Shown: positions 1-64,000 of the stretch, piece after piece
Position numbering within the stretch: position 1 is the first letter of the stretch
Layout of the letters: every line of letters begins with the position of its first letter
From: Microbacterium algeriense
Lineage (GTDB): Bacteria; Actinomycetota; Actinomycetes; Actinomycetales; Microbacteriaceae
Direction of reading: 5' to 3'
Assembly (NCBI RefSeq): GCF_008868005.1
Contig: NZ_WAAO01000001.1
Location: 62,001-126,000 of the forward strand
Length of the DNA stretch: 64,000 nucleotides
Made by a program: the position numbers and the translations under genes
Notes under the pieces: model-generated
What the model saw: only the letters and a program-made list of their open reading frames with translations
Told to the model about the DNA's origin: nothing
Database searches by the model: none

Positions 1-651
1 GACCGCGGCCGCGATCTCGCTCGCCTCGGCCAGGCGCTTCGCCGGGATGCGCGACAGGATCGTCTCGAGGCTCAGGGTGCCCTGCTCGACGCCGTGCCGG
101 AAGACACCGGTGTCGACGTAGCCCGGAGCGACCGCGTTCACGCGCACACCCCGAGCCGCCCATTCCGCTCCGGCCGTCGAGGTGAGTCCGATCACGGCAG
201 CCTTGGTCGTGGCATAGGGCGCCCGCCCCGCGGAGCCGCGCGAGGAGATGGAGGAGATGTTGACGATCCGCCCCTCGCCGCGGTCGAGCATCCGCTTCCC
301 CGCGGCCTGGAGCGCGGAGAACACCCCGTGCAGGTTCACGTCGACCACGGCGGACCACTCCTCCCACGTGAGGTCCTCGATCCCGCGGTGCCGTTGGATC
401 CCGGCGTTGTTCACGAGCACCTCGATGGGTCCGAGCTCCGTCTCGATCTCGCCGAACACCCGGTCGACGGCGGCGTGATCCGTCACGTCGAGCTCCCGCC
501 AGAGGATCCCGGCGGGGTTGTCGGCCGCCGTGAGCCCCGGGACCCGGTCGGTCGCGACGACCCGGTAGCCGTCCGCGGCGAGGCGCTGTCCGATCTCCCA
601 GCCGATGCCGGCCGATCCTCCGGTGACGATGGCGACGGGAAGCTGCGTCAT
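1..651 (-). CDS. SDR-family oxidoreductase, C-terminal end cut by window edge
   Basis: Classical short-chain dehydrogenase/reductase, expected to oxidise or reduce an alcohol/ketone with NAD(P)(H) in the cytosol; the substrate cannot be read. Visible motifs are the Rossmann TGGSAGIG (residues 10-17), NNAG (81-84), the serine of NISSIS (131-136) and the Tyr146-x3-Lys150 pair in PYATTKAA. Only 217 residues are inside the window; the family is usually about 250, so roughly 30-40 are missing. The ATG follows a GAAGGAG ribosome site 9 bases upstream. It is the last visible gene of the leftward set that begins with the MFS transporter, separated from the ceramidase-like gene by an 87-bp gap holding a 21-bp-arm inverted repeat. 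Confidence 0.9.
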   Translation of the reverse strand, partial: MTQLPVAIVTGGSAGIGWEIGQRLAADGYRVVATDRVPGLTAADNPAGILWRELDVTDHAAVDRVFGEIETELGPIEVLVNNAGIQRHRGIEDLTWEEWSAVVDVNLHGVFSALQAAGKRMLDRGEGRIVNISSISSRGSAGRAPYATTKAAVIGLTSTAGAEWAARGVRVNAVAPGYVDTGVFRHGVEQGTLSLETILSRIPAKRLAEASEIAAAV

Positions 652-673
652 GCTGTTGTTCTCCTTCAGTTGA

Positions 674-734
674 GCTCCGGTCGCGATATTCCAGCCAAAT
701 GGGCCCGAAATCCCTGGAATATCGCGACCGGAGC
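674..734. repeat. Perfect 21-bp inverted repeat with 19-bp loop (element A)
   Basis: The arms at 674-694 and 714-734 are exact reverse complements containing GGTCGCGATATTCCAG. The loop includes GGGCCC. It fills most of the gap between two leftward genes and overlaps neither. There is no T-run after it, so it is either a factor-assisted terminator or processing hairpin for the upstream gene, or a repetitive extragenic palindrome. Confidence 0.8.
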
Positions 735-738
735 GGGG

Positions 739-2124
739 TCAGATGAGTCCGGCGACCAGGGAGACCGCGTGGGACTCCAGAAGCTCCAGGGCGCCGGGAG
801 CCAGGGGGGTCTGCCAGGACTGGTAGGCCCCGCGGTCGTAGGCCTCGCGGGTCGGGAGGTACACGAAACCCGGGCCGTTCGTGAGGTTCATCACCACGAT
901 CGGTGTGCCGGGGAACCGCTCCCGCAGGGTCGTCTGCAGCCGGGAGTAAGCCTCGCCCGGATGCCCCACGATCACCGCGTCGCCCAGCCGCCAGGCCCAG
1001 ACCGGATGCTGCACGGTCGGGCCGTCGATGTAGCCGTCACGGAGGTTGCGGGCACGCCCGAGACGCTCCTCGCGCGACCGCGGATCGATGTCCTTCCACT
1101 CCGCGGCGAGCTCGTCCAGGGTGGGCAGGTCGCGCAGCGGCAGTTCGACCGCGGACACGATCCCTGCTGCACCTTCGCCGCCGTCCGCCGGAGCTCCGGT
1201 CCACATCGCGAGCGGTGCCCCCGACTCGACGACGCCGTCCAGCGTCAGCTCCTCCCCCGGCTGCGGCAGGGCGTCCAGCGCGGCGAGCACCGCGTGTCCG
1301 AGGGAGCGCCCGTGGCGGTCGGCCACCGCGACGTCGCCTGTGTACTGCTCCCGCGGGGCCAGCTCTCCCGACGCTCCCTGCAGGAACAGGCACGGAGCGC
1401 CCGTGGCCGCCTCGACGATCTCGCGCATCGCGCCGACGTAGTCCGGCGACACCTCCCGGTGCTGCCAGGCCAGGGTCGTCGGATGGCAGGCGTAGTTCAC
1501 CAGCGTCGCCCGCACGTCGCCGTCGAGGCTGATCCGGCCGATCGTGACGGTGTCGTCGGCCGTGCCCTGCGGATTGAACCCCACGAGGGCGCGGCCGTCG
1601 AGGTCGAGCTCGCGTTCCGCCGCGAGGGTGCAGCTGCCCGTGGTCCACTCGATCAGTCCCGGTCGCGCGGTCTCCAGCGCCTCGCGCCCGGCCGCGATAC
1701 CGGCCGCGGCCAGGGCCTCGAGGTACCCGGGGATGAGCTCGCCACCCGGCAGATGTGCATCCGCCGCGCACAGCACCGCGCCCGCATGCGTATGGGAGAG
1801 CGACAGCATCAGCTGGTCGGGCTCGAGGCCGAGACCGTCGAGGATCGCCCCGCGCACTCCCTGTTCATCCGCGACCCTGCGCCACCATGTGCCGTCCACC
1901 GCGAGCAGCAGGCGTGGGCGCTCATCCGAGGCGATGACGGCGAGCGCGGTCAGCTCGAACGGCCGGTGCGCGCCCTCGGACCGCTCCCAGTCGGCCGGCC
2001 CCCAGTTCTTGGCGCGGATGCCGACGGGCGGCGTGATGTCGCGCCGGGCGACACCGATGCGCGCCCGGGTGCGCGGGATGCGGATGCGGTCTCCGAGGCG
2101 CGTGGCCGGTGCCGTGTCGTTCAC
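739..2124 (-). CDS. Neutral/alkaline non-lysosomal ceramidase-like hydrolase
   Basis: 461-residue protein of the neutral ceramidase-like family. The amino end has IGVARRDITPP (22-32), the usual opening of this family, followed by SLSHTHAG (108-115), ACHPTTLAW and QGASGELAP, which match the metal-site and nucleophile regions. Many bacterial members are not ceramidases but unknown hydrolases found in sugar-utilisation operons, so the substrate is open. No signal peptide is visible, so it probably acts inside the cell. Translation starts at a GTG with AAGGA seven bases upstream. It lies 31 bp after the exported beta-helix protein gene and is probably co-transcribed with it and the MFS transporter. 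Confidence 0.75.
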   Translation of the reverse strand: MNDTAPATRLGDRIRIPRTRARIGVARRDITPPVGIRAKNWGPADWERSEGAHRPFELTALAVIASDERPRLLLAVDGTWWRRVADEQGVRGAILDGLGLEPDQLMLSLSHTHAGAVLCAADAHLPGGELIPGYLEALAAAGIAAGREALETARPGLIEWTTGSCTLAAERELDLDGRALVGFNPQGTADDTVTIGRISLDGDVRATLVNYACHPTTLAWQHREVSPDYVGAMREIVEAATGAPCLFLQGASGELAPREQYTGDVAVADRHGRSLGHAVLAALDALPQPGEELTLDGVVESGAPLAMWTGAPADGGEGAAGIVSAVELPLRDLPTLDELAAEWKDIDPRSREERLGRARNLRDGYIDGPTVQHPVWAWRLGDAVIVGHPGEAYSRLQTTLRERFPGTPIVVMNLTNGPGFVYLPTREAYDRGAYQSWQTPLAPGALELLESHAVSLVAGLI

Positions 2125-2155
2125 GAGGGGTCCTTCCTGTTCTCCATGCCGCGGC

Positions 2156-4375
2156 TCAGGCGCTCGTCAGCACGTCGGCGATCAGCACGCGGTCGCCGGC
2201 CGCGGGCAGCACGGTCTCGACGCCGCGCTCGACGTTGTCGGTGTAGAGCAGGGTGGACGCGTCCGCGAACCCGTCCGCCAGCCGCAGTCCTCCGCCGACG
2301 AACTGGCTGCCGGTGACGCGGGCGTGGTTGATCCCCGTCCCGATGTCGAGGTGCGCCGCGCCCTTCGGCACCGTCGAGGTCACGCCGTTCACGCGCCAGG
2401 TGATGACCCCACCGGCCGCGCGGGTGAGCAGGGCTCCGTCCGCGCGCTCCGTGCCGAGCTCGACGCCGTCCAGCGTGACGAGCTGGTCGCGGGCCGCGGT
2501 CGCGGTCAGCCGCACGTCGCGCACCGAGCCGCCGCGGATGGTCAACCGGGAGGCGCCGATCTCGAAGGGCGCGGCCGCCGCCGGGCCGCTGAGGCGGCAG
2601 TCCACGAACTCGACCGGCCCAGACCCCCGCGCCTTCACGCCGTCGACCCCGGTGATGGTGCAGTCGACGAAGCGGACGGTGGCCGTGACCGGGGTCTGCA
2701 CCAGCACCTGATCCTTGGGCAGCGCGAAGGTGGAGTCCTGGATGACGGTCGGCCGCGATGAGCGCTGCGACCGCTGTCCGATCGCCAGAAGTCCCGCGGT
2801 GCACCCTCGCACCTGCGCGCCGTCGGCGTTGATGGTCATGGTCGCCTGCGGATCGAAGGTCGAGCGGCCGATCACGCGCACGTTCTCCAGCGTCAGATCG
2901 GTGATCTTCGTGCCGGCGACGAACCACGAGCAGACGTGGTCGCGCACCGTGATGCGCTTGGCGGACGTGCCCCACTGCGCCCCGGAGTTGGCGATGTCCA
3001 TGAGCCCGGAGTTGCCGATGAAGGTGAGGTCGTGCTCGTACTGCCCGTGCGTGGTGAAGGGGTTGCCGCCCTGGTCGTCGCCGTCGCCGTGGCAGTTCTC
3101 GACGAGGCAGTAGGCGCTGGCGGTGAGGTCGTTCAGGTGCCTGGCGTTCGACGACGTGCAGTCGCTCACCCGGCCGTAGAGGCTGTAGATCTGCTGCGTG
3201 AGGTAGCCCGCACCCCCGTAGAACACGGTCGGCGGGTTCTCGACTGAGCAGCGTTCCGTCGTGAAGTGCGTGTTCCAGCGCCGCATGATGACGGGCCACC
3301 AGGTGCGGCTCGCATGCACGTCGGCGACGTCGCAGTGGATCGCGTACTCGAACGCGATCGGGTGCGATCCGGTGAGCTCCCGCGAGTCGGGGAAGGAGCC
3401 GTCGGTCGGACCGTCGAAGGGTCCGGCGCCGAGGAACCGCATGTTCGCGATGCGGACGCCCGCGACCGGTTCCATCTGCCGCCAGCTGAGCTTGCGCCCC
3501 TTGTCCAGCGGCCACCCGTTGAGGTAGTCGATCCGGATGTGGTGCGCGTCGATCTGCTGCGTCACCTGCACGAACCGCTGCAGCTCGCGCTCATCCGCCC
3601 CGCCACCGGCGACGGGGTCGCACTGCACCGCCCACCAGGAGTCGACGGGGAAGCGCGACGCATCGGGCACGGCCACGGCGTCCGTCAGCTCGGGCCAGGC
3701 CTCGGCCAGCGCATGCTCGACCACGACGTCCTTCGACACTCCGGTGAAGAACATGACCGCCCCGAACGGGTTGTCGTGCGTGTTCTGCTCGATCCCGTCC
3801 GTCGTGAGGAGATGACCGCCGAAGTCGATCTCGAGGTGGGACCGCGTGAAGCGGTGCCGTCGCCGGAACAGCAGATCCGTGCTCGCCTGGATCCGTCGGA
3901 TGCGGGGGTCGTTCACCATCGCGGCGAGCGCATCGTCGGCCGGCTTCTCCGGACCCGTGATGCCGAAGACCCGGAAGTCGACCGTCCCGTCGTGCTGCAG
4001 GATCCAGCGGGTGCCGTGCTTCCCGCCGATCACCGTGCCCCCGTTGGCTGCGAGCTCGCCGTCCTCGCTCCCCACGTACACGAGGAGTCCCGCGTCTCCG
4101 GGCTCCCGATAGCCGGCCACGATCGCGACCTCGCCGTCGCGCGCGCGGAGACGGGCCAGATCGGCGACGGACTCCGCTCGCGTGACGTCCTTGGCGCCGG
4201 TGGCGACGGGAGCGGCCTGCGCCGGTGCCGTGCTCGCGATCGCGCCGGCCGTGCCGAGGGCGACCGCCCCGAGTCCTGCCATGAGGGCGCGGCGACCGGA
4301 GGAGCGCACGCCCGTGGCCGCGTCCGGGGAGGTCGTCCCCGCAGGTGGATCCGTCGTGGTCGAGGTGTCGGTCAT
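2156..4375 (-). CDS. Tat-exported right-handed beta-helix protein (paralog 1)
   Basis: 739 residues. The amino end carries a twin-arginine signal (SSGRRALMAG) followed by a hydrophobic stretch ending in AQAAP, so the folded protein is probably exported by Tat. The body has the periodic short hydrophobic strands and Asn/Cys turns of a parallel beta-helix, as in pectate lyases, polygalacturonases and phage tailspikes. It is closely similar to the protein at 7546-9696; the best shared stretch includes GGAGYLTQQIY, RHLND, ENCHGDGDDQG and HGQYEHDL. I infer a polysaccharide lyase or glycosidase, but no catalytic residues are certain. The ATG at 4375 has GGAAGGAG upstream and lies 14 bp after the transporter stop codon. 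Confidence 0.75.
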   Translation of the reverse strand: MTDTSTTTDPPAGTTSPDAATGVRSSGRRALMAGLGAVALGTAGAIASTAPAQAAPVATGAKDVTRAESVADLARLRARDGEVAIVAGYREPGDAGLLVYVGSEDGELAANGGTVIGGKHGTRWILQHDGTVDFRVFGITGPEKPADDALAAMVNDPRIRRIQASTDLLFRRRHRFTRSHLEIDFGGHLLTTDGIEQNTHDNPFGAVMFFTGVSKDVVVEHALAEAWPELTDAVAVPDASRFPVDSWWAVQCDPVAGGGADERELQRFVQVTQQIDAHHIRIDYLNGWPLDKGRKLSWRQMEPVAGVRIANMRFLGAGPFDGPTDGSFPDSRELTGSHPIAFEYAIHCDVADVHASRTWWPVIMRRWNTHFTTERCSVENPPTVFYGGAGYLTQQIYSLYGRVSDCTSSNARHLNDLTASAYCLVENCHGDGDDQGGNPFTTHGQYEHDLTFIGNSGLMDIANSGAQWGTSAKRITVRDHVCSWFVAGTKITDLTLENVRVIGRSTFDPQATMTINADGAQVRGCTAGLLAIGQRSQRSSRPTVIQDSTFALPKDQVLVQTPVTATVRFVDCTITGVDGVKARGSGPVEFVDCRLSGPAAAAPFEIGASRLTIRGGSVRDVRLTATAARDQLVTLDGVELGTERADGALLTRAAGGVITWRVNGVTSTVPKGAAHLDIGTGINHARVTGSQFVGGGLRLADGFADASTLLYTDNVERGVETVLPAAGDRVLIADVLTSA

Positions 4376-4389
4376 ATCCACTCCTTCCG

Positions 4390-5754
4390 TCATCGCACCG
4401 TGGACGCCGCGTCCGCGGACAGCTGCACCTCGGCGGGAACCGTGAAGTCCGCGCGCCGGCTCAGCACGAAGGCGATGGTCGCGCCGAGGAGAGTGAGCGC
4501 CGCGATCAGGAGCAGTCCCCAGATCGCCGAGCCCGTGGTCTGGCTGATCCAGCCGATCGCGTAGGGGCCCGCGAAGCCGGCGAGGTTGCCGACCGAGTTG
4601 ATGAACGCCAACCCGGCGGCGGCCGCAGTGCCCGTGAGCACCATGGGCGGGAGGCTCCAGAACAGGGGCGTCGTGGAGAACAGCGCCGACATGCCGATGC
4701 ACAGGGCGATGAGCGCCAGGATCGGGGTGTCCTGCGCCGCGACCGCCGCCATCAGCGACAGAGCGGTGATGGTGAGCGTGATGCCGATCTGCAGCGGGAT
4801 GTTGCCCTGCTTCCGCGCGGCGCGTTCCCACGGCAGCATCACGAGCGCCGCGCACAGGTTCGGCAAAGCGACGAGCCAGCCCGTGGTCGAGTTGGAGAAG
4901 TCGCCCATGCTCTTCACGATCGTCGGCAGCCACATGCCCAGTCCGTAGGCGCCGAACACGACGCCGAAGAAGAGCACGATGAGCGTCCACAGGCGACCGT
5001 TGCTGAACACCTCGCGCAGCCGCAGGCGCCCGTGCTTCTGCTCGGTGGCTGCGGTCTCGGCGGCCAGGGTGTCGCTGATCCAGCGCTGTTCCGCGCGATC
5101 GAGCCAACGCGCATCCTGCGGGCGGTCGGGAAGCCAGAAGAACACCACGAACGCGAGGAGCACGGCCGGAACGCCCTGCAGCAGGAACACGAGCTGCCAG
5201 CCGTCGAGCCCCCACAGTCCGTGCAGCTCGAGCATCCAGCCCGACAGCGGTGCAGCCACCGCGTTCGCGATCGGGTTCGAGAGCACGAACACCGCGAGCA
5301 CCTGGGTGCGGTACTGCCGCGGGAACCAGAGCGTGAGATAGAGCAGCACACCGGGGAAGAACCCGGCCTCCGCGATGCCGAGGACGAAGCGGGCGATGGC
5401 GAACTGCGTCGCATCCTGCACGAACGCGGTGAGGGCGGCCACGATACCCCAGGAGATCATGATCCGCGCGATCCACTTGCGGGCGCCGAACCTCTCCAGC
5501 AGCAGATTGCTCGGCACTTCGAACAGCAAGTATCCGATGAAGAAGATGCCGGCGGCGAAGCCGAACGCGGCCTCCGTGATCTGCAGAGCGGCCGTCATCT
5601 CCAGCTTCGCGAAGCCGGCGTTGTTCCGGTCGATGTAGGCGACGAGGTAGAGCAGGCCGAGGAAGGGGCCGAGCCGCCAGATCGCCTTCTTCATGGCGGA
5701 TGCGCCGACCTGGTCCGCGGTGCGGGTGTCGGGGGTGGTGCCGGTGCCGGACAT
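4390..5754 (-). CDS. MFS transporter, anion:cation symporter (ACS) type
   Basis: 454-residue major facilitator protein with about 12 membrane segments. It has LYLVAYIDRNNAGFA at the first helix, the ACS/phthalate-permease signature region (also seen in galactonate and tartrate carriers), and FEVPSNLLLERFGARKW between helices 2 and 3. It probably imports an organic acid or sugar acid by proton symport. Start chosen at the ATG with GAAGGAG just upstream. It is the first gene of a leftward set (transporter, beta-helix protein, ceramidase-like protein, SDR) and faces the divergent GntR regulator across a 156-bp gap containing palindromic operator candidates, so repression by that regulator is likely. 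Confidence 0.88.
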   Translation of the reverse strand: MSGTGTTPDTRTADQVGASAMKKAIWRLGPFLGLLYLVAYIDRNNAGFAKLEMTAALQITEAAFGFAAGIFFIGYLLFEVPSNLLLERFGARKWIARIMISWGIVAALTAFVQDATQFAIARFVLGIAEAGFFPGVLLYLTLWFPRQYRTQVLAVFVLSNPIANAVAAPLSGWMLELHGLWGLDGWQLVFLLQGVPAVLLAFVVFFWLPDRPQDARWLDRAEQRWISDTLAAETAATEQKHGRLRLREVFSNGRLWTLIVLFFGVVFGAYGLGMWLPTIVKSMGDFSNSTTGWLVALPNLCAALVMLPWERAARKQGNIPLQIGITLTITALSLMAAVAAQDTPILALIALCIGMSALFSTTPLFWSLPPMVLTGTAAAAGLAFINSVGNLAGFAGPYAIGWISQTTGSAIWGLLLIAALTLLGATIAFVLSRRADFTVPAEVQLSADAASTVR

Positions 5755-5787
5755 GAAAACTCCTTCGTCGTCGCTCGAGGGGACCGC

Positions 5788-5848
5788 TTTGCTATAGCAT
5801 GTAGCAAATGCCCCACGGTGTCCAGCGTTTGTGAAAATGCCATAGCAT
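5788..5848. promoter_or_regulatory. GntR-type operator candidates in divergent promoter region
   Basis: Three related palindromes lie between the MFS gene and the GntR gene: TTTGCTA-N7-TAGCAAA (5788-5808), TGCTATAGCA inside it (5790-5799), and ATGCCATAGCAT (5837-5848). They share the half-site TGCTA/TAGCA. The A/T-rich 5788-5808 stretch probably also holds the leftward -10 region, so binding would block transcription. Confidence 0.6.
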
Positions 5849-5910
5849 CGAGCGAACGATTCCGCCCGGCCGACAGGTGACACGCGCCGCGGATCGAGGA
5901 GGGCATACGG

Positions 5911-6567
5911 ATGCGCAGCGTCTCGGATCAGAACATCGCCGAACAGGTCGCCGACGAGCTGCGCGCAGCCATCCATTCGGGAGAGCTCGCGCCGGGCGAG
6001 CGGCTGGTCGAGCGGAAGCTCGCGGATCGCCTCGGCGTCAGCCACATCCCGGTGCGGGAGGCCCTGACCCGACTGGCCGAAGAACGGCTGATCACGCGGG
6101 AACCCCGCCGCGGCGCCCGTGTCGCCGAGCTCACGGCGCAGGACCTCGAGGAGATCTCGAGCCTGCGGATCGTCCTCGAGCAGTTCATGGCCATCCGGGT
6201 GCAGGAACGGTGGAACGAGGAGTCCGCCGTGCGGCTCGGTGCGATCATCCAGGCGATGTCCGACGCGGCTCCCGGCGACATCGCCGAAGTGCTGCGACAG
6301 GACAGACTGTTCCACGAGACGCTCGCGGACCTCGCCGAACATCGCTTCCTCGACGAGCTCAGCGCGCAGCTGCGCGGCCGCATCACGGGCTTCATCCAGG
6401 CGGCGAACTCGGCCCTCGACCCCGCGGAGCAGGAGGAGCATGTGCGCAGCCATCAGCAGATCGTGGACGCCATCGCCAGCGGAGACCCCGACCAGGCCCG
6501 TGCCGTGATCGCGGAACATGTGACCAGAGCCGTGCAGCGCATCACGCCATCCTCCGCGGGGGAGTGA
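5911..6567 (+). CDS. GntR-family (FCD) transcriptional regulator
   Basis: 218 residues. The winged-helix DNA-binding domain spans about 5-75 with LADRLGVSHIPVREAL as the recognition helix and LITREPRRGARV as the wing. An all-helical FCD ligand domain follows; His residues in LFHETL (about 132) and AEHRF, plus HQQI further on, fit the metal/organic-acid site of FadR-type FCD proteins. AGGAGGG precedes the ATG. It probably represses the divergent transporter operon and itself until a carboxylate-type metabolite binds. The SDR gene follows after 6 bp, so the two are likely one transcript. Confidence 0.88.
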   Translation: MRSVSDQNIAEQVADELRAAIHSGELAPGERLVERKLADRLGVSHIPVREALTRLAEERLITREPRRGARVAELTAQDLEEISSLRIVLEQFMAIRVQERWNEESAVRLGAIIQAMSDAAPGDIAEVLRQDRLFHETLADLAEHRFLDELSAQLRGRITGFIQAANSALDPAEQEEHVRSHQQIVDAIASGDPDQARAVIAEHVTRAVQRITPSSAGE

Positions 6568-6573
6568 CCCGCC

Positions 6574-7416
6574 GTGCCCGCGAAGACCATCATCCTCACC
6601 GGCGCCTCCGACGGCATCGGCGCGGCCGCCGCCCGCCAGCTCGCGGATTCGCCGCACCGTCTCCTCCTGGTCGGCCGCTCCGTCGAGAAGACCCGTGCCG
6701 TGGCCGAGGAGACCGGATCCGAGTGGTTCACTGCGGACTTCGCCCGCCTCGACGACGTGCGAACCCTGGCCGCGAGGATCGCCGACGCCGTGGGGGACAC
6801 CGGCATCGACGTGCTGGCCAACAACGCCGGGGGCATCTTCGGCGACCGGACCCCGACCGTCGACGGGTTCGAGAAGACGATGCAGGTCAACCACCTGGCA
6901 CCGTTCCTGCTCACGAACCTGCTGCTGCCCGCGCTGCTGCGGGCCGGCGGTGCCGTGATCAACACCTCGAGCGTCGCCCACCGCCTGTTCGGGCACATCG
7001 ACGTGGACGACCTCGACAACGCGCGCCGCTTCAGCCCGAACAAGGCCTACGGCGACGCGAAACTCGCCAATGTGCTGTTCGCCGAGAGCCTGCATGAGAG
7101 GTTCCACGCGCAGGGGCTCAGTGCCGTGGCGTTCCACCCCGGCACCGTGCAGACCAACTTCGCCTCGGACTCCTCGAGCATCATGCGCCTCGTGTACCGG
7201 ACTCCGTTGCGCCGCCTGCTGCTCATCGGCCCGGACAAGGGCGGTGCGACCCTGCGGTGGTTCATCGAGGGCACTCCGGGCGAGACCTGGATCTCGGGGG
7301 CGTACTACGACGAGCGCGCCCTCACCTCGCGCGTGAACCCGCAGGTGCACGACACCGCCCTCGCCGAGGCCCTCTGGCAGCGCAGCGCCGAGCTCGTCGG
7401 CATCCCCCTCTCCTAG
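6574..7416 (+). CDS. SDR-family oxidoreductase (retinol-dehydrogenase-like)
   Basis: 280 residues, GTG start. Rossmann motif TGASDGIG at about 9-16, NNAGG near 87, catalytic serine in NTSSVAH and the YGDAK active-site pair near 150-154. After the core it continues with a long carboxy-terminal region (KGGATLRWFIEG, SGAYYDE), as in the light-dependent protochlorophyllide/retinol dehydrogenase-like SDRs. Substrate unknown. It is six bases downstream of the GntR gene and ends before a convergent beta-helix gene, with element B in the gap. Confidence 0.85.
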   Translation: MPAKTIILTGASDGIGAAAARQLADSPHRLLLVGRSVEKTRAVAEETGSEWFTADFARLDDVRTLAARIADAVGDTGIDVLANNAGGIFGDRTPTVDGFEKTMQVNHLAPFLLTNLLLPALLRAGGAVINTSSVAHRLFGHIDVDDLDNARRFSPNKAYGDAKLANVLFAESLHERFHAQGLSAVAFHPGTVQTNFASDSSSIMRLVYRTPLRRLLLIGPDKGGATLRWFIEGTPGETWISGAYYDERALTSRVNPQVHDTALAEALWQRSAELVGIPLS

Positions 7417-7439
7417 CTCCCGCGCCCCCCGCACCCCGG

Positions 7440-7518
7440 CCGAGTGCACGGGCTCTCGCCGAGCGCACGGCTTCTTCACGTCGAGAAGCCGTGCACTCGT
7501 CAGGATCCCGTGCACTCG
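7440..7518. repeat. Intergenic four-copy repeat element B (CGAGTGCACGG family)
   Basis: Two forward copies of CGAGTGCACGG (7441-7451; variant CGAGCGCACGG 7460-7470) are followed by two inverted copies CCGTGCACTCG (7489-7499 and 7508-7518). The inner pair extends into an 11-bp stem, GCACGGCTTCT with AGAAGCCGTGC. It sits between the 3' ends of two convergent genes. Element E at 51047-51128 uses the same motif and layout. Confidence 0.85.
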
Positions 7519-7545
7519 TACCAGGGAGAGGGACACGGGCGGGGG

Positions 7546-9696
7546 TCAGAGGGCGAGGTTGGCGGTGTCGACGACGCGAGCGCCCTCGGCGGGGAAAGCC
7601 GTGCGGGTGACGCCGGACTCCACGTTGGCGGAGTGCAGCAGCGTGGATGACGTGCCGAACGCGGCATCCGCCAGCTCGAGCGCTCCTCCCTCGAAGCGGT
7701 TGCCGACCGCACGGTAGTGGGTCGCGCCCTTCGTGATCGAGACGTGCGTGGCAGAACCCTCGGCGCGGAAGGTGCTGTCGCTCAGGGTCAGGTGCAGCTC
7801 GCCGTCGCCCGTCCTCGCGATGCCCGTCCCGCCCTTGATCGCCACGTCGGATCCGGACACCTCGACCGTCTGCCGCTCTGTCCGCGCGGCGACGATGCGC
7901 GCATTGCGGAGCGTCGACCCCTCGAACCGCAGTCGCTCGGAGGACGAGGTGACGGGGGCCGCGTCGTCGGCGCCGATCAGGGTCGAGCCGCGGAAGGTCA
8001 CCGCACCCGCTCCGGTGATCTTCATCCCGCCCACCCGATCGAGCACGGTGTCGACGAACGTGACCGGTGTCTTCACCGTGGCGTTGGTGAGCTCGCCGGG
8101 AGCCACGAACGTGAAGTGCGAGTCGGCGATGATCGTCGGACGAGACGAGTTGTCGCTGGCCTGCGTGATGATGAGCGTGTCGGATGCGGTGCACCCCCGC
8201 AGCTGCGCGCCGTCCGCATTGATCCACAGCATCCCGGAGCCCGCGAGCGACGGCTTGCCGATGACCTGCACGTCTTCGAGGGTGAGGTCGGTGATGCGCA
8301 CGCGCGCCACGAACCACGAGCACACGTGCTTGCGGACGGTGATGCGCTTGGCCGCCGAACCCCATGCCGCCCCGGAGTTCGCGAAGGTCATGAGGCCCGA
8401 GTTACCGGTGTAGGTGAGGTCGTGCTCGTACTGGCCGTGCGTGACGAACGGCCCCTGGTCGTCGCCGTCGCCGTGGCAGTTCTCGACGAGGCAGTAGGCG
8501 CTCGCGGTGAAGTCGTTCAGGTGCCGGGAGTTCGCGGTGTGGCAGTTGGCGACGTAGCCGTAGAGGCAGTAGATCTGCTGCGTCAGGTAGCCCGCTCCGC
8601 CCCAGGTGACCGACGTCGGGTTCTTCAGCGTGCAGCTCACGGTCGAGTAGTAGGTGTTCCAGCGGCGCTGGATGAGCGGCCAGAACGTGCCGGTGCCGTC
8701 GATGTGGTCGACGTCGCAGCGCACCGCGTATTCGAACGCCAGCGGGTGCGAGCCGGTGTACTCGTCGGTGCCCGTGCCGAGGAACTTCAGGTTCGACACC
8801 GTCACGTCCTGCACGGGCACGACCCGGCGCCAGGTCATGGTGCGGTCCTTGCCGAGCGGCCAGCCGTTCTTGTAGTTGATGCGGATGTGCGTGCCGTCGA
8901 CGATCTGCGTCACCTGCACCATCCGCTGCAGCTCGCGCTCCCAGCGACCCGACAGCGCGTTCACCTCGGCGGCGTACCAGTCCCCGACCGCGAAGAACGA
9001 GGAGTCCGCCACGGGGAAGATGTCGCCGAGGTCGGGCACGACCTCGCCGAGCTTCGCCTCCTGCACGGCATCGGTCACCTCGCCGCGGAAGAACATGACC
9101 GCGGCGAACGGGTCGTCCTTCCCGGCGTTCTCGATCCCCTCGGTCGTCATGAGGTGACCGCCGAAGTCGAATGCGATGTTCGACCGCGTGAACTTGTGCC
9201 GGCGGACGAAGTTGAGGTCGCTGTGCGCTTCGACGCGGTGGATGCTCGGGTCGTTCACCATCGCGTCGAGGGCGTCGTCGGCGTTCACGCTCGCGTCCCG
9301 GATACCGAAGATCCGGAAGTCGAGGACGCCCTGGTGCACCAGCACCCAGGCCCCGCCCTTCGGAGCCGCGAGCACGGTGCCGCCGTTCGCGGCCGGCGCG
9401 TCCTTCTTCACGAAGCGGTAGAGCCCGTCGCCGCCGTCGCCCGCCGCGCCGTAGCCCGTGGTGCGGACCAGCTCCCCCTCTTTGCCCTTGCGCTGGGCGA
9501 GGTCGGTCGCGGTGCCGCCGACCGCGACGTCCTTGCCGCCCGAGGCGTCCTGGGATACGGCGGGCCCGGCCGCCTGGGCGGGCGCCGAGGCGGTCGCGGC
9601 GGCGACACCGCCGAGCGCTGCGGCGCCGAATCCGGCGAGCAGCATGCGCCTGCTGCGCAGGGCGGCAGTGGTCTCGGTGATCTCCTGCTGGGTCAT
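7546..9696 (-). CDS. Tat-exported right-handed beta-helix protein (paralog 2)
   Basis: 716 residues, paralog of the protein at 2156-4375. The amino end has a twin-arginine type signal (LRSRRMLLAGFG) ending in AQAAGP, then the same beta-helix body with GGAGYLTQQIY, RHLND, ENCHGDGDDQG and HGQYEHDL. I choose the ATG at 9696, not the one at 9702, because AAGGAGG ends directly against the upstream ATG but stands six bases from this one. Its own gap on both sides makes it probably monocistronic. A polysaccharide-active secreted enzyme is the likeliest role, but no catalytic site is identified. Confidence 0.75.
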   Translation of the reverse strand: MTQQEITETTAALRSRRMLLAGFGAAALGGVAAATASAPAQAAGPAVSQDASGGKDVAVGGTATDLAQRKGKEGELVRTTGYGAAGDGGDGLYRFVKKDAPAANGGTVLAAPKGGAWVLVHQGVLDFRIFGIRDASVNADDALDAMVNDPSIHRVEAHSDLNFVRRHKFTRSNIAFDFGGHLMTTEGIENAGKDDPFAAVMFFRGEVTDAVQEAKLGEVVPDLGDIFPVADSSFFAVGDWYAAEVNALSGRWERELQRMVQVTQIVDGTHIRINYKNGWPLGKDRTMTWRRVVPVQDVTVSNLKFLGTGTDEYTGSHPLAFEYAVRCDVDHIDGTGTFWPLIQRRWNTYYSTVSCTLKNPTSVTWGGAGYLTQQIYCLYGYVANCHTANSRHLNDFTASAYCLVENCHGDGDDQGPFVTHGQYEHDLTYTGNSGLMTFANSGAAWGSAAKRITVRKHVCSWFVARVRITDLTLEDVQVIGKPSLAGSGMLWINADGAQLRGCTASDTLIITQASDNSSRPTIIADSHFTFVAPGELTNATVKTPVTFVDTVLDRVGGMKITGAGAVTFRGSTLIGADDAAPVTSSSERLRFEGSTLRNARIVAARTERQTVEVSGSDVAIKGGTGIARTGDGELHLTLSDSTFRAEGSATHVSITKGATHYRAVGNRFEGGALELADAAFGTSSTLLHSANVESGVTRTAFPAEGARVVDTANLAL

Positions 9697-9802
9697 GCTC
9701 ATCCTCCTTGCGGCGCCTTCGCCGCGGTCAGGCGATCCGGCCGTCCGGCCGGCTCGCGGTTTCCGATCAGTCCCCAGTCCCCAGTGCCCTCCGAGCGGCT
9801 GC

Positions 9803-10732
9803 TCAGAAGTAGTCGCCCGCCGTGAAGTGGCGGATGCCGTCGAGTCGGGGCTCCCGTCGCAGCGGACGGGTCATCCCGGTGCGGTCGTGCTGTCGCACGG
9901 CGCCCGGCGCGAAGGCGTGCACGGCGGCCTCCTCCTCCGCGAGCGCGGGGGTGGCGAGGTCGCAGGACCGCACTCCGGCGGACGCCCAGTCCGCCGCGAC
10001 GGCGCCGAGCAGGGCGCGACGCACCCCGACCGGATCGACCGCGTCCGGCAGCGCGGCGCTCTCGTGCAGCAGACCCACCCCGCCGCGCGCTTCGGCGATG
10101 GCATAGCCGACCACCGCAGCGTCCTCGATGTGCCGGTACAGCGTCGCGCCGCGCATCCGGACCTCCGCCATGGTCCAGTCGCGGTCGCTGCGCACGGGGG
10201 CGAGCACGAGGCGTTCCGACCGGGACCGCTCGTACACGTCGTGCACCGCGCCGAGACTGCCGAGACCCACGGACTCGCGGAGGATCGCCCCGGCAGCCGC
10301 CTCGACGACCGACGCCGTCGACCACGGCCCGACCAGTGTGCGGGACATCGCGAACGACGTGAAGCCGCTGGAGCGGTACACCTCGGGGGTGCCGGTGAAC
10401 AGCAGCGCCCAGTCGGCCTCCCGGCCTGTTTCCAGCGATGCCGAGACGAGCCGGCGGGCGAGCCCTCTCCCCCGTGCGCGCTCCGCGACCGCGACGCTGC
10501 CGATCGCGTGCACGCTGGCCACGGCGCCGTCGGACTCCCGCAGCCGCTTCGGCAGCCCGTAGATCGAGCCGCACACGCCGTCGCCGTCCTCGGCCACGAG
10601 CGTGTGCGCCAGGCGGTCAGCGTCCACGAGCCACTGATCGGGGGCGAGCGGCGGGGTGAACGCTTCGGCCCACAGCACGGCCAGCGCGGACTGATCCTCC
10701 GCGCGCGCCGACCGCACGACGACGGCGGTCAT
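9803..10732 (-). CDS. GNAT-family N-acetyltransferase
   Basis: 309 residues. The GNAT fold is shown by IGSVAVAERARGRGLARRLV (about 78-97), the acetyl-CoA pyrophosphate loop with R-G-R-G-L-A, followed by TGTPEVYRSSGF, the usual end of the domain. A second, weaker half follows and may be a diverged GNAT or sterol-carrier-like domain as in Eis proteins. The start overlaps the stop of the hydroxyacid dehydrogenase gene by ATGA, so it is the last gene of the leftward sugar operon. The acceptor is unknown. Confidence 0.75.
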   Translation of the reverse strand: MTAVVVRSARAEDQSALAVLWAEAFTPPLAPDQWLVDADRLAHTLVAEDGDGVCGSIYGLPKRLRESDGAVASVHAIGSVAVAERARGRGLARRLVSASLETGREADWALLFTGTPEVYRSSGFTSFAMSRTLVGPWSTASVVEAAAGAILRESVGLGSLGAVHDVYERSRSERLVLAPVRSDRDWTMAEVRMRGATLYRHIEDAAVVGYAIAEARGGVGLLHESAALPDAVDPVGVRRALLGAVAADWASAGVRSCDLATPALAEEEAAVHAFAPGAVRQHDRTGMTRPLRREPRLDGIRHFTAGDYF

Positions 10733-11742
10733 GCCATCGAGGACAGCTGGGCGCGGTCGATGGTGTGCGCGAGCGGAGCCCCCACGACGAAGGCGTCGAG
10801 CTCGTCGGCGACGATCCGGCCCTGACGCAGCCGACCTTCGCGGGTGCCGGCCGCCCGGTGCGGGGTGAGCAGCACGCGCGGCGCCGACCGGAAAGGGTGA
10901 TCCGCGGGCAGCGGCTCCTCGTCGAACACGTCGATCGCGGCACTGATCCGACGCGACCGCAGCTCCGCGATCAGCGCGGCCTCATCGACCAGCCAGGACC
11001 GCGCGGTGTTCACGAGCCCCGCGCCGTCGCGTATGAGCGCGAGCTCGCGGCGACCGATCAGGTGATGCGTCTCCGGCAGGGTCGGGGCGTGCACCGCGAC
11101 GATCTGCGCGCGCCGCAGCGCTTCGTCGAGCGGGACGAGCTCAGCTCCGAGCGAGGTGGCCGCCTCCTCGTCGAGGGTCGGATCGACCAGCATCGGTGCG
11201 GCGCCGAGGGTGCGGATCAGTTCGAGGTAGCCGCGTCCGGTGCGCGAGGCGCCGATCACGGCGATGGGCGCTCCGAGGATCTCATGCTGCACGCCGACCG
11301 TCTCGGCGTCATACCAGCCGCCCCCCGTGCGCAGCGCGTCGTGCATCTCGGGCACCCGGTGCAGCAGCGCCAGGGTGAAGGTCAGCGACACCTCGGCGAC
11401 CGACCGGGCCATCCCGGCTCCCGCCTGCGTGACGCGCACGCCGCGGTCGAACAGCGCATCGGTCGCGAAGGGTTTGATCGTCGCGCCGGTGTGCGCGACG
11501 AGCTCCAGCTTCGGCAGCGTGGCGAGCACCGCCTCGTCGAAGGGACCGACGCCCCAGCTCGTGATGACGACGCGCGCCTCCTCCAGCGCGGCGTCCGCGA
11601 GCCGGTCGACGCGCACGAACGCCCCACCCAGAGCCGCGGCCGCCGCCCGCAGCCGCTCCGTGTCCTCGGCGGTGAAGAACTCCGCGAAGAGCTCCGCCGA
11701 GACGACCGCGACCACGGTCGGAGCGCTCGTCCCGCCGCTCAT
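10729..11742 (-). CDS. D-isomer-specific 2-hydroxyacid dehydrogenase
   Basis: 337 residues, the D-2-hydroxyacid dehydrogenase fold. NAD is bound by a Rossmann loop in GASRTGRGYLE. The catalytic set is visible: Arg in NTARSWLVDE, Glu in DVFDEEPL, His in LTPHRAAGT. The nucleotide loop departs from the usual GxGxxG (GASRTG), which is seen in divergent members. It would interconvert a 2-keto acid and a D-2-hydroxy acid in the catabolic route encoded here. Both ends overlap neighbours by ATGA, showing translational coupling with the aldolase upstream and the GNAT gene downstream. Confidence 0.85.
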   Translation of the reverse strand: MSGGTSAPTVVAVVSAELFAEFFTAEDTERLRAAAAALGGAFVRVDRLADAALEEARVVITSWGVGPFDEAVLATLPKLELVAHTGATIKPFATDALFDRGVRVTQAGAGMARSVAEVSLTFTLALLHRVPEMHDALRTGGGWYDAETVGVQHEILGAPIAVIGASRTGRGYLELIRTLGAAPMLVDPTLDEEAATSLGAELVPLDEALRRAQIVAVHAPTLPETHHLIGRRELALIRDGAGLVNTARSWLVDEAALIAELRSRRISAAIDVFDEEPLPADHPFRSAPRVLLTPHRAAGTREGRLRQGRIVADELDAFVVGAPLAHTIDRAQLSSMA

Positions 11743-12824
11743 CGCAGCCAGGCCTCGAGGTTCTCGGCGATGAAGGCGTCGTCGTTCAGGGCCGGGTAGG
11801 CGCGGCGCACCCGCGTGATCTCGTCGGCCTGCCCCGGCGAGAGCCCTTCCCCGGGGTCGAGGCACCACGTGCCCTCGAGCAGCCCCTGCTGGCGGAGCAT
11901 CTCGTGCACGCCCGCGATCACGCCGTGGAAGTCGTTGCCCGGATCGAACACGGCCTGATTCACGTCGACCATGTCCGAGGCGAGCAGTCCGACCTCGCGG
12001 TAGGCCTCCGCGTCTCCCGCCATCGCCCGATGCGCCCGCTCAAGCAGCGCGACCGCCGCCCGCGTGCCGACCGCCCACTGGCCGAGCAGCCCGCCGACGA
12101 AGCGCAGCGTGCGGGGGCCGGACGGGGAGTCGACGTGGAACTCCGAGAGCAGGTCGGCGACGATCGCATCGTCGTTGCCCGTGTAGAGGGCGATCTCGTC
12201 GGCCCGACCCGAGGCGGCCACGCCGCGGACGAGTTCGAGCGTGCGGTACCGGTCGAACGGGGCGGCCTTCACGGCGACGACCGAGGGGATCGCGGCGAAC
12301 TCCCGCCAGAACTCCCGGTCGAGCACGGGCCCGCCGATCGCGGTCTGCAGGTAGAAGCCGACCAGCGGAAGCACTTCGCCGACGGCCCTGGCGCGCTCGA
12401 GCAGGGCCTTCTCGTCCGCACCGGCGACGCGCGGGCTCACGAGCACGGCGTCGTAGCCGAGCGAGCGGGCGAGTTCCGCCTCGGCGACGGCCTGCGCGGT
12501 GTCACCGGCCACCCCGGCGATGCGCACGAGGCTCGGGTCGTCGCGGGCGTCCATCTCCTCCGCGGCGAGCGCGAGCACGGGCTCGAACAGCGCGTGCTCG
12601 GGGTCGCGGATCTCGAACTGCGTCGTGTGCACGCCGACGGCCAGTCCGCCGGCACCCGCGTCGAGGTAGTAGCGGGACAGCGCGCGCTGGCGGCGCTCGT
12701 CGAGCGTGCGGTCGGCGGTGAGGGCGAGGGGGTGCGCGGGGATCACGGCGCCGCGGGCGAGGGTGGCGGCTGCAGGGCGGCGCAGGGTCGGCACCGTGGC
12801 GATGCGCGCGGCGGCGTCGGCCAT
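11739..12824 (-). CDS. Dihydrodipicolinate synthase-family aldolase
   Basis: 361 residues of the DapA/NAL superfamily, a TIM-barrel class I aldolase or dehydratase acting through a Schiff base. The likely Schiff-base lysine is in VVAVKAAPFDRYR and the supporting tyrosine in VGFYLQT. It is longer than DapA (about 290) and lacks strict DapA motifs, so it probably acts on a sugar-derived keto acid rather than in lysine synthesis. I start at the ATG overlapping the epimerase stop (ATGA at 12824), leaving out 23 upstream in-frame residues. Confidence 0.82.
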   Translation of the reverse strand: MADAAARIATVPTLRRPAAATLARGAVIPAHPLALTADRTLDERRQRALSRYYLDAGAGGLAVGVHTTQFEIRDPEHALFEPVLALAAEEMDARDDPSLVRIAGVAGDTAQAVAEAELARSLGYDAVLVSPRVAGADEKALLERARAVGEVLPLVGFYLQTAIGGPVLDREFWREFAAIPSVVAVKAAPFDRYRTLELVRGVAASGRADEIALYTGNDDAIVADLLSEFHVDSPSGPRTLRFVGGLLGQWAVGTRAAVALLERAHRAMAGDAEAYREVGLLASDMVDVNQAVFDPGNDFHGVIAGVHEMLRQQGLLEGTWCLDPGEGLSPGQADEITRVRRAYPALNDDAFIAENLEAWLR

Positions 12825-13858
12825 CAGAACTTCCCGTCCCGCACGGCCCACTTGGTGGGCTTCGCGATCATCGGCAGCCCGTCGCGGATCCATCCGGCCT
12901 GCATGTGGATGAGCTCCTCGGCCGAGACGGACGGGTAGCCGAACAGCGCCATGCAGCGGCGGGCGTCACTGAGCAGTGCGGTGGGCTGCTCCTCGTCGAC
13001 GATCGTGACCTCGCGGCCGAACACGCTGCCGAAGCGCCGCGCGATCGAGGCGACGCTCAGCAGCTCGGGGCCGGTGAGGTTGATCACGAACGGGTCGGTG
13101 GAGGCGTGCACGAGGCTGCGCAGCACGACCTCGTTCGCGTAGCCCTGCCAGATCACGTTGACGTTGGCGGTGGCGACGGAGACGGGCTCCCCCGCATGCA
13201 CCGCGCTGCCGATGTCGGCGAGCACGCCGTAGCGCAGGTCGACCGCGTAGTTCAGGCGGATGATCGCGACCTTGGTGCCGCGCTCCTGTGCGCCGAACTC
13301 GAACACGCGCTCGCGGCCGAGGCACGACTGCGCGTACTCGCCGATCGGCGCGGGTTGCACCTCTTCGGAGGCGCCTCCGGACGACGCAGGCAGGAAGGGA
13401 TAGACGTTGCCGGTCGACAGCACCGAGATCGCACTGTCGCGGTAGCGGCGGGCGACGCGGTCGGGCAGGGCGGCGTTGACCTCCCATGCCCAGGAGGCGT
13501 TGGTCGCGGCGCCGAACTTCGCGCCGACCATGAACACGACGTTGGGGGCGTCGGGCAGCGTGGAGAAGTCGTCGTTCTCGATCAGGTCGAACGGGACGAC
13601 CGTCACGCCCGCAGCCTCCAGGCGCTCGCGGATGGCGGCGTCGCCGAAGCGGGAGACCGCGTACACCGCGTCGTCGGCGCGCCCCGCGGCGTCCATCCCG
13701 CGACGGGCGAGCATCGCCAGCGTCGGGCCCATCTTCCCGCCGGCTCCGAGGATCACGAGGTCTCCGGAACCGCGAGCGAGGTCGGCGATGAGGCCGTCGC
13801 TCGGCGTGGCCAGTGCCTCCTCGAGCTCCGCCTCGGAGGTGAATGCGTGCTGAGTCAT
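12824..13858 (-). CDS. NAD-dependent epimerase/dehydratase-family protein
   Basis: 344 residues. NAD-binding fold shown by LVILGAGGKMGPTLA (about 33-47) and VVFMVGAKFGA, with STGNVYPF as the serine/threonine region. At the expected YxxxK active site the sequence reads GEYAQSCLGRE: the tyrosine is kept but the lysine position is Cys. That argues for changed catalysis or a lysine supplied elsewhere. It overlaps the downstream aldolase gene by ATGA and follows the permease genes after 19 bp. Confidence 0.8.
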   Translation of the reverse strand: MTQHAFTSEAELEEALATPSDGLIADLARGSGDLVILGAGGKMGPTLAMLARRGMDAAGRADDAVYAVSRFGDAAIRERLEAAGVTVVPFDLIENDDFSTLPDAPNVVFMVGAKFGAATNASWAWEVNAALPDRVARRYRDSAISVLSTGNVYPFLPASSGGASEEVQPAPIGEYAQSCLGRERVFEFGAQERGTKVAIIRLNYAVDLRYGVLADIGSAVHAGEPVSVATANVNVIWQGYANEVVLRSLVHASTDPFVINLTGPELLSVASIARRFGSVFGREVTIVDEEQPTALLSDARRCMALFGYPSVSAEELIHMQAGWIRDGLPMIAKPTKWAVRDGKF

Positions 13859-13877
13859 GTGGTGCTTTCCCTTCTTC

Positions 13878-14783
13878 TCAGCCCTTGATCCCTGTGCCCG
13901 TCACACCCTCCTGCACGTACCGCTGAGCGATGAGATACGCGAGGAAGATGGGCAGCAGAGCGACGACGGATCCGGCGAGCATGGTGCTCAGCGGCACGTT
14001 CTGCTGCTGGAGCGACGAGATGCCCACGGTGAGGGTGAACATCGAGTTCGACTTGGCGATGATGAGCGGCCACAGGAAGTCGTTCCAGTGCCAGAGGAAG
14101 ACGAAGATGCCCAGCGTCGCGAGGATCGGCTTGCACAGCGGCAGCACGATCCGCAGGAAGATGCGGAACTCGCCGGCGCCGTCGATGCGGGCGGCCTCGA
14201 ACAGCTCGTCCGGCAGCCCCTGGATGAACTGGCGCATCAGGAACACGGCCTGCGCGTTCGCGAGCGTCGGCAGGATCAGTCCCCAGTACGTGTCGATGCC
14301 GCCCAGGTTCGCCATGAGGATGAACGTCGGGATCAGCGTCACGTGGAACGGCACCATGACCATCGCCAGGAACGACCAGAACATGACCTCCTTGCCGCGG
14401 AAGCGCTTCTTGGCGAAGGCGTATCCGGCGAGCGCGGAGAGGAACAGCACGGCCACGACCGACACGAGCGAGTAGACGAGCGTGTTGAACAGCCAGCCCA
14501 GGATGTTCTGCCCGCCGAGCACCTGCTCGTACGACTCGAAGGAGATGTCCGTCCAGGGCAGCAGCGAGCCGGGCAGCTCCACGACCATGCCGGGCTTCAG
14601 GCTGAGGACGACCATGGCGTAGAACGGGAAGAAGCTCAGGATGCCGGCGATGCTCAGCCAGATCCACCGCAGGACGATGCCGCCGCGGGTGGGTTCGAGC
14701 GCCCGGAAGGAGCGGTTCCGACGGGCGGCCGGCTTCGCGGTCGCCGGCGGGGTCTGCGTAGGCGGCTGGATCAGGGCGGTCAT
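13878..14783 (-). CDS. Sugar ABC transporter permease, MalG type
   Basis: 301-residue inner-membrane permease of the carbohydrate uptake family 1 ABC transporters, with about six membrane segments. The cytoplasmic EAA loop that contacts the ATPase reads DELFEAARIDGAGEFRIFLRI. It pairs with the permease at 14780-15685 and the binding lipoprotein at 15760-17001. No ATPase gene is in the cluster; actinobacteria often use a shared ATPase (MsiK type), which is the inference here. Start overlaps the partner stop by ATGA. Confidence 0.92.
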   Translation of the reverse strand: MTALIQPPTQTPPATAKPAARRNRSFRALEPTRGGIVLRWIWLSIAGILSFFPFYAMVVLSLKPGMVVELPGSLLPWTDISFESYEQVLGGQNILGWLFNTLVYSLVSVVAVLFLSALAGYAFAKKRFRGKEVMFWSFLAMVMVPFHVTLIPTFILMANLGGIDTYWGLILPTLANAQAVFLMRQFIQGLPDELFEAARIDGAGEFRIFLRIVLPLCKPILATLGIFVFLWHWNDFLWPLIIAKSNSMFTLTVGISSLQQQNVPLSTMLAGSVVALLPIFLAYLIAQRYVQEGVTGTGIKG

Positions 14784-15685
14784 TTCTGCTTTCCGATCAC
14801 GAGGCGCTGGATGAGGGCGACCACGAGGGTCATGATGAACAGGGCGACGCCGACGGCGGCCGCATAGCCGTAGTCGAAGTAGCGGAAGCCCTGGTCGTAC
14901 AGCAGGTAGACGAGCGAGTAGCTGGCGTTGGCCGGGCCGCCCTGGGTCATCACGTAGATGACGTCGAAGACCTGGAAGGCGGCGGTCGTCTCGATCACCG
15001 CGAGGAAGAAGAACGTGGGGCGCAGGTAGGGGAAGATGATCCACCGGAAGCGCTGCCAGGCGTTGGCGCCGTCGACGAGCGCGGCCTCCTCGAGCTCGCG
15101 GGGCACATCCTGCAGCGCGGCGATGATGATCATCATGCCGTAGCCGAAGCGCGACCAGACGCCGACCACGACGATCGCCGGGATGACCAGGACGGTGCTG
15201 CCGAGCCAGGAGCCGCCGAGTCCGAGAGGCGCCATGAGCGCGGACCAGGGTCCGTTCGCGGAGAAGATCCACACGAAGATCGAGCCGGCGAGCACCAGCG
15301 ACGTGATGACGGGCAGGAAGAAGATCGACCGGAAGAAGCGCGCGCCGCGGAAGGCGCGGCGCACCCCGAGGGCCATCACGGTGGACAGCACGAGGGCGAT
15401 CGGCACGGCCAGCACGGTGTAGATCACGGTGGTGCCGAGGGCGCGCCAGAACAGCGGGTCGGCGACGAGGCGCTGGAAGTGGTCGAGCCCGCGCCAGGCG
15501 ATCTCGCCGGAGATGTCGTAGTCGAAGAAGCTCAGCGCGACGCCGGCGATGCTCGGGCCGAAGCGGAAGGCGATGAAGAGCAGGAAGGCGGGGAGCACGA
15601 ACAGGAAGGCCACGCGGGCTTCCCGTCGGGCGAGAACCCGGGTGACGCGCCCTGCGGGCTTCGGCGCCGTTGTGGCCGTCGTCAT
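14780..15685 (-). CDS. Sugar ABC transporter permease, MalF type
   Basis: 301 residues with about six membrane helices. The EAA loop is RELEEAALVDGANAWQRFRW, the contact site for the transport ATPase, and the amino-terminal REARVAFLFVLPAFLLF is typical of the MalF-like partner. I start at the ATG at 15685, where MTTATTAPKP begins; a weak GAGG lies upstream. A strong hairpin in the gap before it separates it from the binding-protein gene and may lower its expression relative to that gene. Confidence 0.92.
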   Translation of the reverse strand: MTTATTAPKPAGRVTRVLARREARVAFLFVLPAFLLFIAFRFGPSIAGVALSFFDYDISGEIAWRGLDHFQRLVADPLFWRALGTTVIYTVLAVPIALVLSTVMALGVRRAFRGARFFRSIFFLPVITSLVLAGSIFVWIFSANGPWSALMAPLGLGGSWLGSTVLVIPAIVVVGVWSRFGYGMMIIIAALQDVPRELEEAALVDGANAWQRFRWIIFPYLRPTFFFLAVIETTAAFQVFDVIYVMTQGGPANASYSLVYLLYDQGFRYFDYGYAAAVGVALFIMTLVVALIQRLVIGKQK

Positions 15686-15720
15686 TGTCGATTCCTCACG
15701 TCGGGAGCGGAGAGAGACGG

Positions 15721-15749
15721 GGGGCGTGCGACGGCTCATCGCACGCCCC
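15721..15749 (-). promoter_or_regulatory. Intercistronic hairpin between binding-protein and permease genes
   Basis: An 11-bp perfect stem, GGGGCGTGCGA (15721-15731) with TCGCACGCCCC (15739-15749) and a 7-base loop, begins 11 bases after the binding-protein stop. As in other sugar ABC operons, such a stem can protect the upstream message or partly terminate, giving more binding protein than permease. Confidence 0.65.
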
Positions 15750-15759
15750 GGGGTGGTGC

Positions 15760-17001
15760 TTACTTCTGGACCAGCGGAGCCGCGGCAGCCGCGGCGTCCT
15801 TCAGCGCATCGGCCGGGGACTTCTGTCCCAGCAGCGCCGCCTGGATCTCGGGGGCGAGCACGCCCATCAGCGCACGGGAGCTGCTGCTGAGCTCGCCGAC
15901 GGTGGTGTCGGGCACGTACTTCTCGACCTCGCCGAGCAGCGGGTCGTCCGCGTACAGCGGCTCGGTGGTGCTCAGCGCCGAGAAGTAGCCTGCGGCGGTG
16001 AGGTAGGGCTCGACGACGTCGGCACTGGTGGCGAACTCGGCGAACTTCGCCGCGGCGTCCTGCGCCTTGGAGCCCTTGAGCACCGACAGCGAGCCGACGG
16101 TGCCGTACGCGACGGACTCCTTGTCGGTGAGCGGTGCGAGCACCTTGACGTTCTCCTCGCCCCAGAACGGCGCGACCTCGGTCACGGCGTTGTTCCAGGT
16201 GCAGGCGACCTTGCCCTGGGCGATCGCGGTCTGCTCGAGCGGGACGTTGGTGGTCAGCGCCTCGGGGTCGAGCGCGCCGGACTTCGCGAGATCGGTGATG
16301 AAGGTGAGCGCCTCGTCGCCGGCCTTGCTGTCGAAGCCGACCTGGCCCTCGTCGTCGTAGACCTGGCCACCGGCCTGCCACAGCAGCGGGTAGAAGGTCA
16401 GGTTGAGGGTGTTCTCGGCGGAGGCCGGGTAGTTCAGCACGTACATGTCGGCGGCGGTGAACTTCGGCGCGATGTCGACGATGTCGTCCCAGGTCTCGGG
16501 ATACTCGGTGACGCCGGCGGCCTCGAACGCCGCGGCGTTGCAGATGAGGGGCTGGGCGCTGGTGAGGATCGGCGCACCGAGGATGTCGCCGTCGATCGTG
16601 ACCGAGTCCTTGACGTTCGGGAGCAGATCGTCCTGACGCTCCTGGCTGAGCAGGTCGTTCAGGGGTGCGATCGACTTCTGGTACGCCGCGAGCTGGTCGG
16701 GGATCAGGTAGACGACGTCGGGGCCCTTGCCGGCGGCGATGGCCGTCTGCAGCGCCTCGTCGCGGTTCGCCCACGGGAAGATCTCGTACTTGACGTTGAC
16801 GTTCTCGTTCTCCTTCTCGAACTCCGCGATCGTGGAGTCCCAGAAGTCCTTGTGCACCGCCTCGTCGGCGATGACGGGGTAGAGCCAGACCGTGATGTCC
16901 TGCTCACCCTCTGCGGTGTTGCCTCCGCCGGCCGAACATCCGGCCAACAGGGTGGCGGCCGCGAATCCCGCGACGACGCCGGTGATCTTGCTGACGCGCA
17001 T
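15760..17001 (-). CDS. Sugar ABC transporter substrate-binding lipoprotein
   Basis: 413 residues, family 1 extracellular solute-binding protein. The signal peptide ends in the lipobox TLLAGC, so it is a membrane-anchored lipoprotein outside the cell. The body (WLYPVIADEAVH, EIFPWANRDEALQTAIAAGKGPDVVYL) follows the usual pattern of disaccharide/oligosaccharide binders. The start at 17001 has AAAGGAGC upstream and begins the signal peptide correctly; 17 further upstream in-frame residues are excluded. It is the first gene of the leftward operon, opposite the ROK regulator. Confidence 0.93.
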   Translation of the reverse strand: MRVSKITGVVAGFAAATLLAGCSAGGGNTAEGEQDITVWLYPVIADEAVHKDFWDSTIAEFEKENENVNVKYEIFPWANRDEALQTAIAAGKGPDVVYLIPDQLAAYQKSIAPLNDLLSQERQDDLLPNVKDSVTIDGDILGAPILTSAQPLICNAAAFEAAGVTEYPETWDDIVDIAPKFTAADMYVLNYPASAENTLNLTFYPLLWQAGGQVYDDEGQVGFDSKAGDEALTFITDLAKSGALDPEALTTNVPLEQTAIAQGKVACTWNNAVTEVAPFWGEENVKVLAPLTDKESVAYGTVGSLSVLKGSKAQDAAAKFAEFATSADVVEPYLTAAGYFSALSTTEPLYADDPLLGEVEKYVPDTTVGELSSSSRALMGVLAPEIQAALLGQKSPADALKDAAAAAAPLVQK

Positions 17002-17189
17002 GGTGCTCCTTTGCTTATACCGTGCTGAGTACGGTTCATTATGACACTGCAATGGGATAATTCGTCAAGTACAAGTTCGCAGACCTGTGTTTCAGGCGTG
17101 TTTCCCGTTCGTCAACATCAAAGCTTGATCTGAGAATTCGGTGTGCTAATTTGATCGCACCCGACGACGGAGAGGAAGGAGGACCGCAC
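17002..17189. promoter_or_regulatory. Divergent promoter/operator region of sugar operon and ROK gene
   Basis: This A/T-richer gap contains ACCGT-N7-ACGGT (17019-17035), close to the binding-protein start and so a good repressor site, and ATCAA-AGC-TTGAT (17117-17129) closer to the ROK gene. Both are inverted repeats suited to a dimeric regulator. GGAAGGAGGA at about 17173-17183 is the ROK ribosome site. Confidence 0.55.
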
Positions 17190-18374
17190 ATGGCCGTGAC
17201 CGGTCCGCTCTCGATCGTCGCGCGATCCGCGCTCCAGCTGCGTGACGGCGGCCCCGCGACCGTCAACGAGCTGGCCCGCTCGCTCGAGATCTCGCGCACC
17301 TCCGTGGAGAACGCGGTCGCCGCCCTCGGCGAGTCCGGCCTGGTCGTCGACGCCCCCGCGCAGAACGGCGGCGGAGCGGGGCGCCCGGCCCGGCGCTACT
17401 CGCTCCACGCCGGCGCAGGAACCGTCGTGGGTGTGGACATCGGCGTCGCGAGCGTGCGCGTCGTGCTCGCCGACCTCGCCGGTCTCGTGATCGCGCAGCG
17501 CAGCTACCCCGGCGTCGCCCAGCACGCGGACGGCGCCTCCAAGCTCGCCGCGGTCATCGACGACGTGCGGCGGACACTCGCCGAGGTCTCGATCCCCGCC
17601 TCGCGCGTCCGTGCCGTCGGCGTCTCCCTCCCCGGCATCGTCGACGACGCGGGCCGCGTCACCACGTCCGTCGTCATCCCCGAGTGGTCGGGGATCGACA
17701 TCGGCTCGCAGCTGCGGCAGGCGTTCGGATGCCCCGTCGCCGTCGACAACGGCGTTCGTCTGGCAGCCGTCGCGGAACACCATCTGGGCGTCGCGCAGCT
17801 GGTCGATGACGTCATCTACCTCTCGGTCGGCAACCGCATCGCGATGGGCCTGATCCTCGGCGGCCGTCCGCGCCGGGGCATCCACAACGCCGCGGGAGAC
17901 ATCGGGCGCCTCGCATTCCGCGGGCTGAACACCGAGACAGGGCAGATCTCCTGGCGCACGGCGCCGACCGCCGCCGAGGTCTTCGCGAAGGCGCGCGGCG
18001 GAGATCCGGAGGCGCAACACGAACTCGACGGCTTCATCGACGAGCTCGCGCACGGCATCGCGACCCTCACCATGACGGTGGACCCGGCGATGATCGTGAT
18101 CGGCGGCGGTCTCTCCGCCGCCCACGAGCAGCTGCTCGACCCGCTGCGCGTCGCGCTTCCAGGACACCTGGGCCTCCCGTTCCAGGTGCCGGTCGCCGAA
18201 GCGCGCCTGGGGGCCGAGGCCGCAGCCCACGGGGCGGTCGTACACGCGTTCCAGCGCCACGCCGCCGAGATCTACGGCATCGAGGACATGCCAGCCCCGC
18301 CGATCACCCCGCTGCCGCATGAGCCCGCGACAGCGGATCACGCCGAGGGCGACGACACCGAGGAGAAGAAGTGA
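17190..18374 (+). CDS. ROK-family transcriptional regulator
   Basis: 394 residues. A winged-helix DNA-binding domain (VNELARSLEISRTSVENAV, about 26-44) is joined to a ROK sugar-kinase-like domain with VGVDIGVASVRVVLADL and AVDNGVRLAAVAEH. The usual ROK zinc-binding CxCGxxGC block is not seen; the matching area reads RGLNTETGQ, so zinc is probably not bound. It likely represses the divergent transporter operon until a sugar binds. I use the ATG at 17190 with a strong GGAAGGAGGA site, not the earlier in-frame start. The last residues overlap the next gene by GTGA. Confidence 0.85.
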   Translation: MAVTGPLSIVARSALQLRDGGPATVNELARSLEISRTSVENAVAALGESGLVVDAPAQNGGGAGRPARRYSLHAGAGTVVGVDIGVASVRVVLADLAGLVIAQRSYPGVAQHADGASKLAAVIDDVRRTLAEVSIPASRVRAVGVSLPGIVDDAGRVTTSVVIPEWSGIDIGSQLRQAFGCPVAVDNGVRLAAVAEHHLGVAQLVDDVIYLSVGNRIAMGLILGGRPRRGIHNAAGDIGRLAFRGLNTETGQISWRTAPTAAEVFAKARGGDPEAQHELDGFIDELAHGIATLTMTVDPAMIVIGGGLSAAHEQLLDPLRVALPGHLGLPFQVPVAEARLGAEAAAHGAVVHAFQRHAAEIYGIEDMPAPPITPLPHEPATADHAEGDDTEEKK

Positions 18375-19393
18375 GCACGTTGAAGGTCGGACTCATCGGC
18401 GCGGGCGGGATCTCCCGCGTGCACGCCGACGCCTGGCGGGCGCTCGGCGCGCAGGGGTACGTCACCTCCCTCGCCGGGGCGGAGGAGATCGCCGAGGAGT
18501 ACGGTTTCGAGCTCGTGACCGACGTCGACGCCCTCATCGAGCTGGTCGACATCGTCGACATCGTCACCCCGAGCAGCACGCACGCCGACTTCGCCCTGCG
18601 GGCCATCCGACGAGGACGCGACGTGATCTGCGAGAAGCCGCTCGCCGCGACCGCCGAGGCCGCCACGGAGGTCGCGCAGGCCGCAGCCGACGCCGGCGTG
18701 CGCCTCTTCCCCGCGCACGTGGTGCGCTACATGGGCGAGTACGCGCAGATCAAAGCAGGCATCGAGGCGGGACGCATCGGCACCCTCGCCGTGCAGCGCT
18801 TCAGCCGCGCCGGGTCCGCACCGCAGACGCCCTGGTTCTTCTCGGAGCGTGCGGGCGGAGGCGTGATCCGCGACCTGATGATCCACGACATCGACCAGGC
18901 CGTGTGGTTCGCCGGCCCCGTCGCGTCCGTCTACGCGGTGCAGAATCCGCCGACGGTCGACGACCGCGTGCCCGCCCCTGTCACCGCGCACGTGGTGCTG
19001 ACCCACCGCAACGGCGTCATCAGCCACCTGCACGCCAGCTGGGTCGCGCCGGGCATGCCGTTCCGGACCAGCGTCGAGGCCGCCGGCTCCGAAGGACGCC
19101 TGCGCTACGACAGCGCCGAGGACAACGCCCTGCGCACCGACGCCGTCGTACCCGAGGGCGACACCGACTACCTGCCGCCGATGTCCCCGGAAGAGAGCCC
19201 CTACTACGCGGAGATCGCGGACTTCGTCGCGGCGCTCCGCGACGGACGGGAGGCCAGGGTCAGCCCGGCCGACGGGATCGAGGCGGTCGCGGTCGCCGAA
19301 GCCGCCTACGCCTCGATCGCCGGCGGCGCTCCGGTCGATCTGCCGACGACCGTGTCGCACTCCCTCGTCGATGCCGAGGAGGCCGCCCGATGA
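18371..19393 (+). CDS. Gfo/Idh/MocA-family oxidoreductase 1
   Basis: 340 residues, GTG start overlapping the ROK stop (GTGA). The NAD(P)-binding fold opens with KVGLIGAGGISRVHADAW; CEKPLA carries the conserved catalytic lysine, and MIHDIDQAVWF carries the active-site D/H pair. Such enzymes oxidise or reduce sugars, inositols or sugar acids. Two different members in tandem plus an aldolase and a hydroxyacid dehydrogenase opposite suggest a redox route that oxidises and then cleaves an imported sugar. Confidence 0.9.
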   Translation: MSTLKVGLIGAGGISRVHADAWRALGAQGYVTSLAGAEEIAEEYGFELVTDVDALIELVDIVDIVTPSSTHADFALRAIRRGRDVICEKPLAATAEAATEVAQAAADAGVRLFPAHVVRYMGEYAQIKAGIEAGRIGTLAVQRFSRAGSAPQTPWFFSERAGGGVIRDLMIHDIDQAVWFAGPVASVYAVQNPPTVDDRVPAPVTAHVVLTHRNGVISHLHASWVAPGMPFRTSVEAAGSEGRLRYDSAEDNALRTDAVVPEGDTDYLPPMSPEESPYYAEIADFVAALRDGREARVSPADGIEAVAVAEAAYASIAGGAPVDLPTTVSHSLVDAEEAAR

Positions 19394-20412
19394 ACGCCCC
19401 CGCCCCGCTGCGCATCGCCGTGCTGTCGTTCGCGCACACGCACGCCCTCAGCTACGTGCATGCACTGAAGCAGATGCCGGGGGTCGAGCTGATCGCCGCC
19501 GACCCCGACGGCTCCACCGCCCCGGACGACGCTCCGCGCGGTGCGGCGCTCGCGGCCGAGCTCGGCGTCGCCTACGTCGAGACCTATGACGAGGCCTTCT
19601 CCTGGAAACCGGATGCCGTCGTCATCGCCGCGGAGAACTCACGACACCGCGGCCTCGTCGAGCGCGCGGCCGCCGCTGGCGTGCATGTGCTGTGCGAGAA
19701 GCCGCTGGCGACCACCGTCGAGGATGCGATCGCGATGCGCGAGGCCTGCGAACGCGCGGGCGTGATCCTCATGGTCGCCTATCCCGTGCGGTTCTCGCCC
19801 GTGGTCCGCGACGCGATCGCCGAACTGCGCAGCGGTCGACTCGGCCGCATCCTGGGCGTCACCGGCATCAACAACGGCAAGCTGCCCCAGGACCGCGCGT
19901 GGTTCACCGACCCTGCGCTCGCCGGCGGCGGTGCGCTGGTCGATCACGTCGTGCACTGCGCCGACCTGCTCGACGAGCTGCTGGGCGAGCGGGCGCAGTC
20001 CGTGCGCGCGGTGTCGAACAGCATCCTGCACGCGCAGCAGGAGCTGGCTGTGGAGACGGGCGGACTCGTCACGATCCAGTACCCCAGCGGCGTGGTCGCG
20101 ACCATCGACTGCTCGTGGAGCTGGCCGCTGAGCTCCGCGACCTGGGGCGGCGTCACGCTGCAGGTGGTCGCCGAGCGCGGCACCGTCACCGTCAGCCCCT
20201 TCGCGAAGGGCGTCGCCGGACACGATGCGCACGGCGAGACCTGGAACCCGGTCGGCGCCGACCTCGACGCCCTGCTGCTCGAGGAGTTCGTGCGTGCTCT
20301 GCGCGAGAAGCGTCAGCCGCAGCCTGATGCGGGCGTCGGGATCCGCACGGTCGAGATCGTCAAGGCCGCGCAGGCGTCCGCCGCGCGCGGAGGCGACGTC
20401 GTCGTCCTCTGA
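19390..20412 (+). CDS. Gfo/Idh/MocA-family oxidoreductase 2
   Basis: 340 residues, ATG overlapping the preceding stop (ATGA). It opens with IAVLSFAHTHALSYVHAL, a variant of the usual GxGxxG loop in which the glycines are replaced by S-F-A-H-T-H, as seen in a subgroup of this family. CEKPLATT has the conserved lysine, and LVDHVVHCADLLDELL the D/H catalytic region. Sugar or sugar-acid oxidoreductase, substrate unknown. It ends the rightward transcript before the corA leader. Confidence 0.88.
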   Translation: MNAPAPLRIAVLSFAHTHALSYVHALKQMPGVELIAADPDGSTAPDDAPRGAALAAELGVAYVETYDEAFSWKPDAVVIAAENSRHRGLVERAAAAGVHVLCEKPLATTVEDAIAMREACERAGVILMVAYPVRFSPVVRDAIAELRSGRLGRILGVTGINNGKLPQDRAWFTDPALAGGGALVDHVVHCADLLDELLGERAQSVRAVSNSILHAQQELAVETGGLVTIQYPSGVVATIDCSWSWPLSSATWGGVTLQVVAERGTVTVSPFAKGVAGHDAHGETWNPVGADLDALLLEEFVRALREKRQPQPDAGVGIRTVEIVKAAQASAARGGDVVVL

Positions 20413-20461
20413 CCAGACAGTCTCCTGAGCGAGCGCGAAGGGAGCCGTCAGCAGACGGGAG

Positions 20462-20700
20462 TATGCTGGGGCGTCGGGCCTTTCGGCCCGCACGAGTCCC
20501 GAAAGGCGGTGATGGCGATGTCCGACGATAGTAACGACGCCGCCCTCGCTGCGTCGCGACTCCCTGCGCTCTCGCGTTGACCCTTCGGTCCGCGACCGCA
20601 CGTCCTGCTCCGCAGCCGTCGGCGGCGTCCTCCGCCCCCTGACGAATCCCGCGCACGGCGCTCTCCGCTGCCGTGCGCCTGCGAGAACGGAGCCGCATCA
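20462..20700 (+). promoter_or_regulatory. Structured 5' leader of corA with mutually exclusive hairpins
   Basis: A TATGCT -10 candidate (20462-20467) would start transcription near 20473. Then: hairpin 1, GGGCC-TTTC-GGCCC (20476-20489); overlapping hairpin 2, GCCTTTCGG (20478-20486) with CCGAAAGGC (20499-20507), which hides the leader-peptide ribosome site; a long-range 9-bp stem GACGCCGCC (20536-20544, inside the peptide) with GGCGGCGTC (20621-20629); a competing local hairpin GGCGG-CGTCCT-CCGCC (20621-20636); and a 9-bp stem GCGCACGGC (20651-20659) with GCCGTGCGC (20670-20678), 21 bases before the corA ATG. All pairings are seen in the sequence; the regulatory role is inferred. Confidence 0.65.
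20518..20580 (+). CDS. Acidic 20-residue leader peptide upstream of corA
   Basis: The peptide MSDDSNDAALAASRLPALSR ends at a TGA 119 bases before the corA ATG. A near-consensus ribosome site, AAAGGCGGTG, ends six bases before the ATG at 20518, which is why that start is preferred over the in-frame ATG at 20512. The early Asp-Asp-x-Asn-Asp cluster is the kind of acidic nascent sequence known in E. coli to destabilise ribosomes when Mg is low, and MgtL uses that effect. By analogy this peptide may sense Mg for corA. The coding and ribosome site are seen; the function is inferred. Confidence 0.6.
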   Translation: MSDDSNDAALAASRLPALSR

Positions 20701-21704
20701 TGGCGCTCATCGACAACGGCGTGTACGTCCACGGACGTCGCGTGGAGACCCCCAAGAACCTGGACGAGACCTACCGGATGCTGGATGCCGCCGGCGGCAT
20801 CGCCTGGATCGGGCTCTACCGACCCAGTCCCGAAGAGGTCGCATCCGTCGCGCGGGAGTTCGATCTGCATCCGCTCGCGGTCGAGGACGCGCTCTCCGGG
20901 CACCAGCGCTCGAAGGTGGAGCGCTACGGCGACACCCTCTTCGCGGTGCTGCGCCCGGCGCGCTATCGCGACAAGGAGGAGTCGATCGAGTTCGGCGAGC
21001 TGCACCTGTTCGTCGGCCCCGACTTCGTGGTGACGATCCGGCACGCCGAGTCGCCGAACCTCGCCGCCGTGCGCGCCCGCATGGAGGCGCACCCCGAACT
21101 TCTCGCGATGGGACCGGAGGCCGTGCTCTACGCGATCCTCGATGAGGTCGTCGACGGGTACGAGCCGATCGTGGCCGGACTGCTGAACGACATCGACGAG
21201 ATCGAGGATCAGCTGTTCGGCGACGGAGACGACGACAGCGCGCTCTCCCGGCGCATCTACGAGCTCTCCCGCGAGGTCATCAACTTCCAGCGGGCGGTGC
21301 ACCCGCTGAACGGGATGCTGGAGTGGCTGCGTCGCGGGTCGGAGAAGTACCGCATCGATGAGGAGCTGCAGCGCTCGCTGCGCGACGTGCTCGACCACAC
21401 GATCCGCGTCAACGAGCGGGTCGACTCGTTCCGGGCGATCCTCGAGAACGCGCTGACCGTGCACTCCGCGCTCGTCGCCCGACGGCAGACCGAAGCCGGG
21501 TTGGCGCAGAACGACGAGATCAAGAAGATCTCGTCGTGGGCGGCCATCATCTTCGCCCCGACGCTGGTCGGCACGGTGTACGGGATGAACTTCGATGTGA
21601 TGCCCGAGCTGCACTGGGCCTTCGGCTACCCGATGGCCATCGGCGCGATGCTCGCCTTCGCGATCGGCCTGTTCGGAGTGTTCAAGTACAAGAGGTGGCT
21701 CTGA
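20700..21704 (+). CDS. corA: Magnesium/cobalt transporter CorA
   Basis: 334 residues. The long amino-terminal cytoplasmic alpha/beta and helical funnel is followed by two membrane helices near the end. The first ends in the GMN signature (VYGMNFDVMPEL) that forms the Mg selectivity ring, and the protein closes with the basic GVFKYKRWL typical of CorA. It forms a pentameric channel for Mg (and Co) uptake in the cytoplasmic membrane. The ATG at 20700 has ACGGAG upstream. It is preceded by the leader described at 20462-20700, so regulation after transcription starts is likely. Confidence 0.95.
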   Translation: MALIDNGVYVHGRRVETPKNLDETYRMLDAAGGIAWIGLYRPSPEEVASVAREFDLHPLAVEDALSGHQRSKVERYGDTLFAVLRPARYRDKEESIEFGELHLFVGPDFVVTIRHAESPNLAAVRARMEAHPELLAMGPEAVLYAILDEVVDGYEPIVAGLLNDIDEIEDQLFGDGDDDSALSRRIYELSREVINFQRAVHPLNGMLEWLRRGSEKYRIDEELQRSLRDVLDHTIRVNERVDSFRAILENALTVHSALVARRQTEAGLAQNDEIKKISSWAAIIFAPTLVGTVYGMNFDVMPELHWAFGYPMAIGAMLAFAIGLFGVFKYKRWL

Positions 21705-21734
21705 CCCTCGCCGCCCTCGCGCCGGCCAGCGCGA

Positions 21735-21804
21735 GATCAGGCCATCGCGCCGCATCAGGCAGTTTCCCCACACGGGCGCCTGATCCGGCGCGATGGCCTG
21801 ATCC
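21735..21804. repeat. Intergenic four-copy repeat element C (GATCAGGC family)
   Basis: Forward motifs at 21735-21742 and 21752-21760 and inverted GCCTGATCC at 21778-21786 and 21796-21804. The outer pair forms a perfect 17-bp stem (21735-21751 with 21787-21803) and the inner pair a 7-bp stem. Read on the minus strand it contains GGAAACTGCCTGAT, as in elements D1 and D2. It lies between convergent corA and the VanZ gene. Confidence 0.85.
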
Positions 21805-21813
21805 GGCTGCCAC

Positions 21814-22278
21814 TCACTTGGAGCGCTGATCGGCCTCAGCCGCGCGCCGCACGCGGCGATGGACCTCGCGGATCGCCCCGGCGACGAAGGCCCCGACGAC
21901 GCCGCCGACGGTGTTCCAGACGATGTCCTGCCCATCGGGGACCCGACCGGGGATCAGCGCCTGGCCGTTCTCGATGGCGAAGGAGACGACGAAGACGAAC
22001 ACCGGGGTCAAGGGCCACAGGCCTCGCGGCAGCAGCAGCGCCAGCGTCGCGCCGAGCGGAACGAAGAGGATCAGGTTGAGAGCGCCCTCCACCTGGACAT
22101 GGGTCAGGGAGGCCAGGAGCGAAGCACTGACCATGTGGGCGAGATCCATGAAGGCGGAACGGGCGGGCGCGACCAGCTGACGAGGCGCCAGCGTGACTCC
22201 GATCACGGCCAGGGCGGAGATGCCGGCGAGGAGCAGCCGAGGAACGAGAGTGCGTCGGGCGAGAGTCGTATCGGTCAT
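21814..22278 (-). CDS. VanZ-like membrane protein
   Basis: 154 residues with four predicted membrane helices. The VanZ-like core is seen in MDLAHMVSASLLASL, ALNLILFVPLGATLAL and SFAIENGQALIPGRVPDGQDIVWNT, the last with the conserved glutamate and DxxxN block. The role of VanZ-like proteins outside teicoplanin resistance is unknown. It stands alone between corA (convergent) and the protease gene (divergent). Confidence 0.8.
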   Translation of the reverse strand: MTDTTLARRTLVPRLLLAGISALAVIGVTLAPRQLVAPARSAFMDLAHMVSASLLASLTHVQVEGALNLILFVPLGATLALLLPRGLWPLTPVFVFVVSFAIENGQALIPGRVPDGQDIVWNTVGGVVGAFVAGAIREVHRRVRRAAEADQRSK

Positions 22279-22303
22279 GCCTCCAGTTCAGCGGAGCCGA
22301 TGT

Positions 22304-22326
22304 TGCGGGAGGGTATGCATCCCGCA
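22304..22326. promoter_or_regulatory. Inverted repeat in divergent promoter gap
   Basis: TGCGGGA (22304-22310) and TCCCGCA (22320-22326) flank a 9-base spacer between the VanZ and protease start codons. It suits a dimeric regulator but could also be a small hairpin. Confidence 0.35.
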
Positions 22327-22392
22327 CGCCTCCGCGCGATGGTCAGAGATTTCATACACGGACGCAACATCCGCCTTCCTAGCGTCGAGCGC

Positions 22393-24087
22393 ATGAAGTC
22401 ACTCAGATTCATCGTGTCCGTTCTGCTGGCCGTGGCCCTGCTCTTCGCAGGCACCGCGCCGGCGCTCGCCATCAGCGACGGAGAGGAGGGGAGCGAGCCC
22501 TACCCGTTCATGGGCGCCTACAAGCCCGGCTACCCGATGCCGCCCGGCGCCGGGGGCAATGGATGCGGGGTCACACTCATCGATCCGCACTGGGGGATCA
22601 CCGCGGGCCATTGCCTGAAGAACAACCTGGCCCATGCCGACTCTCCCGTCGGCTGGACCGTGCAGTTCGGATCGCCCGACGTCACGAAGGGCGGCGAGGT
22701 CGCCGAGGTCAGCCGCTTCTTCCGCGCCGCGGACCTGGGGGAGCTCCCGTACGACAAGGACGTGATGCTGCTGCGGTTCGATACCGCCGTCTCGCAGCAG
22801 CCGATCCCCCTGGTGACAGAGGAACCGGCCGTCGGCACCCCCGGGCGCATCCTCGGGTGGGGGAACACCGCGACCGAGCAACCCGCCGTGTATCCGAAGA
22901 CGTTGCAGGAGGCGGATGTGGAGGTGCTGGACCCGACGACCTGCCCGAATTCGGGCGAGATCCTGATCTGCGTCGGTGGAGGCATCGCCAAGGCCGGCAA
23001 CGCGGATTCAGGTGGCCCGCTGCTCGTGCGTCACGGTGAGGGCTGGGCGCTCGCGGGCCTGCTCGTCGGACCTGAGGAGCCGAATCCGAAGGCCGCCGGC
23101 ACGTACACCGACGTGACCAGATACGCGGACTGGATCCGCACGGTCATGGCCACGCACGAATCGATCCCTGATGATGAGATCGACATGGGGACAGGAGGGT
23201 TCCCCTCGTTCCCGGACTGCGAATCCTCGATCGTGCGGACAACCGCGTCGCAGGACGACGACTCCGCGCTTCTCCTCACGAACGGTCACTGCGTCCCGAA
23301 CCTCGACCCGAGCATGAAGATGCCCGAGCACGGCGCCACGATCGTGAACAAGAAGGTCGATGCGCCGCTCGCCTTCGCTGACGCGAGCGGTTACGGCATG
23401 ACCGAGACGCGGATCAACCGGCTGCTGTTCGCCACGATGACGGGCACGGATCTCGCGCTGTACCGCCTCGACGCCTCGTACTCCCAGCTGGAGCAGAAGG
23501 GCGTGCCGGTGTTGCGTGTGGCCAGCACACCGCCGAAGACCGGCGACACGGTGACGCTCATGGCCACCGATCCCCTCCTGGGCGGGCCGCGCGGGTGCAC
23601 GGTCGAAGCCGTCGTCCCCACTCTGCGCGAGGGCGGCTACGAGCAGCACGACTCGCTGCGGATGGCGCAGGCCGAGAGATGCATGTCGCAACCCGGCTAT
23701 TCCGGGGCCGCGCTCGTCGCCGCCGATGGCACGACCATCGTCGGCGTCAACAACACGAGCAACCACGACGGCAAGAAGTGCGAGATCGACAACCCGTGCG
23801 AGGTGAGCGCGGACGGCGAGACCAAGATCTATCGCGAGCGCCCCTACGGACAGCAGATCGTGGAACTCAACGACTGCGTCGCTGCGGGATCCGTGCTGGA
23901 TCTGGACGCCGATGGCTGCGACCTCGCCGCCGACACCGACCCACCGGCGATCGGTGCCGGATACGTCCTCGGTGCCGTGATCCTCGTCGTCGGCGGGGCG
24001 GTGGTCGTCTGGATCATCGTCACGCGGTCGGGGACCAGGTCGCGACGGAACGCCATGGATCCGGCGGCCACCTCGGACGACCGCTGA
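22393..24087 (+). CDS. Membrane-anchored protein with two tandem trypsin-like serine protease domains
   Basis: 564 residues: signal peptide (1-26, cleavage after ALA), first chymotrypsin-fold domain with His73 (TAGHC), Asp123 (KDVMLL) and Ser206 (ADSGGPLL), second domain with His299 (TNGHC), Asp353 (GTDLALY) and Ser437 (GYSGAAL), then a membrane helix at about 523-543 and a short basic tail. Both triads look intact, so both halves could be active on the outer face of the membrane. The first domain is S1 trypsin-like; the second, with GYSG, resembles secreted protease/DegP-like domains. Ends next to a bidirectional terminator. Target proteins unknown. Confidence 0.82.
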   Translation: MKSLRFIVSVLLAVALLFAGTAPALAISDGEEGSEPYPFMGAYKPGYPMPPGAGGNGCGVTLIDPHWGITAGHCLKNNLAHADSPVGWTVQFGSPDVTKGGEVAEVSRFFRAADLGELPYDKDVMLLRFDTAVSQQPIPLVTEEPAVGTPGRILGWGNTATEQPAVYPKTLQEADVEVLDPTTCPNSGEILICVGGGIAKAGNADSGGPLLVRHGEGWALAGLLVGPEEPNPKAAGTYTDVTRYADWIRTVMATHESIPDDEIDMGTGGFPSFPDCESSIVRTTASQDDDSALLLTNGHCVPNLDPSMKMPEHGATIVNKKVDAPLAFADASGYGMTETRINRLLFATMTGTDLALYRLDASYSQLEQKGVPVLRVASTPPKTGDTVTLMATDPLLGGPRGCTVEAVVPTLREGGYEQHDSLRMAQAERCMSQPGYSGAALVAADGTTIVGVNNTSNHDGKKCEIDNPCEVSADGETKIYRERPYGQQIVELNDCVAAGSVLDLDADGCDLAADTDPPAIGAGYVLGAVILVVGGAVVVWIIVTRSGTRSRRNAMDPAATSDDR

Positions 24088-24093
24088 CGCGAC

Positions 24094-24125
24094 GGAAGGC
24101 CCCCTTCGCGCGAAGGGGGCCTTCC
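24094..24125. terminator. Bidirectional terminator, 16-bp perfect palindrome
   Basis: GGAAGGCCCCCTTCGC is followed directly by its reverse complement. It lies between the convergent protease gene (ends 24087) and subtilisin gene (ends 24140) and can act in both directions. Confidence 0.85.
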
Positions 24126-24139
24126 CGGTTCCGGCGGCG

Positions 24140-26326
24140 CTACTTCACGGTGATGACGGGGAACGGCGGGTCGTCGGTCCCGGCGCGGACGGGGATCTGC
24201 AGCTGCGCCTTCTGCGTCGAGTCGAGCGTGAGCGTCCACCGGAGTCCGCGGTCGGTCCGCTCGATCTCGCCGACCGAGGGCGTCGGCAGCGGGAAGTGCT
24301 CGTATGCGGAGAGGTCGATGTCCACCGTGCCGGCACCTGCGGAGGCTCCCGCGTTCGTGAGGTCCACGCGGACGAGCGTGTCGTCCTGCGGCCCCGACTG
24401 CGGGGAGATCTGCACGGAGTAGGAGAGCGCCGATGCGGTGTGCACGGCGAACGGGACGGGGGCCGTCAGCGCGGAGGCGTCCTCTCCGGCGACGGTGCGC
24501 GCCGTCACCTGATATCGCCCCTGCGGAAGCGGTGCCGTCGCGGTCCAGCGCCCGTCCTCCCCGACGCGGATGAACCGCAGGTACGGGGTGAGCTCGCCGT
24601 CGGCGACGCGAACGCGGACGAGGGTGCCGGGGACGCCGGTGCCGGTGATGCGCGTGCTGTTCGCGTACGTCGTCGAGTCGGGGCGCGGCGTGAGCACCGT
24701 CGGAGCAGCCGGAGAGGCGCGGATGACGATGGGGGCGGATGCGCTGCCGGCGACGAGCGTCGCCGCGCCGATCGGAGCGTCGTCCGGGACGTCGAAGACG
24801 GTGGCGAATCGGCCGGCGTCGTCCGTCTGCACCCGCTGGGTCAGGGCGCCGATGCGCAGCTCGACCGTGCTGTTCGCCGGATGGCCGCTTCCACTGACGC
24901 GGAAGGGCTGGCCGGTGAGGGCGATCCTCGAGTACACGCCCACGGCAGGAGCAGGTGTGCCGGTGCCCGCATCGAGGAGCCCGGCGCCGACCAGGTCGGA
25001 CCCCGCCCCGGAGAGCGGGTCAGCGGTCTCGGTGATGCGCCGCGTCACCCCCTCCGGCGTGAGAGCCGGGTCCTCGGAGAGGATGCGCGCGGCGAGGCCG
25101 GCCACATGCGGCGAGGCCATCGACGTGCCGGGGAAGGAGGCGTAGATGGACCCGTCCGCCTGGCGCGGCACCGCGGACCACACGATTCCGGGCGCGGCGA
25201 CCGTGACCTTGCCGACGCCGAAGTTCGAGAACCCCGCGCGGATCAGAGCCCCCGTGGTCTCGTCCTGGTCGACAGCGGCGACGGAGATGACGTCCGGCAG
25301 TCCGGCAGGAGCCTGCAGGCACGACGAGGTCACCGGTCGCGGCTGCGCCTCCCCGTCGTCCGGGCTCATCACATCGGTCGTCACGGCCGCCAGGTCCTGG
25401 CCCTCGTTCCCCACCGCGGCGACGTTGAGCACCCCCTGCTCGCGGGAGTAAGCATAGGCGCGACGCAGCGCTTCGAGGGCGGCGGCCTGCGTGTCGGCGT
25501 CCGCGCACCACAGGTACCACGGGTCGACGAAGTAGCTGTGGTTCACGATCGGGATGCGGTGCTGGGCGGCCCACATCGTCGCGCAGATGCTGGCCTCGGG
25601 GTAGATGAAGCCGGACTGGTTGTCGACCTTGATCGCCGCGACGCGCGCTTCGGGGGCGACGCCGCGGATGCCGCTGCCGTTCGCCGCTCCCGCGACGCTG
25701 CCGGCGACGTGGGTGCCGTGCGCCCCGCCCAGACCGGCCCCCGGACGCCACGCCTCCGGACGCGTGTCGGGGACGCCGTTGACGCCGCACCCCACCGACA
25801 GGGACGGGTCGATCCGGTCGGCGAGGTCGGGGTGCCCCGCGTCGACGCCGCTGTCGGCGATCCCGACCACGACTCCCTTCCCGGATGCGGTGGTCGCGCC
25901 GATGGCGACCGTGTCCCAGGCCGTGCCCTCGGCAGGCATCGAAGCGGGCTCCGTCGTGGCACCGGCCGCGGAGTCTCCGGGCTCCGGGAGGACGTCGGGC
26001 GTGGTCGCGGTGCGCGTGGGGCCGACCGACTGCACCCAGGACAGCTTCCGCAGTTCCGCGCCGAAGCCACCCTCCGGCGCTCGAGCGACCGTGACGCCGA
26101 TCTCCGGGTACGAGATCAGCATCGTGCCGCCGGCGTCCGCGATGGCCGCCGCCACCGTGTCGGTGCTCGTGCGTCCCGGCGCGGTGTTGACCACCCAGTT
26201 CAGGGCGGCCTCTCCTTCGGCGGGAGCGGCGGCGGCGGGGAGGGCCGTCAGCGGGGCGCTCAACCCGAGGACGGCTCCGACGGCGAGGACGGCACAGGTG
26301 CTGCGGACGATCGTGCGACGGGTCAT
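24140..26326 (-). CDS. Secreted S8 subtilisin-like serine protease
   Basis: 728 residues. Signal peptide ending in AAAAP near residue 35; an inhibitor-type propeptide of about 35-110; catalytic domain with Asp158 (IADSGVD), His203 (AHGTHVAG), oxyanion Asn262 (VNHSYF) and Ser402 (GTSMASPHVAG). After about residue 465 there are Ig-like/fibronectin-like modules (PVTSTVELRIG-type strands, LVRVRVADGELTPYL) and a DUF11-like last domain. No cell-wall anchor or membrane helix at the end, so it is probably released. I use the ATG at 26326 before the signal peptide; AAAGG precedes it. Faces the double protease across a shared terminator. Confidence 0.88.
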   Translation of the reverse strand: MTRRTIVRSTCAVLAVGAVLGLSAPLTALPAAAAPAEGEAALNWVVNTAPGRTSTDTVAAAIADAGGTMLISYPEIGVTVARAPEGGFGAELRKLSWVQSVGPTRTATTPDVLPEPGDSAAGATTEPASMPAEGTAWDTVAIGATTASGKGVVVGIADSGVDAGHPDLADRIDPSLSVGCGVNGVPDTRPEAWRPGAGLGGAHGTHVAGSVAGAANGSGIRGVAPEARVAAIKVDNQSGFIYPEASICATMWAAQHRIPIVNHSYFVDPWYLWCADADTQAAALEALRRAYAYSREQGVLNVAAVGNEGQDLAAVTTDVMSPDDGEAQPRPVTSSCLQAPAGLPDVISVAAVDQDETTGALIRAGFSNFGVGKVTVAAPGIVWSAVPRQADGSIYASFPGTSMASPHVAGLAARILSEDPALTPEGVTRRITETADPLSGAGSDLVGAGLLDAGTGTPAPAVGVYSRIALTGQPFRVSGSGHPANSTVELRIGALTQRVQTDDAGRFATVFDVPDDAPIGAATLVAGSASAPIVIRASPAAPTVLTPRPDSTTYANSTRITGTGVPGTLVRVRVADGELTPYLRFIRVGEDGRWTATAPLPQGRYQVTARTVAGEDASALTAPVPFAVHTASALSYSVQISPQSGPQDDTLVRVDLTNAGASAGAGTVDIDLSAYEHFPLPTPSVGEIERTDRGLRWTLTLDSTQKAQLQIPVRAGTDDPPFPVITVK

Positions 26327-26402
26327 TCGGCTCTGCCTTTCGGGAACGCGCGACGGAACACCGTCGGATCGAGGACTCTCTGCCAACAGGAGCGGAGATC
26401 CT

Positions 26403-26424
26403 CGGGACGGTTACGCGCGTCCGG
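26403..26424 (-). terminator. Weak hairpin between the 26436 gene and the subtilisin gene
   Basis: CGGGACG (26403-26409) and CGTCCGG (26418-26424) pair with one mismatch, 12 bases after the stop codon of the upstream small acidic protein. It could end that transcript. Confidence 0.35.
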
Positions 26425-26435
26425 GAAGGCGGAGC

Positions 26436-26966
26436 TCAGTCCTCGTCAGGACCGCTGATCCGGTCGAGCAGCTCGTCGAGGCTGTCGACCTCGATCGTCT
26501 CGATGCCGTCGAGGTCCCGGACCTCGACACCGTCGACCTCGAGGTCCTCGTCGAGCTGCACCAGGATCCGCGAGTCGGGGAACTGCTTCGGGGCGAGGAA
26601 CGCCAGGAGCACGGCATCCGCGAACACCACGACCGACGTGGCCTCGAGGTCGTCGCGCAGCGCGGTCTGCTCGGCCACGGGCTCGTCGTCGACCGCGTCC
26701 TCGATGTCATCCACGATCTCGTCGATGATCGTGCGCCACCGCGACTCGCTCACCGACAGCACGCGCGAGACCGCGGCCACCAGCGCGTCGGGGTCCACAT
26801 CGTCTTCGTGGTCCTCCAGTTCCGGGTCGACGTTCACGTTCACGGCCGTGCCGGCGGCGTCGATGATCGCCCGGCCGTAGACGAGGTCGTTCTCCGCGAC
26901 GGGTTCTTCGAGCAGTCCGCTCTCGACGATGCGGGCCAGGAGGGTGTCGAGTGCAGGCGATGTCAT
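26436..26966 (-). CDS. Acidic cytosolic protein of unknown function
   Basis: 176 residues, strongly acidic (runs such as DHEDDVDPD and VQLDEDLEVDG), with no signal peptide or membrane segment. I do not recognise a family. The start is unsure: the ATG at 26966 has GGAGG only one base away, and two further in-frame ATGs lie 7 and 11 codons upstream. It stands alone between the subtilisin gene and repeat element D1. The pattern of alternating acidic strands and helices suggests a small globular protein. Confidence 0.7.
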   Translation of the reverse strand: MTSPALDTLLARIVESGLLEEPVAENDLVYGRAIIDAAGTAVNVNVDPELEDHEDDVDPDALVAAVSRVLSVSESRWRTIIDEIVDDIEDAVDDEPVAEQTALRDDLEATSVVVFADAVLLAFLAPKQFPDSRILVQLDEDLEVDGVEVRDLDGIETIEVDSLDELLDRISGPDED

Positions 26967-27029
26967 ACCTCCAGTCTTTCGCATCCCTCCCCGCAAGGGG
27001 CGGGTCCCGTGGATCCAGCGCCCCCGCGG

Positions 27030-27137
27030 GATCAGGCACTCTCGTGGATCCGGCGGCGCGCGGGATCAGGCGCTCCCGCGGGATCAGGCGCTTGCGCGCG
27101 GGAACTGCCTGATTCGGGCGGATCGCCTGATGCGGCG
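27030..27137. repeat. Intergenic repeat element D1 (GATCAGGC family, extended)
   Basis: Three forward GATCAGGC copies (27030-27037, 27064-27071, 27082-27089) and two inverted copies, GCCTGATT (27107-27114) and GCCTGATGC (27125-27133). The stretch 27060-27137 matches D2 at 27943-28020 with only a few differences, in the same orientation, on the other side of the 27214-27849 gene. Confidence 0.85.
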
Positions 27138-27165
27138 GGGCCGCGTGACCCTGCGGGAGCAGGCG

Positions 27166-27201
27166 GAAGGGCCGGGCACCCCGAGGAGTGCCCGGCCCTT
27201 C
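27166..27201 (-). terminator. Strong terminator hairpin downstream of the 27214-27849 gene
   Basis: GAAGGGCCGGGCAC (27166-27179) pairs perfectly over 14 bp with GTGCCCGGCCCTTC (27188-27201); loop of 8. It starts 12 bases after the stop codon. Confidence 0.8.
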
Positions 27202-27213
27202 GCCCTCCGAGCG

Positions 27214-27849
27214 TCAGTCCGTCGTGGCGACGTCGACCGAGGTGACGGTGTGCTCCGCACCGTCCGCCGTGACAGAGGTGATGGTGAAGACCCCGGAGTC
27301 GGGCAGTCCCCCGCCGCCCGCCTCGGTATCCAGGTCCCCGTTCCAGGCGGCCAGCCAGATGCCGTCCTTGAGCTGCGTCTCGACGACTCTTCCCGTGCTG
27401 GTCGTGATCGTGACCGCCGTCACGTCGTCCCCCGCCTGACCGACGGCGTTGAGGCGTCCGACACCGACGAAGTCGAAGTCGCTGCCGGCGACCCACGGCC
27501 CGAGCGAGGTGACGTCACCGGGGGCGACGTCGACCAGGTCCGCGTGACCGGAGACGGCGACCGCACCGTCCACGGTCTGCGTGATCTCGACGCCGTCGGC
27601 GCTCTTGGACACCGCGATGGTCCAGGCGTCGTGCGTCGCCTCGACGGTCGGAGCGGCGGACGTCGAAGCGCTCGAGGGGGGCGTGGACGCGGGGATCTCG
27701 TCCGCCGACGCGGCCTGAGCGGCGAGTGCGACGCCACCGAAGGCGACCGCGACGCCCAAGGACGCCACGAGGAGCGCCTGGGACGCGCGACCGGGAAGGG
27801 ACTGCTGTGCGGTGCCGGGCTGAGCCGGGCCCCTGTTCATCTCGTTCAT
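27214..27849 (-). CDS. Exported or membrane-anchored protein of unknown function
   Basis: 211 residues. A membrane or signal segment at about 25-48 (ALLVASLGVAVAFGGVALAAQ) follows a 24-residue cytoplasmic amino end, then a Ser/Thr/Ala-rich linker and one domain with DGVEITQTVDGAVAVSGHAD and VVETQLKDGIWLAAW. The last domain resembles small beta-sandwich modules; no known family is certain. The start is unsure between 27849 and the in-frame ATG at 27840. It is bracketed by direct copies of repeat elements D1 and D2, and its promoter gap has an imperfect palindrome. Confidence 0.7.
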   Translation of the reverse strand: MNEMNRGPAQPGTAQQSLPGRASQALLVASLGVAVAFGGVALAAQAASADEIPASTPPSSASTSAAPTVEATHDAWTIAVSKSADGVEITQTVDGAVAVSGHADLVDVAPGDVTSLGPWVAGSDFDFVGVGRLNAVGQAGDDVTAVTITTSTGRVVETQLKDGIWLAAWNGDLDTEAGGGGLPDSGVFTITSVTADGAEHTVTSVDVATTD

Positions 27850-27908
27850 ACCCTCGACGCTACGGAGCGACCGGGGTCCAGAGCATCCGTCTGGGGAGGT
27901 AACATGCT

Positions 27909-27926
27909 ACATCTTCCGGAGGATGT
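27909..27926. promoter_or_regulatory. Near-palindrome upstream of the 27214-27849 gene
   Basis: ACATCTTCCGGAGGATGT is an 18-bp near-perfect palindrome (centre TCCGGA) 60 bases before the start codon, in the only A/T-rich stretch of the gap. Possible operator. Confidence 0.4.
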
Positions 27927-27942
27927 CGCCGTGTGCAGGCGC

Positions 27943-28020
27943 GCCGGATCAGGCACTCCCGCGGGATCAGGAGCTTGGGCGCGGAAACTGCCTGATTCGG
28001 GCGGATCGCCTGATGCGGCG
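27943..28020. repeat. Intergenic repeat element D2 (GATCAGGC family)
   Basis: Forward copies GATCAGGC (27947-27954) and GATCAGGA (27965-27972); inverted GCCTGATT (27990-27997) and GCCTGATGC (28008-28016). The 61 bases 27960-28020 differ from D1 (27077-27137) at three positions, and GGAAACTGCCTGAT is also shared with element C. Confidence 0.87.
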
Positions 28021-28041
28021 CACTGGCGGCGCGCACGCGGA

Positions 28042-28067
28042 AGGGGCCGCCCCTGCGGACGGCCCCT
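28042..28067 (-). terminator. Terminator hairpin downstream of DUF11 protein gene
   Basis: AGGGGCCG (28042-28049) pairs with CGGCCCCT (28060-28067), loop of 10, 22 bases after the stop codon at 28090. Confidence 0.65.
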
Positions 28068-28089
28068 CCTGCCCTGCTGCTGATCCTCT

Positions 28090-30201
28090 CTATCGTGCGC
28101 TTCCGTAGTAGGAGACGTTCGGGAAGGCGAACCCGTCGCCGGCGCCGTTCCACACCCCGGTGAAGGTGATGACGACGGTCTGCCCGGACGCGAGCGGACC
28201 CTTCCACGCGATGCTGTTCCCGGTGACCGTTGCGGTACCGCTGTTCGCGGTCACGCTCCCGGCGTTCCAGCTCGAGTCGTCCAGGACGCCGGCGAGGTCG
28301 TACACGATCTCCGCGTTCGCCGAGTCGACGTTGCCGTTGTTGCCGAACTCCATCCGGTACGTCACGGCCTGGCCCGGCTGCGGGTCGGTCGGGTTCGAGT
28401 TGAACGTGTACTGGAAGAACTCCCGCTTGACGGTGTCCGTGTCGTCGTCGCAGACGTTCGACGCGTTGTTCGCGACAGCGCACGCCTGGTTGGTCAGAGA
28501 ACCAGGCGGCGCCGACTGATTGACCTTCGCGTTCACCTTCACCGTCACCGACTGGCCGGCAGCGAGATCGCCGAGTTCGGCGGTCACGGTGCGCCCGGCT
28601 GCGCTCACTGTCACGCCCGCAGGACCGCTGCCCGACACGAAGTCGAGACCGGCCGGAAGCGGATCGCTGACCACGACGCGCCTGGCGACACCATCGCCGG
28701 TGTTCCGCACCACGAGGTCGTAGGTGAGCTCCTGCCCCAGCTTGACGTCGCCCTGCCCGTCGTCCTTGCTGATCGTCAGAGCCGGCTTCGTGATGGTGGT
28801 GTCGTCCCCGTCGCAGGCCTGGGTCGCCGAGGTCGCCACCGCACAGGCGTTGTTGCGCAGGACACCGGACGGGGTGGCCGCGCCGACGGTCGCTTTGACG
28901 GTGATCGTCGACGACGCCCCGGGAGCGAGGGTGGGGATCGTGCCCTCGACGCGCTGACCGTTCACCGACACCTGACCGGTGGTCCCGGCCGTGTACGACG
29001 CGGTGATGCCGGTCAGTCCGGCAGGCAGGTCGTCACTGACGACGACGTTGCCGGCCGCACCGTCGCCGGTGTTGCGCACCACGATGTCGTAGGAGAGCTG
29101 GTCGCCGACGACAGCCGTGGTCTGGTGATCGTCCTTGTCGATCGTCAGCACCGGCTTGGTCTGCTTGGTGATGGTGGTGTCATCCCAGTCGCACGCCTGG
29201 TTGGACGACGTCGCCACGGCACACGCGTTGTTGCGTACGGTGCCGATGGGTGTCGTCGCGCCGACCGTCGCCTTCACCGTGAGCGTCGATGCGGCTCCGG
29301 GCGCGAGCGAGGGGATCGTGCCGCGAACCTGCTGGCCGTTGACGGAGACCTGCCCTGTCGTTCCCACCGTGTACGAGGCGGTGATCCCGGTGAGTCCGGC
29401 CGGCAGGTCGTCGCTGATCGCCACATTGGTCGCCGCGGCGTCGCCGGTGTTGCGCACCACGATGTCGTAGGAGAGCTGGTCCCCGATGACCGCGGCATCC
29501 CGGTGGTCGTCCTTGGCGACCGTCAGCACCGGCTTGGTGGGCTTGTCCACGTCGATGTCGATGCTGTGCAGGTCGCCGGGCACCTTGGTCCAGGTCGGCA
29601 CCACGCCGAGGAAGGCCCCCTTGGAACGCATCGTGATCTGGAACTCGACTTTGGAGACCGTGCCGTTGACCTGCACGGTGCCGCTCTTGGCCGCGAAGTT
29701 GGTGGACGTGATCGTGTTCGACGTCACGTCGAGGTTCCCGCCGACCGAGCTCAGGGTCACCCCGGAGGTCTTCAGGGTGTACTTGGCGGAACTCTGCACG
29801 ATGCCGCCGACGGAGTAGACGTCGCCGCCGAGGTTCCCGAGCTTGATCTTCGGATTCGTGATCTGCTGACCGAAGTCGACGACGACGTTCCCGCGAACGC
29901 ATTCGACGCCGTTCTTGCAGGGGTAGCCCTCGTTGAGGCCGATGACGTTCAGTCCGAGCTCACCGCCGTCTCGGACCGTGGCGAGGTTGACGACGTCGCC
30001 GGAGCTCTTGACCTGGATCTTGTCGGTGGTGCTGATGGTGGCGGTCGCGCCGGCTGCGGAGGCGGTGCGGGTGTCGCCCGAGCCGCTCCAGCCGTTGATG
30101 TCGGCCGCCGTGGCCGCGGGGGCGGCCGCGAGGGCGCCCACCGCCAAAGCGGCGAGCAACCCCCCGGCCAGCGCACCCCGAAGAATGGATGTCTTCTTCA
30201 C
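28090..30201 (-). CDS. Secreted DUF11-repeat protein without cell-wall anchor
   Basis: 703 residues: signal peptide 1-33 (ending ATAADI), a 200-residue beta-rich domain (AATISTTDKIQVKSS, FGQQITNPKIKLGNLGGDVYS), then three DUF11 repeats of about 115 residues beginning PVLTVAKDDH, PVLTIDKDDH and PALTISKDDG, and a fourth partial one. Repeats 1 and 2 are nearly identical (DLPAGLTGITASYT, NNACAVATS), a sign of recent duplication. It lacks the LAxTG, membrane helix and basic tail of its relatives at 34358 and 38171, so it is released or held otherwise. It follows the candidate exosortase substrate by 39 bp. Confidence 0.82.
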   Translation of the reverse strand: MKKTSILRGALAGGLLAALAVGALAAAPAATAADINGWSGSGDTRTASAAGATATISTTDKIQVKSSGDVVNLATVRDGGELGLNVIGLNEGYPCKNGVECVRGNVVVDFGQQITNPKIKLGNLGGDVYSVGGIVQSSAKYTLKTSGVTLSSVGGNLDVTSNTITSTNFAAKSGTVQVNGTVSKVEFQITMRSKGAFLGVVPTWTKVPGDLHSIDIDVDKPTKPVLTVAKDDHRDAAVIGDQLSYDIVVRNTGDAAATNVAISDDLPAGLTGITASYTVGTTGQVSVNGQQVRGTIPSLAPGAASTLTVKATVGATTPIGTVRNNACAVATSSNQACDWDDTTITKQTKPVLTIDKDDHQTTAVVGDQLSYDIVVRNTGDGAAGNVVVSDDLPAGLTGITASYTAGTTGQVSVNGQRVEGTIPTLAPGASSTITVKATVGAATPSGVLRNNACAVATSATQACDGDDTTITKPALTISKDDGQGDVKLGQELTYDLVVRNTGDGVARRVVVSDPLPAGLDFVSGSGPAGVTVSAAGRTVTAELGDLAAGQSVTVKVNAKVNQSAPPGSLTNQACAVANNASNVCDDDTDTVKREFFQYTFNSNPTDPQPGQAVTYRMEFGNNGNVDSANAEIVYDLAGVLDDSSWNAGSVTANSGTATVTGNSIAWKGPLASGQTVVITFTGVWNGAGDGFAFPNVSYYGSAR

Positions 30202-30240
30202 AGGTTCTGTGTCTTCCTCTTGTCGTGTGGCCGAAGCGGG

Positions 30241-30933
30241 TCAGTCGATGGACGACGGGCGGCGTCGCAGGACGAACGTGCCCGCGGCGCCGGCCGCGAG
30301 GACGCCGGCACCCGCGAGGCCGACCGTCGGGTCGACCATCGGCACGGCGGGACGCTCCGCGAACTGGTGGCTGTAGTTGTAGGTGAACCGCTGGTCATCC
30401 GTGAACACGCCGCCGGTGTAGAGGACCTTGGCGCTGTTGGTGATCTGCGGCCCCCAGTAGTCCTTCGCGACCTGGAACGTCGCCATGGGCGTCACGATCC
30501 TGGTGCCGCCGTCATGCGTGACGTTGAAGGTCCAGACCACGTTCGCGCCGATGAGCTGGCCGCCCTCGGTCGCCGACACGAAGCTCGTGTTGGCCGGCAC
30601 GGGGAGGATGACCTTGTAGACGCCGTCGATCTGCTCGTCGTTGACGAGCTGGACGATGGCGCCCTCCTTGATCTCCGATTCCGGCGTGACGCCCGTGGCG
30701 GCGGTCTGCGTCGCGCGGCCGAGGTAGCCGCGCACCTGCACCGGAGAGTCGGCTTCGTCCGTGGACTGCGCCTGTGCCGGCGCGGGCCGGGTCGGCGCCG
30801 GGTAGGCCGATGAGGTGCTGTCCGGAGCGATCGGCTGCTCGGCGGCCGTGGCCGCCTGACCTCCGAGGAGCGACCCCCCGATGATCAGCAGGCCGATCCC
30901 GGTGGTGCATGCGGACTTGAGGATGCTCTTCAT
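30241..30933 (-). CDS. Exported protein with exosortase-type C-terminal sorting region (candidate substrate)
   Basis: 230 residues. Signal peptide about 1-31 (GGQAATAAEQ), a Pro/Ala/Ser-rich linker, a beta-sandwich domain (VQLVNDEQIDGVYKVILPVPANT, NVVWTFNVTHDGGTR), then VPMVDPT, a 20-residue membrane helix (about 203-222) and the basic tail RRRPSSID. The tripartite end of short motif, helix and arginines is how sortase and exosortase substrates look; here there is no LAxTG, and an exosortase gene lies immediately upstream. I infer it is that enzyme's substrate. The start at 30933 is preferred over an upstream ATG because GAAAGGGG lies before it. Confidence 0.7.
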   Translation of the reverse strand: MKSILKSACTTGIGLLIIGGSLLGGQAATAAEQPIAPDSTSSAYPAPTRPAPAQAQSTDEADSPVQVRGYLGRATQTAATGVTPESEIKEGAIVQLVNDEQIDGVYKVILPVPANTSFVSATEGGQLIGANVVWTFNVTHDGGTRIVTPMATFQVAKDYWGPQITNSAKVLYTGGVFTDDQRFTYNYSHQFAERPAVPMVDPTVGLAGAGVLAAGAAGTFVLRRRPSSID

Positions 30934-31008
30934 CTCGAGCCCCTTTCTTGAATTGACGCGGCGGGCAGAGTGCTTCGCCACGGACTAGACGGAAGGGGCG
31001 GTGGTTGA

Positions 31009-31629
31009 TTACGCCCGCTGTCGGCGGGCGTACCGGCGCGTCTGCTGCCGCCGGAACAGGTGCAGATCCGCGATCACGACGACGAAGACCAGGTAGGCGG
31101 CGCTGAAGCCGATGATGCTGAGCACCGAGCCGATCAGGCGGTGCGTGAGCTCGTAGCCAACGTCGAAGCCGAGCGCGTGCGATCCGAGGGCGATCACGCC
31201 GAGCCGCACCTGATTGGTCAGGAAGATCACGACCACCGACAGGATCAGCGCACGGAGCACGCGCCCCCAGCTCACCCGCTTCATGGCCAGGATCACTCCG
31301 GACAACGCGAGCAGAGGCGCGGTGAGGAACGCGATCGTGCACTCGTTGGTCACCATGAAGGCGACCGTCCTGCCGGGTTCGACCTCGAGGATGAAGTAGT
31401 TCAGGTAGGGGCGGACGCCCCCGGGGACGAGCGGGGAGAGCCAGGCGCTGGCGACGCCGGCCTCGACGATGCGGACCCGCTCCTCGAAGACGATGAGCAG
31501 CACGGCGACGGCGACGAGGGCGAGTCCGATCAGCACCCGCAGAGCGGTGTCGACGGCGGAGGGGCGTCGTCGGGCGCGGGGCGCAGGCGGGGCTTCGAAC
31601 CCGCGCTGCGAGAGGGCGAATGCGGGCAT
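31009..31629 (-). CDS. Exosortase/archaeosortase-family transpeptidase
   Basis: 206 residues with about six membrane helices. The catalytic set of the exosortase family is present: Cys97 (TNECTIAF), Arg142 (TNQVRLGV) and His163 (ELTHRLIG), each at the membrane face. Exosortases cut a C-terminal sorting signal and attach the protein to a surface acceptor; most are known from Gram-negative EPS producers and archaea, with fewer in actinobacteria. The start overlaps the GT2 stop by ATGA. Downstream lies a candidate substrate and upstream an EPS-type synthase, the classic exosortase partnership. Confidence 0.83.
   Translation of the reverse strand: MPAFALSQRGFEAPPAPRARRRPSAVDTALRVLIGLALVAVAVLLIVFEERVRIVEAGVASAWLSPLVPGGVRPYLNYFILEVEPGRTVAFMVTNECTIAFLTAPLLALSGVILAMKRVSWGRVLRALILSVVVIFLTNQVRLGVIALGSHALGFDVGYELTHRLIGSVLSIIGFSAAYLVFVVVIADLHLFRRQQTRRYARRQRA
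31010..31032 (-). terminator. Hairpin overlapping the end of the exosortase gene
   Basis: TACGCCCGC (31010-31018) pairs with GCGGGCGTA (31024-31032) across a 5-base loop. It covers the last codons and stop of the exosortase gene and may stop or slow transcription before the substrate gene. Confidence 0.5.
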
Positions 31630-33002
31630 CAGCTGTCCTTCGCGATGGGTCCGGAGACGTTGATCTCTCCGTTGCGGCGGGTCTTGGCCCACCCGTTCCG
31701 GCCGCGCAGGATCCGATAGATGGCCCGCGCACCCGTCAGATAGACGTAATAGTCGTACAGCCACAGCCCGAAGCCCCAGAGGATCCCCGTCCAGAAGCCT
31801 GCCTGCGGTTCGCTGTAGCGGCGGTAGAGCGGTCCCCAGATGAAGAACGGGCCGATGCCGAACGCGAGATAGAACACGGCGAGCAGGGCGAGCGACGCGG
31901 GCGGCAGACTGACTGCTCCGGAGAGGAGGCCGATCGCGGCGCCGATGAACAGCGTCACGGCGGCGAGGTTCGCGATGACCTGGAAGAACGGAAGGATCAG
32001 GTAGTAGCAGGCCTCGAAGACGCCGGCGTTCGTGAACTTCGTCGACCGTGCGATCTCGGGCACGTACCGGATGCACTGCATGTTCCCCTGCGCCCACCGC
32101 GTCCGCTGCACCGTGAAGCGCAGGAAGTCGTGCAGAGCCTCCTGGGAGACGTAGGTGTCGTGCAGGTGGCGGTTCTTGTGGCCGGCGAGCAGCACGTGGA
32201 TGCCGAGCTCGTAGTCCTCGAGGAGGGATCCGTGCCAGGGCCGGTCCGATTGCGCGGAGATCTCGTCCAGCACCGACAGCCGGGTGAACTGGCCGTTGCC
32301 GCCGAGTCCGACGGTCTGCGTCCACCCGCGCAGGGACTGGACGGCTGCTATCGGACCGCGGAACTCGATGTCCTGCATCCGGATGAGGAAGCGTCCGAAC
32401 GTGTTCCGCACCCGGCCGGCACCGGGTACCGGGTGCCGGTCGTCGCGGTTCTTCATGTACACGGTGACCTGAGCGGCTCCCACCTCGGGATCTCCGAACG
32501 CGTTCGGCGAGGCCGCCTGGCGCAGGATGTTCTCGGCGACCTCGCCGTCCGCGTCGACCACGCAGACGATCACGCGGGAGCGGTCGGCGTCATCGGGCAG
32601 GTAGTCGTGCAGCTGGAAGTACGCGGCGTTGAGGGCATCGCCCTTGCCGGTCCTGGCGTCGGGGCGCCGCCGCTGGACGAGGTGGACGAAGGGGTCCTCG
32701 TCCGCCGCCGCCTGCACGATCGCGGAGGTGTCGTCGTCGCTGTCGTCGTCGATCACCCAGACGTGCGCCTCGGGCACCGTCGTGCGGAGCATGCGGATCG
32801 TCCGCCCGATGACGACCTCCTCGTCCCGGCACGGCACGAACATGTGCCATTCGAACGCGTCGACCGGTCCCTCCGGATCGGGTCGGCGACGCAGGAACGG
32901 CACCACGATCATGAACACGTAGACGAGGAATGTCAGCGTGACGAGGAAGGAGATGGCGTTAGCGGCAGCGATCACGACGCCCTCGGGGGTCGGCCACGGC
33001 AT
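31629..33002 (-). CDS. Processive family 2 glycosyltransferase (polysaccharide synthase)
   Basis: 457 residues. A membrane helix near 10-35, then a GT2 domain with D-D-D in VIDDDSDD (84-90), DAD at 150-152, LLEDYELG (the TED-like catalytic base) and QRTRWAQGN (QxxRW), followed by four more helices. These are the D,D,D,QxxRW marks of processive synthases like those for cellulose, hyaluronan and poly-GlcNAc. With wecB next door, the donor may be UDP-ManNAc or UDP-GlcNAc. The start is unsure: the ATG at 33002 lacks a good ribosome site and overlaps the microprotein gene by 44 bases; a GTG at 32975 has GAGGG nearby. Confidence 0.85.
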   Translation of the reverse strand: MPWPTPEGVVIAAANAISFLVTLTFLVYVFMIVVPFLRRRPDPEGPVDAFEWHMFVPCRDEEVVIGRTIRMLRTTVPEAHVWVIDDDSDDDTSAIVQAAADEDPFVHLVQRRRPDARTGKGDALNAAYFQLHDYLPDDADRSRVIVCVVDADGEVAENILRQAASPNAFGDPEVGAAQVTVYMKNRDDRHPVPGAGRVRNTFGRFLIRMQDIEFRGPIAAVQSLRGWTQTVGLGGNGQFTRLSVLDEISAQSDRPWHGSLLEDYELGIHVLLAGHKNRHLHDTYVSQEALHDFLRFTVQRTRWAQGNMQCIRYVPEIARSTKFTNAGVFEACYYLILPFFQVIANLAAVTLFIGAAIGLLSGAVSLPPASLALLAVFYLAFGIGPFFIWGPLYRRYSEPQAGFWTGILWGFGLWLYDYYVYLTGARAIYRILRGRNGWAKTRRNGEINVSGPIAKDS

Positions 33003-33150
33003 GGCGGAGCAGCCGCTGACGCCAGAGCAGGAACGCGCCGGCGCCCATCGAGACCGCAGCGGCCACGACCCAGGTCACCACCGAGTCGGGTCCGGTCATC
33101 GCGAGCGTGCCGACCAGGGCGATCGGAGTGGATACCTCGTTGCTGTACAT
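32959..33150 (-). CDS. 63-residue LAMTG microprotein with one membrane helix
   Basis: The peptide has LAMTG at residues 16-20, a membrane helix at about 24-43 and the basic RQRLLRH just after it: almost nothing but a cell-wall sorting signal, and no separate signal peptide. The ATG overlaps the wecB stop (ATGA at 33150) and its 3' end overlaps the GT2 start region, so it is coupled on both sides. Those overlaps are the main reason to call it real. It could be an EPS-synthase subunit or a surface anchor peptide. No known family recognised. Confidence 0.65.
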   Translation of the reverse strand: MYSNEVSTPIALVGTLAMTGPDSVVTWVVAAAVSMGAGAFLLWRQRLLRHAVADPRGRRDRCR

Positions 33151-34298
33151 CAGGCCTCCTCGGGGGTGATCTCGGTCACGGCGACGCGGATGTGCTCCGC
33201 GATGCGCTCTGTCGCCTTTCCGTCGCCGAAGGGCGAGGGGAGGGCGTCGAGCCGTTCGAGCGTGCGCTCCACGGACGCGAGCAGGGCGGCCGTCTCCGCC
33301 GCGAGGGTCTGCGGGGTCACCAGCTTGGTGAAGGTGCCCAGCGCCTCGGGTCGCTCGGTGGAGTCGCGGACGACGAGCACGGGGCGCCCCAGGACGGTCG
33401 CCTCCTCCTGGATTCCCCCCGAGTCCGACACCAGCACCGCGGCGTGTGCGGCGAGCGCGAGGAAGCGCTCGTACGGGAGCGGGTCCTCGGCGATCAGCGC
33501 GTCCAGCAGATGCGTGGCCTCGAGCGAGGTCAGCACCGCTCTGGTGCGCGGATGCACGGGGAAGACGACGGGCCAGCCCGACGCCGCGATGCGGTTGAAC
33601 GCGTGCAGCGTCGCGAGCAGGTTCTCCGGATCGTCGACGTTCTCCTGCCGGTGCAGGGTCGCCAGCACGTATCGAGAGGGATACAGGCCGAGTCGGACGA
33701 GCTCGTCGCCGTCGGCTTGAGCGGCGGCGCGCTGCGACCGCACCGCCTCGACCACGGGGTTGCCTGTCACGAGGATGCGCTCGTCGGCGATGCCCTCGGC
33801 GAGCAGGTTGGCCCTGTTCGCCTCCGTCGCGGCGAACAGGTCGTCGGCGATGTGATCGACCATGACGCGGTTGTGCTCCTCGGGCATCCGCCGGTCGTTG
33901 GCACGGAGTCCGGCCTCGACGTGACCGAGGCGGACTCCGACGGCGTTCGCGGCGAGCGCGGCCGCGAACGTCGCGTTGGTGTCGCCCTGCACGACGACGT
34001 ACTTCGGCTCGAAGCGGGTGACCGCCTCGGCGATCTGCTCGGCACCGCGTCCGATCTGCGCGGCTCGTGGGAGGCCGCCCACGTGCAGCTGGAGATCGAC
34101 GCGGCCGATGCCGCAGGACTGCAGGAACGCGCGGGACATGCCGTGGTCGTAGTGCTGGCCCGTGTGGACGACGTACGCGGCGTCACCGAGACGGCGGACG
34201 AGTGGCGCGAGCTTGACGATCTCGGGACGCGTTCCGAACACGACCATCACCGACGATCTCGGCAGACCGACGGGCGAGGAGGATGGGGAGAGCTTCAT
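33150..34298 (-). CDS. wecB: Non-hydrolysing UDP-N-acetylglucosamine 2-epimerase
   Basis: 382 residues. VVFGTRPEIVKLAPL (about 19-33), GHVEAGLRANDRRMPEEHNR and TGNPVVEAV are the standard motifs of this family, and LVSDSGGIQEEATVLGRP is the UDP-binding loop. It interconverts UDP-GlcNAc and UDP-ManNAc, giving a precursor for surface polysaccharides. Coupled by ATGA overlap to the microprotein gene, which couples in turn to a polysaccharide synthase. GAGG lies nine bases before the ATG. Confidence 0.92.
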   Translation of the reverse strand: MKLSPSSSPVGLPRSSVMVVFGTRPEIVKLAPLVRRLGDAAYVVHTGQHYDHGMSRAFLQSCGIGRVDLQLHVGGLPRAAQIGRGAEQIAEAVTRFEPKYVVVQGDTNATFAAALAANAVGVRLGHVEAGLRANDRRMPEEHNRVMVDHIADDLFAATEANRANLLAEGIADERILVTGNPVVEAVRSQRAAAQADGDELVRLGLYPSRYVLATLHRQENVDDPENLLATLHAFNRIAASGWPVVFPVHPRTRAVLTSLEATHLLDALIAEDPLPYERFLALAAHAAVLVSDSGGIQEEATVLGRPVLVVRDSTERPEALGTFTKLVTPQTLAAETAALLASVERTLERLDALPSPFGDGKATERIAEHIRVAVTEITPEEA

Positions 34299-34318
34299 TT
34301 CTGGGTACCTCGATCAGC

Positions 34319-34341
34319 CCTCGGGGGAGGCTCCCCCGAGG
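34319..34341 (-). terminator. Terminator hairpin between the LAQTG surface protein and wecB
   Basis: CCTCGGGGGAG (34319-34329) and CTCCCCCGAGG (34331-34341) are perfect complements. It starts 17 bases after the stop codon at 34358 and ends 21 bases before the wecB ATG, so wecB expression depends on readthrough or a promoter overlapping this point. Confidence 0.7.
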
Positions 34342-34357
34342 CTGACGTGACGAGTGG

Positions 34358-36514
34358 TTATCGGTTGGACTTGCGGCGAGCGCCGAGCACGAGGAGCAGC
34401 GCCCCGCCGACCAGCAGCACGACCGCCGGGATCGCGGACAGGATGGTGCCGCCGGTCTGGGCGAGGCCGGCGGGGGCCGGAGCGCGGACGGCTGTCACCG
34501 CGCACGACCAGCCGGCGTCGTCCTGGCAGGGATGCGCGGCGGTGAGGGGCGGAAGCGCGGGAAGCCCGGACAGATCCTCCGGCACCGCGATGCCGGCCTG
34601 TTCCGCCGCGTCTCGCAGAGCCTCGATCATGGTCGCGTCGTAGGCGACGGTGGCGCGATTGGTGATCTCTCCCCGCGCGTTCGCGGGAACCTGGACCCGC
34701 AGCGTCAGGGTGGCCGTCGCGCCGGATCCGAGCTCGGGGATCACCCAGCCCACGCGGTCCTTCACCGCCGCGCCGCCGGTCGATGCCGCGATGAAGCGTG
34801 CGCCGTCGGGCAGGTCGTCGACGACGGGGATCTGCGTCGCTGTGCCGGGGCCGGTGTTGGCCACCGTGATCGTGTAGTCGAGGATCGCTCCGGCCTGAGC
34901 CGTGGCCTGCGCGACCGTCTTGCTGATCTCCAGTGCGGCGGCCGGGGCGACAGCCGTCACCGCGCACGCCTGCTGCGGGTCATCGGGGCACGGGGTGACG
35001 GCGGTCGGTGCCGGGCTGCCGGCCGGAGCGTCTGCCGGGTTCTGCACCGCGGCACGGTTCACCAGCTGCGCCTCCTCGAGTCCGGCGGGGGTCGTTCCGC
35101 TCACGTGCAGCTCGACGCTGCCCCCGGCGGCGACCTCGGGCAGGGTCCATCGCACGGCGCCGTCGTCGACAACACCGCCCTGATCGGCGGTCACCCCGGT
35201 CAGCGCGGCGGGCAGCATGTCGACCACGGGAACGCCGGCGACCGCCCCGGTGCCGGAGTTGGCCACGACCAGGGTGTAGGAGAGCGACTCGCCGTGACCG
35301 GCGACCTGCTTGTCCACGACCTTCGAGATCGACAGGGCGGGAAGCGCGGTGACCGCCGTGGTGGCGCACGCCGCGGCGGCGTCGTCGGTGCACGGTGTCG
35401 TGGAGACCGGCGCCGGCGTCTTCTCCGGAGCGTCAGCGGGGTTCTTCGCCACCGCACGGTTCACGAGCATCGAACCCGCTGTCGACCGGTCGACGGTCCC
35501 GGTCACGTGCAGGAGGGTCTGCTCACCGGCCGGGATGCTGTCGATGGTCCAGGACACCCGCCCGTCCGCGATCGCGCCGCCCTGCTCGGCGGTGGCATCG
35601 GTCAGACCGGACGGGAGAGTGTCGGTGACGGGCACCCCGTGGGCGGCGGCTTCGCCGGTGTTGGACACGGTGATGGTGTAGTCCAGGGTGTCGCCGGGCA
35701 CGGCAGCAGCCTTGTCCACGACCTTCGACACCGTCAGCGCCGCGAGCTTCGGCTCCGGCTCGGGAGTCGGTGTCGCAGTCGGAGTGGGTGTCGGGGTCGG
35801 GGTCGGGGTGGGCGTCGCCGTGGCCGTGGCGGTCACCCCCAACGCATAGGCGTCCAAGCCGGCCGTCTGGGAAGGGCTCAGGCCGAAACGGGCGACGTCG
35901 AACACGATCTTGGTGATCTTCGTGCCCGGCACCGTGAAGCTCCCGCAGCCGCCGGGACGCGGCGAGGCCGTGCAGTTGATCCGGACATCGCCGCGGAAGT
36001 ACCCGTCGCCGCCGTCGACGAAGGTCGCGCCGTCCGACACCACCGCCTTCGTGGCGCCGCCGTCGGCCGACGCGAAACGGATCCCGTCGGCGGCGGACCA
36101 GCCGAAGGCGCCTCCGGTCCCGGCTCCGAACTCGGCGATGTGGATGGCGGGATCGTCGACGGGCCGATCGAACTCGACGGTGATTTGCCCCTCGCCGCAT
36201 CGCTTCGCCGTGCCGCAGTTCTTCCGCGAGTGGACGTCGAGGACCGGGAGGGTGCTCGCGGAGACGCCGGGGGCGTACATCGCATCGGTCCCGCTCCAGG
36301 AACTGAGCGTCTTGCCCTGGGCCCCGAACGTGCGCGACTCGTCGCCGGAGATCGTCGCGGTCGCGATCGTGCCGTCCGCGAGCGTGAAGGTACCGGTCCG
36401 GGGATCCGAGATCGTGGCGGACTCGTCGGCCGCAGCGGCGGGGGAGCCGACGGCGACGCCGGCCCCGAGGACGAGCAGGATTCCGAGCATGAACGTGCCC
36501 GATCGTTTCCTCAT
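34358..36514 (-). CDS. LAQTG-anchored surface protein with three DUF11 repeats
   Basis: 718 residues. Signal peptide 1-28, an amino-terminal beta domain with three Cys (NCGTAKRCG, CTASPRPGGC), a (TP)n low-complexity spacer at about 230-252, three DUF11-type repeats each starting LSISKVVDK or similar and each closing with a PCxDD Cys pair, then LAQTGG, a membrane helix and RRKSNR. LAxTG is the pattern used by class E sortases in actinobacteria. Likely a cell-wall stalk or adhesin. It lies between the ECF gene (upstream) and wecB. AGGAAG lies about ten bases before the ATG. Confidence 0.85.
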   Translation of the reverse strand: MRKRSGTFMLGILLVLGAGVAVGSPAAAADESATISDPRTGTFTLADGTIATATISGDESRTFGAQGKTLSSWSGTDAMYAPGVSASTLPVLDVHSRKNCGTAKRCGEGQITVEFDRPVDDPAIHIAEFGAGTGGAFGWSAADGIRFASADGGATKAVVSDGATFVDGGDGYFRGDVRINCTASPRPGGCGSFTVPGTKITKIVFDVARFGLSPSQTAGLDAYALGVTATATATPTPTPTPTPTPTATPTPEPEPKLAALTVSKVVDKAAAVPGDTLDYTITVSNTGEAAAHGVPVTDTLPSGLTDATAEQGGAIADGRVSWTIDSIPAGEQTLLHVTGTVDRSTAGSMLVNRAVAKNPADAPEKTPAPVSTTPCTDDAAAACATTAVTALPALSISKVVDKQVAGHGESLSYTLVVANSGTGAVAGVPVVDMLPAALTGVTADQGGVVDDGAVRWTLPEVAAGGSVELHVSGTTPAGLEEAQLVNRAAVQNPADAPAGSPAPTAVTPCPDDPQQACAVTAVAPAAALEISKTVAQATAQAGAILDYTITVANTGPGTATQIPVVDDLPDGARFIAASTGGAAVKDRVGWVIPELGSGATATLTLRVQVPANARGEITNRATVAYDATMIEALRDAAEQAGIAVPEDLSGLPALPPLTAAHPCQDDAGWSCAVTAVRAPAPAGLAQTGGTILSAIPAVVLLVGGALLLVLGARRKSNR
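35763..35819. repeat. Hexanucleotide low-complexity tract coding (Thr-Pro)n
   Basis: Tandem GGGGTC-like units (plus strand) encode the Thr-Pro repeat linker of the LAQTG protein. Such tracts can change length by slippage and so alter how far the adhesin extends. Confidence 0.7.
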
Positions 36515-36621
36515 GGCGTATTGCTTCCTATCTCACGTGCCTGGTCATCCCGGGCACCGTGGGGGTGCCGGACGTGTACTGGACGGCGAAAGCCGCCGGG
36601 GATTACGCGCGCCCGTCGGAA

Positions 36622-38058
36622 TCAGTCGACGATGATCACGGTCGCCGACGCCGTGCCCGACACTCCCGCGATGTTGGACTGCGCGAAGCTCAGGGTGACG
36701 GCGGTCCCCGACGCGACGGGAGAGGAGCTGACGTCGAGGCTCGCCTGCCACAGCTCGGTGCTCGGGCATGCACCCGCGGCGAGCGTGACGCCGTAGGCGG
36801 AGACCGTGAGGTCGGCCCCGACCTCGCATCTGACGGTGATCGAGAGCACCTCGGTGCGGGAGACCTGCGTCGGGATCTCGATGACCACGGGCGGGCCGGG
36901 AACGCTCACCGCGGGCGGAGGCGGCGGGGGCGGCGGTGCCGGGGCTTCGAGCACGTCCGGGGCCACGGATGCCTCGGGGGCGGGGTCGGGTGCGTCGACG
37001 ACGGGGAGGGGCTCGGGGCTCGGGGACGACACCGCCGTCGGAGAGGGGGTCGGCTCAGGGACGGCGCGGTGCACGAGCTGCTCCGTGGTCTGCGATGAGG
37101 CGGTCACCGCCGGCTCTCCGACGAGCGTGGTCGCGACCCCCACCCCGAGCGTCGCGGCGGTGACGGCCGCGACGACGGCGAGGCTCGCCTTGCCGGTCAC
37201 GAGGCCGGCGACCGGCAGGGTCACGGCGGCCGGCATCGGTGCCGCGCTCGCCGATATGCCCGCGGAGGTCAGGGCTCCCCACACCTGCGCACCGGCACCC
37301 ACGGCGACGCCCGCCGGGAAGAGGACCGTGAGCATCCGCGAGCTGGCCTGCCTCGCCTCCGCCGCCTTCGCCCGGCAGTCGGCGCATTCGTCGAGGTGCG
37401 CATGGATGCGTTGGTTGTCCCGCGGGGTGAGGCGACGACGGGCATGCGCTCCGAGCTTGCCGAGCGTCCAGCGGCATTCCTTCGACGTCGGAGGCTGCGC
37501 CGAGACGTGCGCCGTGATCCACGCCTGCCGGAGACCCTCCCTGGCCCGGAAGGCGAGCACTGCTGCCGCACGCTCGCTGATGTCCAGGCGTTTGCCGATC
37601 TCCTGCATGGACAGGTGCTCGACCTCGCCGAACCACAGCACGTCTCGCCAGCGCTCCGGAAGCGTGAGGATCGCCTGCGAAACGAGCGACGCGTCGAAAT
37701 CGGCGTCCGCAGCCGCCTCCGTCGTCGTCGGGTCCTCGACCGCCTCGATGTACTCGATGGGCACCTCTCGGCGGGAGCGGCCCCAGCTGATCGCCAGATT
37801 CCTCATCGTCGCGAAGAGGTAGGGCTTGAACGCGGCCGTCGGGCCTTTCCCGGCCTGGATGGCCTGGTAGATCCGGGTGAAGGACTCGGCCACCAGATCG
37901 TCCGGATCCGTCGACCACCAGTAGGAGCGCGCGACCGCCGACGCCGCCGGTGCGTATCTCTCCCAGAGTTCGGCGTACGCATGCTGATCGCCCGTACGAG
38001 TACGGGCGAGGAGGTCGGCGTCGCGCTCCCGTTCGGCGTCTGCGTGTTGGTCGGTCAT
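36622..38058 (-). CDS. ECF sigma factor fused to zinc-finger anti-sigma, membrane and extracellular domains
   Basis: 478 residues, far longer than an ordinary ECF factor (about 190). Sigma region 2 (about 25-95, DPDDLVAESFTRIYQAI, YLFATMRNLAI) and region 4 (125-185, LSMQEIGKRLDISERAAAVL) are followed by the anti-sigma zinc site Cys195-x25-His221-x3-Cys225-x2-Cys228, membrane helices at about 243-262 and 282-313, a Pro-rich linker with eight Pro in a row (375-382) and an extracellular Ig-like end domain. It resembles the ECF53-type architecture, thought to be released by proteolysis. It lies amid surface-protein genes and probably controls some of them. GGGGAG precedes the ATG. Confidence 0.85.
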   Translation of the reverse strand: MTDQHADAERERDADLLARTRTGDQHAYAELWERYAPAASAVARSYWWSTDPDDLVAESFTRIYQAIQAGKGPTAAFKPYLFATMRNLAISWGRSRREVPIEYIEAVEDPTTTEAAADADFDASLVSQAILTLPERWRDVLWFGEVEHLSMQEIGKRLDISERAAAVLAFRAREGLRQAWITAHVSAQPPTSKECRWTLGKLGAHARRRLTPRDNQRIHAHLDECADCRAKAAEARQASSRMLTVLFPAGVAVGAGAQVWGALTSAGISASAAPMPAAVTLPVAGLVTGKASLAVVAAVTAATLGVGVATTLVGEPAVTASSQTTEQLVHRAVPEPTPSPTAVSSPSPEPLPVVDAPDPAPEASVAPDVLEAPAPPPPPPPPAVSVPGPPVVIEIPTQVSRTEVLSITVRCEVGADLTVSAYGVTLAAGACPSTELWQASLDVSSSPVASGTAVTLSFAQSNIAGVSGTASATVIIVD

Positions 38059-38083
38059 GTCTCCCCTTCCCCCGCGGGGGTCT

Positions 38084-38096
38084 GTCAGGACCTGAC
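38084..38096. promoter_or_regulatory. Inverted repeat just upstream of the ECF gene
   Basis: GTCAGG-A-CCTGAC lies 26 bases before the ECF start codon. It could be an operator or a small leader hairpin. Confidence 0.35.
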
Positions 38097-38124
38097 GACG
38101 GGCGCCGGTCCTGTGCGATTCGCA

Positions 38125-38169
38125 CCGAGGGGGGTGCCGGCGACCGTCGTCGACGGCACCCCACCTCGG
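38125..38169 (-). terminator. Terminator hairpin downstream of the LAITG surface protein
   Basis: GGGGTGCCG (38131-38139) pairs with CGGCACCCC (38154-38162); CCGAGG and CCTCGG extend it with a small bulge. It starts two bases after the stop codon at 38171. Confidence 0.75.
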
Positions 38170-38170
38170 G

Positions 38171-40039
38171 TCACGGCTGGCGGCTGGATCGTCGGAGCCG
38201 CCGCACCGCGACCAGGCCTCCTCCCGCAGCGAGCATCAGCACCCCGATGAGTGCGCTCCACGTCGCCGGTTCGCCTCCCGTGATCGCCAGCGATCCCCCG
38301 GCGGATCCCGGCTTCACGGGCGAGCTCGGCGTCGTCGGGGTGAGGGGAGTGCTCGGCGTGCCCGGCACCACGGGCGGGGTGACGACCGAGACCGGGTTGG
38401 TGACCGATACCGTGACGGCCTCGTCGCCGACGGTGAACCGCTCGGGCGAGATCACCGGGTCGCCCCAGGTGATCCCCTCGACGGGCTTCGGCGCCCGTTC
38501 TCGGATCGTGACGTCGGCGCCCACCGGCAGCGCGGGCGCGGACACCGGCGTGCCGGCCCCGAGCGTGAGCTCTCCGGAGCCTGCCGGGAATCCCGGACCG
38601 GCGGGATACGAGTACTCGAGCACGTAGCGGGTCGCTGCCGGCACCATCGCGGTCGCCTTCGCCGGCCCGGCGAGCGTCTTCATCGCGAGGAACGGCTGGG
38701 TGCGCAGGGTCGCCGTGTTGGTCAGCGTCACCGCGACGGACTCGTCACCCCGGATGGTGACCGTCTGCGGCGAGAACGCGGGAGCCGCCCACTCGAGGTT
38801 CGCCGGCAGCCCGGCGAGGGATTCGGAGAGCGAGACCGTGCTGCCGGCCGCGAAAGCGGGACTGGTCCACGTCTCGCCCGCGTGGACGGCGAACTCGCCG
38901 GTCGCGGTGCTGCCTTGCGGGGTGGCCACGACGTAGCTGCCGTGGAAGGTGAGGTCTTCCAGGTTCGCGGTGTCGCCGTCGAGCTTCTTGGAGATCGTGA
39001 ACGTCCCCACCCCTGTGCCCTCTCCCGTGCCCGAGCCGCCGTGACGGGTGACCTCGGAGGTCACGGTGGAGGCGCTCTGGGTTCCGACGGTGATCTCGGC
39101 CGCGTTCTGATACGTGCCGGCCGCTCCGGCGTCCGTCACCTTCGACAGGTAGTGGACGTTGTAGAAGTACCCCTCGCGCGCCGTGAAGCTCACGGTCGTA
39201 CCGTCGGCGGAGACGGTGTAGTCGGAAGCGGCCACCTCGGCGAACGGCCCGGGCACGACCATCCCGCTGGGGAGCGTCTGGAACGCGTTCGCCGCCCACA
39301 GGCTCGGGGAGCGCTCGCCGGTGGCGGATTGGGAGAGGAGCTCCTGGTTCGCGCCGATCACATCCTTGACGACGACCTCCTGGCCCCCGGTCATGCCCGT
39401 GGCGCCCGCGCCGATCGCGACGTCCCACTGGATCGTGTCCGTGCTGTTCTGGTACTCGCCGCTCTTGAAGTTCGAGCGCCCCGTGAACGTGCAGTCCTCG
39501 GTGCAGATGAACGGATCGGGCTTCACGTCGACCGATGCGGTGACGTCGCCGAAGTCGTAGTCGACGGTGGTCTGCTCGGTGACCTGGGTCGTGACCGTCG
39601 CCCAGAACGAGAACCTCCCGGACAGGCCGAGAGGGTGGCTGCGCAAGTAGGCGCTGTCGAAGTCGCAGACGAGCTGCGTGCCGGTCGCGACGCAGTCCCC
39701 GGCCTTGGCGCCGGTCGCATCGAGCAGCGGGAATCGGTCCGGCATGCCCTGCAGATCCGCCGGCAGATCGACGACGAACCCAGCGGGTGCCGTCGGATTG
39801 TCCGGCAGAGACCAGGTGCCCTTGAGCTCGGCCCTGGTCCCGCTCGTGACGGTGCTCTGCGCGAAGGCGAGCGAGTCGATCTTCGCCTCGGTCGCGTACG
39901 GGGGAGCAGCCGTCGCGGACAGCGGCGCCAGCAGGGCTCCGATCAGTCCCAGGACGAGTGCGGCGGCAGCGGAACCGCGGCGAGACGGACGGCGGTCCGC
40001 GCGTCGGCGCGGCCGAGCAGGTGGCGAATCGGTCAACAT
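38171..40039 (-). CDS. LAITG-anchored surface protein with DUF5979 domains
   Basis: 622 residues: signal peptide 1-45 (ending SATAAPP), an adhesin-like beta region of about 50-330 with a Cys pair in PFICTEDCTFTGRS, two DUF5979-type domains (about 340-435, FTISKKLDGDTAN; and 440-545, FLAMKTLAGPAK), a Thr/Pro linker, then LAITGG, a membrane helix and RRLRRSSRQP. The architecture matches fibrillar surface adhesins anchored by sortase. GGAGG stands six bases before the ATG, and a palindrome, GTAACACGTTAC, lies 61 bases upstream. Confidence 0.85.
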   Translation of the reverse strand: MLTDSPPARPRRRADRRPSRRGSAAAALVLGLIGALLAPLSATAAPPYATEAKIDSLAFAQSTVTSGTRAELKGTWSLPDNPTAPAGFVVDLPADLQGMPDRFPLLDATGAKAGDCVATGTQLVCDFDSAYLRSHPLGLSGRFSFWATVTTQVTEQTTVDYDFGDVTASVDVKPDPFICTEDCTFTGRSNFKSGEYQNSTDTIQWDVAIGAGATGMTGGQEVVVKDVIGANQELLSQSATGERSPSLWAANAFQTLPSGMVVPGPFAEVAASDYTVSADGTTVSFTAREGYFYNVHYLSKVTDAGAAGTYQNAAEITVGTQSASTVTSEVTRHGGSGTGEGTGVGTFTISKKLDGDTANLEDLTFHGSYVVATPQGSTATGEFAVHAGETWTSPAFAAGSTVSLSESLAGLPANLEWAAPAFSPQTVTIRGDESVAVTLTNTATLRTQPFLAMKTLAGPAKATAMVPAATRYVLEYSYPAGPGFPAGSGELTLGAGTPVSAPALPVGADVTIRERAPKPVEGITWGDPVISPERFTVGDEAVTVSVTNPVSVVTPPVVPGTPSTPLTPTTPSSPVKPGSAGGSLAITGGEPATWSALIGVLMLAAGGGLVAVRRLRRSSRQP

Positions 40040-40413
40040 GAATTTCCTCCGGTGAAAAGCCGCACACGAATCGAAGAGCGCGGTTACAAGGCAGACACAG
40101 TAACACGTTACGTCTTACGCGTCGGCCGGAAATATACTGCAAATCCTCGGCACGGCGCCCATCGCCGGGTTGCATCAGACGACGTCCGAGGTCCGTCGGA
40201 CGGATGACGACCGTCCTCACCCGGCGCGGCCAGAGAAGTGCGGCGGGCCAGGGGAGGCGGCCCGCCGCACGAGGGCTCGGCTCCGGAGAACGTCGACGAG
40301 GTGGGAACTCACCGACGCCGGACCACGGATCCCGTCCGTGCTCGAGCGCCCGACCTCACCCTCGGGGACAGGACGCGCTCACGCCCGAAGCATTACGCGC
40401 GGGCTCGCGGATT
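40040..40413. other. 374-bp divergent gap with palindrome and orphan 12-bp hairpin
   Basis: No credible gene. It holds the palindrome GTAACACGTTAC (40100-40111) in the A/T-rich promoter region of the LAITG gene, and a perfect 12-bp hairpin, GTGCGGCGGGCC (40238-40249) with GGCCCGCCGCAC (40259-40270). That hairpin looks like a terminator, yet no gene ends there. It may mark a lost gene or a small RNA. Confidence 0.6.
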
Positions 40414-41163
40414 ATGCTCGAACCCGTGCCCATCGCCGCATCCGCCTCCCCCGCCACCGCCGATTCCGACCGCCGCCGGCTCGCCGCCGCACTGACCGAT
40501 CCGGCGCCGTTGAACTGGATCATCACAGGCGATTCGATCACCCACGGCCTCGTGCACACCCAGGGAGGACGCAGCTACCCGGAGCACCTGCACGAGCTGA
40601 TCCGCGGAGAGCTCGAGCGCGTGCGCGACATCGTGCTCAACACGGCGATCAGCGGCAACCGCATCGTCGATCTCCTGGACGACTGGGATCGCCGAGTCGC
40701 ATCCTGGCGCCCGGACGTCGTCACCCTCATGATCGGCACCAACGACGCCTCGGACGGCGGTCCGCGCCCCGTCATCAGCGCGGACGACTATGCCGCGTCG
40801 CTGCGCGACTTCGTGACGCGGGTCCGCGGGCTCGGCGCGATCCCCGTGCTGCAGACCCCGCCGGCGATCGACGTGCGCAATGCGCCTGAGCGCGGGCGGA
40901 TCGGCGAGTTCGCCGCGGCCGTCCGCCGGGTCGCCGTCGACGAGGACGTCATCCTCGTCGACCAGCACGCCCGCTTCGCGGAGCTCGGCGACGGGGGTGT
41001 GCCGTGGGGGCTGATGAACGACCCCTTCCACCCCGGCGCCGCCGGCCACGCCGCCCTGGCACAGGAACTGGCGCGCGTCCTCGGCATCCGTCCGGAGGGC
41101 CCGCGCGCCCGCACCCTCGCCCTCCTGGAGGGCATCGTGGGCACGGCGCGCATGAACACGTAA
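40414..41163 (+). CDS. SGNH/GDSL-family hydrolase
   Basis: About 249 residues. Block I is TGDSITHG (serine nucleophile), then a Gly-Asn-block region in ISGNRIVDL, MIGTNDAS (the Asn of the oxyanion hole), and DPFHPGAAGH with the Asp-x2-His pair. These are the four SGNH marks. It is likely an intracellular esterase or acetyl-xylan/lipid deacylase, as there is no signal peptide. The start is unsure: ATG at 40414 lacks a clear ribosome site, and a GTG at 40426 would suit leaderless translation after the TATGCT at 40413. Confidence 0.85.
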   Translation: MLEPVPIAASASPATADSDRRRLAAALTDPAPLNWIITGDSITHGLVHTQGGRSYPEHLHELIRGELERVRDIVLNTAISGNRIVDLLDDWDRRVASWRPDVVTLMIGTNDASDGGPRPVISADDYAASLRDFVTRVRGLGAIPVLQTPPAIDVRNAPERGRIGEFAAAVRRVAVDEDVILVDQHARFAELGDGGVPWGLMNDPFHPGAAGHAALAQELARVLGIRPEGPRARTLALLEGIVGTARMNT

Positions 41164-41264
41164 GGCGGTCGCCCCTCACCCCCACCGGATGAAGACACCC
41201 TGGACGGCGGCCTCGGCGCCGCAGTAGGTTGAGCGCATTCACACTCGACAGTGAGGTGGGGGGC

Positions 41265-42005
41265 ATGTCACACGTCGTCGCGACAGGGGCCGGCAAGGCC
41301 ATGATGGAGCGCCGGAACGATCCGACGCACGACTACATCCTCGGGCTCACCGGCAAGGAGCGCCCGCGCGTGCTCTTCGTCGGCACGGCCACCGGCGACG
41401 ATGCCGCCTACATCGTCAGCTTCTATTCCACGTACGACTCCGACCGCTGCGCGCCGCACCATCTGCCGCTGTTCCATCGCGCGGTCGACGATCTGGCCGG
41501 CTTCGTGCGCGGCTTCGATGTGATCCACGTCGGCGGCGGGAACACCGCGAACATGCTCGACGTGTGGAAGCGCCAGGGTCTGGACGAGATCATGCGCGAG
41601 CTGTGGGAGGACCCCGATTCGAACGTGGTGTTCACCGGCGGCAGCGCGGGCGGCATCTGCTGGTTCGAGGGAGGCACGACCGACAGCTACGGCCCCACGC
41701 TCCAGGTGCTGCCGGAAGGTCTCGGTTTCCTGCACGGCAGCTTCTGCCCGCACTACGACGCCGAAGACCAGCGCCGGCCCCTCTTCCACGCCTCTCTTCT
41801 GAGCGGGGAGCTGTCCACGGGTTACGCGGTCGGCAACCTCCAGTCGCTGCACTTCGAGAACTCCGAGTTCGTGACCGCGATCAGCCCGGTCGACGATCCC
41901 CTGGCGCTGCGGGTCGAGGCGGTCGACGGGAAGATCGTCGAGACGGAACTGCCGACCAGGCGGCTCACCGGATCGGCACCCGTCGTGAAGGGGCCGTCGT
42001 CATGA
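41265..42005 (+). CDS. Peptidase family S51 (dipeptidase E-like)
   Basis: 246 residues. The nucleophile serine lies in GGSAGGICWF (the S51 elbow), with HVGGGNTANMLDVW and HGSFCPHYD giving the other active-site areas. Family members cut aspartyl or related dipeptides (peptidase E) or cyanophycin products. The next gene, overlapped by ATGA, is a C4-dicarboxylate/aspartate carrier, which fits with handling aspartate. GAGGTGGGGGG precedes the ATG at 41265. Confidence 0.87.
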   Translation: MSHVVATGAGKAMMERRNDPTHDYILGLTGKERPRVLFVGTATGDDAAYIVSFYSTYDSDRCAPHHLPLFHRAVDDLAGFVRGFDVIHVGGGNTANMLDVWKRQGLDEIMRELWEDPDSNVVFTGGSAGGICWFEGGTTDSYGPTLQVLPEGLGFLHGSFCPHYDAEDQRRPLFHASLLSGELSTGYAVGNLQSLHFENSEFVTAISPVDDPLALRVEAVDGKIVETELPTRRLTGSAPVVKGPSS

Positions 42006-43357
42006 ACGACAACGTGTGGATCCTCGTCGCACAGCTCGTCGTGGTCATCCTCGCGATCTTCATGGGGACCCGCACGAGCGGCATCGGACTCGGCGTCTGG
42101 GGGCTCGTCGGCGTCGCCGTCCTCGTGTTCCTGTTCGGCGAGGCGCCGGGAAACGCGCCCGTCGACGCGGTCTTCATCGTCATCACCGTGATCACCGCCG
42201 CCTCGACCATGCAGGCGGCGGGCGGCATCGACTGGATGGTCTCGGTCGCCGCGAAGGTCATCCGCCGGCGTCCCCGATCGGTCGTCTTCCTCGCCCCGGC
42301 GATGTCGTTCCTGTTCACGGTCGGCGCCGGGACCGGCAACATCTTCTACCCGCTGCTCCCGGTCATCTACGACGTCTCGTACCAGCAGAAGATCCGCCCG
42401 GAGCGCGCACTGTCGGTCTCCGCCGTCGCCTCGCAGGTCGGCATCCTCTGCTCCCCGGTGTCCGCAGCCACCGCGTCGATGGTCGTGCTGCTCGCCCCGC
42501 AGGGCGTCGACCTCGGCGGCCTCCTGCTGATCATGTGGCCGGCCTCGATCGCCGGCCTCCTCCTCGCCGCGCTCGTCATGATGCGCCACGGCAAGGACCT
42601 CGAGGACGACCCCGAATACCAGCGGCGACTGGCCGAACACCAGATCAAGCCGCCCGTGGTCGACGCGCACGAGAAGAAGCTCGCCCCCACCGCCGTGCTG
42701 TCGGCCGGTCTGTTCCTCGCCGGCGTCGCCGTGATCGTGTTCTTTGGCCTGTTCGAGAACCTGCGGCCCGTGATCGGCACGGACGACAACGGCGACCCGC
42801 TGCGCCTCAGCGTCACGGTCATCATCGAGGTGACGATGGGCATCATCGCCGCCCTGATCTTCGTATTCTGCAAGGTGAAGGCCGCCGACGTGCCGAAGCA
42901 ACCCACCTTCCCCGCCGGCATCGTCGGAGCGATCGCCCTGTTCGGCATCGCATGGCTGGCGAACACGTTCGTCGCGGCGAACCAGACGCTCATCGTCGAC
43001 GGCCTGGGCTCGGTGGTCTCGGGGTCCTCGGCGTTCCTCGGCGCCCTGCTGTTCGCCCTGGCCCTCTTTGCGGTCGCGATGCTCACCACCAGCCAGTCGA
43101 GCGCCACGAATGCGATCGTCCCGATCGGCATCACGATCGGTCTTCCGGCCACGCTCCTGGTGGGGCTGTGGCCGGCGACGATGGGCATCTACACCCTGCC
43201 GGCGAACGGCAGCCAGGTGGCCACGGTCGCGTTCGACCAGACCGGGACGACCAAGATGGGCAAGTTCGTCGTCGACCACTCCTTCCAGCTGCCGAACCTC
43301 GTGTACATCGGCACCGCGATCATCGTCGGAGTGACGCTGTCCCTCCTGTTCGGCTGA
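42002..43357 (+). CDS. Anaerobic C4-dicarboxylate transporter (Dcu family)
   Basis: 451 residues, a DcuA/DcuB-family membrane protein with about ten to twelve helices. GAGTGNIFYPLLPVIYDVS and GILCSPVSAATASMVVL are the conserved substrate regions; TTSQSSATNAIVPIGITIGLP near the end is also family-typical. It exchanges or imports aspartate, fumarate, malate or succinate. It overlaps the peptidase S51 gene by ATGA and is followed after one base by a ThrE-like exporter gene. Confidence 0.9.
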   Translation: MNDNVWILVAQLVVVILAIFMGTRTSGIGLGVWGLVGVAVLVFLFGEAPGNAPVDAVFIVITVITAASTMQAAGGIDWMVSVAAKVIRRRPRSVVFLAPAMSFLFTVGAGTGNIFYPLLPVIYDVSYQQKIRPERALSVSAVASQVGILCSPVSAATASMVVLLAPQGVDLGGLLLIMWPASIAGLLLAALVMMRHGKDLEDDPEYQRRLAEHQIKPPVVDAHEKKLAPTAVLSAGLFLAGVAVIVFFGLFENLRPVIGTDDNGDPLRLSVTVIIEVTMGIIAALIFVFCKVKAADVPKQPTFPAGIVGAIALFGIAWLANTFVAANQTLIVDGLGSVVSGSSAFLGALLFALALFAVAMLTTSQSSATNAIVPIGITIGLPATLLVGLWPATMGIYTLPANGSQVATVAFDQTGTTKMGKFVVDHSFQLPNLVYIGTAIIVGVTLSLLFG

Positions 43358-43358
43358 C

Positions 43359-44687
43359 ATGATCGAGCCCGTCGACCGCTCGGCGCTCCGTCAGTTCCTG
43401 CTCGGGCTGGCTCAGGGGATGAACGCCTCGGGCGAGTCGGTCGACCGCATCCGCGACACCATCGCCGAGGTGGCGACGGCATCCGGAGGAGATGACACCG
43501 ACTTCGTCGTGCTGCCGACCATCATCATCGTGGAGACCGGAGACGCGGAGGAGGAGAGGGTCGCGATCCGGTCCGCCACGAACGCCTCGTTCCGCTTCGA
43601 TCAGATCGCCGCGCTGTACGACCTGATCACGCTCGCCCGGACCGGTTCGGTGGCTCCGCTCGACGGCATCCGGCGGCTCAACGAGATCGGCGCCATGCGG
43701 CCGCGCCTCGGGTGGTTCACCCGCACGCTCGGGCACGCCGTGCTCACGACCGGCCTCGCCCTGCTGCTCGCCCCGACCTGGCAGGGGGCGATCGTCGCCT
43801 TCGCGCTCGGCTTCGGGATCGGGCTGCTGAAGCTCGTGCGCTCCCCCACCCTCCAGCTGATCATGCCGATCGCCGCGGCCTTCGTCTGCGCCGCGGCGGT
43901 TTTCCTCCTCGCGGAGGTGATCGAGATCGGCGATCCCATCCGGCTGCTCATCGCTCCCCTCGTCACATTCCTCCCCGGCGGGGTGCTCACCACGGCGACC
44001 GTCGAGCTCGCCGCAGGACAGATGATCTCCGGGGCCTCCCGGCTCATCTACGGCTTCGTGCAACTGGCGCTGCTCGCGTTCGGCATCCTCGCGGCGGGGG
44101 CGGTCATCGGCGTCGACTCCGACTCGTACGAGCCGCTCGACGCCTCCTCGTTCCTGCCGTGGTGGGTTCCGCTGCTCGGCATCCTCGTCTTCGCCCTCGG
44201 CAACTACCTGCACTTCTCCGCCCCGCCGTCGACGTTCGGGTGGGTGCTGCTGGCGCTGGTCGTCGCCTACGCCGGCCAGTGGGCCGGGACTGAGTTCATC
44301 GACCCGGCGGTCGGCGGCTTCATCGGCGCCGTCGCCGTGACCCCGGTCGTGTTCTGGATCGCCGGACTCCGCCACGGAGCCCCCTCGCAGCTGACGTTCC
44401 TCCCCGCGTTCTGGCTGCTCGTCCCCGGTGCAGCCGGGCTCGTCGGGCTGACCGAGGCCTTCGCGACCGACAACGGACTCGCCGACTTCACCGCCGCCCT
44501 CGTCTCGGTCATGTCCATCGCGCTGGGAGTGCTCATCGGCACCGCGCTCTACCGGGTGGTGCACCACGGCGCGGAGGAGTTCGTCCAGTTCGCGGTCGCT
44601 CCGCCGCCGCCCGCGAACGACGATCCGAGCCCCGGTCTCTGGGCGCGGCTCTCGTCCCCGCTGCGACGCCTCGGTCGCGGACGCTGA
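43359..44687 (+). CDS. ThrE-like threonine/serine exporter (fused halves)
   Basis: 442 residues. An amino-terminal DUF1212-type domain (about 1-250, FLLGLAQGMNASGESVDRI, IIVETGDAEEERV) is joined to a DUF3815-type end domain (about 265-415), as in corynebacterial ThrE; about ten helices. It would export small amino acids. Only one base separates it from the Dcu stop, so peptidase, carrier and exporter are probably one operon for amino-acid release and balance. Confidence 0.86.
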   Translation: MIEPVDRSALRQFLLGLAQGMNASGESVDRIRDTIAEVATASGGDDTDFVVLPTIIIVETGDAEEERVAIRSATNASFRFDQIAALYDLITLARTGSVAPLDGIRRLNEIGAMRPRLGWFTRTLGHAVLTTGLALLLAPTWQGAIVAFALGFGIGLLKLVRSPTLQLIMPIAAAFVCAAAVFLLAEVIEIGDPIRLLIAPLVTFLPGGVLTTATVELAAGQMISGASRLIYGFVQLALLAFGILAAGAVIGVDSDSYEPLDASSFLPWWVPLLGILVFALGNYLHFSAPPSTFGWVLLALVVAYAGQWAGTEFIDPAVGGFIGAVAVTPVVFWIAGLRHGAPSQLTFLPAFWLLVPGAAGLVGLTEAFATDNGLADFTAALVSVMSIALGVLIGTALYRVVHHGAEEFVQFAVAPPPPANDDPSPGLWARLSSPLRRLGRGR

Positions 44688-44700
44688 ACGGTCTCCGACC

Positions 44701-44826
44701 CTAGCGATAGACCTCGCGACGATGCCCTGCGTGGACGACGACGACCGTCAGGACCTCGTCCTCGATGCGGCGCTTGGCCTCGGGTGGAAGCTTGCGAATC
44801 GCACGCACAGCGACGGGAAGGAGATC
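44701..44826 (-). pseudogene. RelE/ParE toxin remnant, internally deleted
   Basis: A 41-residue open end (no start codon) reads PVAVRAIRKLPPEAKRRI, a RelE/ParE amino-terminal helix, then runs straight into EVLTVVVVHAGHRREVYR, its carboxy-terminal strand, ending in TAG. About 45 residues between them are missing, including the central beta strands. The antitoxin gene is also missing. The 5' end overlaps the last two bases of the XRE-type regulator gene. Confidence 0.75.
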
Positions 44827-45715
44827 AGCCTTCGGCAGGACCAGCGTGCTCGGGCGACTGCCGATCGGCCGCCCACGAGGAGAGCAGACGCAGACGCTCG
44901 GCCGAGGGCGAACCGGGCTCGGCGGTGTAGACGAGCAGCACGTGCCCCGGCTCCGCGGTGATCGCGAACTCCTCGTAGGCCAGGGTCAGATCGCCGACCA
45001 CCCGGTGGTGGAAGCGCTTGGTGCCCGCACCGTGCGTGCGCACGTCGTGGGAGCCCCAGAGCCGACGGAACACGTCGCTGCGCGTGGACAGCTCGCCCAC
45101 GAGCTCCTGCAGTTCGCGGTCGTGAGGGTCGCGCCCCGCCTCGGCGCGCATGATCGCGACGCACATCTCCGCGAAACGGTCCCAGTCCGGGTAGAAGTCG
45201 CGGGAGGCCGGATCGAGGAACTGGAAGCGCGCGAAGTTGGGGGTGCGGCCGCCCTCGCCGTACATGTCCGCGTAGAAGGCGCGGCCGAGGGCGTTCGCCG
45301 CGACCAGGTCGGCTCGGGTGTTGCGCACCACGGCGATCCCGTCGGTGAACGCGTCCAGCGCCCAGTGCAGGCTGGGTCGCGTCGCCGGGTTCCCCGCGGT
45401 CCGGCGTCGTCGCAGCCGCCCCGACGTCGGGATGCCGTCGACCGCCCGCGCCAGGTCGAACAGATGCGCGCGCTCCGTGTCGTCCAGCTGGAGGGCATCG
45501 GCGACGGCATCGAGCACCGACGCGGAGGCACCCCCGATCGCCCCGCGCTCGAGCTTGGCGTAATACTCCACGCTGACCCCCGCGAGCACCGCGACCTCGG
45601 CACGACGCAGCCCGGGGACACGGCGGTTCGCCCCGGCGGGGATGCCCGCCTGAGCAGGGCTGAGGCGGGCGCGCCGCGACATGAGGAACTCGCGGACCTC
45701 GGCTCGATCGTCCAT
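44825..45715 (-). CDS. XRE-type transcriptional regulator with MmyB-like ligand domain
   Basis: 296 residues. A Cro/CI-type helix-turn-helix at about 35-75 (VPGLRRAEVAVLAGVSVEYYAKLERG) precedes an MmyB-like domain (YPDWDRFAEMCVAIMRAEAG, GSHDVRTHGAGTKRFHH, EEFAITAEPGHVLLVYTAEPGSPSAERL) that binds small or fatty-acid-like ligands. Such regulators are commonly divergent from the oxidoreductase they control, as here with the alcohol dehydrogenase-like gene. Confidence 0.88.
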   Translation of the reverse strand: MDDRAEVREFLMSRRARLSPAQAGIPAGANRRVPGLRRAEVAVLAGVSVEYYAKLERGAIGGASASVLDAVADALQLDDTERAHLFDLARAVDGIPTSGRLRRRRTAGNPATRPSLHWALDAFTDGIAVVRNTRADLVAANALGRAFYADMYGEGGRTPNFARFQFLDPASRDFYPDWDRFAEMCVAIMRAEAGRDPHDRELQELVGELSTRSDVFRRLWGSHDVRTHGAGTKRFHHRVVGDLTLAYEEFAITAEPGHVLLVYTAEPGSPSAERLRLLSSWAADRQSPEHAGPAEG

Positions 45716-45752
45716 CGTTCCAGGGTAGGCAGCACCACCCGCATGTGGGGTG

Positions 45753-45778
45753 CCCTGCGGGTACACCCCTCCGCAGGG
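45753..45778. promoter_or_regulatory. Operator candidate between XRE regulator and dehydrogenase
   Basis: CCCTGCGG (45753-45760) and CCGCAGGG (45771-45778) form an 8-bp inverted repeat with a 10-bp spacer in the divergent gap, suitable for a dimeric regulator. Confidence 0.5.
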
Positions 45779-45838
45779 ACTCCCCCGAACGCGCTCGGGA
45801 GCGTGTACTGGAGGACAACGAACGAAAGGAACACCACC

Positions 45839-46702
45839 ATGCGTGGAGTCGTCATGCACGCGCCTCGCGACGTCCGTGTCGAAGAGCGCCCCGACCCCGT
45901 CATCGAGCAGCCCACCGACGCCGTCATCCGGGTGTCCGTCGCCGACAACACCTGTGAGATCTGCCGCGCCGGCTACCAGTCGCACTGCGTCCATCGCGTC
46001 CCGATGGGCGCGCTCGGAACGCAGGCCGAGCTGCTGCGCGTCCCGCTGGCCGACGGCACGCTCGTCGCGGTGCCCGGCGACCCGACGCCGGCGCAGCTGC
46101 GCGGTCTGCTGGCGGCATCCGACGTGCTGGGGACCGGGTGGTTCGCCGCCGTCGCCGCCGCCGCCGGACCGGGCAGGACCGTCGCCGTGGTGGGAGACGG
46201 TGCCGTCGGACTGCTCGGAGTGCTCGCCGCGAAGCAGCTCGGCGCCGAGCGCATCATCGCGATGTCTCGTCACGCCGATCGACAGGAGCTCGCCCGGCGA
46301 TTCGGCGCCACCGACGTCGTCGAGGAGCGCGGAGACGCCGGCGTCCAGGCGATCAAGGACCTCACCGACGGACTGGGCGCGCACTCGACCATCGAAGCCG
46401 TCGGCACGCAGGAGTCGATGATGCAGGCGATCCGCTCCACCCGCGCCGGCGGGCACGTCGGATACGTGGGGGTCTCCCACGACGTCGAGCTCCCCGGTCA
46501 GGAGCTGTTCTTCTCCGGCGTGCACCTGCACGGCGGGCCGGCCCCGGTGCGCGGGTACCTTCCCGCGCTGATCGACCTCATCATGACGGATCGGATCGAC
46601 CCCGGCGCCGTCTTCGACCTGACGCTGCCGCTGGCGGACGCCGCCGAGGGCTACCGCGCCATGGACGAACGACGCGCCACCAAGGTGCTGCTCACGCTCT
46701 GA
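45839..46702 (+). CDS. Zinc-type alcohol dehydrogenase-like protein lacking the catalytic zinc segment
   Basis: 287 residues against about 340 for the family. After MRGVVMHAPRDVRVEER and AVIRVS (to about residue 33) the sequence jumps to VADNTCEICRAGYQSHC: the part with the catalytic Cys, the GHE motif and the lead-in of about 50 residues is missing, in frame. The structural-zinc cysteines (39, 42, 50) and the NAD fold (VAVVGDGAVGLLGVLAAKQLGA) remain. It is probably inactive as an alcohol dehydrogenase or has another role. GAAAGGA precedes the ATG. Confidence 0.85.
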   Translation: MRGVVMHAPRDVRVEERPDPVIEQPTDAVIRVSVADNTCEICRAGYQSHCVHRVPMGALGTQAELLRVPLADGTLVAVPGDPTPAQLRGLLAASDVLGTGWFAAVAAAAGPGRTVAVVGDGAVGLLGVLAAKQLGAERIIAMSRHADRQELARRFGATDVVEERGDAGVQAIKDLTDGLGAHSTIEAVGTQESMMQAIRSTRAGGHVGYVGVSHDVELPGQELFFSGVHLHGGPAPVRGYLPALIDLIMTDRIDPGAVFDLTLPLADAAEGYRAMDERRATKVLLTL

Positions 46703-46708
46703 CGCGCG

Positions 46709-46746
46709 CCCGACCCCGCGCCGCGGATGCGCGACGCGGGGGCGGG
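46709..46746. terminator. Bidirectional terminator between convergent genes
   Basis: CCCGACCCCGCG (46709-46720) pairs with CGCGGGGGCGGG (46735-46746) with one mismatch. It lies between the dehydrogenase-like gene and the DUF305 gene. Confidence 0.6.
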
Positions 46747-46752
46747 TGCCGT

Positions 46753-47346
46753 TCAGAGCGTGGCGAGGATGTCCTTCATCTCGCTGATCTCCGCCGTCTG
46801 GGCGTCGACGATGTCCTGCGCGAGTGCCACGGCATCGGCATTCTCGCCGTCCGCGATCTGCGCTTCGGCCATCTCGACCGCGCCCTCGTGGTGCATGATC
46901 ATCTGCTCCAGGAACAGCGTCGACGCTTCCGGCCCCGCCGCCTCCTCGAGCGCGGCGAGGTCATCGTCGCTCATCATGCCGTCACCGTGATCCATCTCGC
47001 CGGCGTCTCCAGCGTCTGCGCCCCAGTCGTCGAGCCAGCCCTGAAGCTGCTCGATCTCTGGGCCCTGCGCCGCGGTGATCCGCTCGGCGAGGTCGGCGAC
47101 CCGCGGGTCCACGTCGTCCTTCGCGAGCACGATGTCCGACATCTCGACGGCCTGCTCGTGGTGCACGATCATCATCGACGCGAACATGACGTCGGCTTCG
47201 TTCGCGTCCCCCGCGGGAGCGTCGGACGCGGAGTGGTCCATGCCGGAATGGTCGGCGGGTCCCGCTGGTTCCGCGGAGGCGCAACCCGCGAGCGCGAGCG
47301 TTCCGGCGAGGACGAGGGCGGCCGCAGCCGTGATCCTGGTGTTCAT
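46753..47346 (-). CDS. DUF305 lipoprotein
   Basis: 197 residues. Lipobox LALAGC in the first 22 residues, a His/Met/Asp-rich spacer (DHSGMDHSASD), then two ferritin-like helical halves with VHHEQAVEMSD and MHHEGAVEMAE, the DUF305 hallmark. DUF305 proteins are often found in copper-handling loci, and the Met/His-rich linker fits metal binding; a copper role is inferred. It precedes a DUF6153-like gene by 68 bp in the same direction (downstream of it). Confidence 0.9.
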   Translation of the reverse strand: MNTRITAAAALVLAGTLALAGCASAEPAGPADHSGMDHSASDAPAGDANEADVMFASMMIVHHEQAVEMSDIVLAKDDVDPRVADLAERITAAQGPEIEQLQGWLDDWGADAGDAGEMDHGDGMMSDDDLAALEEAAGPEASTLFLEQMIMHHEGAVEMAEAQIADGENADAVALAQDIVDAQTAEISEMKDILATL

Positions 47347-47414
47347 TTCTCTCTCTTCTCAGTCAGGGGAGGGCGACCGCGGTTGCGGGCACCCGTGGCG
47401 CAGACGGGCAGCGC

Positions 47415-47813
47415 TCAGGTGCGACTGATGCAGAGCGCATGGAGAGAGGGCGGGCGAGGACGTGGGGTGCGGCCGAAGGCGGGGAGGGGATGCACGCGCC
47501 CCGGGCCCTGGGCGAGCACGAGGGATGGCCGTCGCAGCAGCAGAAGCAGACCGCCGAGAAGGGCGAGGACGCACAGGGCGGCGGCACCGTGCCCGACATC
47601 GGACGGCACCGCCACTTCCGCGTTCGTCTCCGTCGTGTGATGCAGCGCGGGGGAGGCCGGCGCCGCGGCCGCGTGGGTGACGACGGTGTGCGGATCGGCG
47701 GATCCGTGCGTGTTGAAGGCATGCATCCCCAGCAGGCCCACGACGATGCCGAGTGCGAGGCAGACGACCGACAACGCTCCCCGCAGTGTCGTCGCACGCC
47801 TCATGCGGGCCAT
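47415..47813 (-). CDS. Small membrane protein of DUF6153 type
   Basis: 132 residues with helices at about 12-33 (ALSVVCLALGIVVGLLGMHAF) and 75-93, a His-rich outside loop (FNTHGSADPHTVVTHAA, LHHTTETN) and a basic, Pro-rich tail. It looks like the DUF6153 family that accompanies DUF305 and copper genes. The start could also be the ATG three codons in. Confidence 0.7.
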   Translation of the reverse strand: MARMRRATTLRGALSVVCLALGIVVGLLGMHAFNTHGSADPHTVVTHAAAAPASPALHHTTETNAEVAVPSDVGHGAAALCVLALLGGLLLLLRRPSLVLAQGPGRVHPLPAFGRTPRPRPPSLHALCISRT

Positions 47814-47841
47814 GCTACCCGCTGGGGGTATGGGTATCAGC

Positions 47842-48393
47842 TCAGCGCGCGACGCCGGCCCGGGACAGCAGGCGCCGGACCGCGATGACCAGACCCGCGA
47901 CGGCGAGTTCTCCGGCGACGCGCGCGGCCAGCGTCGCGATGAGCACTCCCGGCACGAGGTGCTCCGGGGAGAAGACCGGGAGGGCGACGAAGAACAAGAC
48001 GACGCCGGTCAGAGCTGCCGCCGCCAGGATGCGACCGGGGGATGTGCGGGCGTCGCGTCGAAACGGCAGGGCGAGGTCGAGGACCGCCGCGCCGAGAACC
48101 AGAGGCACGATCCCGAGCGGGCCGATCGGGGAGATCGCGACCGTGAGCACGCCCGTGACGAAGGCGGCGAACGTGGCCATGCCCGGGGTGCGGGTCACGA
48201 CACGGGCGAGCAGCGGAAGGGCGGTGTGCACGGCGGCGACGAGCGCATAGGCCGGAGGCGAGGAGACGGCGAGGACCGTCGTGATCGGCACCACCGCCAT
48301 GAACACGAGCGCCTGGATCGCGCCGAGCGAGGCGGTCACGAGCAGGGCGCTGGTCGACACCCGCCGCGTCGTCCGCCCCTGCCGCACATTCAC
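47842..48393 (-). CDS. Membrane protein resembling an ECF-transporter substrate component
   Basis: 183 residues with about five or six helices. The sequence (TSALLVTASLGAIQALVFMAVVP, VHTALPLLARVVTRTPGMATFAAFVTGVLTVAISPIG) has the helix spacing of thiamine/vitamin ECF S components, but without an adjacent energising module the assignment is tentative. It is 28 bp upstream of the DUF6153-type gene in the same direction. Confidence 0.6.
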   Translation of the reverse strand: MNVRQGRTTRRVSTSALLVTASLGAIQALVFMAVVPITTVLAVSSPPAYALVAAVHTALPLLARVVTRTPGMATFAAFVTGVLTVAISPIGPLGIVPLVLGAAVLDLALPFRRDARTSPGRILAAAALTGVVLFFVALPVFSPEHLVPGVLIATLAARVAGELAVAGLVIAVRRLLSRAGVAR

Positions 48394-48494
48394 CTCTCGA
48401 GCCTAGAGGTGCAGGGGGCGCCGGGTCTCCGCGCCGCCGCACTCCACAATTTCGGAATATCGTAGGAGGCGGGGAACGGACCTGGGGAGGGACG

Positions 48495-51023
48495 ATGGGG
48501 GCTTCTCGCGCTCCACGGGAGGCGCGGATTCCGCGCGTGTCGGCGACCGTGATCGTGCGGCCGCGACTGAACCGCATGCTCGAGACGGACATGCCGCTGA
48601 CTCTGCTGCGCGGAGCGTCCGGGTCGGGCAAGACCACCGCCCTCGTGGGCTGGGCGTCGACGACAGCCACCCGCGTCATCTGGCTGACGGTGACGCCGTC
48701 GTCGTCGACGAGCGACGCCCTCGCCCGCAGCCTGGGACGATGCCTGCACGGCGCGCTCTCCCCGACCTCGCCGCACGACACCGCGGCCGTCGACTGGCAC
48801 GCCATCGGCGAGCTCCTGTGCGACGCCGACGAGCCGATCGCCCTCGTGCTCGACGACGCCGCGACTCTGGATCGGGACGGCGTCTTCGACCTCTGTCGAG
48901 TCGTGGCGGCCGCCCCGCTGGCGCGCCTGATCGTCGCATCGAACCGTCCAGGCGCCTGGGACAGCGACGGCCTCGATCTCGTCATCGACACCACCCGCCT
49001 CTCGCCGGCGGACCTCGCCTTCGACACCGAGGAGATCGGCCGAGCTCTCGACACGGACGAGGACGGCGCCACCGCGGTCCTCGAAGCGACCGGAGGCTTC
49101 GCCGCCGTGATCCGGGCCGTCGCCCTGCGCGGCAAGACCTCGACGGAGACCGCTCTCGCCGAAGTCGCCGCCGCCACGGTCGACGACTACCTCCGCAGCC
49201 GGATGGCCGAGGGCACGTTCGGGGCGGGGGTTCTGGAGGGCCTGATCCGAATCAGCATCACGGACACCGTGGATCTCCCGCTGGCCCAGGCGCTGACCGA
49301 TGACGCCGGGATCGTCGGCGCCCTCGACGAGGCGGAGGCGTTCGGATTCGGACGGTGGTCGTCCGGCCCGCACCGGACCTTCACGATCGCGCCGCCCGCA
49401 CGGACGCTGCTGCGCCGCGAGCTGGTCCGACGGCTCCCGGCCGAGGTCCGGCGGCTCCGGCGGCTCGCGATCGACGGAGCTCTTCGCCGAGGGGCGCCGT
49501 TCGAGGGACTTCGACTCGCGGTGGAGGAAGACGACCTCCACCTCGCCGGCCACGTGATCATGTCGGGGTGGAGCCACCTCCTCGACCACGACGGGCGGGA
49601 GGTCGTCCGCCTCCTCGGCGACCTGCCCCTCGCACGGCTCAAGCAGGAGCCGCTGGTGGCGATGCTGCTCGGGATCTGCCTGAACGCGAACCGGCTTCGT
49701 CGCCTGCGCGGACTGCAGCTGCTGCGCATGGCGGTGTCCGCCGCCAACGCGCGCCGCAGCGGGCTCTCCCCGACCGAGCGGCTCTTCATCTGGACGGCTG
49801 AGAGTGCCGCACTCAGAGTGATCGGCATGCCGGACCGGGCCGGGCAGGTCGCATCGCGCGCGCTGGCCGTGTTCACCGAGACGCCGGAGACCGCCTGGCA
49901 GCAGTACGCGCGGGAGATGCCGCTGCTGTGCACGCACCTGGGCATCTCGCTCTACTACAGCGGTCGTCGCGATCAGGCGGTGCAGCTGTTCGAACAGGCG
50001 GCGTCGCTCGCCGCCGCACAGGGGAGCCGCAACGGCTTCCACGCCATCTGCCTGCTCAGCGGCATCCACGCCCTCAACGGGGATCTGCCCGAGGCTCGAC
50101 ACTATGCCGCGCTCATCCGCGAGGAAGACTGGGACCCCGCCCTGCTCGACGGCTACCGGGGCACCTTCTACCGGGTCGCGGAGGCCATGCTCGCGGTCGA
50201 GGACGGCGACATCGCCTCCGCGAAGCAGCACGCCCGCGTGTTCCTGCCGCACCGGGCCACGATCGAGCACTGGACGACGATGGCGACCGTGGAGGCGTGG
50301 ATCGCCCTGCACGACGGAGACGCGGCGGGAGGACTCGAGCGCCTCGAGTCGTTCGCCCGGATGCGCGGGCGGGAGGCTGGCTCCGCGCACGCGCGTCACG
50401 CGCTCAGCCGTCCCCGGATCCTGCTCCACCTCGCGCTCGGCGACGTGAAGGCCGCCAGAGGCACGAAGCAGCGGGACTCCGGCGCCGATCGGTTCGGAAC
50501 CCTCCTGGAACGTGCGCGGGTCGCCCTCCTGGACGGCCGTGCTCCCGAGGCCGTCCGGCTGCTGTCGCAGACACGGCTCGAGCCGTCGACCTCCCGCGAA
50601 CGCGCCGAGGCGACGGCCGTGCAGAGTGCGGCGCTGCACCGCGTCTCCGCGGCGGCGGCGCAACGGGCGACCGATGCCCTGGCGGCCCAGCTCTCCGACC
50701 GCGAACTGCGCACCCCGCTGGCGCTGCTCAGCGCGGAGGACTTCGCCGCCGTGCGCGCCGACCTCGCGCCCGTCCACGGCTCGCCGCTGCCGACGCGCTC
50801 CGCGCTGCCGTCGTTCGCCGCACGGCCGCGCCTGTCATCGCGCGAGCAGGTCGTCCTCCGCGCCCTCACCACGGGAGCGCCCCTGCCCGAGATCGCGGCC
50901 GACCTCAGCGTGTCACCGAACACGTTGAAGACCCAACTCCGCAGCATCTATCGCAAACTCGATGCCGCGAACCGCACGGAAGCCCTGGAGCAGGCCGCCC
51001 GCCACGGCCTCCTCCCCTCCTGA
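48495..51023 (+). CDS. LuxR-family ATP-binding regulator (LAL/MalT type)
   Basis: 842 residues. A STAND ATPase amino end with Walker A GASGSGKTT (40-48) and Walker B IALVLDDAA (about 114-122); a long TPR-like helical middle; and a LuxR helix-turn-helix at the end (LSSREQVVLRAL, LPEIAADLSVSPNTLKTQLRSIYRKL). Large ATP-binding LuxR proteins activate sugar or secondary-metabolite genes. It has no partner in the same direction, and ends beside the convergent giant surface-protein gene. GGGAGGG precedes the ATG. Confidence 0.9.
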   Translation: MGASRAPREARIPRVSATVIVRPRLNRMLETDMPLTLLRGASGSGKTTALVGWASTTATRVIWLTVTPSSSTSDALARSLGRCLHGALSPTSPHDTAAVDWHAIGELLCDADEPIALVLDDAATLDRDGVFDLCRVVAAAPLARLIVASNRPGAWDSDGLDLVIDTTRLSPADLAFDTEEIGRALDTDEDGATAVLEATGGFAAVIRAVALRGKTSTETALAEVAAATVDDYLRSRMAEGTFGAGVLEGLIRISITDTVDLPLAQALTDDAGIVGALDEAEAFGFGRWSSGPHRTFTIAPPARTLLRRELVRRLPAEVRRLRRLAIDGALRRGAPFEGLRLAVEEDDLHLAGHVIMSGWSHLLDHDGREVVRLLGDLPLARLKQEPLVAMLLGICLNANRLRRLRGLQLLRMAVSAANARRSGLSPTERLFIWTAESAALRVIGMPDRAGQVASRALAVFTETPETAWQQYAREMPLLCTHLGISLYYSGRRDQAVQLFEQAASLAAAQGSRNGFHAICLLSGIHALNGDLPEARHYAALIREEDWDPALLDGYRGTFYRVAEAMLAVEDGDIASAKQHARVFLPHRATIEHWTTMATVEAWIALHDGDAAGGLERLESFARMRGREAGSAHARHALSRPRILLHLALGDVKAARGTKQRDSGADRFGTLLERARVALLDGRAPEAVRLLSQTRLEPSTSRERAEATAVQSAALHRVSAAAAQRATDALAAQLSDRELRTPLALLSAEDFAAVRADLAPVHGSPLPTRSALPSFAARPRLSSREQVVLRALTTGAPLPEIAADLSVSPNTLKTQLRSIYRKLDAANRTEALEQAARHGLLPS

Positions 51024-51046
51024 CCCCCGCTCCCTCCGGCTCGCGC

Positions 51047-51128
51047 GCCGAGTGCACGGCTTCGCGCCGAGTGCACGGCTTGCCGGCGTGGGCAGACCGT
51101 GCACTCGGCGGCAGGCCGTGCGTTCGGC
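51047..51128. repeat. Intergenic four-copy repeat element E (CGAGTGCACGG family)
   Basis: Forward GCCGAGTGCACGGC at 51047-51060 and 51066-51079; inverted CCGTGCACTCGGC at 51097-51109 and GCCGTGCGTTCGGC at 51115-51128. Same motif and layout as element B. It fills the gap between convergent genes ending at 51023 and 51132. Confidence 0.88.
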
Positions 51129-51131
51129 GGA

Positions 51132-54100
51132 TCAGCTCTGCGTCCGGCGGCGGCGCAGCAGCAGGAGCGCGGCGCCGGTGAGGAGCAGGGCCAGAGACAG
51201 ACCAAGCAGCCACGGGGCGAGCTGTCCGCCCGTCAGGGCGAGCGGCGTCAGCACGGGGTTGTCCGTCACACCGGCCGGCGGGGTGATCGGGTCGCCGCCG
51301 GGAGGTGTGGCCGAGGCTGCGGCCACGTTCCGCAGGGTCGCACCCGCGGCGTCGGCGTGCACGGTCACGGAGTACGTGATCACGACGCCCTCCTCTTCGG
51401 CGAGGCTGCCGGTCCAGCGCAGCGTCGTGCCGTCGATCGTCGGCGCGGCCACCGCACGGTCACCCACCGTGGCGGTCGCCGGGCCTCGGAGGTCGGCGTG
51501 CCGCAGCACTCCGGCCAGGTCATCCGTGACGACGACCTCGTCCAGGCCCGTCTCGCCGGTGTTGGTCCCGGTGAGGGTGTAGGTCACGACGCTGCCCGTC
51601 GCGACGGCGGTGCCGGACGCCGGATCGGAGGTCTTGGCGAACGTGAAGCCCGGGGTGCCGACGGGGTTCTCCGTCGTCACCGGCGGCGGGGTGAGCTCGG
51701 CGCCACCCGGGGGCGTCGCCGTCCCCTCGACGGTGTTCGCGATGATCGCACCGCCGGCGTCGCCGCGCACGGTCACCGAGTAGGTGATCGTGACGCGCTG
51801 GCCGACCGCGAGGTCACCGGTCCAGGTGAGCTCGTCCCCATCGACGGCGGGCGCTGCGGCGGTGCCGTCGCTCACGGTCGCCGTGGCGTCGCCGTTGTAG
51901 GCGGCGTGCGCGAGCACACCCGAGAGGTCGTCGACGATGCGGACCGGAGCCAGCGCCGTCTCGCCCGTGTTGATGCCGGTCACGGTGTAGGTGAGGACGC
52001 TGCCCGGGTCGACGCGGATGCCGGAGGCGGGATCCGCGGACTTGCGGAGCTCGAAGCCAGGCTCGTTCACGGGGTGCTCCGTCGTCGCGGGCGGCGTCTC
52101 GATCGGAGGCACTCCCCCCGGCGGAGTCGCAGAGCCGGAGGCCGAGTTCTCGAGGACGGTGCCACCCGCATCCGCCCCCACGGTCACGGAGTACGTGATC
52201 GTGACGGTCTCGCCGACCTGCAGCACACCCGTCCACGACAGGCGGTCCTCGGCCACCGTCGGCGCGGTCGTCGCCGTGCCGCCGATCGTCGCGGTCGCGT
52301 CGTCGTTGTAGTCCGCGTGCGCCAGGACGCCGGAGAGGTCGTCGGCGATGGTGACGGGGTCGAGCACCGTCTCGCCCGTGTTCACGCCGGTCACCGTGTA
52401 GGTGAGGACGCTGCCGGGATCGACCGCCGTGCCCGCGACCGGATCGGCGCTCTTCGAGACGGAGAACCCTGGTTCGTTGACGGGGTTGATGGTGGTGCCG
52501 GGCGGCGGCGTGATGGTCGATCCTCCGGGCGGCGTGGCCGTGGCGGTCGCCGCGTTCTCGATCACGGTGCCGACACCCTCCGCGGTCACGGTCACGGAGT
52601 AGGTGACGGTCACGGTCTGGCCGACCGCGAGGGCTCCCGTCCACGACAGCTCCGCGCCGTCCAGGGTCGCCGCGCCGGCGGAGACGCCCGCGATGCTAGC
52701 CACCGCGTCCGCGTTGAAGGTCGCGGACGGCAGCACGCCGGACAGGTCGTCGGTGATCGTCACCGGGTCGAGCGCCGTCTGGCCCGTGTTGGCGGCCGTC
52801 AGCGTGTACGTGAGCACGTCACCGGCGTCCACCGCGGTGCCCGCAGCCGGGTCGACCGTCTTGGCGAACGTGAAGCCGGGCTCGTTCACGGGGTGCTCCG
52901 TGCTCGACGGCGGCGGCGTGATCGGCGTACCCGGGGTCGTGGGACTCTCGGGGTCGCTCGGGTCGGCGGGGATCAGCGGGGTCGCCTCTCCGGTCGCCGT
53001 GTTCGCGATGGTCTCGCCGCCGGCGGTGGCGTCGACGGTGACCGAGTAGGTGATCACGACGTCCTGGCCGGGCTGCAGCGCGCCGCTCCACGAGAGGGAG
53101 CCGTCGGCCACCCGGACATCGCCGCGGGTCGCGGACACATCGTCGTTGTAGGACGCGTGGGCCAGTGCCGCGCGCAGGTCGTCACCGATCGCGACCGGGT
53201 CGAGGACGGTGTCGCCCGTGTTGCGGCCGGTCACGGTGTACGCGATCACGCTGCCGGGGTCGACGCGGGTACCCGTGGTGGGGTCGGCCGTCTTGGTGAC
53301 GGTGAACCCGGGGGTCGCGACAGGGTGCTCCGTCGTCGCGGGCGGCGGCGTCACCGGAGTGCCGGGCGTGGTCGGGCTGTCCGGGTCGGTCGGATCCGCC
53401 GGGATGAGCGGCGTCGCCTCGCCCGTCGCCGTGTTGCGCAGCAGAACGCCGGTCGCGTCCTCGTGCACCGTCACGGTGTAGGTGATGTCGACGCGATCGC
53501 CCGGGGCGAGGGTGCCGGTCCAGGCGAGCGTGGTGCCGGAGAGCACGACGGAACCGGTGGAGGCCTCGACGTCGCCGCCGTACTCCGCGTTCGCGAGGAC
53601 GGCCGAGAGGTCGTCGACGATCGTCGCGGGGTCGAGGACAGTGTTGCCGGTGTTGAGGCCCGAGACCGTGTAGGTCAGGGTGTCGCCCGCGCGGACGGCG
53701 GTGCCGGAGGCCGGATCGGCCGTCTTGCTCACTTCGAAGCCCGTGTCGACGACGGGGTGCTCCGTCTCCGCCGCCGGCGGGACGATCGGCGTCCCCGGCG
53801 TCTTCGCACCGGAGGGGTCGGACGGATCGACCGGGATCTGCGGAGTCGCCGTTCCGGTGACGACGTTGTGCAGCAGGGCCTTCTCGATACCCGCGTCCAC
53901 CGTCACCGTGTAGCGGATGGTGACGGACTCGCCGCGGGGGATGCCGCCGGTCCAGGTCAGCGTGCTTCCGGAGACCCGAACCGTGCCGCGGTCGGCCGTG
54001 ACGTCGTCGTTGTACGCCGCGGAGTCGAGCACGCCGGACAGGTCGTCGACGATCTCGGCCGGGTCGAGGTCGGTGTCACCCGTGTTGGTGCCGGTGATCG

Positions 54101-56327
54101 TGTAGGTGATCGTGTCGCCCGCGGACACGGCGGTGCCGGAGGCGGGGTCGGCCGACTTCGAGATCGTGAAGCCGGAGCCGATCACGGGGTGCTCGGTGGT
54201 GACCGTCGGCGGGACGATCGGCTCGCCCGGAACCTGCGGTCCGGTCGGGTCCCCCGGGTTCGGGGTGGTCGGCGTGCCGGATCCGGAGACGCTGTTGCGC
54301 AGGATCTCCCCCGAGGCGTCGTCGCCCACCGTGACGGAGTACGTGATGGTCACGGTCTGGCCGGGCTGGAGGGTGCCTGTCCAGGCGAGGTCGTCGCCGT
54401 TCACGGTGGCGCCGCCCGCGGTGAGGGTGGTGCCGTCGATCGTCGTGAGGATGTCATCGTCGTATGCGGCGTGCGCGAGCACCCCGGAGAGATCGTCGGT
54501 GATGGAGGCCGGGTTCAGGACGGTCGCGCCGGTGTTGCGGCCGGTGACCGTGTATTCGATGGTCTGGCCGGGCTCCACGACGCTGCCTGCGGCGGGGACG
54601 GAGGTCTTCGCGACCTCGAAGCCGGCGACAGGGTGCTCGGTCGTGACGGCCGGCGGGACGATCGGGTCGAGCCCGGGCGGGGTGCCCGAGGCCGTGACGC
54701 GGTTGGCGATGCGCTCGCCCTCGACATCGGCATCCACGACGACGGAGTACGTGATCGTGAGCACCTGCCCGGGCTCGAGGGCGCCGGTCCACGCGAGGTC
54801 GTCGCCCGTGACGGTGGCGGCGCCGGACGACACCGGGTCGCCGTCGATCGCCGTCGCCACGTCGCCCTGGTACTCGGCGAACGCGCGCACGCCGGACAGG
54901 TCGTCGGTCACGGTGACCGGGTTGAGGCGGGTGTTGCCGGTGTTCTCGGCCTGCACCGTGTAGGTGAGGCGCTGACCGGCCTGCACGGCGGTGCCGTTCG
55001 CGGGGTCCGACGTCTTGCGCAGCGCGAGGTCCGGCGCGAGCCGGACGTTCGTGAACGTGCAGGTCACGTCGGTGCCGAGCGGGCCGGAGGGCTGGGTCAC
55101 CTGACCGTCCGCGGTGACGGTCACCGGAGTGGTCGATCCATCCGGGTTCACCTGCACGCAGAGGAGCGACTCGTCATAGCGGGTGGGATCGCTCGTGCCG
55201 GTGGCCGTCTCGGAGAGCCGGAAGGTGTCGCCCTGGTTCGTGAAGACCGGTCCCGCGTAGTCGGGCTGCACGCCTGGACGCTCGCCACGCGTGGTCGCGT
55301 CGGTCTGCGCGACCTGGTAGCCGGACGGCGACTGCACACGCAGCGCGAACTGGTCGGTCGCGGCGTGGCGGCCCTCCGGGAGGTCCTTCTTCAGCGTCAG
55401 CGTGTTCGGGAACGTGCAGCTGGCCATGTCGGTGGGCGCGAAGTTTCCCAGAGAGGTCGTGTTGACCGTCTGACCGCGCGGGAGGTCCACCTCGATGATG
55501 CGGTTGCCCCCGCCGGAGACGGAGACGAAGATGTGGCCCAGGTTTCCGAACGCGATGCCGTTCCCCTGCACGCCCGCACCCATGTCGTGCACCTGCTTGG
55601 CGTCGATCGTCGCCGTGCTCGGCTCGAGCGCGGTGGGGAGGTCGGCGGAGTAGATGATGTTGTCGGCGACCAGCACGAGCTGTCCCGAGGCGCTGAACGC
55701 CATGTCGCCGTTGGCGCCGAACGCGCTGCTCCCGGTCGTCGGGCGGAGTGCTCCCACCTGCACGTAGGTCTGCGGCGTGACGTTCTCGTTCCAGGCGTAG
55801 AGGTTGATCGCGCCGCTCGTCGTGCCGCTGGCGAAGTAGTACACGCCCGTGACGGGATGCACGGCGCCACGCAGCACGGACGAGTTCAGCGAGAACGTCG
55901 TGCGCGACGTGACGTCGGTCACGCGGTCGTGCTTGGCGAGGGTCTTCGTTCCCGCGGCGTTCGTCACCGTGTAGGCGTAACGCCCGCTGGACGACACACC
56001 GAGCGCGTTGTTGGAGTGGTCCGCGCCGAGGTTGATGGAGCTGAGACTGCCTCCGTCGCCCTCCGCTCCGCCCTGCACGTTCACGGCGAACTCGCGCACC
56101 TCGGTGGCGCTCTGCACGTAGACGGCTCCCGGCGTGCAGAGGAACGGGTCGGCCGCGGCCGCCGGAGCAGCGGTCAGCGTGCCGCCGATGACGATCATCG
56201 ACGAGGCGACGAGCGCCGTGCTGACCGCGCCGCCGACCACCTTCCTCGCTCGCTTCCGCCAGCGGTCGCGCCGCTCGAGCGGAGCCGTTTCCTGCACCTG
56301 GTGCTTGCGGGCAACACGGAATCCCAT
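51132..56327 (-). CDS. Giant LALTG-anchored surface protein with nine DUF11-type repeats
   Basis: 1731 residues. Extended signal peptide (about 1-60, ending PAAAADP), a beta-propeller-like domain of about 60-300 (GALRPTTGSSAFGANGDMAFSA, GNGIAFGNLGHIFVSV), a SdrD-like or pilus-type domain to about 430, then nine tandem repeats of about 130 residues, each beginning with a form of GFxxxKSADPASGTAV and including LTYTVTGxNTGxTxLDPVxIxDDLSGVLAHAxYNDD. It ends with LALTGG, a membrane helix and RRRRTQS. The ATG at 56327 is preferred over one at 56342 because GGGGAG stands seven bases from it. A sortase-anchored stalk is the likely role. Confidence 0.88.
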   Translation of the reverse strand: MGFRVARKHQVQETAPLERRDRWRKRARKVVGGAVSTALVASSMIVIGGTLTAAPAAAADPFLCTPGAVYVQSATEVREFAVNVQGGAEGDGGSLSSINLGADHSNNALGVSSSGRYAYTVTNAAGTKTLAKHDRVTDVTSRTTFSLNSSVLRGAVHPVTGVYYFASGTTSGAINLYAWNENVTPQTYVQVGALRPTTGSSAFGANGDMAFSASGQLVLVADNIIYSADLPTALEPSTATIDAKQVHDMGAGVQGNGIAFGNLGHIFVSVSGGGNRIIEVDLPRGQTVNTTSLGNFAPTDMASCTFPNTLTLKKDLPEGRHAATDQFALRVQSPSGYQVAQTDATTRGERPGVQPDYAGPVFTNQGDTFRLSETATGTSDPTRYDESLLCVQVNPDGSTTPVTVTADGQVTQPSGPLGTDVTCTFTNVRLAPDLALRKTSDPANGTAVQAGQRLTYTVQAENTGNTRLNPVTVTDDLSGVRAFAEYQGDVATAIDGDPVSSGAATVTGDDLAWTGALEPGQVLTITYSVVVDADVEGERIANRVTASGTPPGLDPIVPPAVTTEHPVAGFEVAKTSVPAAGSVVEPGQTIEYTVTGRNTGATVLNPASITDDLSGVLAHAAYDDDILTTIDGTTLTAGGATVNGDDLAWTGTLQPGQTVTITYSVTVGDDASGEILRNSVSGSGTPTTPNPGDPTGPQVPGEPIVPPTVTTEHPVIGSGFTISKSADPASGTAVSAGDTITYTITGTNTGDTDLDPAEIVDDLSGVLDSAAYNDDVTADRGTVRVSGSTLTWTGGIPRGESVTIRYTVTVDAGIEKALLHNVVTGTATPQIPVDPSDPSGAKTPGTPIVPPAAETEHPVVDTGFEVSKTADPASGTAVRAGDTLTYTVSGLNTGNTVLDPATIVDDLSAVLANAEYGGDVEASTGSVVLSGTTLAWTGTLAPGDRVDITYTVTVHEDATGVLLRNTATGEATPLIPADPTDPDSPTTPGTPVTPPPATTEHPVATPGFTVTKTADPTTGTRVDPGSVIAYTVTGRNTGDTVLDPVAIGDDLRAALAHASYNDDVSATRGDVRVADGSLSWSGALQPGQDVVITYSVTVDATAGGETIANTATGEATPLIPADPSDPESPTTPGTPITPPPSSTEHPVNEPGFTFAKTVDPAAGTAVDAGDVLTYTLTAANTGQTALDPVTITDDLSGVLPSATFNADAVASIAGVSAGAATLDGAELSWTGALAVGQTVTVTYSVTVTAEGVGTVIENAATATATPPGGSTITPPPGTTINPVNEPGFSVSKSADPVAGTAVDPGSVLTYTVTGVNTGETVLDPVTIADDLSGVLAHADYNDDATATIGGTATTAPTVAEDRLSWTGVLQVGETVTITYSVTVGADAGGTVLENSASGSATPPGGVPPIETPPATTEHPVNEPGFELRKSADPASGIRVDPGSVLTYTVTGINTGETALAPVRIVDDLSGVLAHAAYNGDATATVSDGTAAAPAVDGDELTWTGDLAVGQRVTITYSVTVRGDAGGAIIANTVEGTATPPGGAELTPPPVTTENPVGTPGFTFAKTSDPASGTAVATGSVVTYTLTGTNTGETGLDEVVVTDDLAGVLRHADLRGPATATVGDRAVAAPTIDGTTLRWTGSLAEEEGVVITYSVTVHADAAGATLRNVAAASATPPGGDPITPPAGVTDNPVLTPLALTGGQLAPWLLGLSLALLLTGAALLLLRRRRTQS

Positions 56328-56508
56328 GACTGCTCTCCCCATTCATCGCGTCCCGGTGCGCACACGCGCACACGGAAGCCCCGCCCCCTCAGGCGACCGC
56401 CGAGCACCCCTCGGGCAGGGTGGACTCGGTCCGGGCCTCCGTCAGCCTGCCGGTCCGAGCCCGAGCGTCCCGGTCGAACCGGGAGAATTCACCCCGCCTT
56501 TTCACCCC

Positions 56509-56525
56509 CCCGCCCCGTCGGCGGG
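56509..56525 (-). terminator. Small hairpin just after the ABC permease stop codon
   Basis: CCCGCC (56509-56514) pairs with GGCGGG (56520-56525); loop CCGTC. It begins two bases after the permease stop. A further hairpin CCCGGT-CGA-ACCGGG (56469-56483) lies downstream in the 200-bp gap before the surface-protein gene; nothing else is seen there. Confidence 0.5.
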
Positions 56526-56527
56526 AA

Positions 56528-59041
56528 CTATTCGCGGGAGCCGATCTCCTCGATCGGGCGGCGGCGCAGGGTGGCACCGGTCGCGAGCCGGAGCGCGATC
56601 AGGGCCAGCGCGCCCATCCCGCCGATGATCGCGAGCGAGCCCAGCACGGGCATCGCGGGGATCGGCTGCCCGGAGATGCCGTAGCTCATGCCCATGAGGG
56701 GAGGGATCGCGACCAGCACGCCGAACACCATCGAGATCGCCGCGATGAGGATCGCCTCGGTGCGCATCGTGGCGCGCACCTGCCCGCGCGAGGCGCCGAT
56801 CAGCTGCAGCAGGGCGAACTCCCGTGACCGTTCCCCTGTCGCCATCACGAGAGTGTTCACGACCGCGATCGCGATGTACCCGAGGATCACCAGCAGGGCG
56901 ACGAGGTTCACCCAGCCCTGCTGCGACACCGCATCGGCCCCGGCCGCCTTCTGGCCGGAGGCGGGCGTGACGACGAGTCCCTGCGCCTCCAGGGCGGCCA
57001 CGGTCGCGGCGACGTCCGGTTCGGTCGACACGAGCGCGAACGAATCGAGTCCGGACGTGGTGTGGGCGCGGACCTGCGCCTCGTCCATGGTGAGCGCGCC
57101 GAAGCCGAGGCCGCGCTCGTAGACGGCGACCACGGTGGCGTCGAGCGCGGCGCCGTCGCCGAACACGCCGGTGACCGTGTCGCCCATCCTGATCCCGAGG
57201 CTCTGCGCGGCATCCGTGGAGACGGCGACCGTGGCATCGCCGTCGAGGGCGCCCAGCGCCCCTTCCCGGACCTTCAGATCGAGCGGCCCGTCGACGGTGC
57301 CGGGATCGATGCCCTGCAGCGCGTATTCCGCGCGCACGGTCTTGCCCTCGATGTCTCGGGAATCGACCACCGCAGCGCTCACGACCACGCCGGAGGCGGC
57401 GTCGACACCCGAGACGTCCCGGATTCCCTCGACCACCTCCGGCGAGAGTCCGCTGGGTCCGGAGACCCGCAGCTGCGCCGTGACGCCCGCCCTGGCTTGA
57501 TCAGCGGCCTCAGCGGAGACGATGGCCGGACCGCCGATCTGCACGAGACCGAGGCCGATGCCGAGCGCGATCGGAAGGATGGCCGCCGCCAGACGACGGC
57601 TGCCGACGGCGGTGTTCGCGGCGGCGAGGAACCCCGCGGCGGACAGTCGACGCAACGCGGGACCGACCGCCCGGACACACAGGGAGACGAGCCACGGTCC
57701 GAGCACTGCGAGCGCCACGATGAGCATCAGAGCGGCACCGGCCGAAGCACCGACTGCCGCGTCACCCCGCACCACCAGCGGTACCGTCGACACGGAGAGC
57801 CCGGCTGCGGCGAAGACGATGCCGGTGATGACGCGGGGCAGACCGATCGGTCCCGGTCCCGTCGACGACTCCCGCAGCGCCTCGATGGGGTCGAGGCGAG
57901 CAGGGCGTCGCGCGGCGATCCGTGCCGCACCCCACGCGGCCCCGAGCACCAGCAGCAGAGCACCGGCCGCGGGAAGGGGGCTGACGGCCAGCGCGAAGTC
58001 GCCCGGGATCACGCCGCCCGCCACGAAGGCCGACTGCAGGACGGAGGAGAGCAGGTATCCGGGTGCGAGGCCCAGGATCGCGGCGAGCGCCGCGACGGCG
58101 AGCACCTCTCGAGCGATCAGCGCATGCACCTGCTGGGGCGTGGCGCCGACCGCACGCAGCAGCGCGTATTCACGGCGGCGCGACTGCACCGACAGGGAGA
58201 GCGTGCCGGAGACGATGAACAGGGCCACGAGGATGCAGGTGCCGACGAAGGCGCTGCCGATCGCGATGAGCAGGGTGCGGGCAGCTCCGGAATCGAGGAA
58301 CTCCACGTCGCCGCGGGCGTCCCCGGTGCGCGCCACCAGTGCGGGGAAGGACTCGCGGATCGCGGTCGCCGCCTGCTCCGGGTCGCCGTCGACGAAGACG
58401 CCGAGCGCGTGCGGGATGCCGCCGCGGGGGTCGAGGTCGGCGATGCGATCCTCGGTGAGGAACACCGGGATGCTGCGGTCGGGGGCCACGGGCGCGGCCA
58501 CCACCCCGACCACGCGGTACGTCGCCGGGGAGCCACCGTGGGCGAGGGTGACGGCCTCACCCACGCCGTGGGCCGAGCCGACCGTGACGGCGATCTCGTC
58601 GGCTGCGGCGGGCTCACGCCCTTCCGCCAGCGTGAACCCGGTGAGCGCCGTGGCAGGCCAGGGATGAGCCTCGACGACCGCATCCGGCGCCGCTCCGCCG
58701 GGTACGGCGAGCGGGACCGTGACGTCGGCCACGACGGCCTCCACCCCGGGCAGCGCGGCGATCTCGCGCGCAGCGTCGGCGGGGACGAGCGCGCGCTCGC
58801 GCAGCGGAACGGGCAGGTCCTCCGGCACGTCGACCTGCTGCGCCGCGCCCACGACGAGGTCGGCGGCGGTGTAGCGCTCCGGGGCGAGACCGCCGCGGAT
58901 GCCCGACTCGACGAGCACCCCGAGCCCGGTGACGAGCGCACCCGCGACGAAGATGGCGACGAAGACCCCGGCCAGACTGCGGCGATGATGACGGAGGTCG
59001 GCGCGGACGATCCGTCCGAGCTCGAGGGCCGCGGCCGACAT
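56528..59041 (-). CDS. FtsX-type ABC transporter permease (duplicated)
   Basis: 837 residues. Two FtsX/MacB-type halves: helix near 25-45, a large outside domain, a three-helix block (about 265-390, SRRREYALLRAVGATPQQVHALIAREVL), then a second outside domain and a second three-helix block (740-830, GERSREFALLQLIGASRGQVRATMRTEAIL). With its ATPase it probably exports or removes a peptide or lipid from the membrane. Start overlaps the ATPase stop by ATGA. Confidence 0.92.
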   Translation of the reverse strand: MSAAALELGRIVRADLRHHRRSLAGVFVAIFVAGALVTGLGVLVESGIRGGLAPERYTAADLVVGAAQQVDVPEDLPVPLRERALVPADAAREIAALPGVEAVVADVTVPLAVPGGAAPDAVVEAHPWPATALTGFTLAEGREPAAADEIAVTVGSAHGVGEAVTLAHGGSPATYRVVGVVAAPVAPDRSIPVFLTEDRIADLDPRGGIPHALGVFVDGDPEQAATAIRESFPALVARTGDARGDVEFLDSGAARTLLIAIGSAFVGTCILVALFIVSGTLSLSVQSRRREYALLRAVGATPQQVHALIAREVLAVAALAAILGLAPGYLLSSVLQSAFVAGGVIPGDFALAVSPLPAAGALLLVLGAAWGAARIAARRPARLDPIEALRESSTGPGPIGLPRVITGIVFAAAGLSVSTVPLVVRGDAAVGASAGAALMLIVALAVLGPWLVSLCVRAVGPALRRLSAAGFLAAANTAVGSRRLAAAILPIALGIGLGLVQIGGPAIVSAEAADQARAGVTAQLRVSGPSGLSPEVVEGIRDVSGVDAASGVVVSAAVVDSRDIEGKTVRAEYALQGIDPGTVDGPLDLKVREGALGALDGDATVAVSTDAAQSLGIRMGDTVTGVFGDGAALDATVVAVYERGLGFGALTMDEAQVRAHTTSGLDSFALVSTEPDVAATVAALEAQGLVVTPASGQKAAGADAVSQQGWVNLVALLVILGYIAIAVVNTLVMATGERSREFALLQLIGASRGQVRATMRTEAILIAAISMVFGVLVAIPPLMGMSYGISGQPIPAMPVLGSLAIIGGMGALALIALRLATGATLRRRPIEEIGSRE

Positions 59042-59808
59042 CACCACTCCCCCAGCGTGCTCATGCGATCGGTGATCTGCTGCGGTGTGCCGCCGTCGAG
59101 ATGTCCGGCGAACGCCCCGTCGGCGAGGAAGATCACCCGGTCGGCGTGCGAGGCCACCACCGGGTCATGCGTGACGACCACCACGGTCTGGTGCAACTCC
59201 TTCGCCGTGTGGGCGAGGAGGTCGAGCACCTGCTTCCCGGTACGGGAGTCCAGGGCTCCGGTGGGCTCGTCGCCGAACACGACGTGCGGCCGCGTGATGA
59301 GGGCTCGGGCGATGGCGACGCGCTGCTGCTGTCCGCCGGAGAGTTCGGCGGGGCGGCGGTGCCGGTGGTCGTTCAGCCCCACCGCCTCGAGCAGGGTCTC
59401 GAGCCAGCGGTGGTCGAGGGGCTGCCGACCGAGACGCAGCGGGAGGGTGATGTTGTCCTCCACGGTCAAGGCGGGCAGCAGGTTGTACGCCTGGAACACG
59501 AAGCCGACATGGTCGCGGCGGAAGGCCGTGAGCTGTCGGGGCTTGAGCGCGGAGATCTCGGTGCCGCCGAGGTGCACGGCCCCGCTGGTCGGGCGATCGA
59601 GCCCCGCGGCGCTGTGCAGCAGCGTGCTCTTGCCCGAGCCGGACGGCCCCATGATCGCCGTGAACGAGCCGCGGGCGATGGCGAGGTCGATGCCACGGAG
59701 CGCGGTCACCCTGGTGCTGCCGGAACCGTAGGTCTTGACGAGGCCGCTGAGGCGCAGAGCCTCGACGGGGGCCGCTTCGACGAGCGGCGTGGAGGAGAGG
59801 GAGGTCAT
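59041..59808 (-). CDS. ABC transporter ATPase, MacB/LolD type
   Basis: 255 residues. Walker A GPSGSGKST (about 55-63), Q-loop AYNLLPALT, signature LSGGQQQR, Walker B VVFGDEPT and H-loop VVVTHD are all present. It powers the coupled FtsX-type permease. Divergent from a histidine kinase/response regulator pair across a 108-bp gap, an arrangement typical of antimicrobial-peptide or envelope-stress response modules. Confidence 0.95.
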   Translation of the reverse strand: MTSLSSTPLVEAAPVEALRLSGLVKTYGSGSTRVTALRGIDLAIARGSFTAIMGPSGSGKSTLLHSAAGLDRPTSGAVHLGGTEISALKPRQLTAFRRDHVGFVFQAYNLLPALTVEDNITLPLRLGRQPLDHRWLETLLEAVGLNDHRHRRPAELSGGQQQRVAIARALITRPHVVFGDEPTGALDSRTGKQVLDLLAHTAKELHQTVVVVTHDPVVASHADRVIFLADGAFAGHLDGGTPQQITDRMSTLGEW

Positions 59809-59916
59809 GCTTCGACGTTAGGAACACCGCGCAGCCGCCCCCATCCCGCCCGGTCCCGCATCGATGGTGGAGCTGGCTATACCGCGCGGTGCTCGCCGCT
59901 CCGGCAGACTTGCAGG

Positions 59917-61149
59917 GTGACGGACGGATGGATGCGCGGGTGGCTGCGCGATGCGCGGTTCCTCGGGATCGAACTCGGCGCCTCCGTCGTCTCGCTCGCG
60001 CTGTTCTGCGTGATCCTCGTCCTTCTGCCGCTCATGCTCATCACGGGCGGAGTGCTGCTGCTTCCCCAGGTCGTGCAGGTCCTGCATGCCTGGAGCGATC
60101 GGGCTCGACGGCGGATCGGACGCCGGCGCGGGGACGACCTGCCTCCGCTGTCGCGCAGGCTGCCCCGCGGAGCCACGATCGACGAACGACTCCGCTTCGC
60201 CTTCTCCCGTCCGACCGGCCGTGACGCACTGTGGCTCACGGCGCATGCCTTCCCCGTGATGTGGGCGGCGCTGCTGACCCTGGCCCTGCCGCTCGCGGCG
60301 ATCAACTCCCTCGCCGTCACCTGGTACTGGCAGTTCGCACCGGCCGATGACCCGGTGGGATCGCCGTATCCGGTCACCTCGTGGGAACTGGCGTGGACCA
60401 TGCCGCTCGTCGCCCTCGCGTACGCGGTCGCGGCGGTGTTCCTCGTGCCGGCCGTCGCGCGCCTCGTGGCGTTCGTCTGCGCCAAGCTGCTCGCGACGCC
60501 GCAGAAGTCCCGCCTCGCCGCCCGGGTCGACGCGCTGACCCTCAGCCGGGCGGCCGCCCTCGACGCGCACGCCGCCGAGCTGCGCCGCATCGAACGCGAT
60601 CTGCACGACGGCGCGCAGAACCGGCTGGTGAACGTCGTGATGATGCTGGGGATCGCGGAGCGCGCCCAGGAGACCGGGGGCGATGTGCTCGAACCTCTGC
60701 GGCGAGCGCAGGACGCCGCCTCCGACGCGCTCGCGGGACTCCGACGCACGGTGCACGACATCTATCCGCCGATCCTCGACGAACTCGGGCTCGAGGGCGC
60801 GCTTGCTTCCCTCGCCGGGCGCAGCGTCGTCCCGTGCACGCTCGAAGCCACGGCCATCGGCCGAGTGCCGGCGGCGGTCGAGTCCGCCAGCTACTTCGTG
60901 GTCGCGGAGGCCCTGACCAACGTGAACAAGTACAGCGAGGCGACGACCGCGACGGTCCGGGTCGAGCGGGAGGGCGAACTGCTGCTCATCGCGGTGGAGG
61001 ACGACGGGGTCGGCGGCGCGGTCGAGCGTCTCGGCGGAGGTTTCGCGGGGATCCGGCGCCGGATCGAGGCGTTCGAGGGCACGATGGAGCTGACGAGTCC
61101 CGCCGGGGGACCGACCATCCTGCGGACGGAGCTGCCATGCGGATCGTGA
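59917..61149 (+). CDS. Sensor histidine kinase, NarL/LiaS type
   Basis: 410 residues. Four or so membrane helices in the first 190 residues, without a large outside sensor domain; the HisKA_3 dimer box RRIERDLHDGAQNRL with phospho-His230; and HATPase motifs EALTNVNKYSEA and EDDGVGGA. GTG at 59917 is the start I favour, since the next ATG loses five residues; the TATACC at about 59877 is a -10 candidate. It probably senses membrane stress and controls the divergent ABC genes. It overlaps the regulator gene by 13 bases. Confidence 0.92.
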   Translation: MTDGWMRGWLRDARFLGIELGASVVSLALFCVILVLLPLMLITGGVLLLPQVVQVLHAWSDRARRRIGRRRGDDLPPLSRRLPRGATIDERLRFAFSRPTGRDALWLTAHAFPVMWAALLTLALPLAAINSLAVTWYWQFAPADDPVGSPYPVTSWELAWTMPLVALAYAVAAVFLVPAVARLVAFVCAKLLATPQKSRLAARVDALTLSRAAALDAHAAELRRIERDLHDGAQNRLVNVVMMLGIAERAQETGGDVLEPLRRAQDAASDALAGLRRTVHDIYPPILDELGLEGALASLAGRSVVPCTLEATAIGRVPAAVESASYFVVAEALTNVNKYSEATTATVRVEREGELLLIAVEDDGVGGAVERLGGGFAGIRRRIEAFEGTMELTSPAGGPTILRTELPCGS

Positions 61150-61775
61150 TCGCGGAGGACGACACCCTGCTGCGGGAGGGGCTGGCTCTGCTGCTGCGCA
61201 GCGAGGGCTTCGACGTGATCGGCGCCGTGCCCGACGCCGAGGGCTTCCTCGCCCTCCTCGACGAGGCCGATGCGGCGGTGGTCGACGTGCGGATGCCGCC
61301 GACGTTCACCAGCGAGGGACTCAAGGCCGCGGCCGAAGCGCGCGCCCGGCGCCCCGGCTTTCCGGTGCTCGTGCTCTCGGCGTACGTGGAGGATCGCTAC
61401 GCCGGGGAGCTCCTCGCGGCCGGGGCGAACGGCCTCGGCTACCTGTTGAAGGAGCGCGTGGGCAAGGTCGCCGCGTTCGTCGATGCTCTGCGCCGCGTGG
61501 CCGCCGGCGGCACGGTCATGGATCCCGAGGTCATCTCGCAGCTCATGAGCCGGCGTCGCGCCGACGACCCCGTGCAGACCCTCACCCCGCGCGAGCGGGA
61601 GGTGCTCGGCCTCATGGCCGAAGGACTCGACAACACCACGATCGCCGAGCGCCTGTTCGTGACGGAGACCGCCGTGAGCAAGCACATCGGCAACATCTTC
61701 GCCAAGCTCGGCCTCGCCTCCAGCGACAGCGGCCACCGTCGCGTCCTCGCCGTCCTCGCCTACCTCCGCACCTGA
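61137..61775 (+). CDS. LuxR-family response regulator
   Basis: 212 residues. Receiver domain with acidic EDD (7-9), phospho-Asp50 in VVDVRMPP and the switch residues in VLVLSAYVED and YLLKERVG, then a NarL-type helix-turn-helix (about 147-205, LTPREREVLGLMAEGLDNTTIAERL). It pairs with the kinase just upstream. The ATG at 61137 opens the receiver domain and overlaps the kinase end. Likely regulates the divergent ABC transporter. Confidence 0.94.
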   Translation: MRIVIAEDDTLLREGLALLLRSEGFDVIGAVPDAEGFLALLDEADAAVVDVRMPPTFTSEGLKAAAEARARRPGFPVLVLSAYVEDRYAGELLAAGANGLGYLLKERVGKVAAFVDALRRVAAGGTVMDPEVISQLMSRRRADDPVQTLTPREREVLGLMAEGLDNTTIAERLFVTETAVSKHIGNIFAKLGLASSDSGHRRVLAVLAYLRT

Positions 61776-61776
61776 C

Positions 61777-61840
61777 CTCCTCCCTCTCCCCTCCCCTCCC
61801 TCCCTCCTCTCCCTCCCCTCCCTCACCTCCCTCCTCCCCG
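61777..61840. repeat. Polypyrimidine tract downstream of the response regulator
   Basis: About 64 bases are almost all C and T on the plus strand, with CCTCCC/CTCCCCTCC repeats, broken by few purines. It lies right after the response-regulator stop and before element F. Such tracts can form triplex DNA and slow polymerases; a Rho-linked termination signal is another reading. Confidence 0.65.
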
Positions 61841-61842
61841 CT

Positions 61843-61918
61843 GAGACCCCTGGGTGTCGTCGAGACCCCGGGGTCTTTGCGTCGCTACCCGGGGGTCTCG
61901 CCGCGTACCCGGGGTCTC
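61843..61918. repeat. Intergenic four-copy repeat element F (GAGACCCC family)
   Basis: Forward GAGACCCCTGGGT (61843-61855) and GAGACCCCGGGGT (61862-61874); inverted ACCCGGGGGTCTC (61887-61899) and ACCCGGGGTCTC (61907-61918). Each copy is itself nearly palindromic. It separates the response-regulator gene from the PadR operon. Confidence 0.85.
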
Positions 61919-61941
61919 GGCGGAAGAAGGAGGAGGAAAAA

Positions 61942-62013
61942 ACTCAGTATTCGGTGTTGCTAAGTACCGGTACTCAGTGTTACTTTGTACCGGTACCCAG
62001 CAACACTGAGTAC
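61942..62013. promoter_or_regulatory. PadR operator array
   Basis: Two palindromes, AGTACCGGTACT (61963-61974) and GTACCGGTAC (61987-61996), sit 24 bp apart. Around them are ACTCAGTAT (61942-61950), ACTCAGTGT (61972-61980) and the inverted ACACTGAGT (62003-62011), and CGGTGTTGCT matches AGCAACACTG in inversion. This dense, symmetric, A/T-rich array lies 35-105 bp before the PadR ATG and probably spans the promoter, so PadR should repress its own operon. Confidence 0.7.
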
Positions 62014-62048
62014 CGAACAACAGACACAGACAACGAGAGGAGGGGACG

Positions 62049-62402
62049 ATGGGCAAGCAGATGACCGAGATGCTCAAGGGCACCCTGGAGGGCATCGTGC
62101 TGGCCCTCCTCGCCGAGCAGCCGGCCTACGGATACGAGATCACGACACGGCTGCGCGAGCACGGCTTCACCGACACCGCCGAGGGCACCGTCTACGCCCT
62201 GCTGGTCAGGATCGAGCAGAAGAAGCTCGTCGACGTCGAGAAGGTGCCGAGCGAGAAGGGCCCGCCCCGCAAGGTGTACACCCTCAATGCTCAGGGCCGC
62301 CAGGAGTTGGAGGAGTTCTGGACCACCTGGAGCTTCCTCCGCACGCACATCGAACGACTGCACACCACGAACACCAGCGACACCACGAACAAGGAGAACT
62401 GA
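62049..62402 (+). CDS. PadR-family transcriptional regulator
   Basis: 117 residues. PadR winged helix with LKGTLEGIVLALLAEQPAYGYEI (about 9-31) and EGTVYALLVRIEQKKLV, ending in the dimerising helix. Ligand-responsive repressor, usually of an adjacent drug-export operon, as here. GAGGAGGGGACG precedes the ATG. Only one base separates its stop from the DUF1048 gene. Confidence 0.94.
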   Translation: MGKQMTEMLKGTLEGIVLALLAEQPAYGYEITTRLREHGFTDTAEGTVYALLVRIEQKKLVDVEKVPSEKGPPRKVYTLNAQGRQELEEFWTTWSFLRTHIERLHTTNTSDTTNKEN

Positions 62403-62403
62403 C

Positions 62404-62772
62404 ATGGCCGCGAAGTGGATCGAAGCGATCACCGGATCACTCGAAGAGAAGAAGCAGTACAAGCAGGCTCAGGCCCGCATCAACGCCCTGCCCGAGCCGT
62501 ACCGCGAGATGGCGAAGGCCCAGCAGCGCTACAACATGTACTACGGCGGCGTCACCGACGGCGACACCATCGTGAAGATGTTCCTCGACATCGCCGACAT
62601 CTGGGAGCGTGCCGCACTCGACGGAACCCCGGTGAGCGCCATCGTCGGCGACGACCCGGTCGAGTTCGCTGAGAACTACGCCGCGGCGTACGGCGGTCGC
62701 CAGTGGATCGACAAGGAGCGCGCCCGTCTCATCAAGGCGTTCGACGACGCGAAGAAGAAGGAGGAATCATGA
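62404..62772 (+). CDS. DUF1048-family protein
   Basis: 122 residues, all helical and charged (LEEKKQYKQAQARINALPEPYREM, GGRQWIDKERARLIKAFDDAKKKEES). DUF1048 proteins are found between PadR regulators and ABC exporters; their biochemistry is unknown. Coupled to the ATPase gene by ATGA overlap at 62769. Confidence 0.9.
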   Translation: MAAKWIEAITGSLEEKKQYKQAQARINALPEPYREMAKAQQRYNMYYGGVTDGDTIVKMFLDIADIWERAALDGTPVSAIVGDDPVEFAENYAAAYGGRQWIDKERARLIKAFDDAKKKEES

Positions 62773-63602
62773 CGAACTCCGCCATCTCGGTGCGCGGCAT
62801 CGAGAAGTCGTACAAAGATCTGCACGTGCTGCGCGGCGTCGACTTCGAGGTCGAGAAGGGCAGCATCTTCGCCCTCCTCGGCTCGAACGGCGCCGGCAAG
62901 ACCACCATGGTGCGCATCCTCTCCACCCTGCTGAAGGCGGATGCCGGCACCGCGACCGTGCAGGGCGCGGACGTCGCCACCGACCCGGTCGGAGTGCGCG
63001 AGCGCATCAGCCTCACCGGGCAGTTCGCCGCCGTCGACGAGATCCTCACCGGACGCGAGAACCTGGTGCTGGTCGCGAAGCTGCGGCATCTGCCCGACGC
63101 GGGGAAGGTCGCCGACGAGCTCCTGGCCACGTTCCGTCTGACGGATGCGGGCGGGCGCAAGGTCGGCACCTACTCGGGCGGCATGCGTCGCCGGCTGGAC
63201 ATCGCGATGAGCCTGGTCGGCGACCCCGAGGTCATCTACCTCGACGAGCCCACCACCGGCCTCGACCCCGAAGCCCGCATCGAGGTGTGGGGCGTGGTCA
63301 AGGAGCTCGCGAACACCGGCACGACCGTGCTGCTCACCACGCAGTACCTCGATGAGGCGGAGCAGCTGGCCGACCGCATCGCGATCCTCCACGAGGGCCG
63401 CATCATCGCGAATGACACCCTCGCCGGACTCAAGCGCCTGCTTCCGGCCGCGAAGGTCGAGTACGTCGAGAAGCAGCCCACCCTCGAGGAGATCTTCCTC
63501 ACCCTCATCGGCCCTTCGACAGGCTCAGGGACCCACCCTTCGACAGGCTCAGAGACCCAGGCAGGGTCAGGGACCCAGGTACAGAAAGGAGATGCAGCAT
63601 GA
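62769..63602 (+). CDS. ABC transporter ATPase, DrrA type
   Basis: 277 residues. Walker A GSNGAGKTT (about 37-45), signature YSGGMRRRL, Walker B VIYLDEPTTGLDP and H-loop LLTTQYLDEAEQLAD are intact. A DrrA-like end (AKVEYVEKQPTLEEIFLTLIG) is followed by an extra tail, PSTGSGTH-PSTGSETQ-AGSGTQ, coded by a 24-bp DNA repeat (63512-63577) inserted near the 3' end. It drives the ABC-2 permease that starts at 63599, overlapping by ATGA; probably multidrug or antibiotic export. Confidence 0.94.
   Translation: MTNSAISVRGIEKSYKDLHVLRGVDFEVEKGSIFALLGSNGAGKTTMVRILSTLLKADAGTATVQGADVATDPVGVRERISLTGQFAAVDEILTGRENLVLVAKLRHLPDAGKVADELLATFRLTDAGGRKVGTYSGGMRRRLDIAMSLVGDPEVIYLDEPTTGLDPEARIEVWGVVKELANTGTTVLLTTQYLDEAEQLADRIAILHEGRIIANDTLAGLKRLLPAAKVEYVEKQPTLEEIFLTLIGPSTGSGTHPSTGSETQAGSGTQVQKGDAA
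63512..63577. repeat. Dispersed-repeat copies inside the ATPase gene
   Basis: Two full 24-bp units (63512-63535 and 63536-63559), both with CCCTTCGACAGGCTCAG, are followed by a partial third. The motif CTTCGACAGGCTCAGG is a widespread dispersed repeat in actinobacterial genomes, usually intergenic. Here it is read through in frame as a Ser/Thr/Gly-rich tail. Confidence 0.8.
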
Positions 63603-64000
63603 CCACGCACTTCGCCGCCGACACGGCGACGCTCACCGGCCGCTCCATGCGGCACATCTTCCGCAGCCCCGACACGATCATCACCACGGCGGTCACCCCG
63701 ATCGCGCTGATGCTCCTGTTCGTGTACGTCTTCGGCGGCGCCCTCCAGCAGAGCACCGGCGTCGACAACTACGTGAACTACCTGCTGCCGGGCATCCTGC
63801 TCATCGCGATCGCGTCGGGCATCGCCTACACGGCGTTCCGGCTGTTCACCGACATGCAGAGCGGCATCTTCGAGCGGTTCCACTCCATGCCGATCGCCCG
63901 GTCGAGCGTGCTGTGGGCCCACGTGCTCACGTCCCTCACGGCGAACGCCATCACCCTCGCGATCATCTTCGGGGTCGGATTCCTCATGGGCTTCCGCACC
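63599..64000 (+). CDS. ABC-2 type transporter permease, 3' end cut by window edge
   Basis: The first 134 residues of a DrrB-like permease: a short cytoplasmic amino end (FAADTATLTGRSMRHIFRSPD), then helices at about 28-48, 62-85 and 105-130. Pairs with the DrrA-type ATPase. A strong AGAAAGGAG ribosome site lies inside the 3' end of the ATPase gene just before the overlapping ATG. Confidence 0.92.
   Translation, partial: MTTHFAADTATLTGRSMRHIFRSPDTIITTAVTPIALMLLFVYVFGGALQQSTGVDNYVNYLLPGILLIAIASGIAYTAFRLFTDMQSGIFERFHSMPIARSSVLWAHVLTSLTANAITLAIIFGVGFLMGFRT

Follow-up and report, generated by a model that had tools for sequence, protein, structure and literature searches.

Upstream of corA in the Microbacterium algeriense window (the whole 64,000-nucleotide stretch of DNA analysed here) lies a short reading frame surrounded by potential RNA structure. 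Is this a regulatory leader, and if so, what does it read? The original prediction was that an acidic leader peptide reports the Mg2+ level and switches competing hairpins, with the expectation that the peptide, or compensatory changes in the paired segments, would be kept among relatives. Several of the elements that it named are in place (Table 1): the -10 candidate 5' of corA, the GGGCC/GGCCC hairpin (P1), the 20-codon upstream reading frame (uORF) with its SD-like site, the complementarity between a 9-bp stretch inside the peptide gene (segment 2) and a segment behind it (segment 3), and a strong hairpin right before the corA ATG.

Table 1. Elements of the corA leader in the window, in window coordinates
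Feature	Positions	Strand	Remarks
-10-like hexamer TATGCT	20462-20467	+	transcription would start near 20474
P1, 5' hairpin GGGCC-TTTC-GGCCC	20476-20489	+	pair probability 1.0 in the window leader
Outer helix P2, enclosing the uORF start region; 5' strand GAGTC	20494-20498	+	partner 20558-20562, probability 0.99-1.0
uORF Shine-Dalgarno AGGCGGTGA	20504-20512	+	SD-like, near-consensus
Start hairpin of the window MFE	20514-20544	+	fold of the single window sequence
Alternative consensus start-codon hairpin	20515-20532	+	RNAalifold
uORF, 20 codons + TGA, MSDDSNDAALAASRLPALSR	20518-20580	+	ATG at 20518, TGA ends at 20580
Segment 2, GACGCCGCC, codons 7-9	20536-20544	+	partner is the start region or segment 3
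P2 3' strand GACTC, codons 14-15	20558-20562	+	
Segment 3, GGCGGCGTC	20621-20629	+	complementary to segment 2
Hairpin 5' of the corA ribosome site	20651-20678	+	probability 0.99-1.0 in the window leader
corA, 334 aa CorA-family transporter	20700-21704	+	Pfam PF01544, 1.1e-62

The TIGR00383 score of the window CorA is 194 bits, slightly below the cut-off of 200.75. A consensus promoter scan of the window leader found no promoter; by eye, TA-rich hexamers (TATGCT, TAACAT, TAAGCT, TAAGGT) stand 5' of the uORF in many of the printed relatives. No G+C-rich stem followed by a T run, as in an intrinsic terminator, was found in a scan of the window leader at 20380-20730. The 9-bp stem that had been thought to hide the uORF ribosome site (20478-20486 with 20499-20507) is literally there, but has a probability of 0 in the full leader. 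A complement of at least 7 bp at this place occurs in one of 65 non-redundant leaders, the window's own, and we regard this stem as a chance feature.

Distribution of the leader

Leader DNA stands in front of corA in near relatives of the window, including all 26 examined corA genes at least 89% identical to the window corA, and its core (SD, start codon and GATAGT) recurs before corA genes of 64-76% identity. Among corA loci from named genomes, 41 of the best 80 in the matches listed have the leader; the carriers include Microbacterium, Agromyces, a Glaciihabitans MAG and Arthrobacter sp. 35W. In the window's genus, 107 of 366 genomes gave a match to a first covariance model (E up to 0.05); of these matches, at least one (L230) is probably false, as no corA was found and the alignment is poor. 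Covariance-model matches in the order sample came from 8 of 347 genomes, one of them false (L187, inside a reading frame that by eye resembles a sigma factor). A second covariance model (E up to 0.1) matched 17 of 398 family genomes, in 7 of 85 genera, and a leader pattern search matched 8/398 genomes, including two matches (L175 and L179) that are not leader-like by eye. The window's own genus is part of the genus, family and order samples alike.

On a tree of 89 CorA proteins (53 with the leader and 36 without a detected one), the leader label is clustered, since it needs only 8 changes vs 28.5 when shuffled. The leader was gained or lost several times, or was overlooked in some genomes.

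Several sets of leaders were compared. The largest comprised 188 loci with the leader, which gave 112 distinct leaders, 65 after reduction at 90% identity and 25 at 72%; short leaders were left out before these reductions, and the loci overlap, with some places entering twice. The same set held 41 corA loci without the leader by the pattern. An earlier alignment (the first) of 61 leaders was reduced to 39 at 90% identity, and the pattern-match set left out three duplicates and L060.

Where downstream sequence could be examined, corA follows the leader in 75 of 79 model matches (28/28 for L188-L215, 37/40 for L216-L255 and 10/11 for L257-L267), and it is mainly because of this association that we call the leader a corA regulator. 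The sole copy seen before another intact gene (L262, G196:C1, leader at 208930-209039) has a uORF of 22 codons and precedes a gene for a DUF1003 membrane protein (Pfam, 9.7e-29); the other four genomes of that genus gave no leader match. In the window genome, the DUF1003 gene adjoins genes that by eye are MgtE-type-like and Mrp-type-like, a neighbourhood that offers a possible Mg2+ link. The leader at L216 (585-698) continues into a Ppx/GppA-like frame missing the domain start, and by eye still has an 11-bp pairing of segments 2 and 3; the one at L227 (502-601) has no corA downstream. Both are probably remnants of corA loss through deletions. The fourth exception is the probably false match L230. 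The window genome also encodes a second CorA homologue (L002, G000:C1:447685-448698), 67% identical to the window CorA, at which no matching leader was found.

The upstream reading frame

The uORF is 15-22 codons long in all 25 divergent leaders. When the sequence behind codon 9 was shuffled in 21 leaders of the 72% identity set (2000 trials), a mean of 2.2 and a maximum of 8 leaders had a frame of this length, vs 21/21 of the real sequences. The other two frames of the same 21 leaders mostly show much longer runs. The start codon is mostly ATG. A frame of constrained length behind a near-consensus SD argues that the uORF is very probably translated.

The peptide is another matter. The window peptide starts MSDDSNDAA, and its acidic residues were originally proposed as the sensor, a proposal that does not survive comparison. 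The amino acids are unconserved: the 25 divergent leaders encode 0-3 acidic residues per uORF, and 3 of 65 uORFs (L224, L236 and L172) encode none. Codon 3 in 61 leaders is Gly (30), Asp (23) or Ser (8), and codon 4 is Asp (54) or His (7); codons 4, 5 and 8 are almost fixed as nucleotides, with AGT as codon 5 and GCC as codon 8. Summed over codons 2-20, the variation at codon positions 1, 2 and 3 amounts to 8.9, 8.6 and 7.8 bits in 26 main-clade leaders, and to 24.7, 20.1 and 21.6 in 65 leaders. Since the codon positions vary about equally and some uORFs have no acidic residue, the peptide is unlikely to be the sensor. Conserved acidic or proline residues, an MgtL-type feature, were not found in the compared uORFs. 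A conserved run of codons for a single amino acid, as in an amino-acid biosynthesis attenuator, was not found: codons 8, 9 and 12 (and usually 11) specify Ala in the main clade, but divergent leaders have lost this run. Comparison of the sequences suggests that the uORF is conserved for its length and position, leaving the peptide sequence free. Among relatives, then, it is the reading frame and compensatory changes in RNA pairing that are kept, and not the peptide.

Within codons 4-5, AYAGT is almost invariant (ATAGT at 20528-20532 in the window). Commoner codons for Ser and Asp exist in such GC-rich genomes. Pairing with the start-codon region accounts for the constancy of AYAGT only in part. 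An out-of-frame stop as its cause was rejected, because ACAGT variants have no TAG.

Pairings around the reading frame

By permutation, we compared how well each segment pairs with its own partner and with partners taken from other species; these tests ignore phylogeny, and p = 5e-5 is their floor. Segment 2 reaches this floor with the region behind the uORF stop, both in 21 and in 25 divergent leaders, where neighbouring-codon controls give 0.38 and 0.72, respectively. Among 40 leaders with a corA at least 73% identical, 36 have the homologous site, and 322 of their 324 pair cells are kept in the helix of segments 2 and 3 (helix 2:3). Both sides have changed at pairs 1, 2, 7 and 9 (4/9 pairs), and it is these pairs that carry the information, as the site pattern itself fixes the middle of the helix. 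Compensatory changes of the kind looked for in relatives are thus found for helix 2:3. Segment 3 had also been expected to form a local hairpin as an alternative; the window MFE does contain one (20621-20627 with 20633-20639), but relatives give no support for pairing of segment 3 with the remainder of the leader 3' of it (p = 0.44 and 0.67).

For P2, cognate strands pair better than non-cognate ones in 30 main-clade leaders (p = 5e-5; controls 0.93 and 0.52) and in 25 divergent leaders (p = 0.0013; control 0.61), with p = 0.02 when a wider span is allowed. P2 and helix 2:3 would cross and so exclude each other; both covary, and the proposed competition between long-range helices is supported. 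The arms of P1 covary weakly (p = 0.042, 30 main-clade leaders). Support for the corA-proximal hairpin, compared only in leaders long enough to contain it, is confined to the main clade, where 28 leaders give p = 5e-5 (control 0.87); in 30 divergent leaders, p is 0.07-0.51 (unsupported) at fixed positions, and in 19 of the 25 most reduced ones it is 0.046-0.70 (hardly supported). Pairing between the SD-start region and the downstream leader is not significant (p = 0.20). Pairing of the corA ribosome site with the stretch behind the uORF has weak support (p = 0.011 in 21 leaders, 0.032 in 61), and its pairing with the uORF start region has none (p = 0.95 and 0.63). In L219, L226 and L186, which form part of a deep clade, folds and inspection by eye show that an inverted repeat around TCGACGGAGG encloses the corA SD, which may mean that corA itself is masked there.

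Models of the fold indicate that the uORF start region is likely masked, with several candidate geometries. The GGTG of the uORF SD is almost invariant across leaders. In the window MFE, SD bases 20506-20512 pair with 20546-20552 (codons 10-12), and segment 2 masks the start-codon region through the pairs 20514-20517/20541-20544 and 20519-20522/20536-20539; the mean unpaired probability of the SD in the window's own leader (L181) is 0.01. Because this start hairpin uses segment 2, it and helix 2:3 are mutually exclusive. RNAalifold pairs GGTG with CGCC (codons 7-8) and sets the start-codon region (G515, C516, A518 and T519) against ATAGT at 20528-20532. Its P3 and P4 pairs are formed in 99.2% of 504 cells in 63 leaders, with both-sided changes in 4 cells, in an alignment that was fitted to this very structure and whose versions slid by three columns score as well or better on covariation. 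The ensemble of the window leader gives the P3 and P4 pairs a probability of 0. In a less reduced set, the cognate test for the SD and start region gave p = 0.015, but with the reduced sets it did not reach significance (p = 0.27 and 0.30). Relative to the start codon, position -3 is a purine and -2 is C or T in 64/65 leaders, as the consensus start-codon hairpin would require, and by eye an A.C mismatch occurs in this hairpin in eight genomes, seven of one genus and one of another. Fold stability by itself does not stand out, with mean z-scores near -0.6 (uORF hairpin) and -1.0 (whole leaders), and forcing helix 2:3 or P3 each gives a fold about 7 kcal/mol less stable than the window MFE.

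Known leaders and possible function

The closest parallel is enterobacterial. According to PMC11552253, corA of E. coli and Salmonella has an upstream uORF (corL), two exclusive structures, a stem before corA and an involvement of Rho; expression of corA runs opposite to that of corL, and E. coli corA had been considered constitutively expressed. The window leader shares with corA/corL the downstream gene, a uORF in the 5' structure, exclusive folds and a pre-corA stem: it lies immediately upstream of corA and, on comparative evidence, contains a uORF. It differs in its start, as E. coli corL begins with UUG, whereas window-type leaders have a near-consensus SD and mostly ATG. Rho and the Mg2+ response, shown for enterobacterial corA, are candidate features of the window leader. 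By its anatomy it would work like corA/corL, but we do not file it as a member because there is no sequence-family match and its functional features are putative. Rfam gave no gathering-level match in the window and two sub-threshold matches to other families; Rfam 15 may lack the corA motif, which PMC6429828 reports from Gammaproteobacteria and metagenomes.

Other leaders share fewer features. The mgtA leader also has a uORF (MgtL) before a Mg2+ transporter gene and alternative folds, and its proline and acidic residues matter (PMC11552253), unlike the unconserved amino acids of window-type uORFs. The M. tuberculosis pe20 leader, according to PMC12810186, is likewise an actinobacterial Mg2+-related leader with uORFs, Rho and SD-sequestering alternatives, but it is an M-box and has another output gene; the M-box covariance model (ykoK, RF00380) matched neither the window nor the whole genome. 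The Corynebacterium ilvB-II uORF, also a conserved actinobacterial leader motif and first found by computational search, stands upstream of ilvB rather than corA (PMC10272879). In the literature searched on corA leaders, actinobacterial uORFs and Microbacteriaceae, we found no description of a corA leader of this kind, and the window leader is apparently undescribed.

The sequence comparisons point to a genuine corA leader, one that is conserved and combines a uORF with competing helices. An ordinary GC-rich 5' UTR, with ORF and pairings arising by chance, would fit the weak single-sequence z-scores, but is contradicted by the uORF length statistics, by covariation where controls fail and by the additional corA leaders that the covariance model picked up from other genera; we give it practically no credence. 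It is also very improbable that an acidic nascent peptide switches the leader by destabilising ribosomes at low Mg2+, as in MgtL. The acidic beginning of the window peptide, and the importance of such residues in mgtL, speak for this, yet it is contradicted as a conserved mechanism by the uORF comparison, in which acidic residues are few or absent and conservation lies at the nucleotide, not the amino-acid, level.

A ligand-binding riboswitch, with an aptamer overlapping a dispensable ORF, would account for a structured RNA with covariation and for the near invariance of AYAGT and CGCC, which pairing explains in part. We consider it unlikely, as an aptamer has no need of a stop held at 15-22 codons despite diverging sequence, no compact conserved core was seen outside the SD/start region, and there is no Rfam match. 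The signal might instead be translation stress, from antibiotics or through initiation factors, and not Mg2+, in which case corA would serve for protection. Its most constant features are indeed those of initiation (SD, start codon and first five codons), and antibiotics that target the ribosome are sensed by the E. coli TopAI-YjhQ uORF (PMC12121999); an output through corA nevertheless points to divalent-cation homeostasis, and we find this idea rather doubtful.

From the sequence comparisons, we believe that the leader probably acts in cis on corA as an RNA switch operated by translation. Transcription would begin just 5' of P1. Segment 1 (the uORF SD and start codon), with the bases before it, would fold onto uORF codons as a start-masking hairpin, and segment 2 (about codons 7-11) may instead pair with segment 3, 3' of the uORF stop. 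Because segments 2 and 3 flank that stop, the choice of fold must be affected by a ribosome on the uORF, which by initiating on it or reading it would select between the two exclusive folds. The switch would read the translation of a frame of almost constant length rather than the peptide sequence. Output to corA could run via a C-rich stretch exposed to Rho, or via structure near the corA ribosome site, both of which are favoured for such a switch since no intrinsic terminator was found in the window leader and the stretch between the uORF and corA is unusually rich in C over G in part of the leaders (top 10% of local sequence in 12/25, but not in 13/25). This C-rich stretch is compatible with Rho, though not general. 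As the signal we infer Mg2+ or general translation status, and Rho and the direction of switching likewise; Mg2+ sensing is plausible.

More tentatively, Actinobacteria may have evolved such a corA leader independently of enterobacteria, sensing intracellular Mg2+ through initiation on a uORF whose length is nearly fixed and whose sequence is free, with the SD and start codon self-masked and the codons alternatively pairing behind the stop. We regard this fuller version as possible without expecting it. If true, it would represent a separate class of Mg2+-responsive leader that works without an aptamer and without a peptide that arrests or destabilises ribosomes. The presence on corA, in another phylum, of a second uORF leader that is apparently unrelated would suggest that translation-coupled control of corA has arisen repeatedly.
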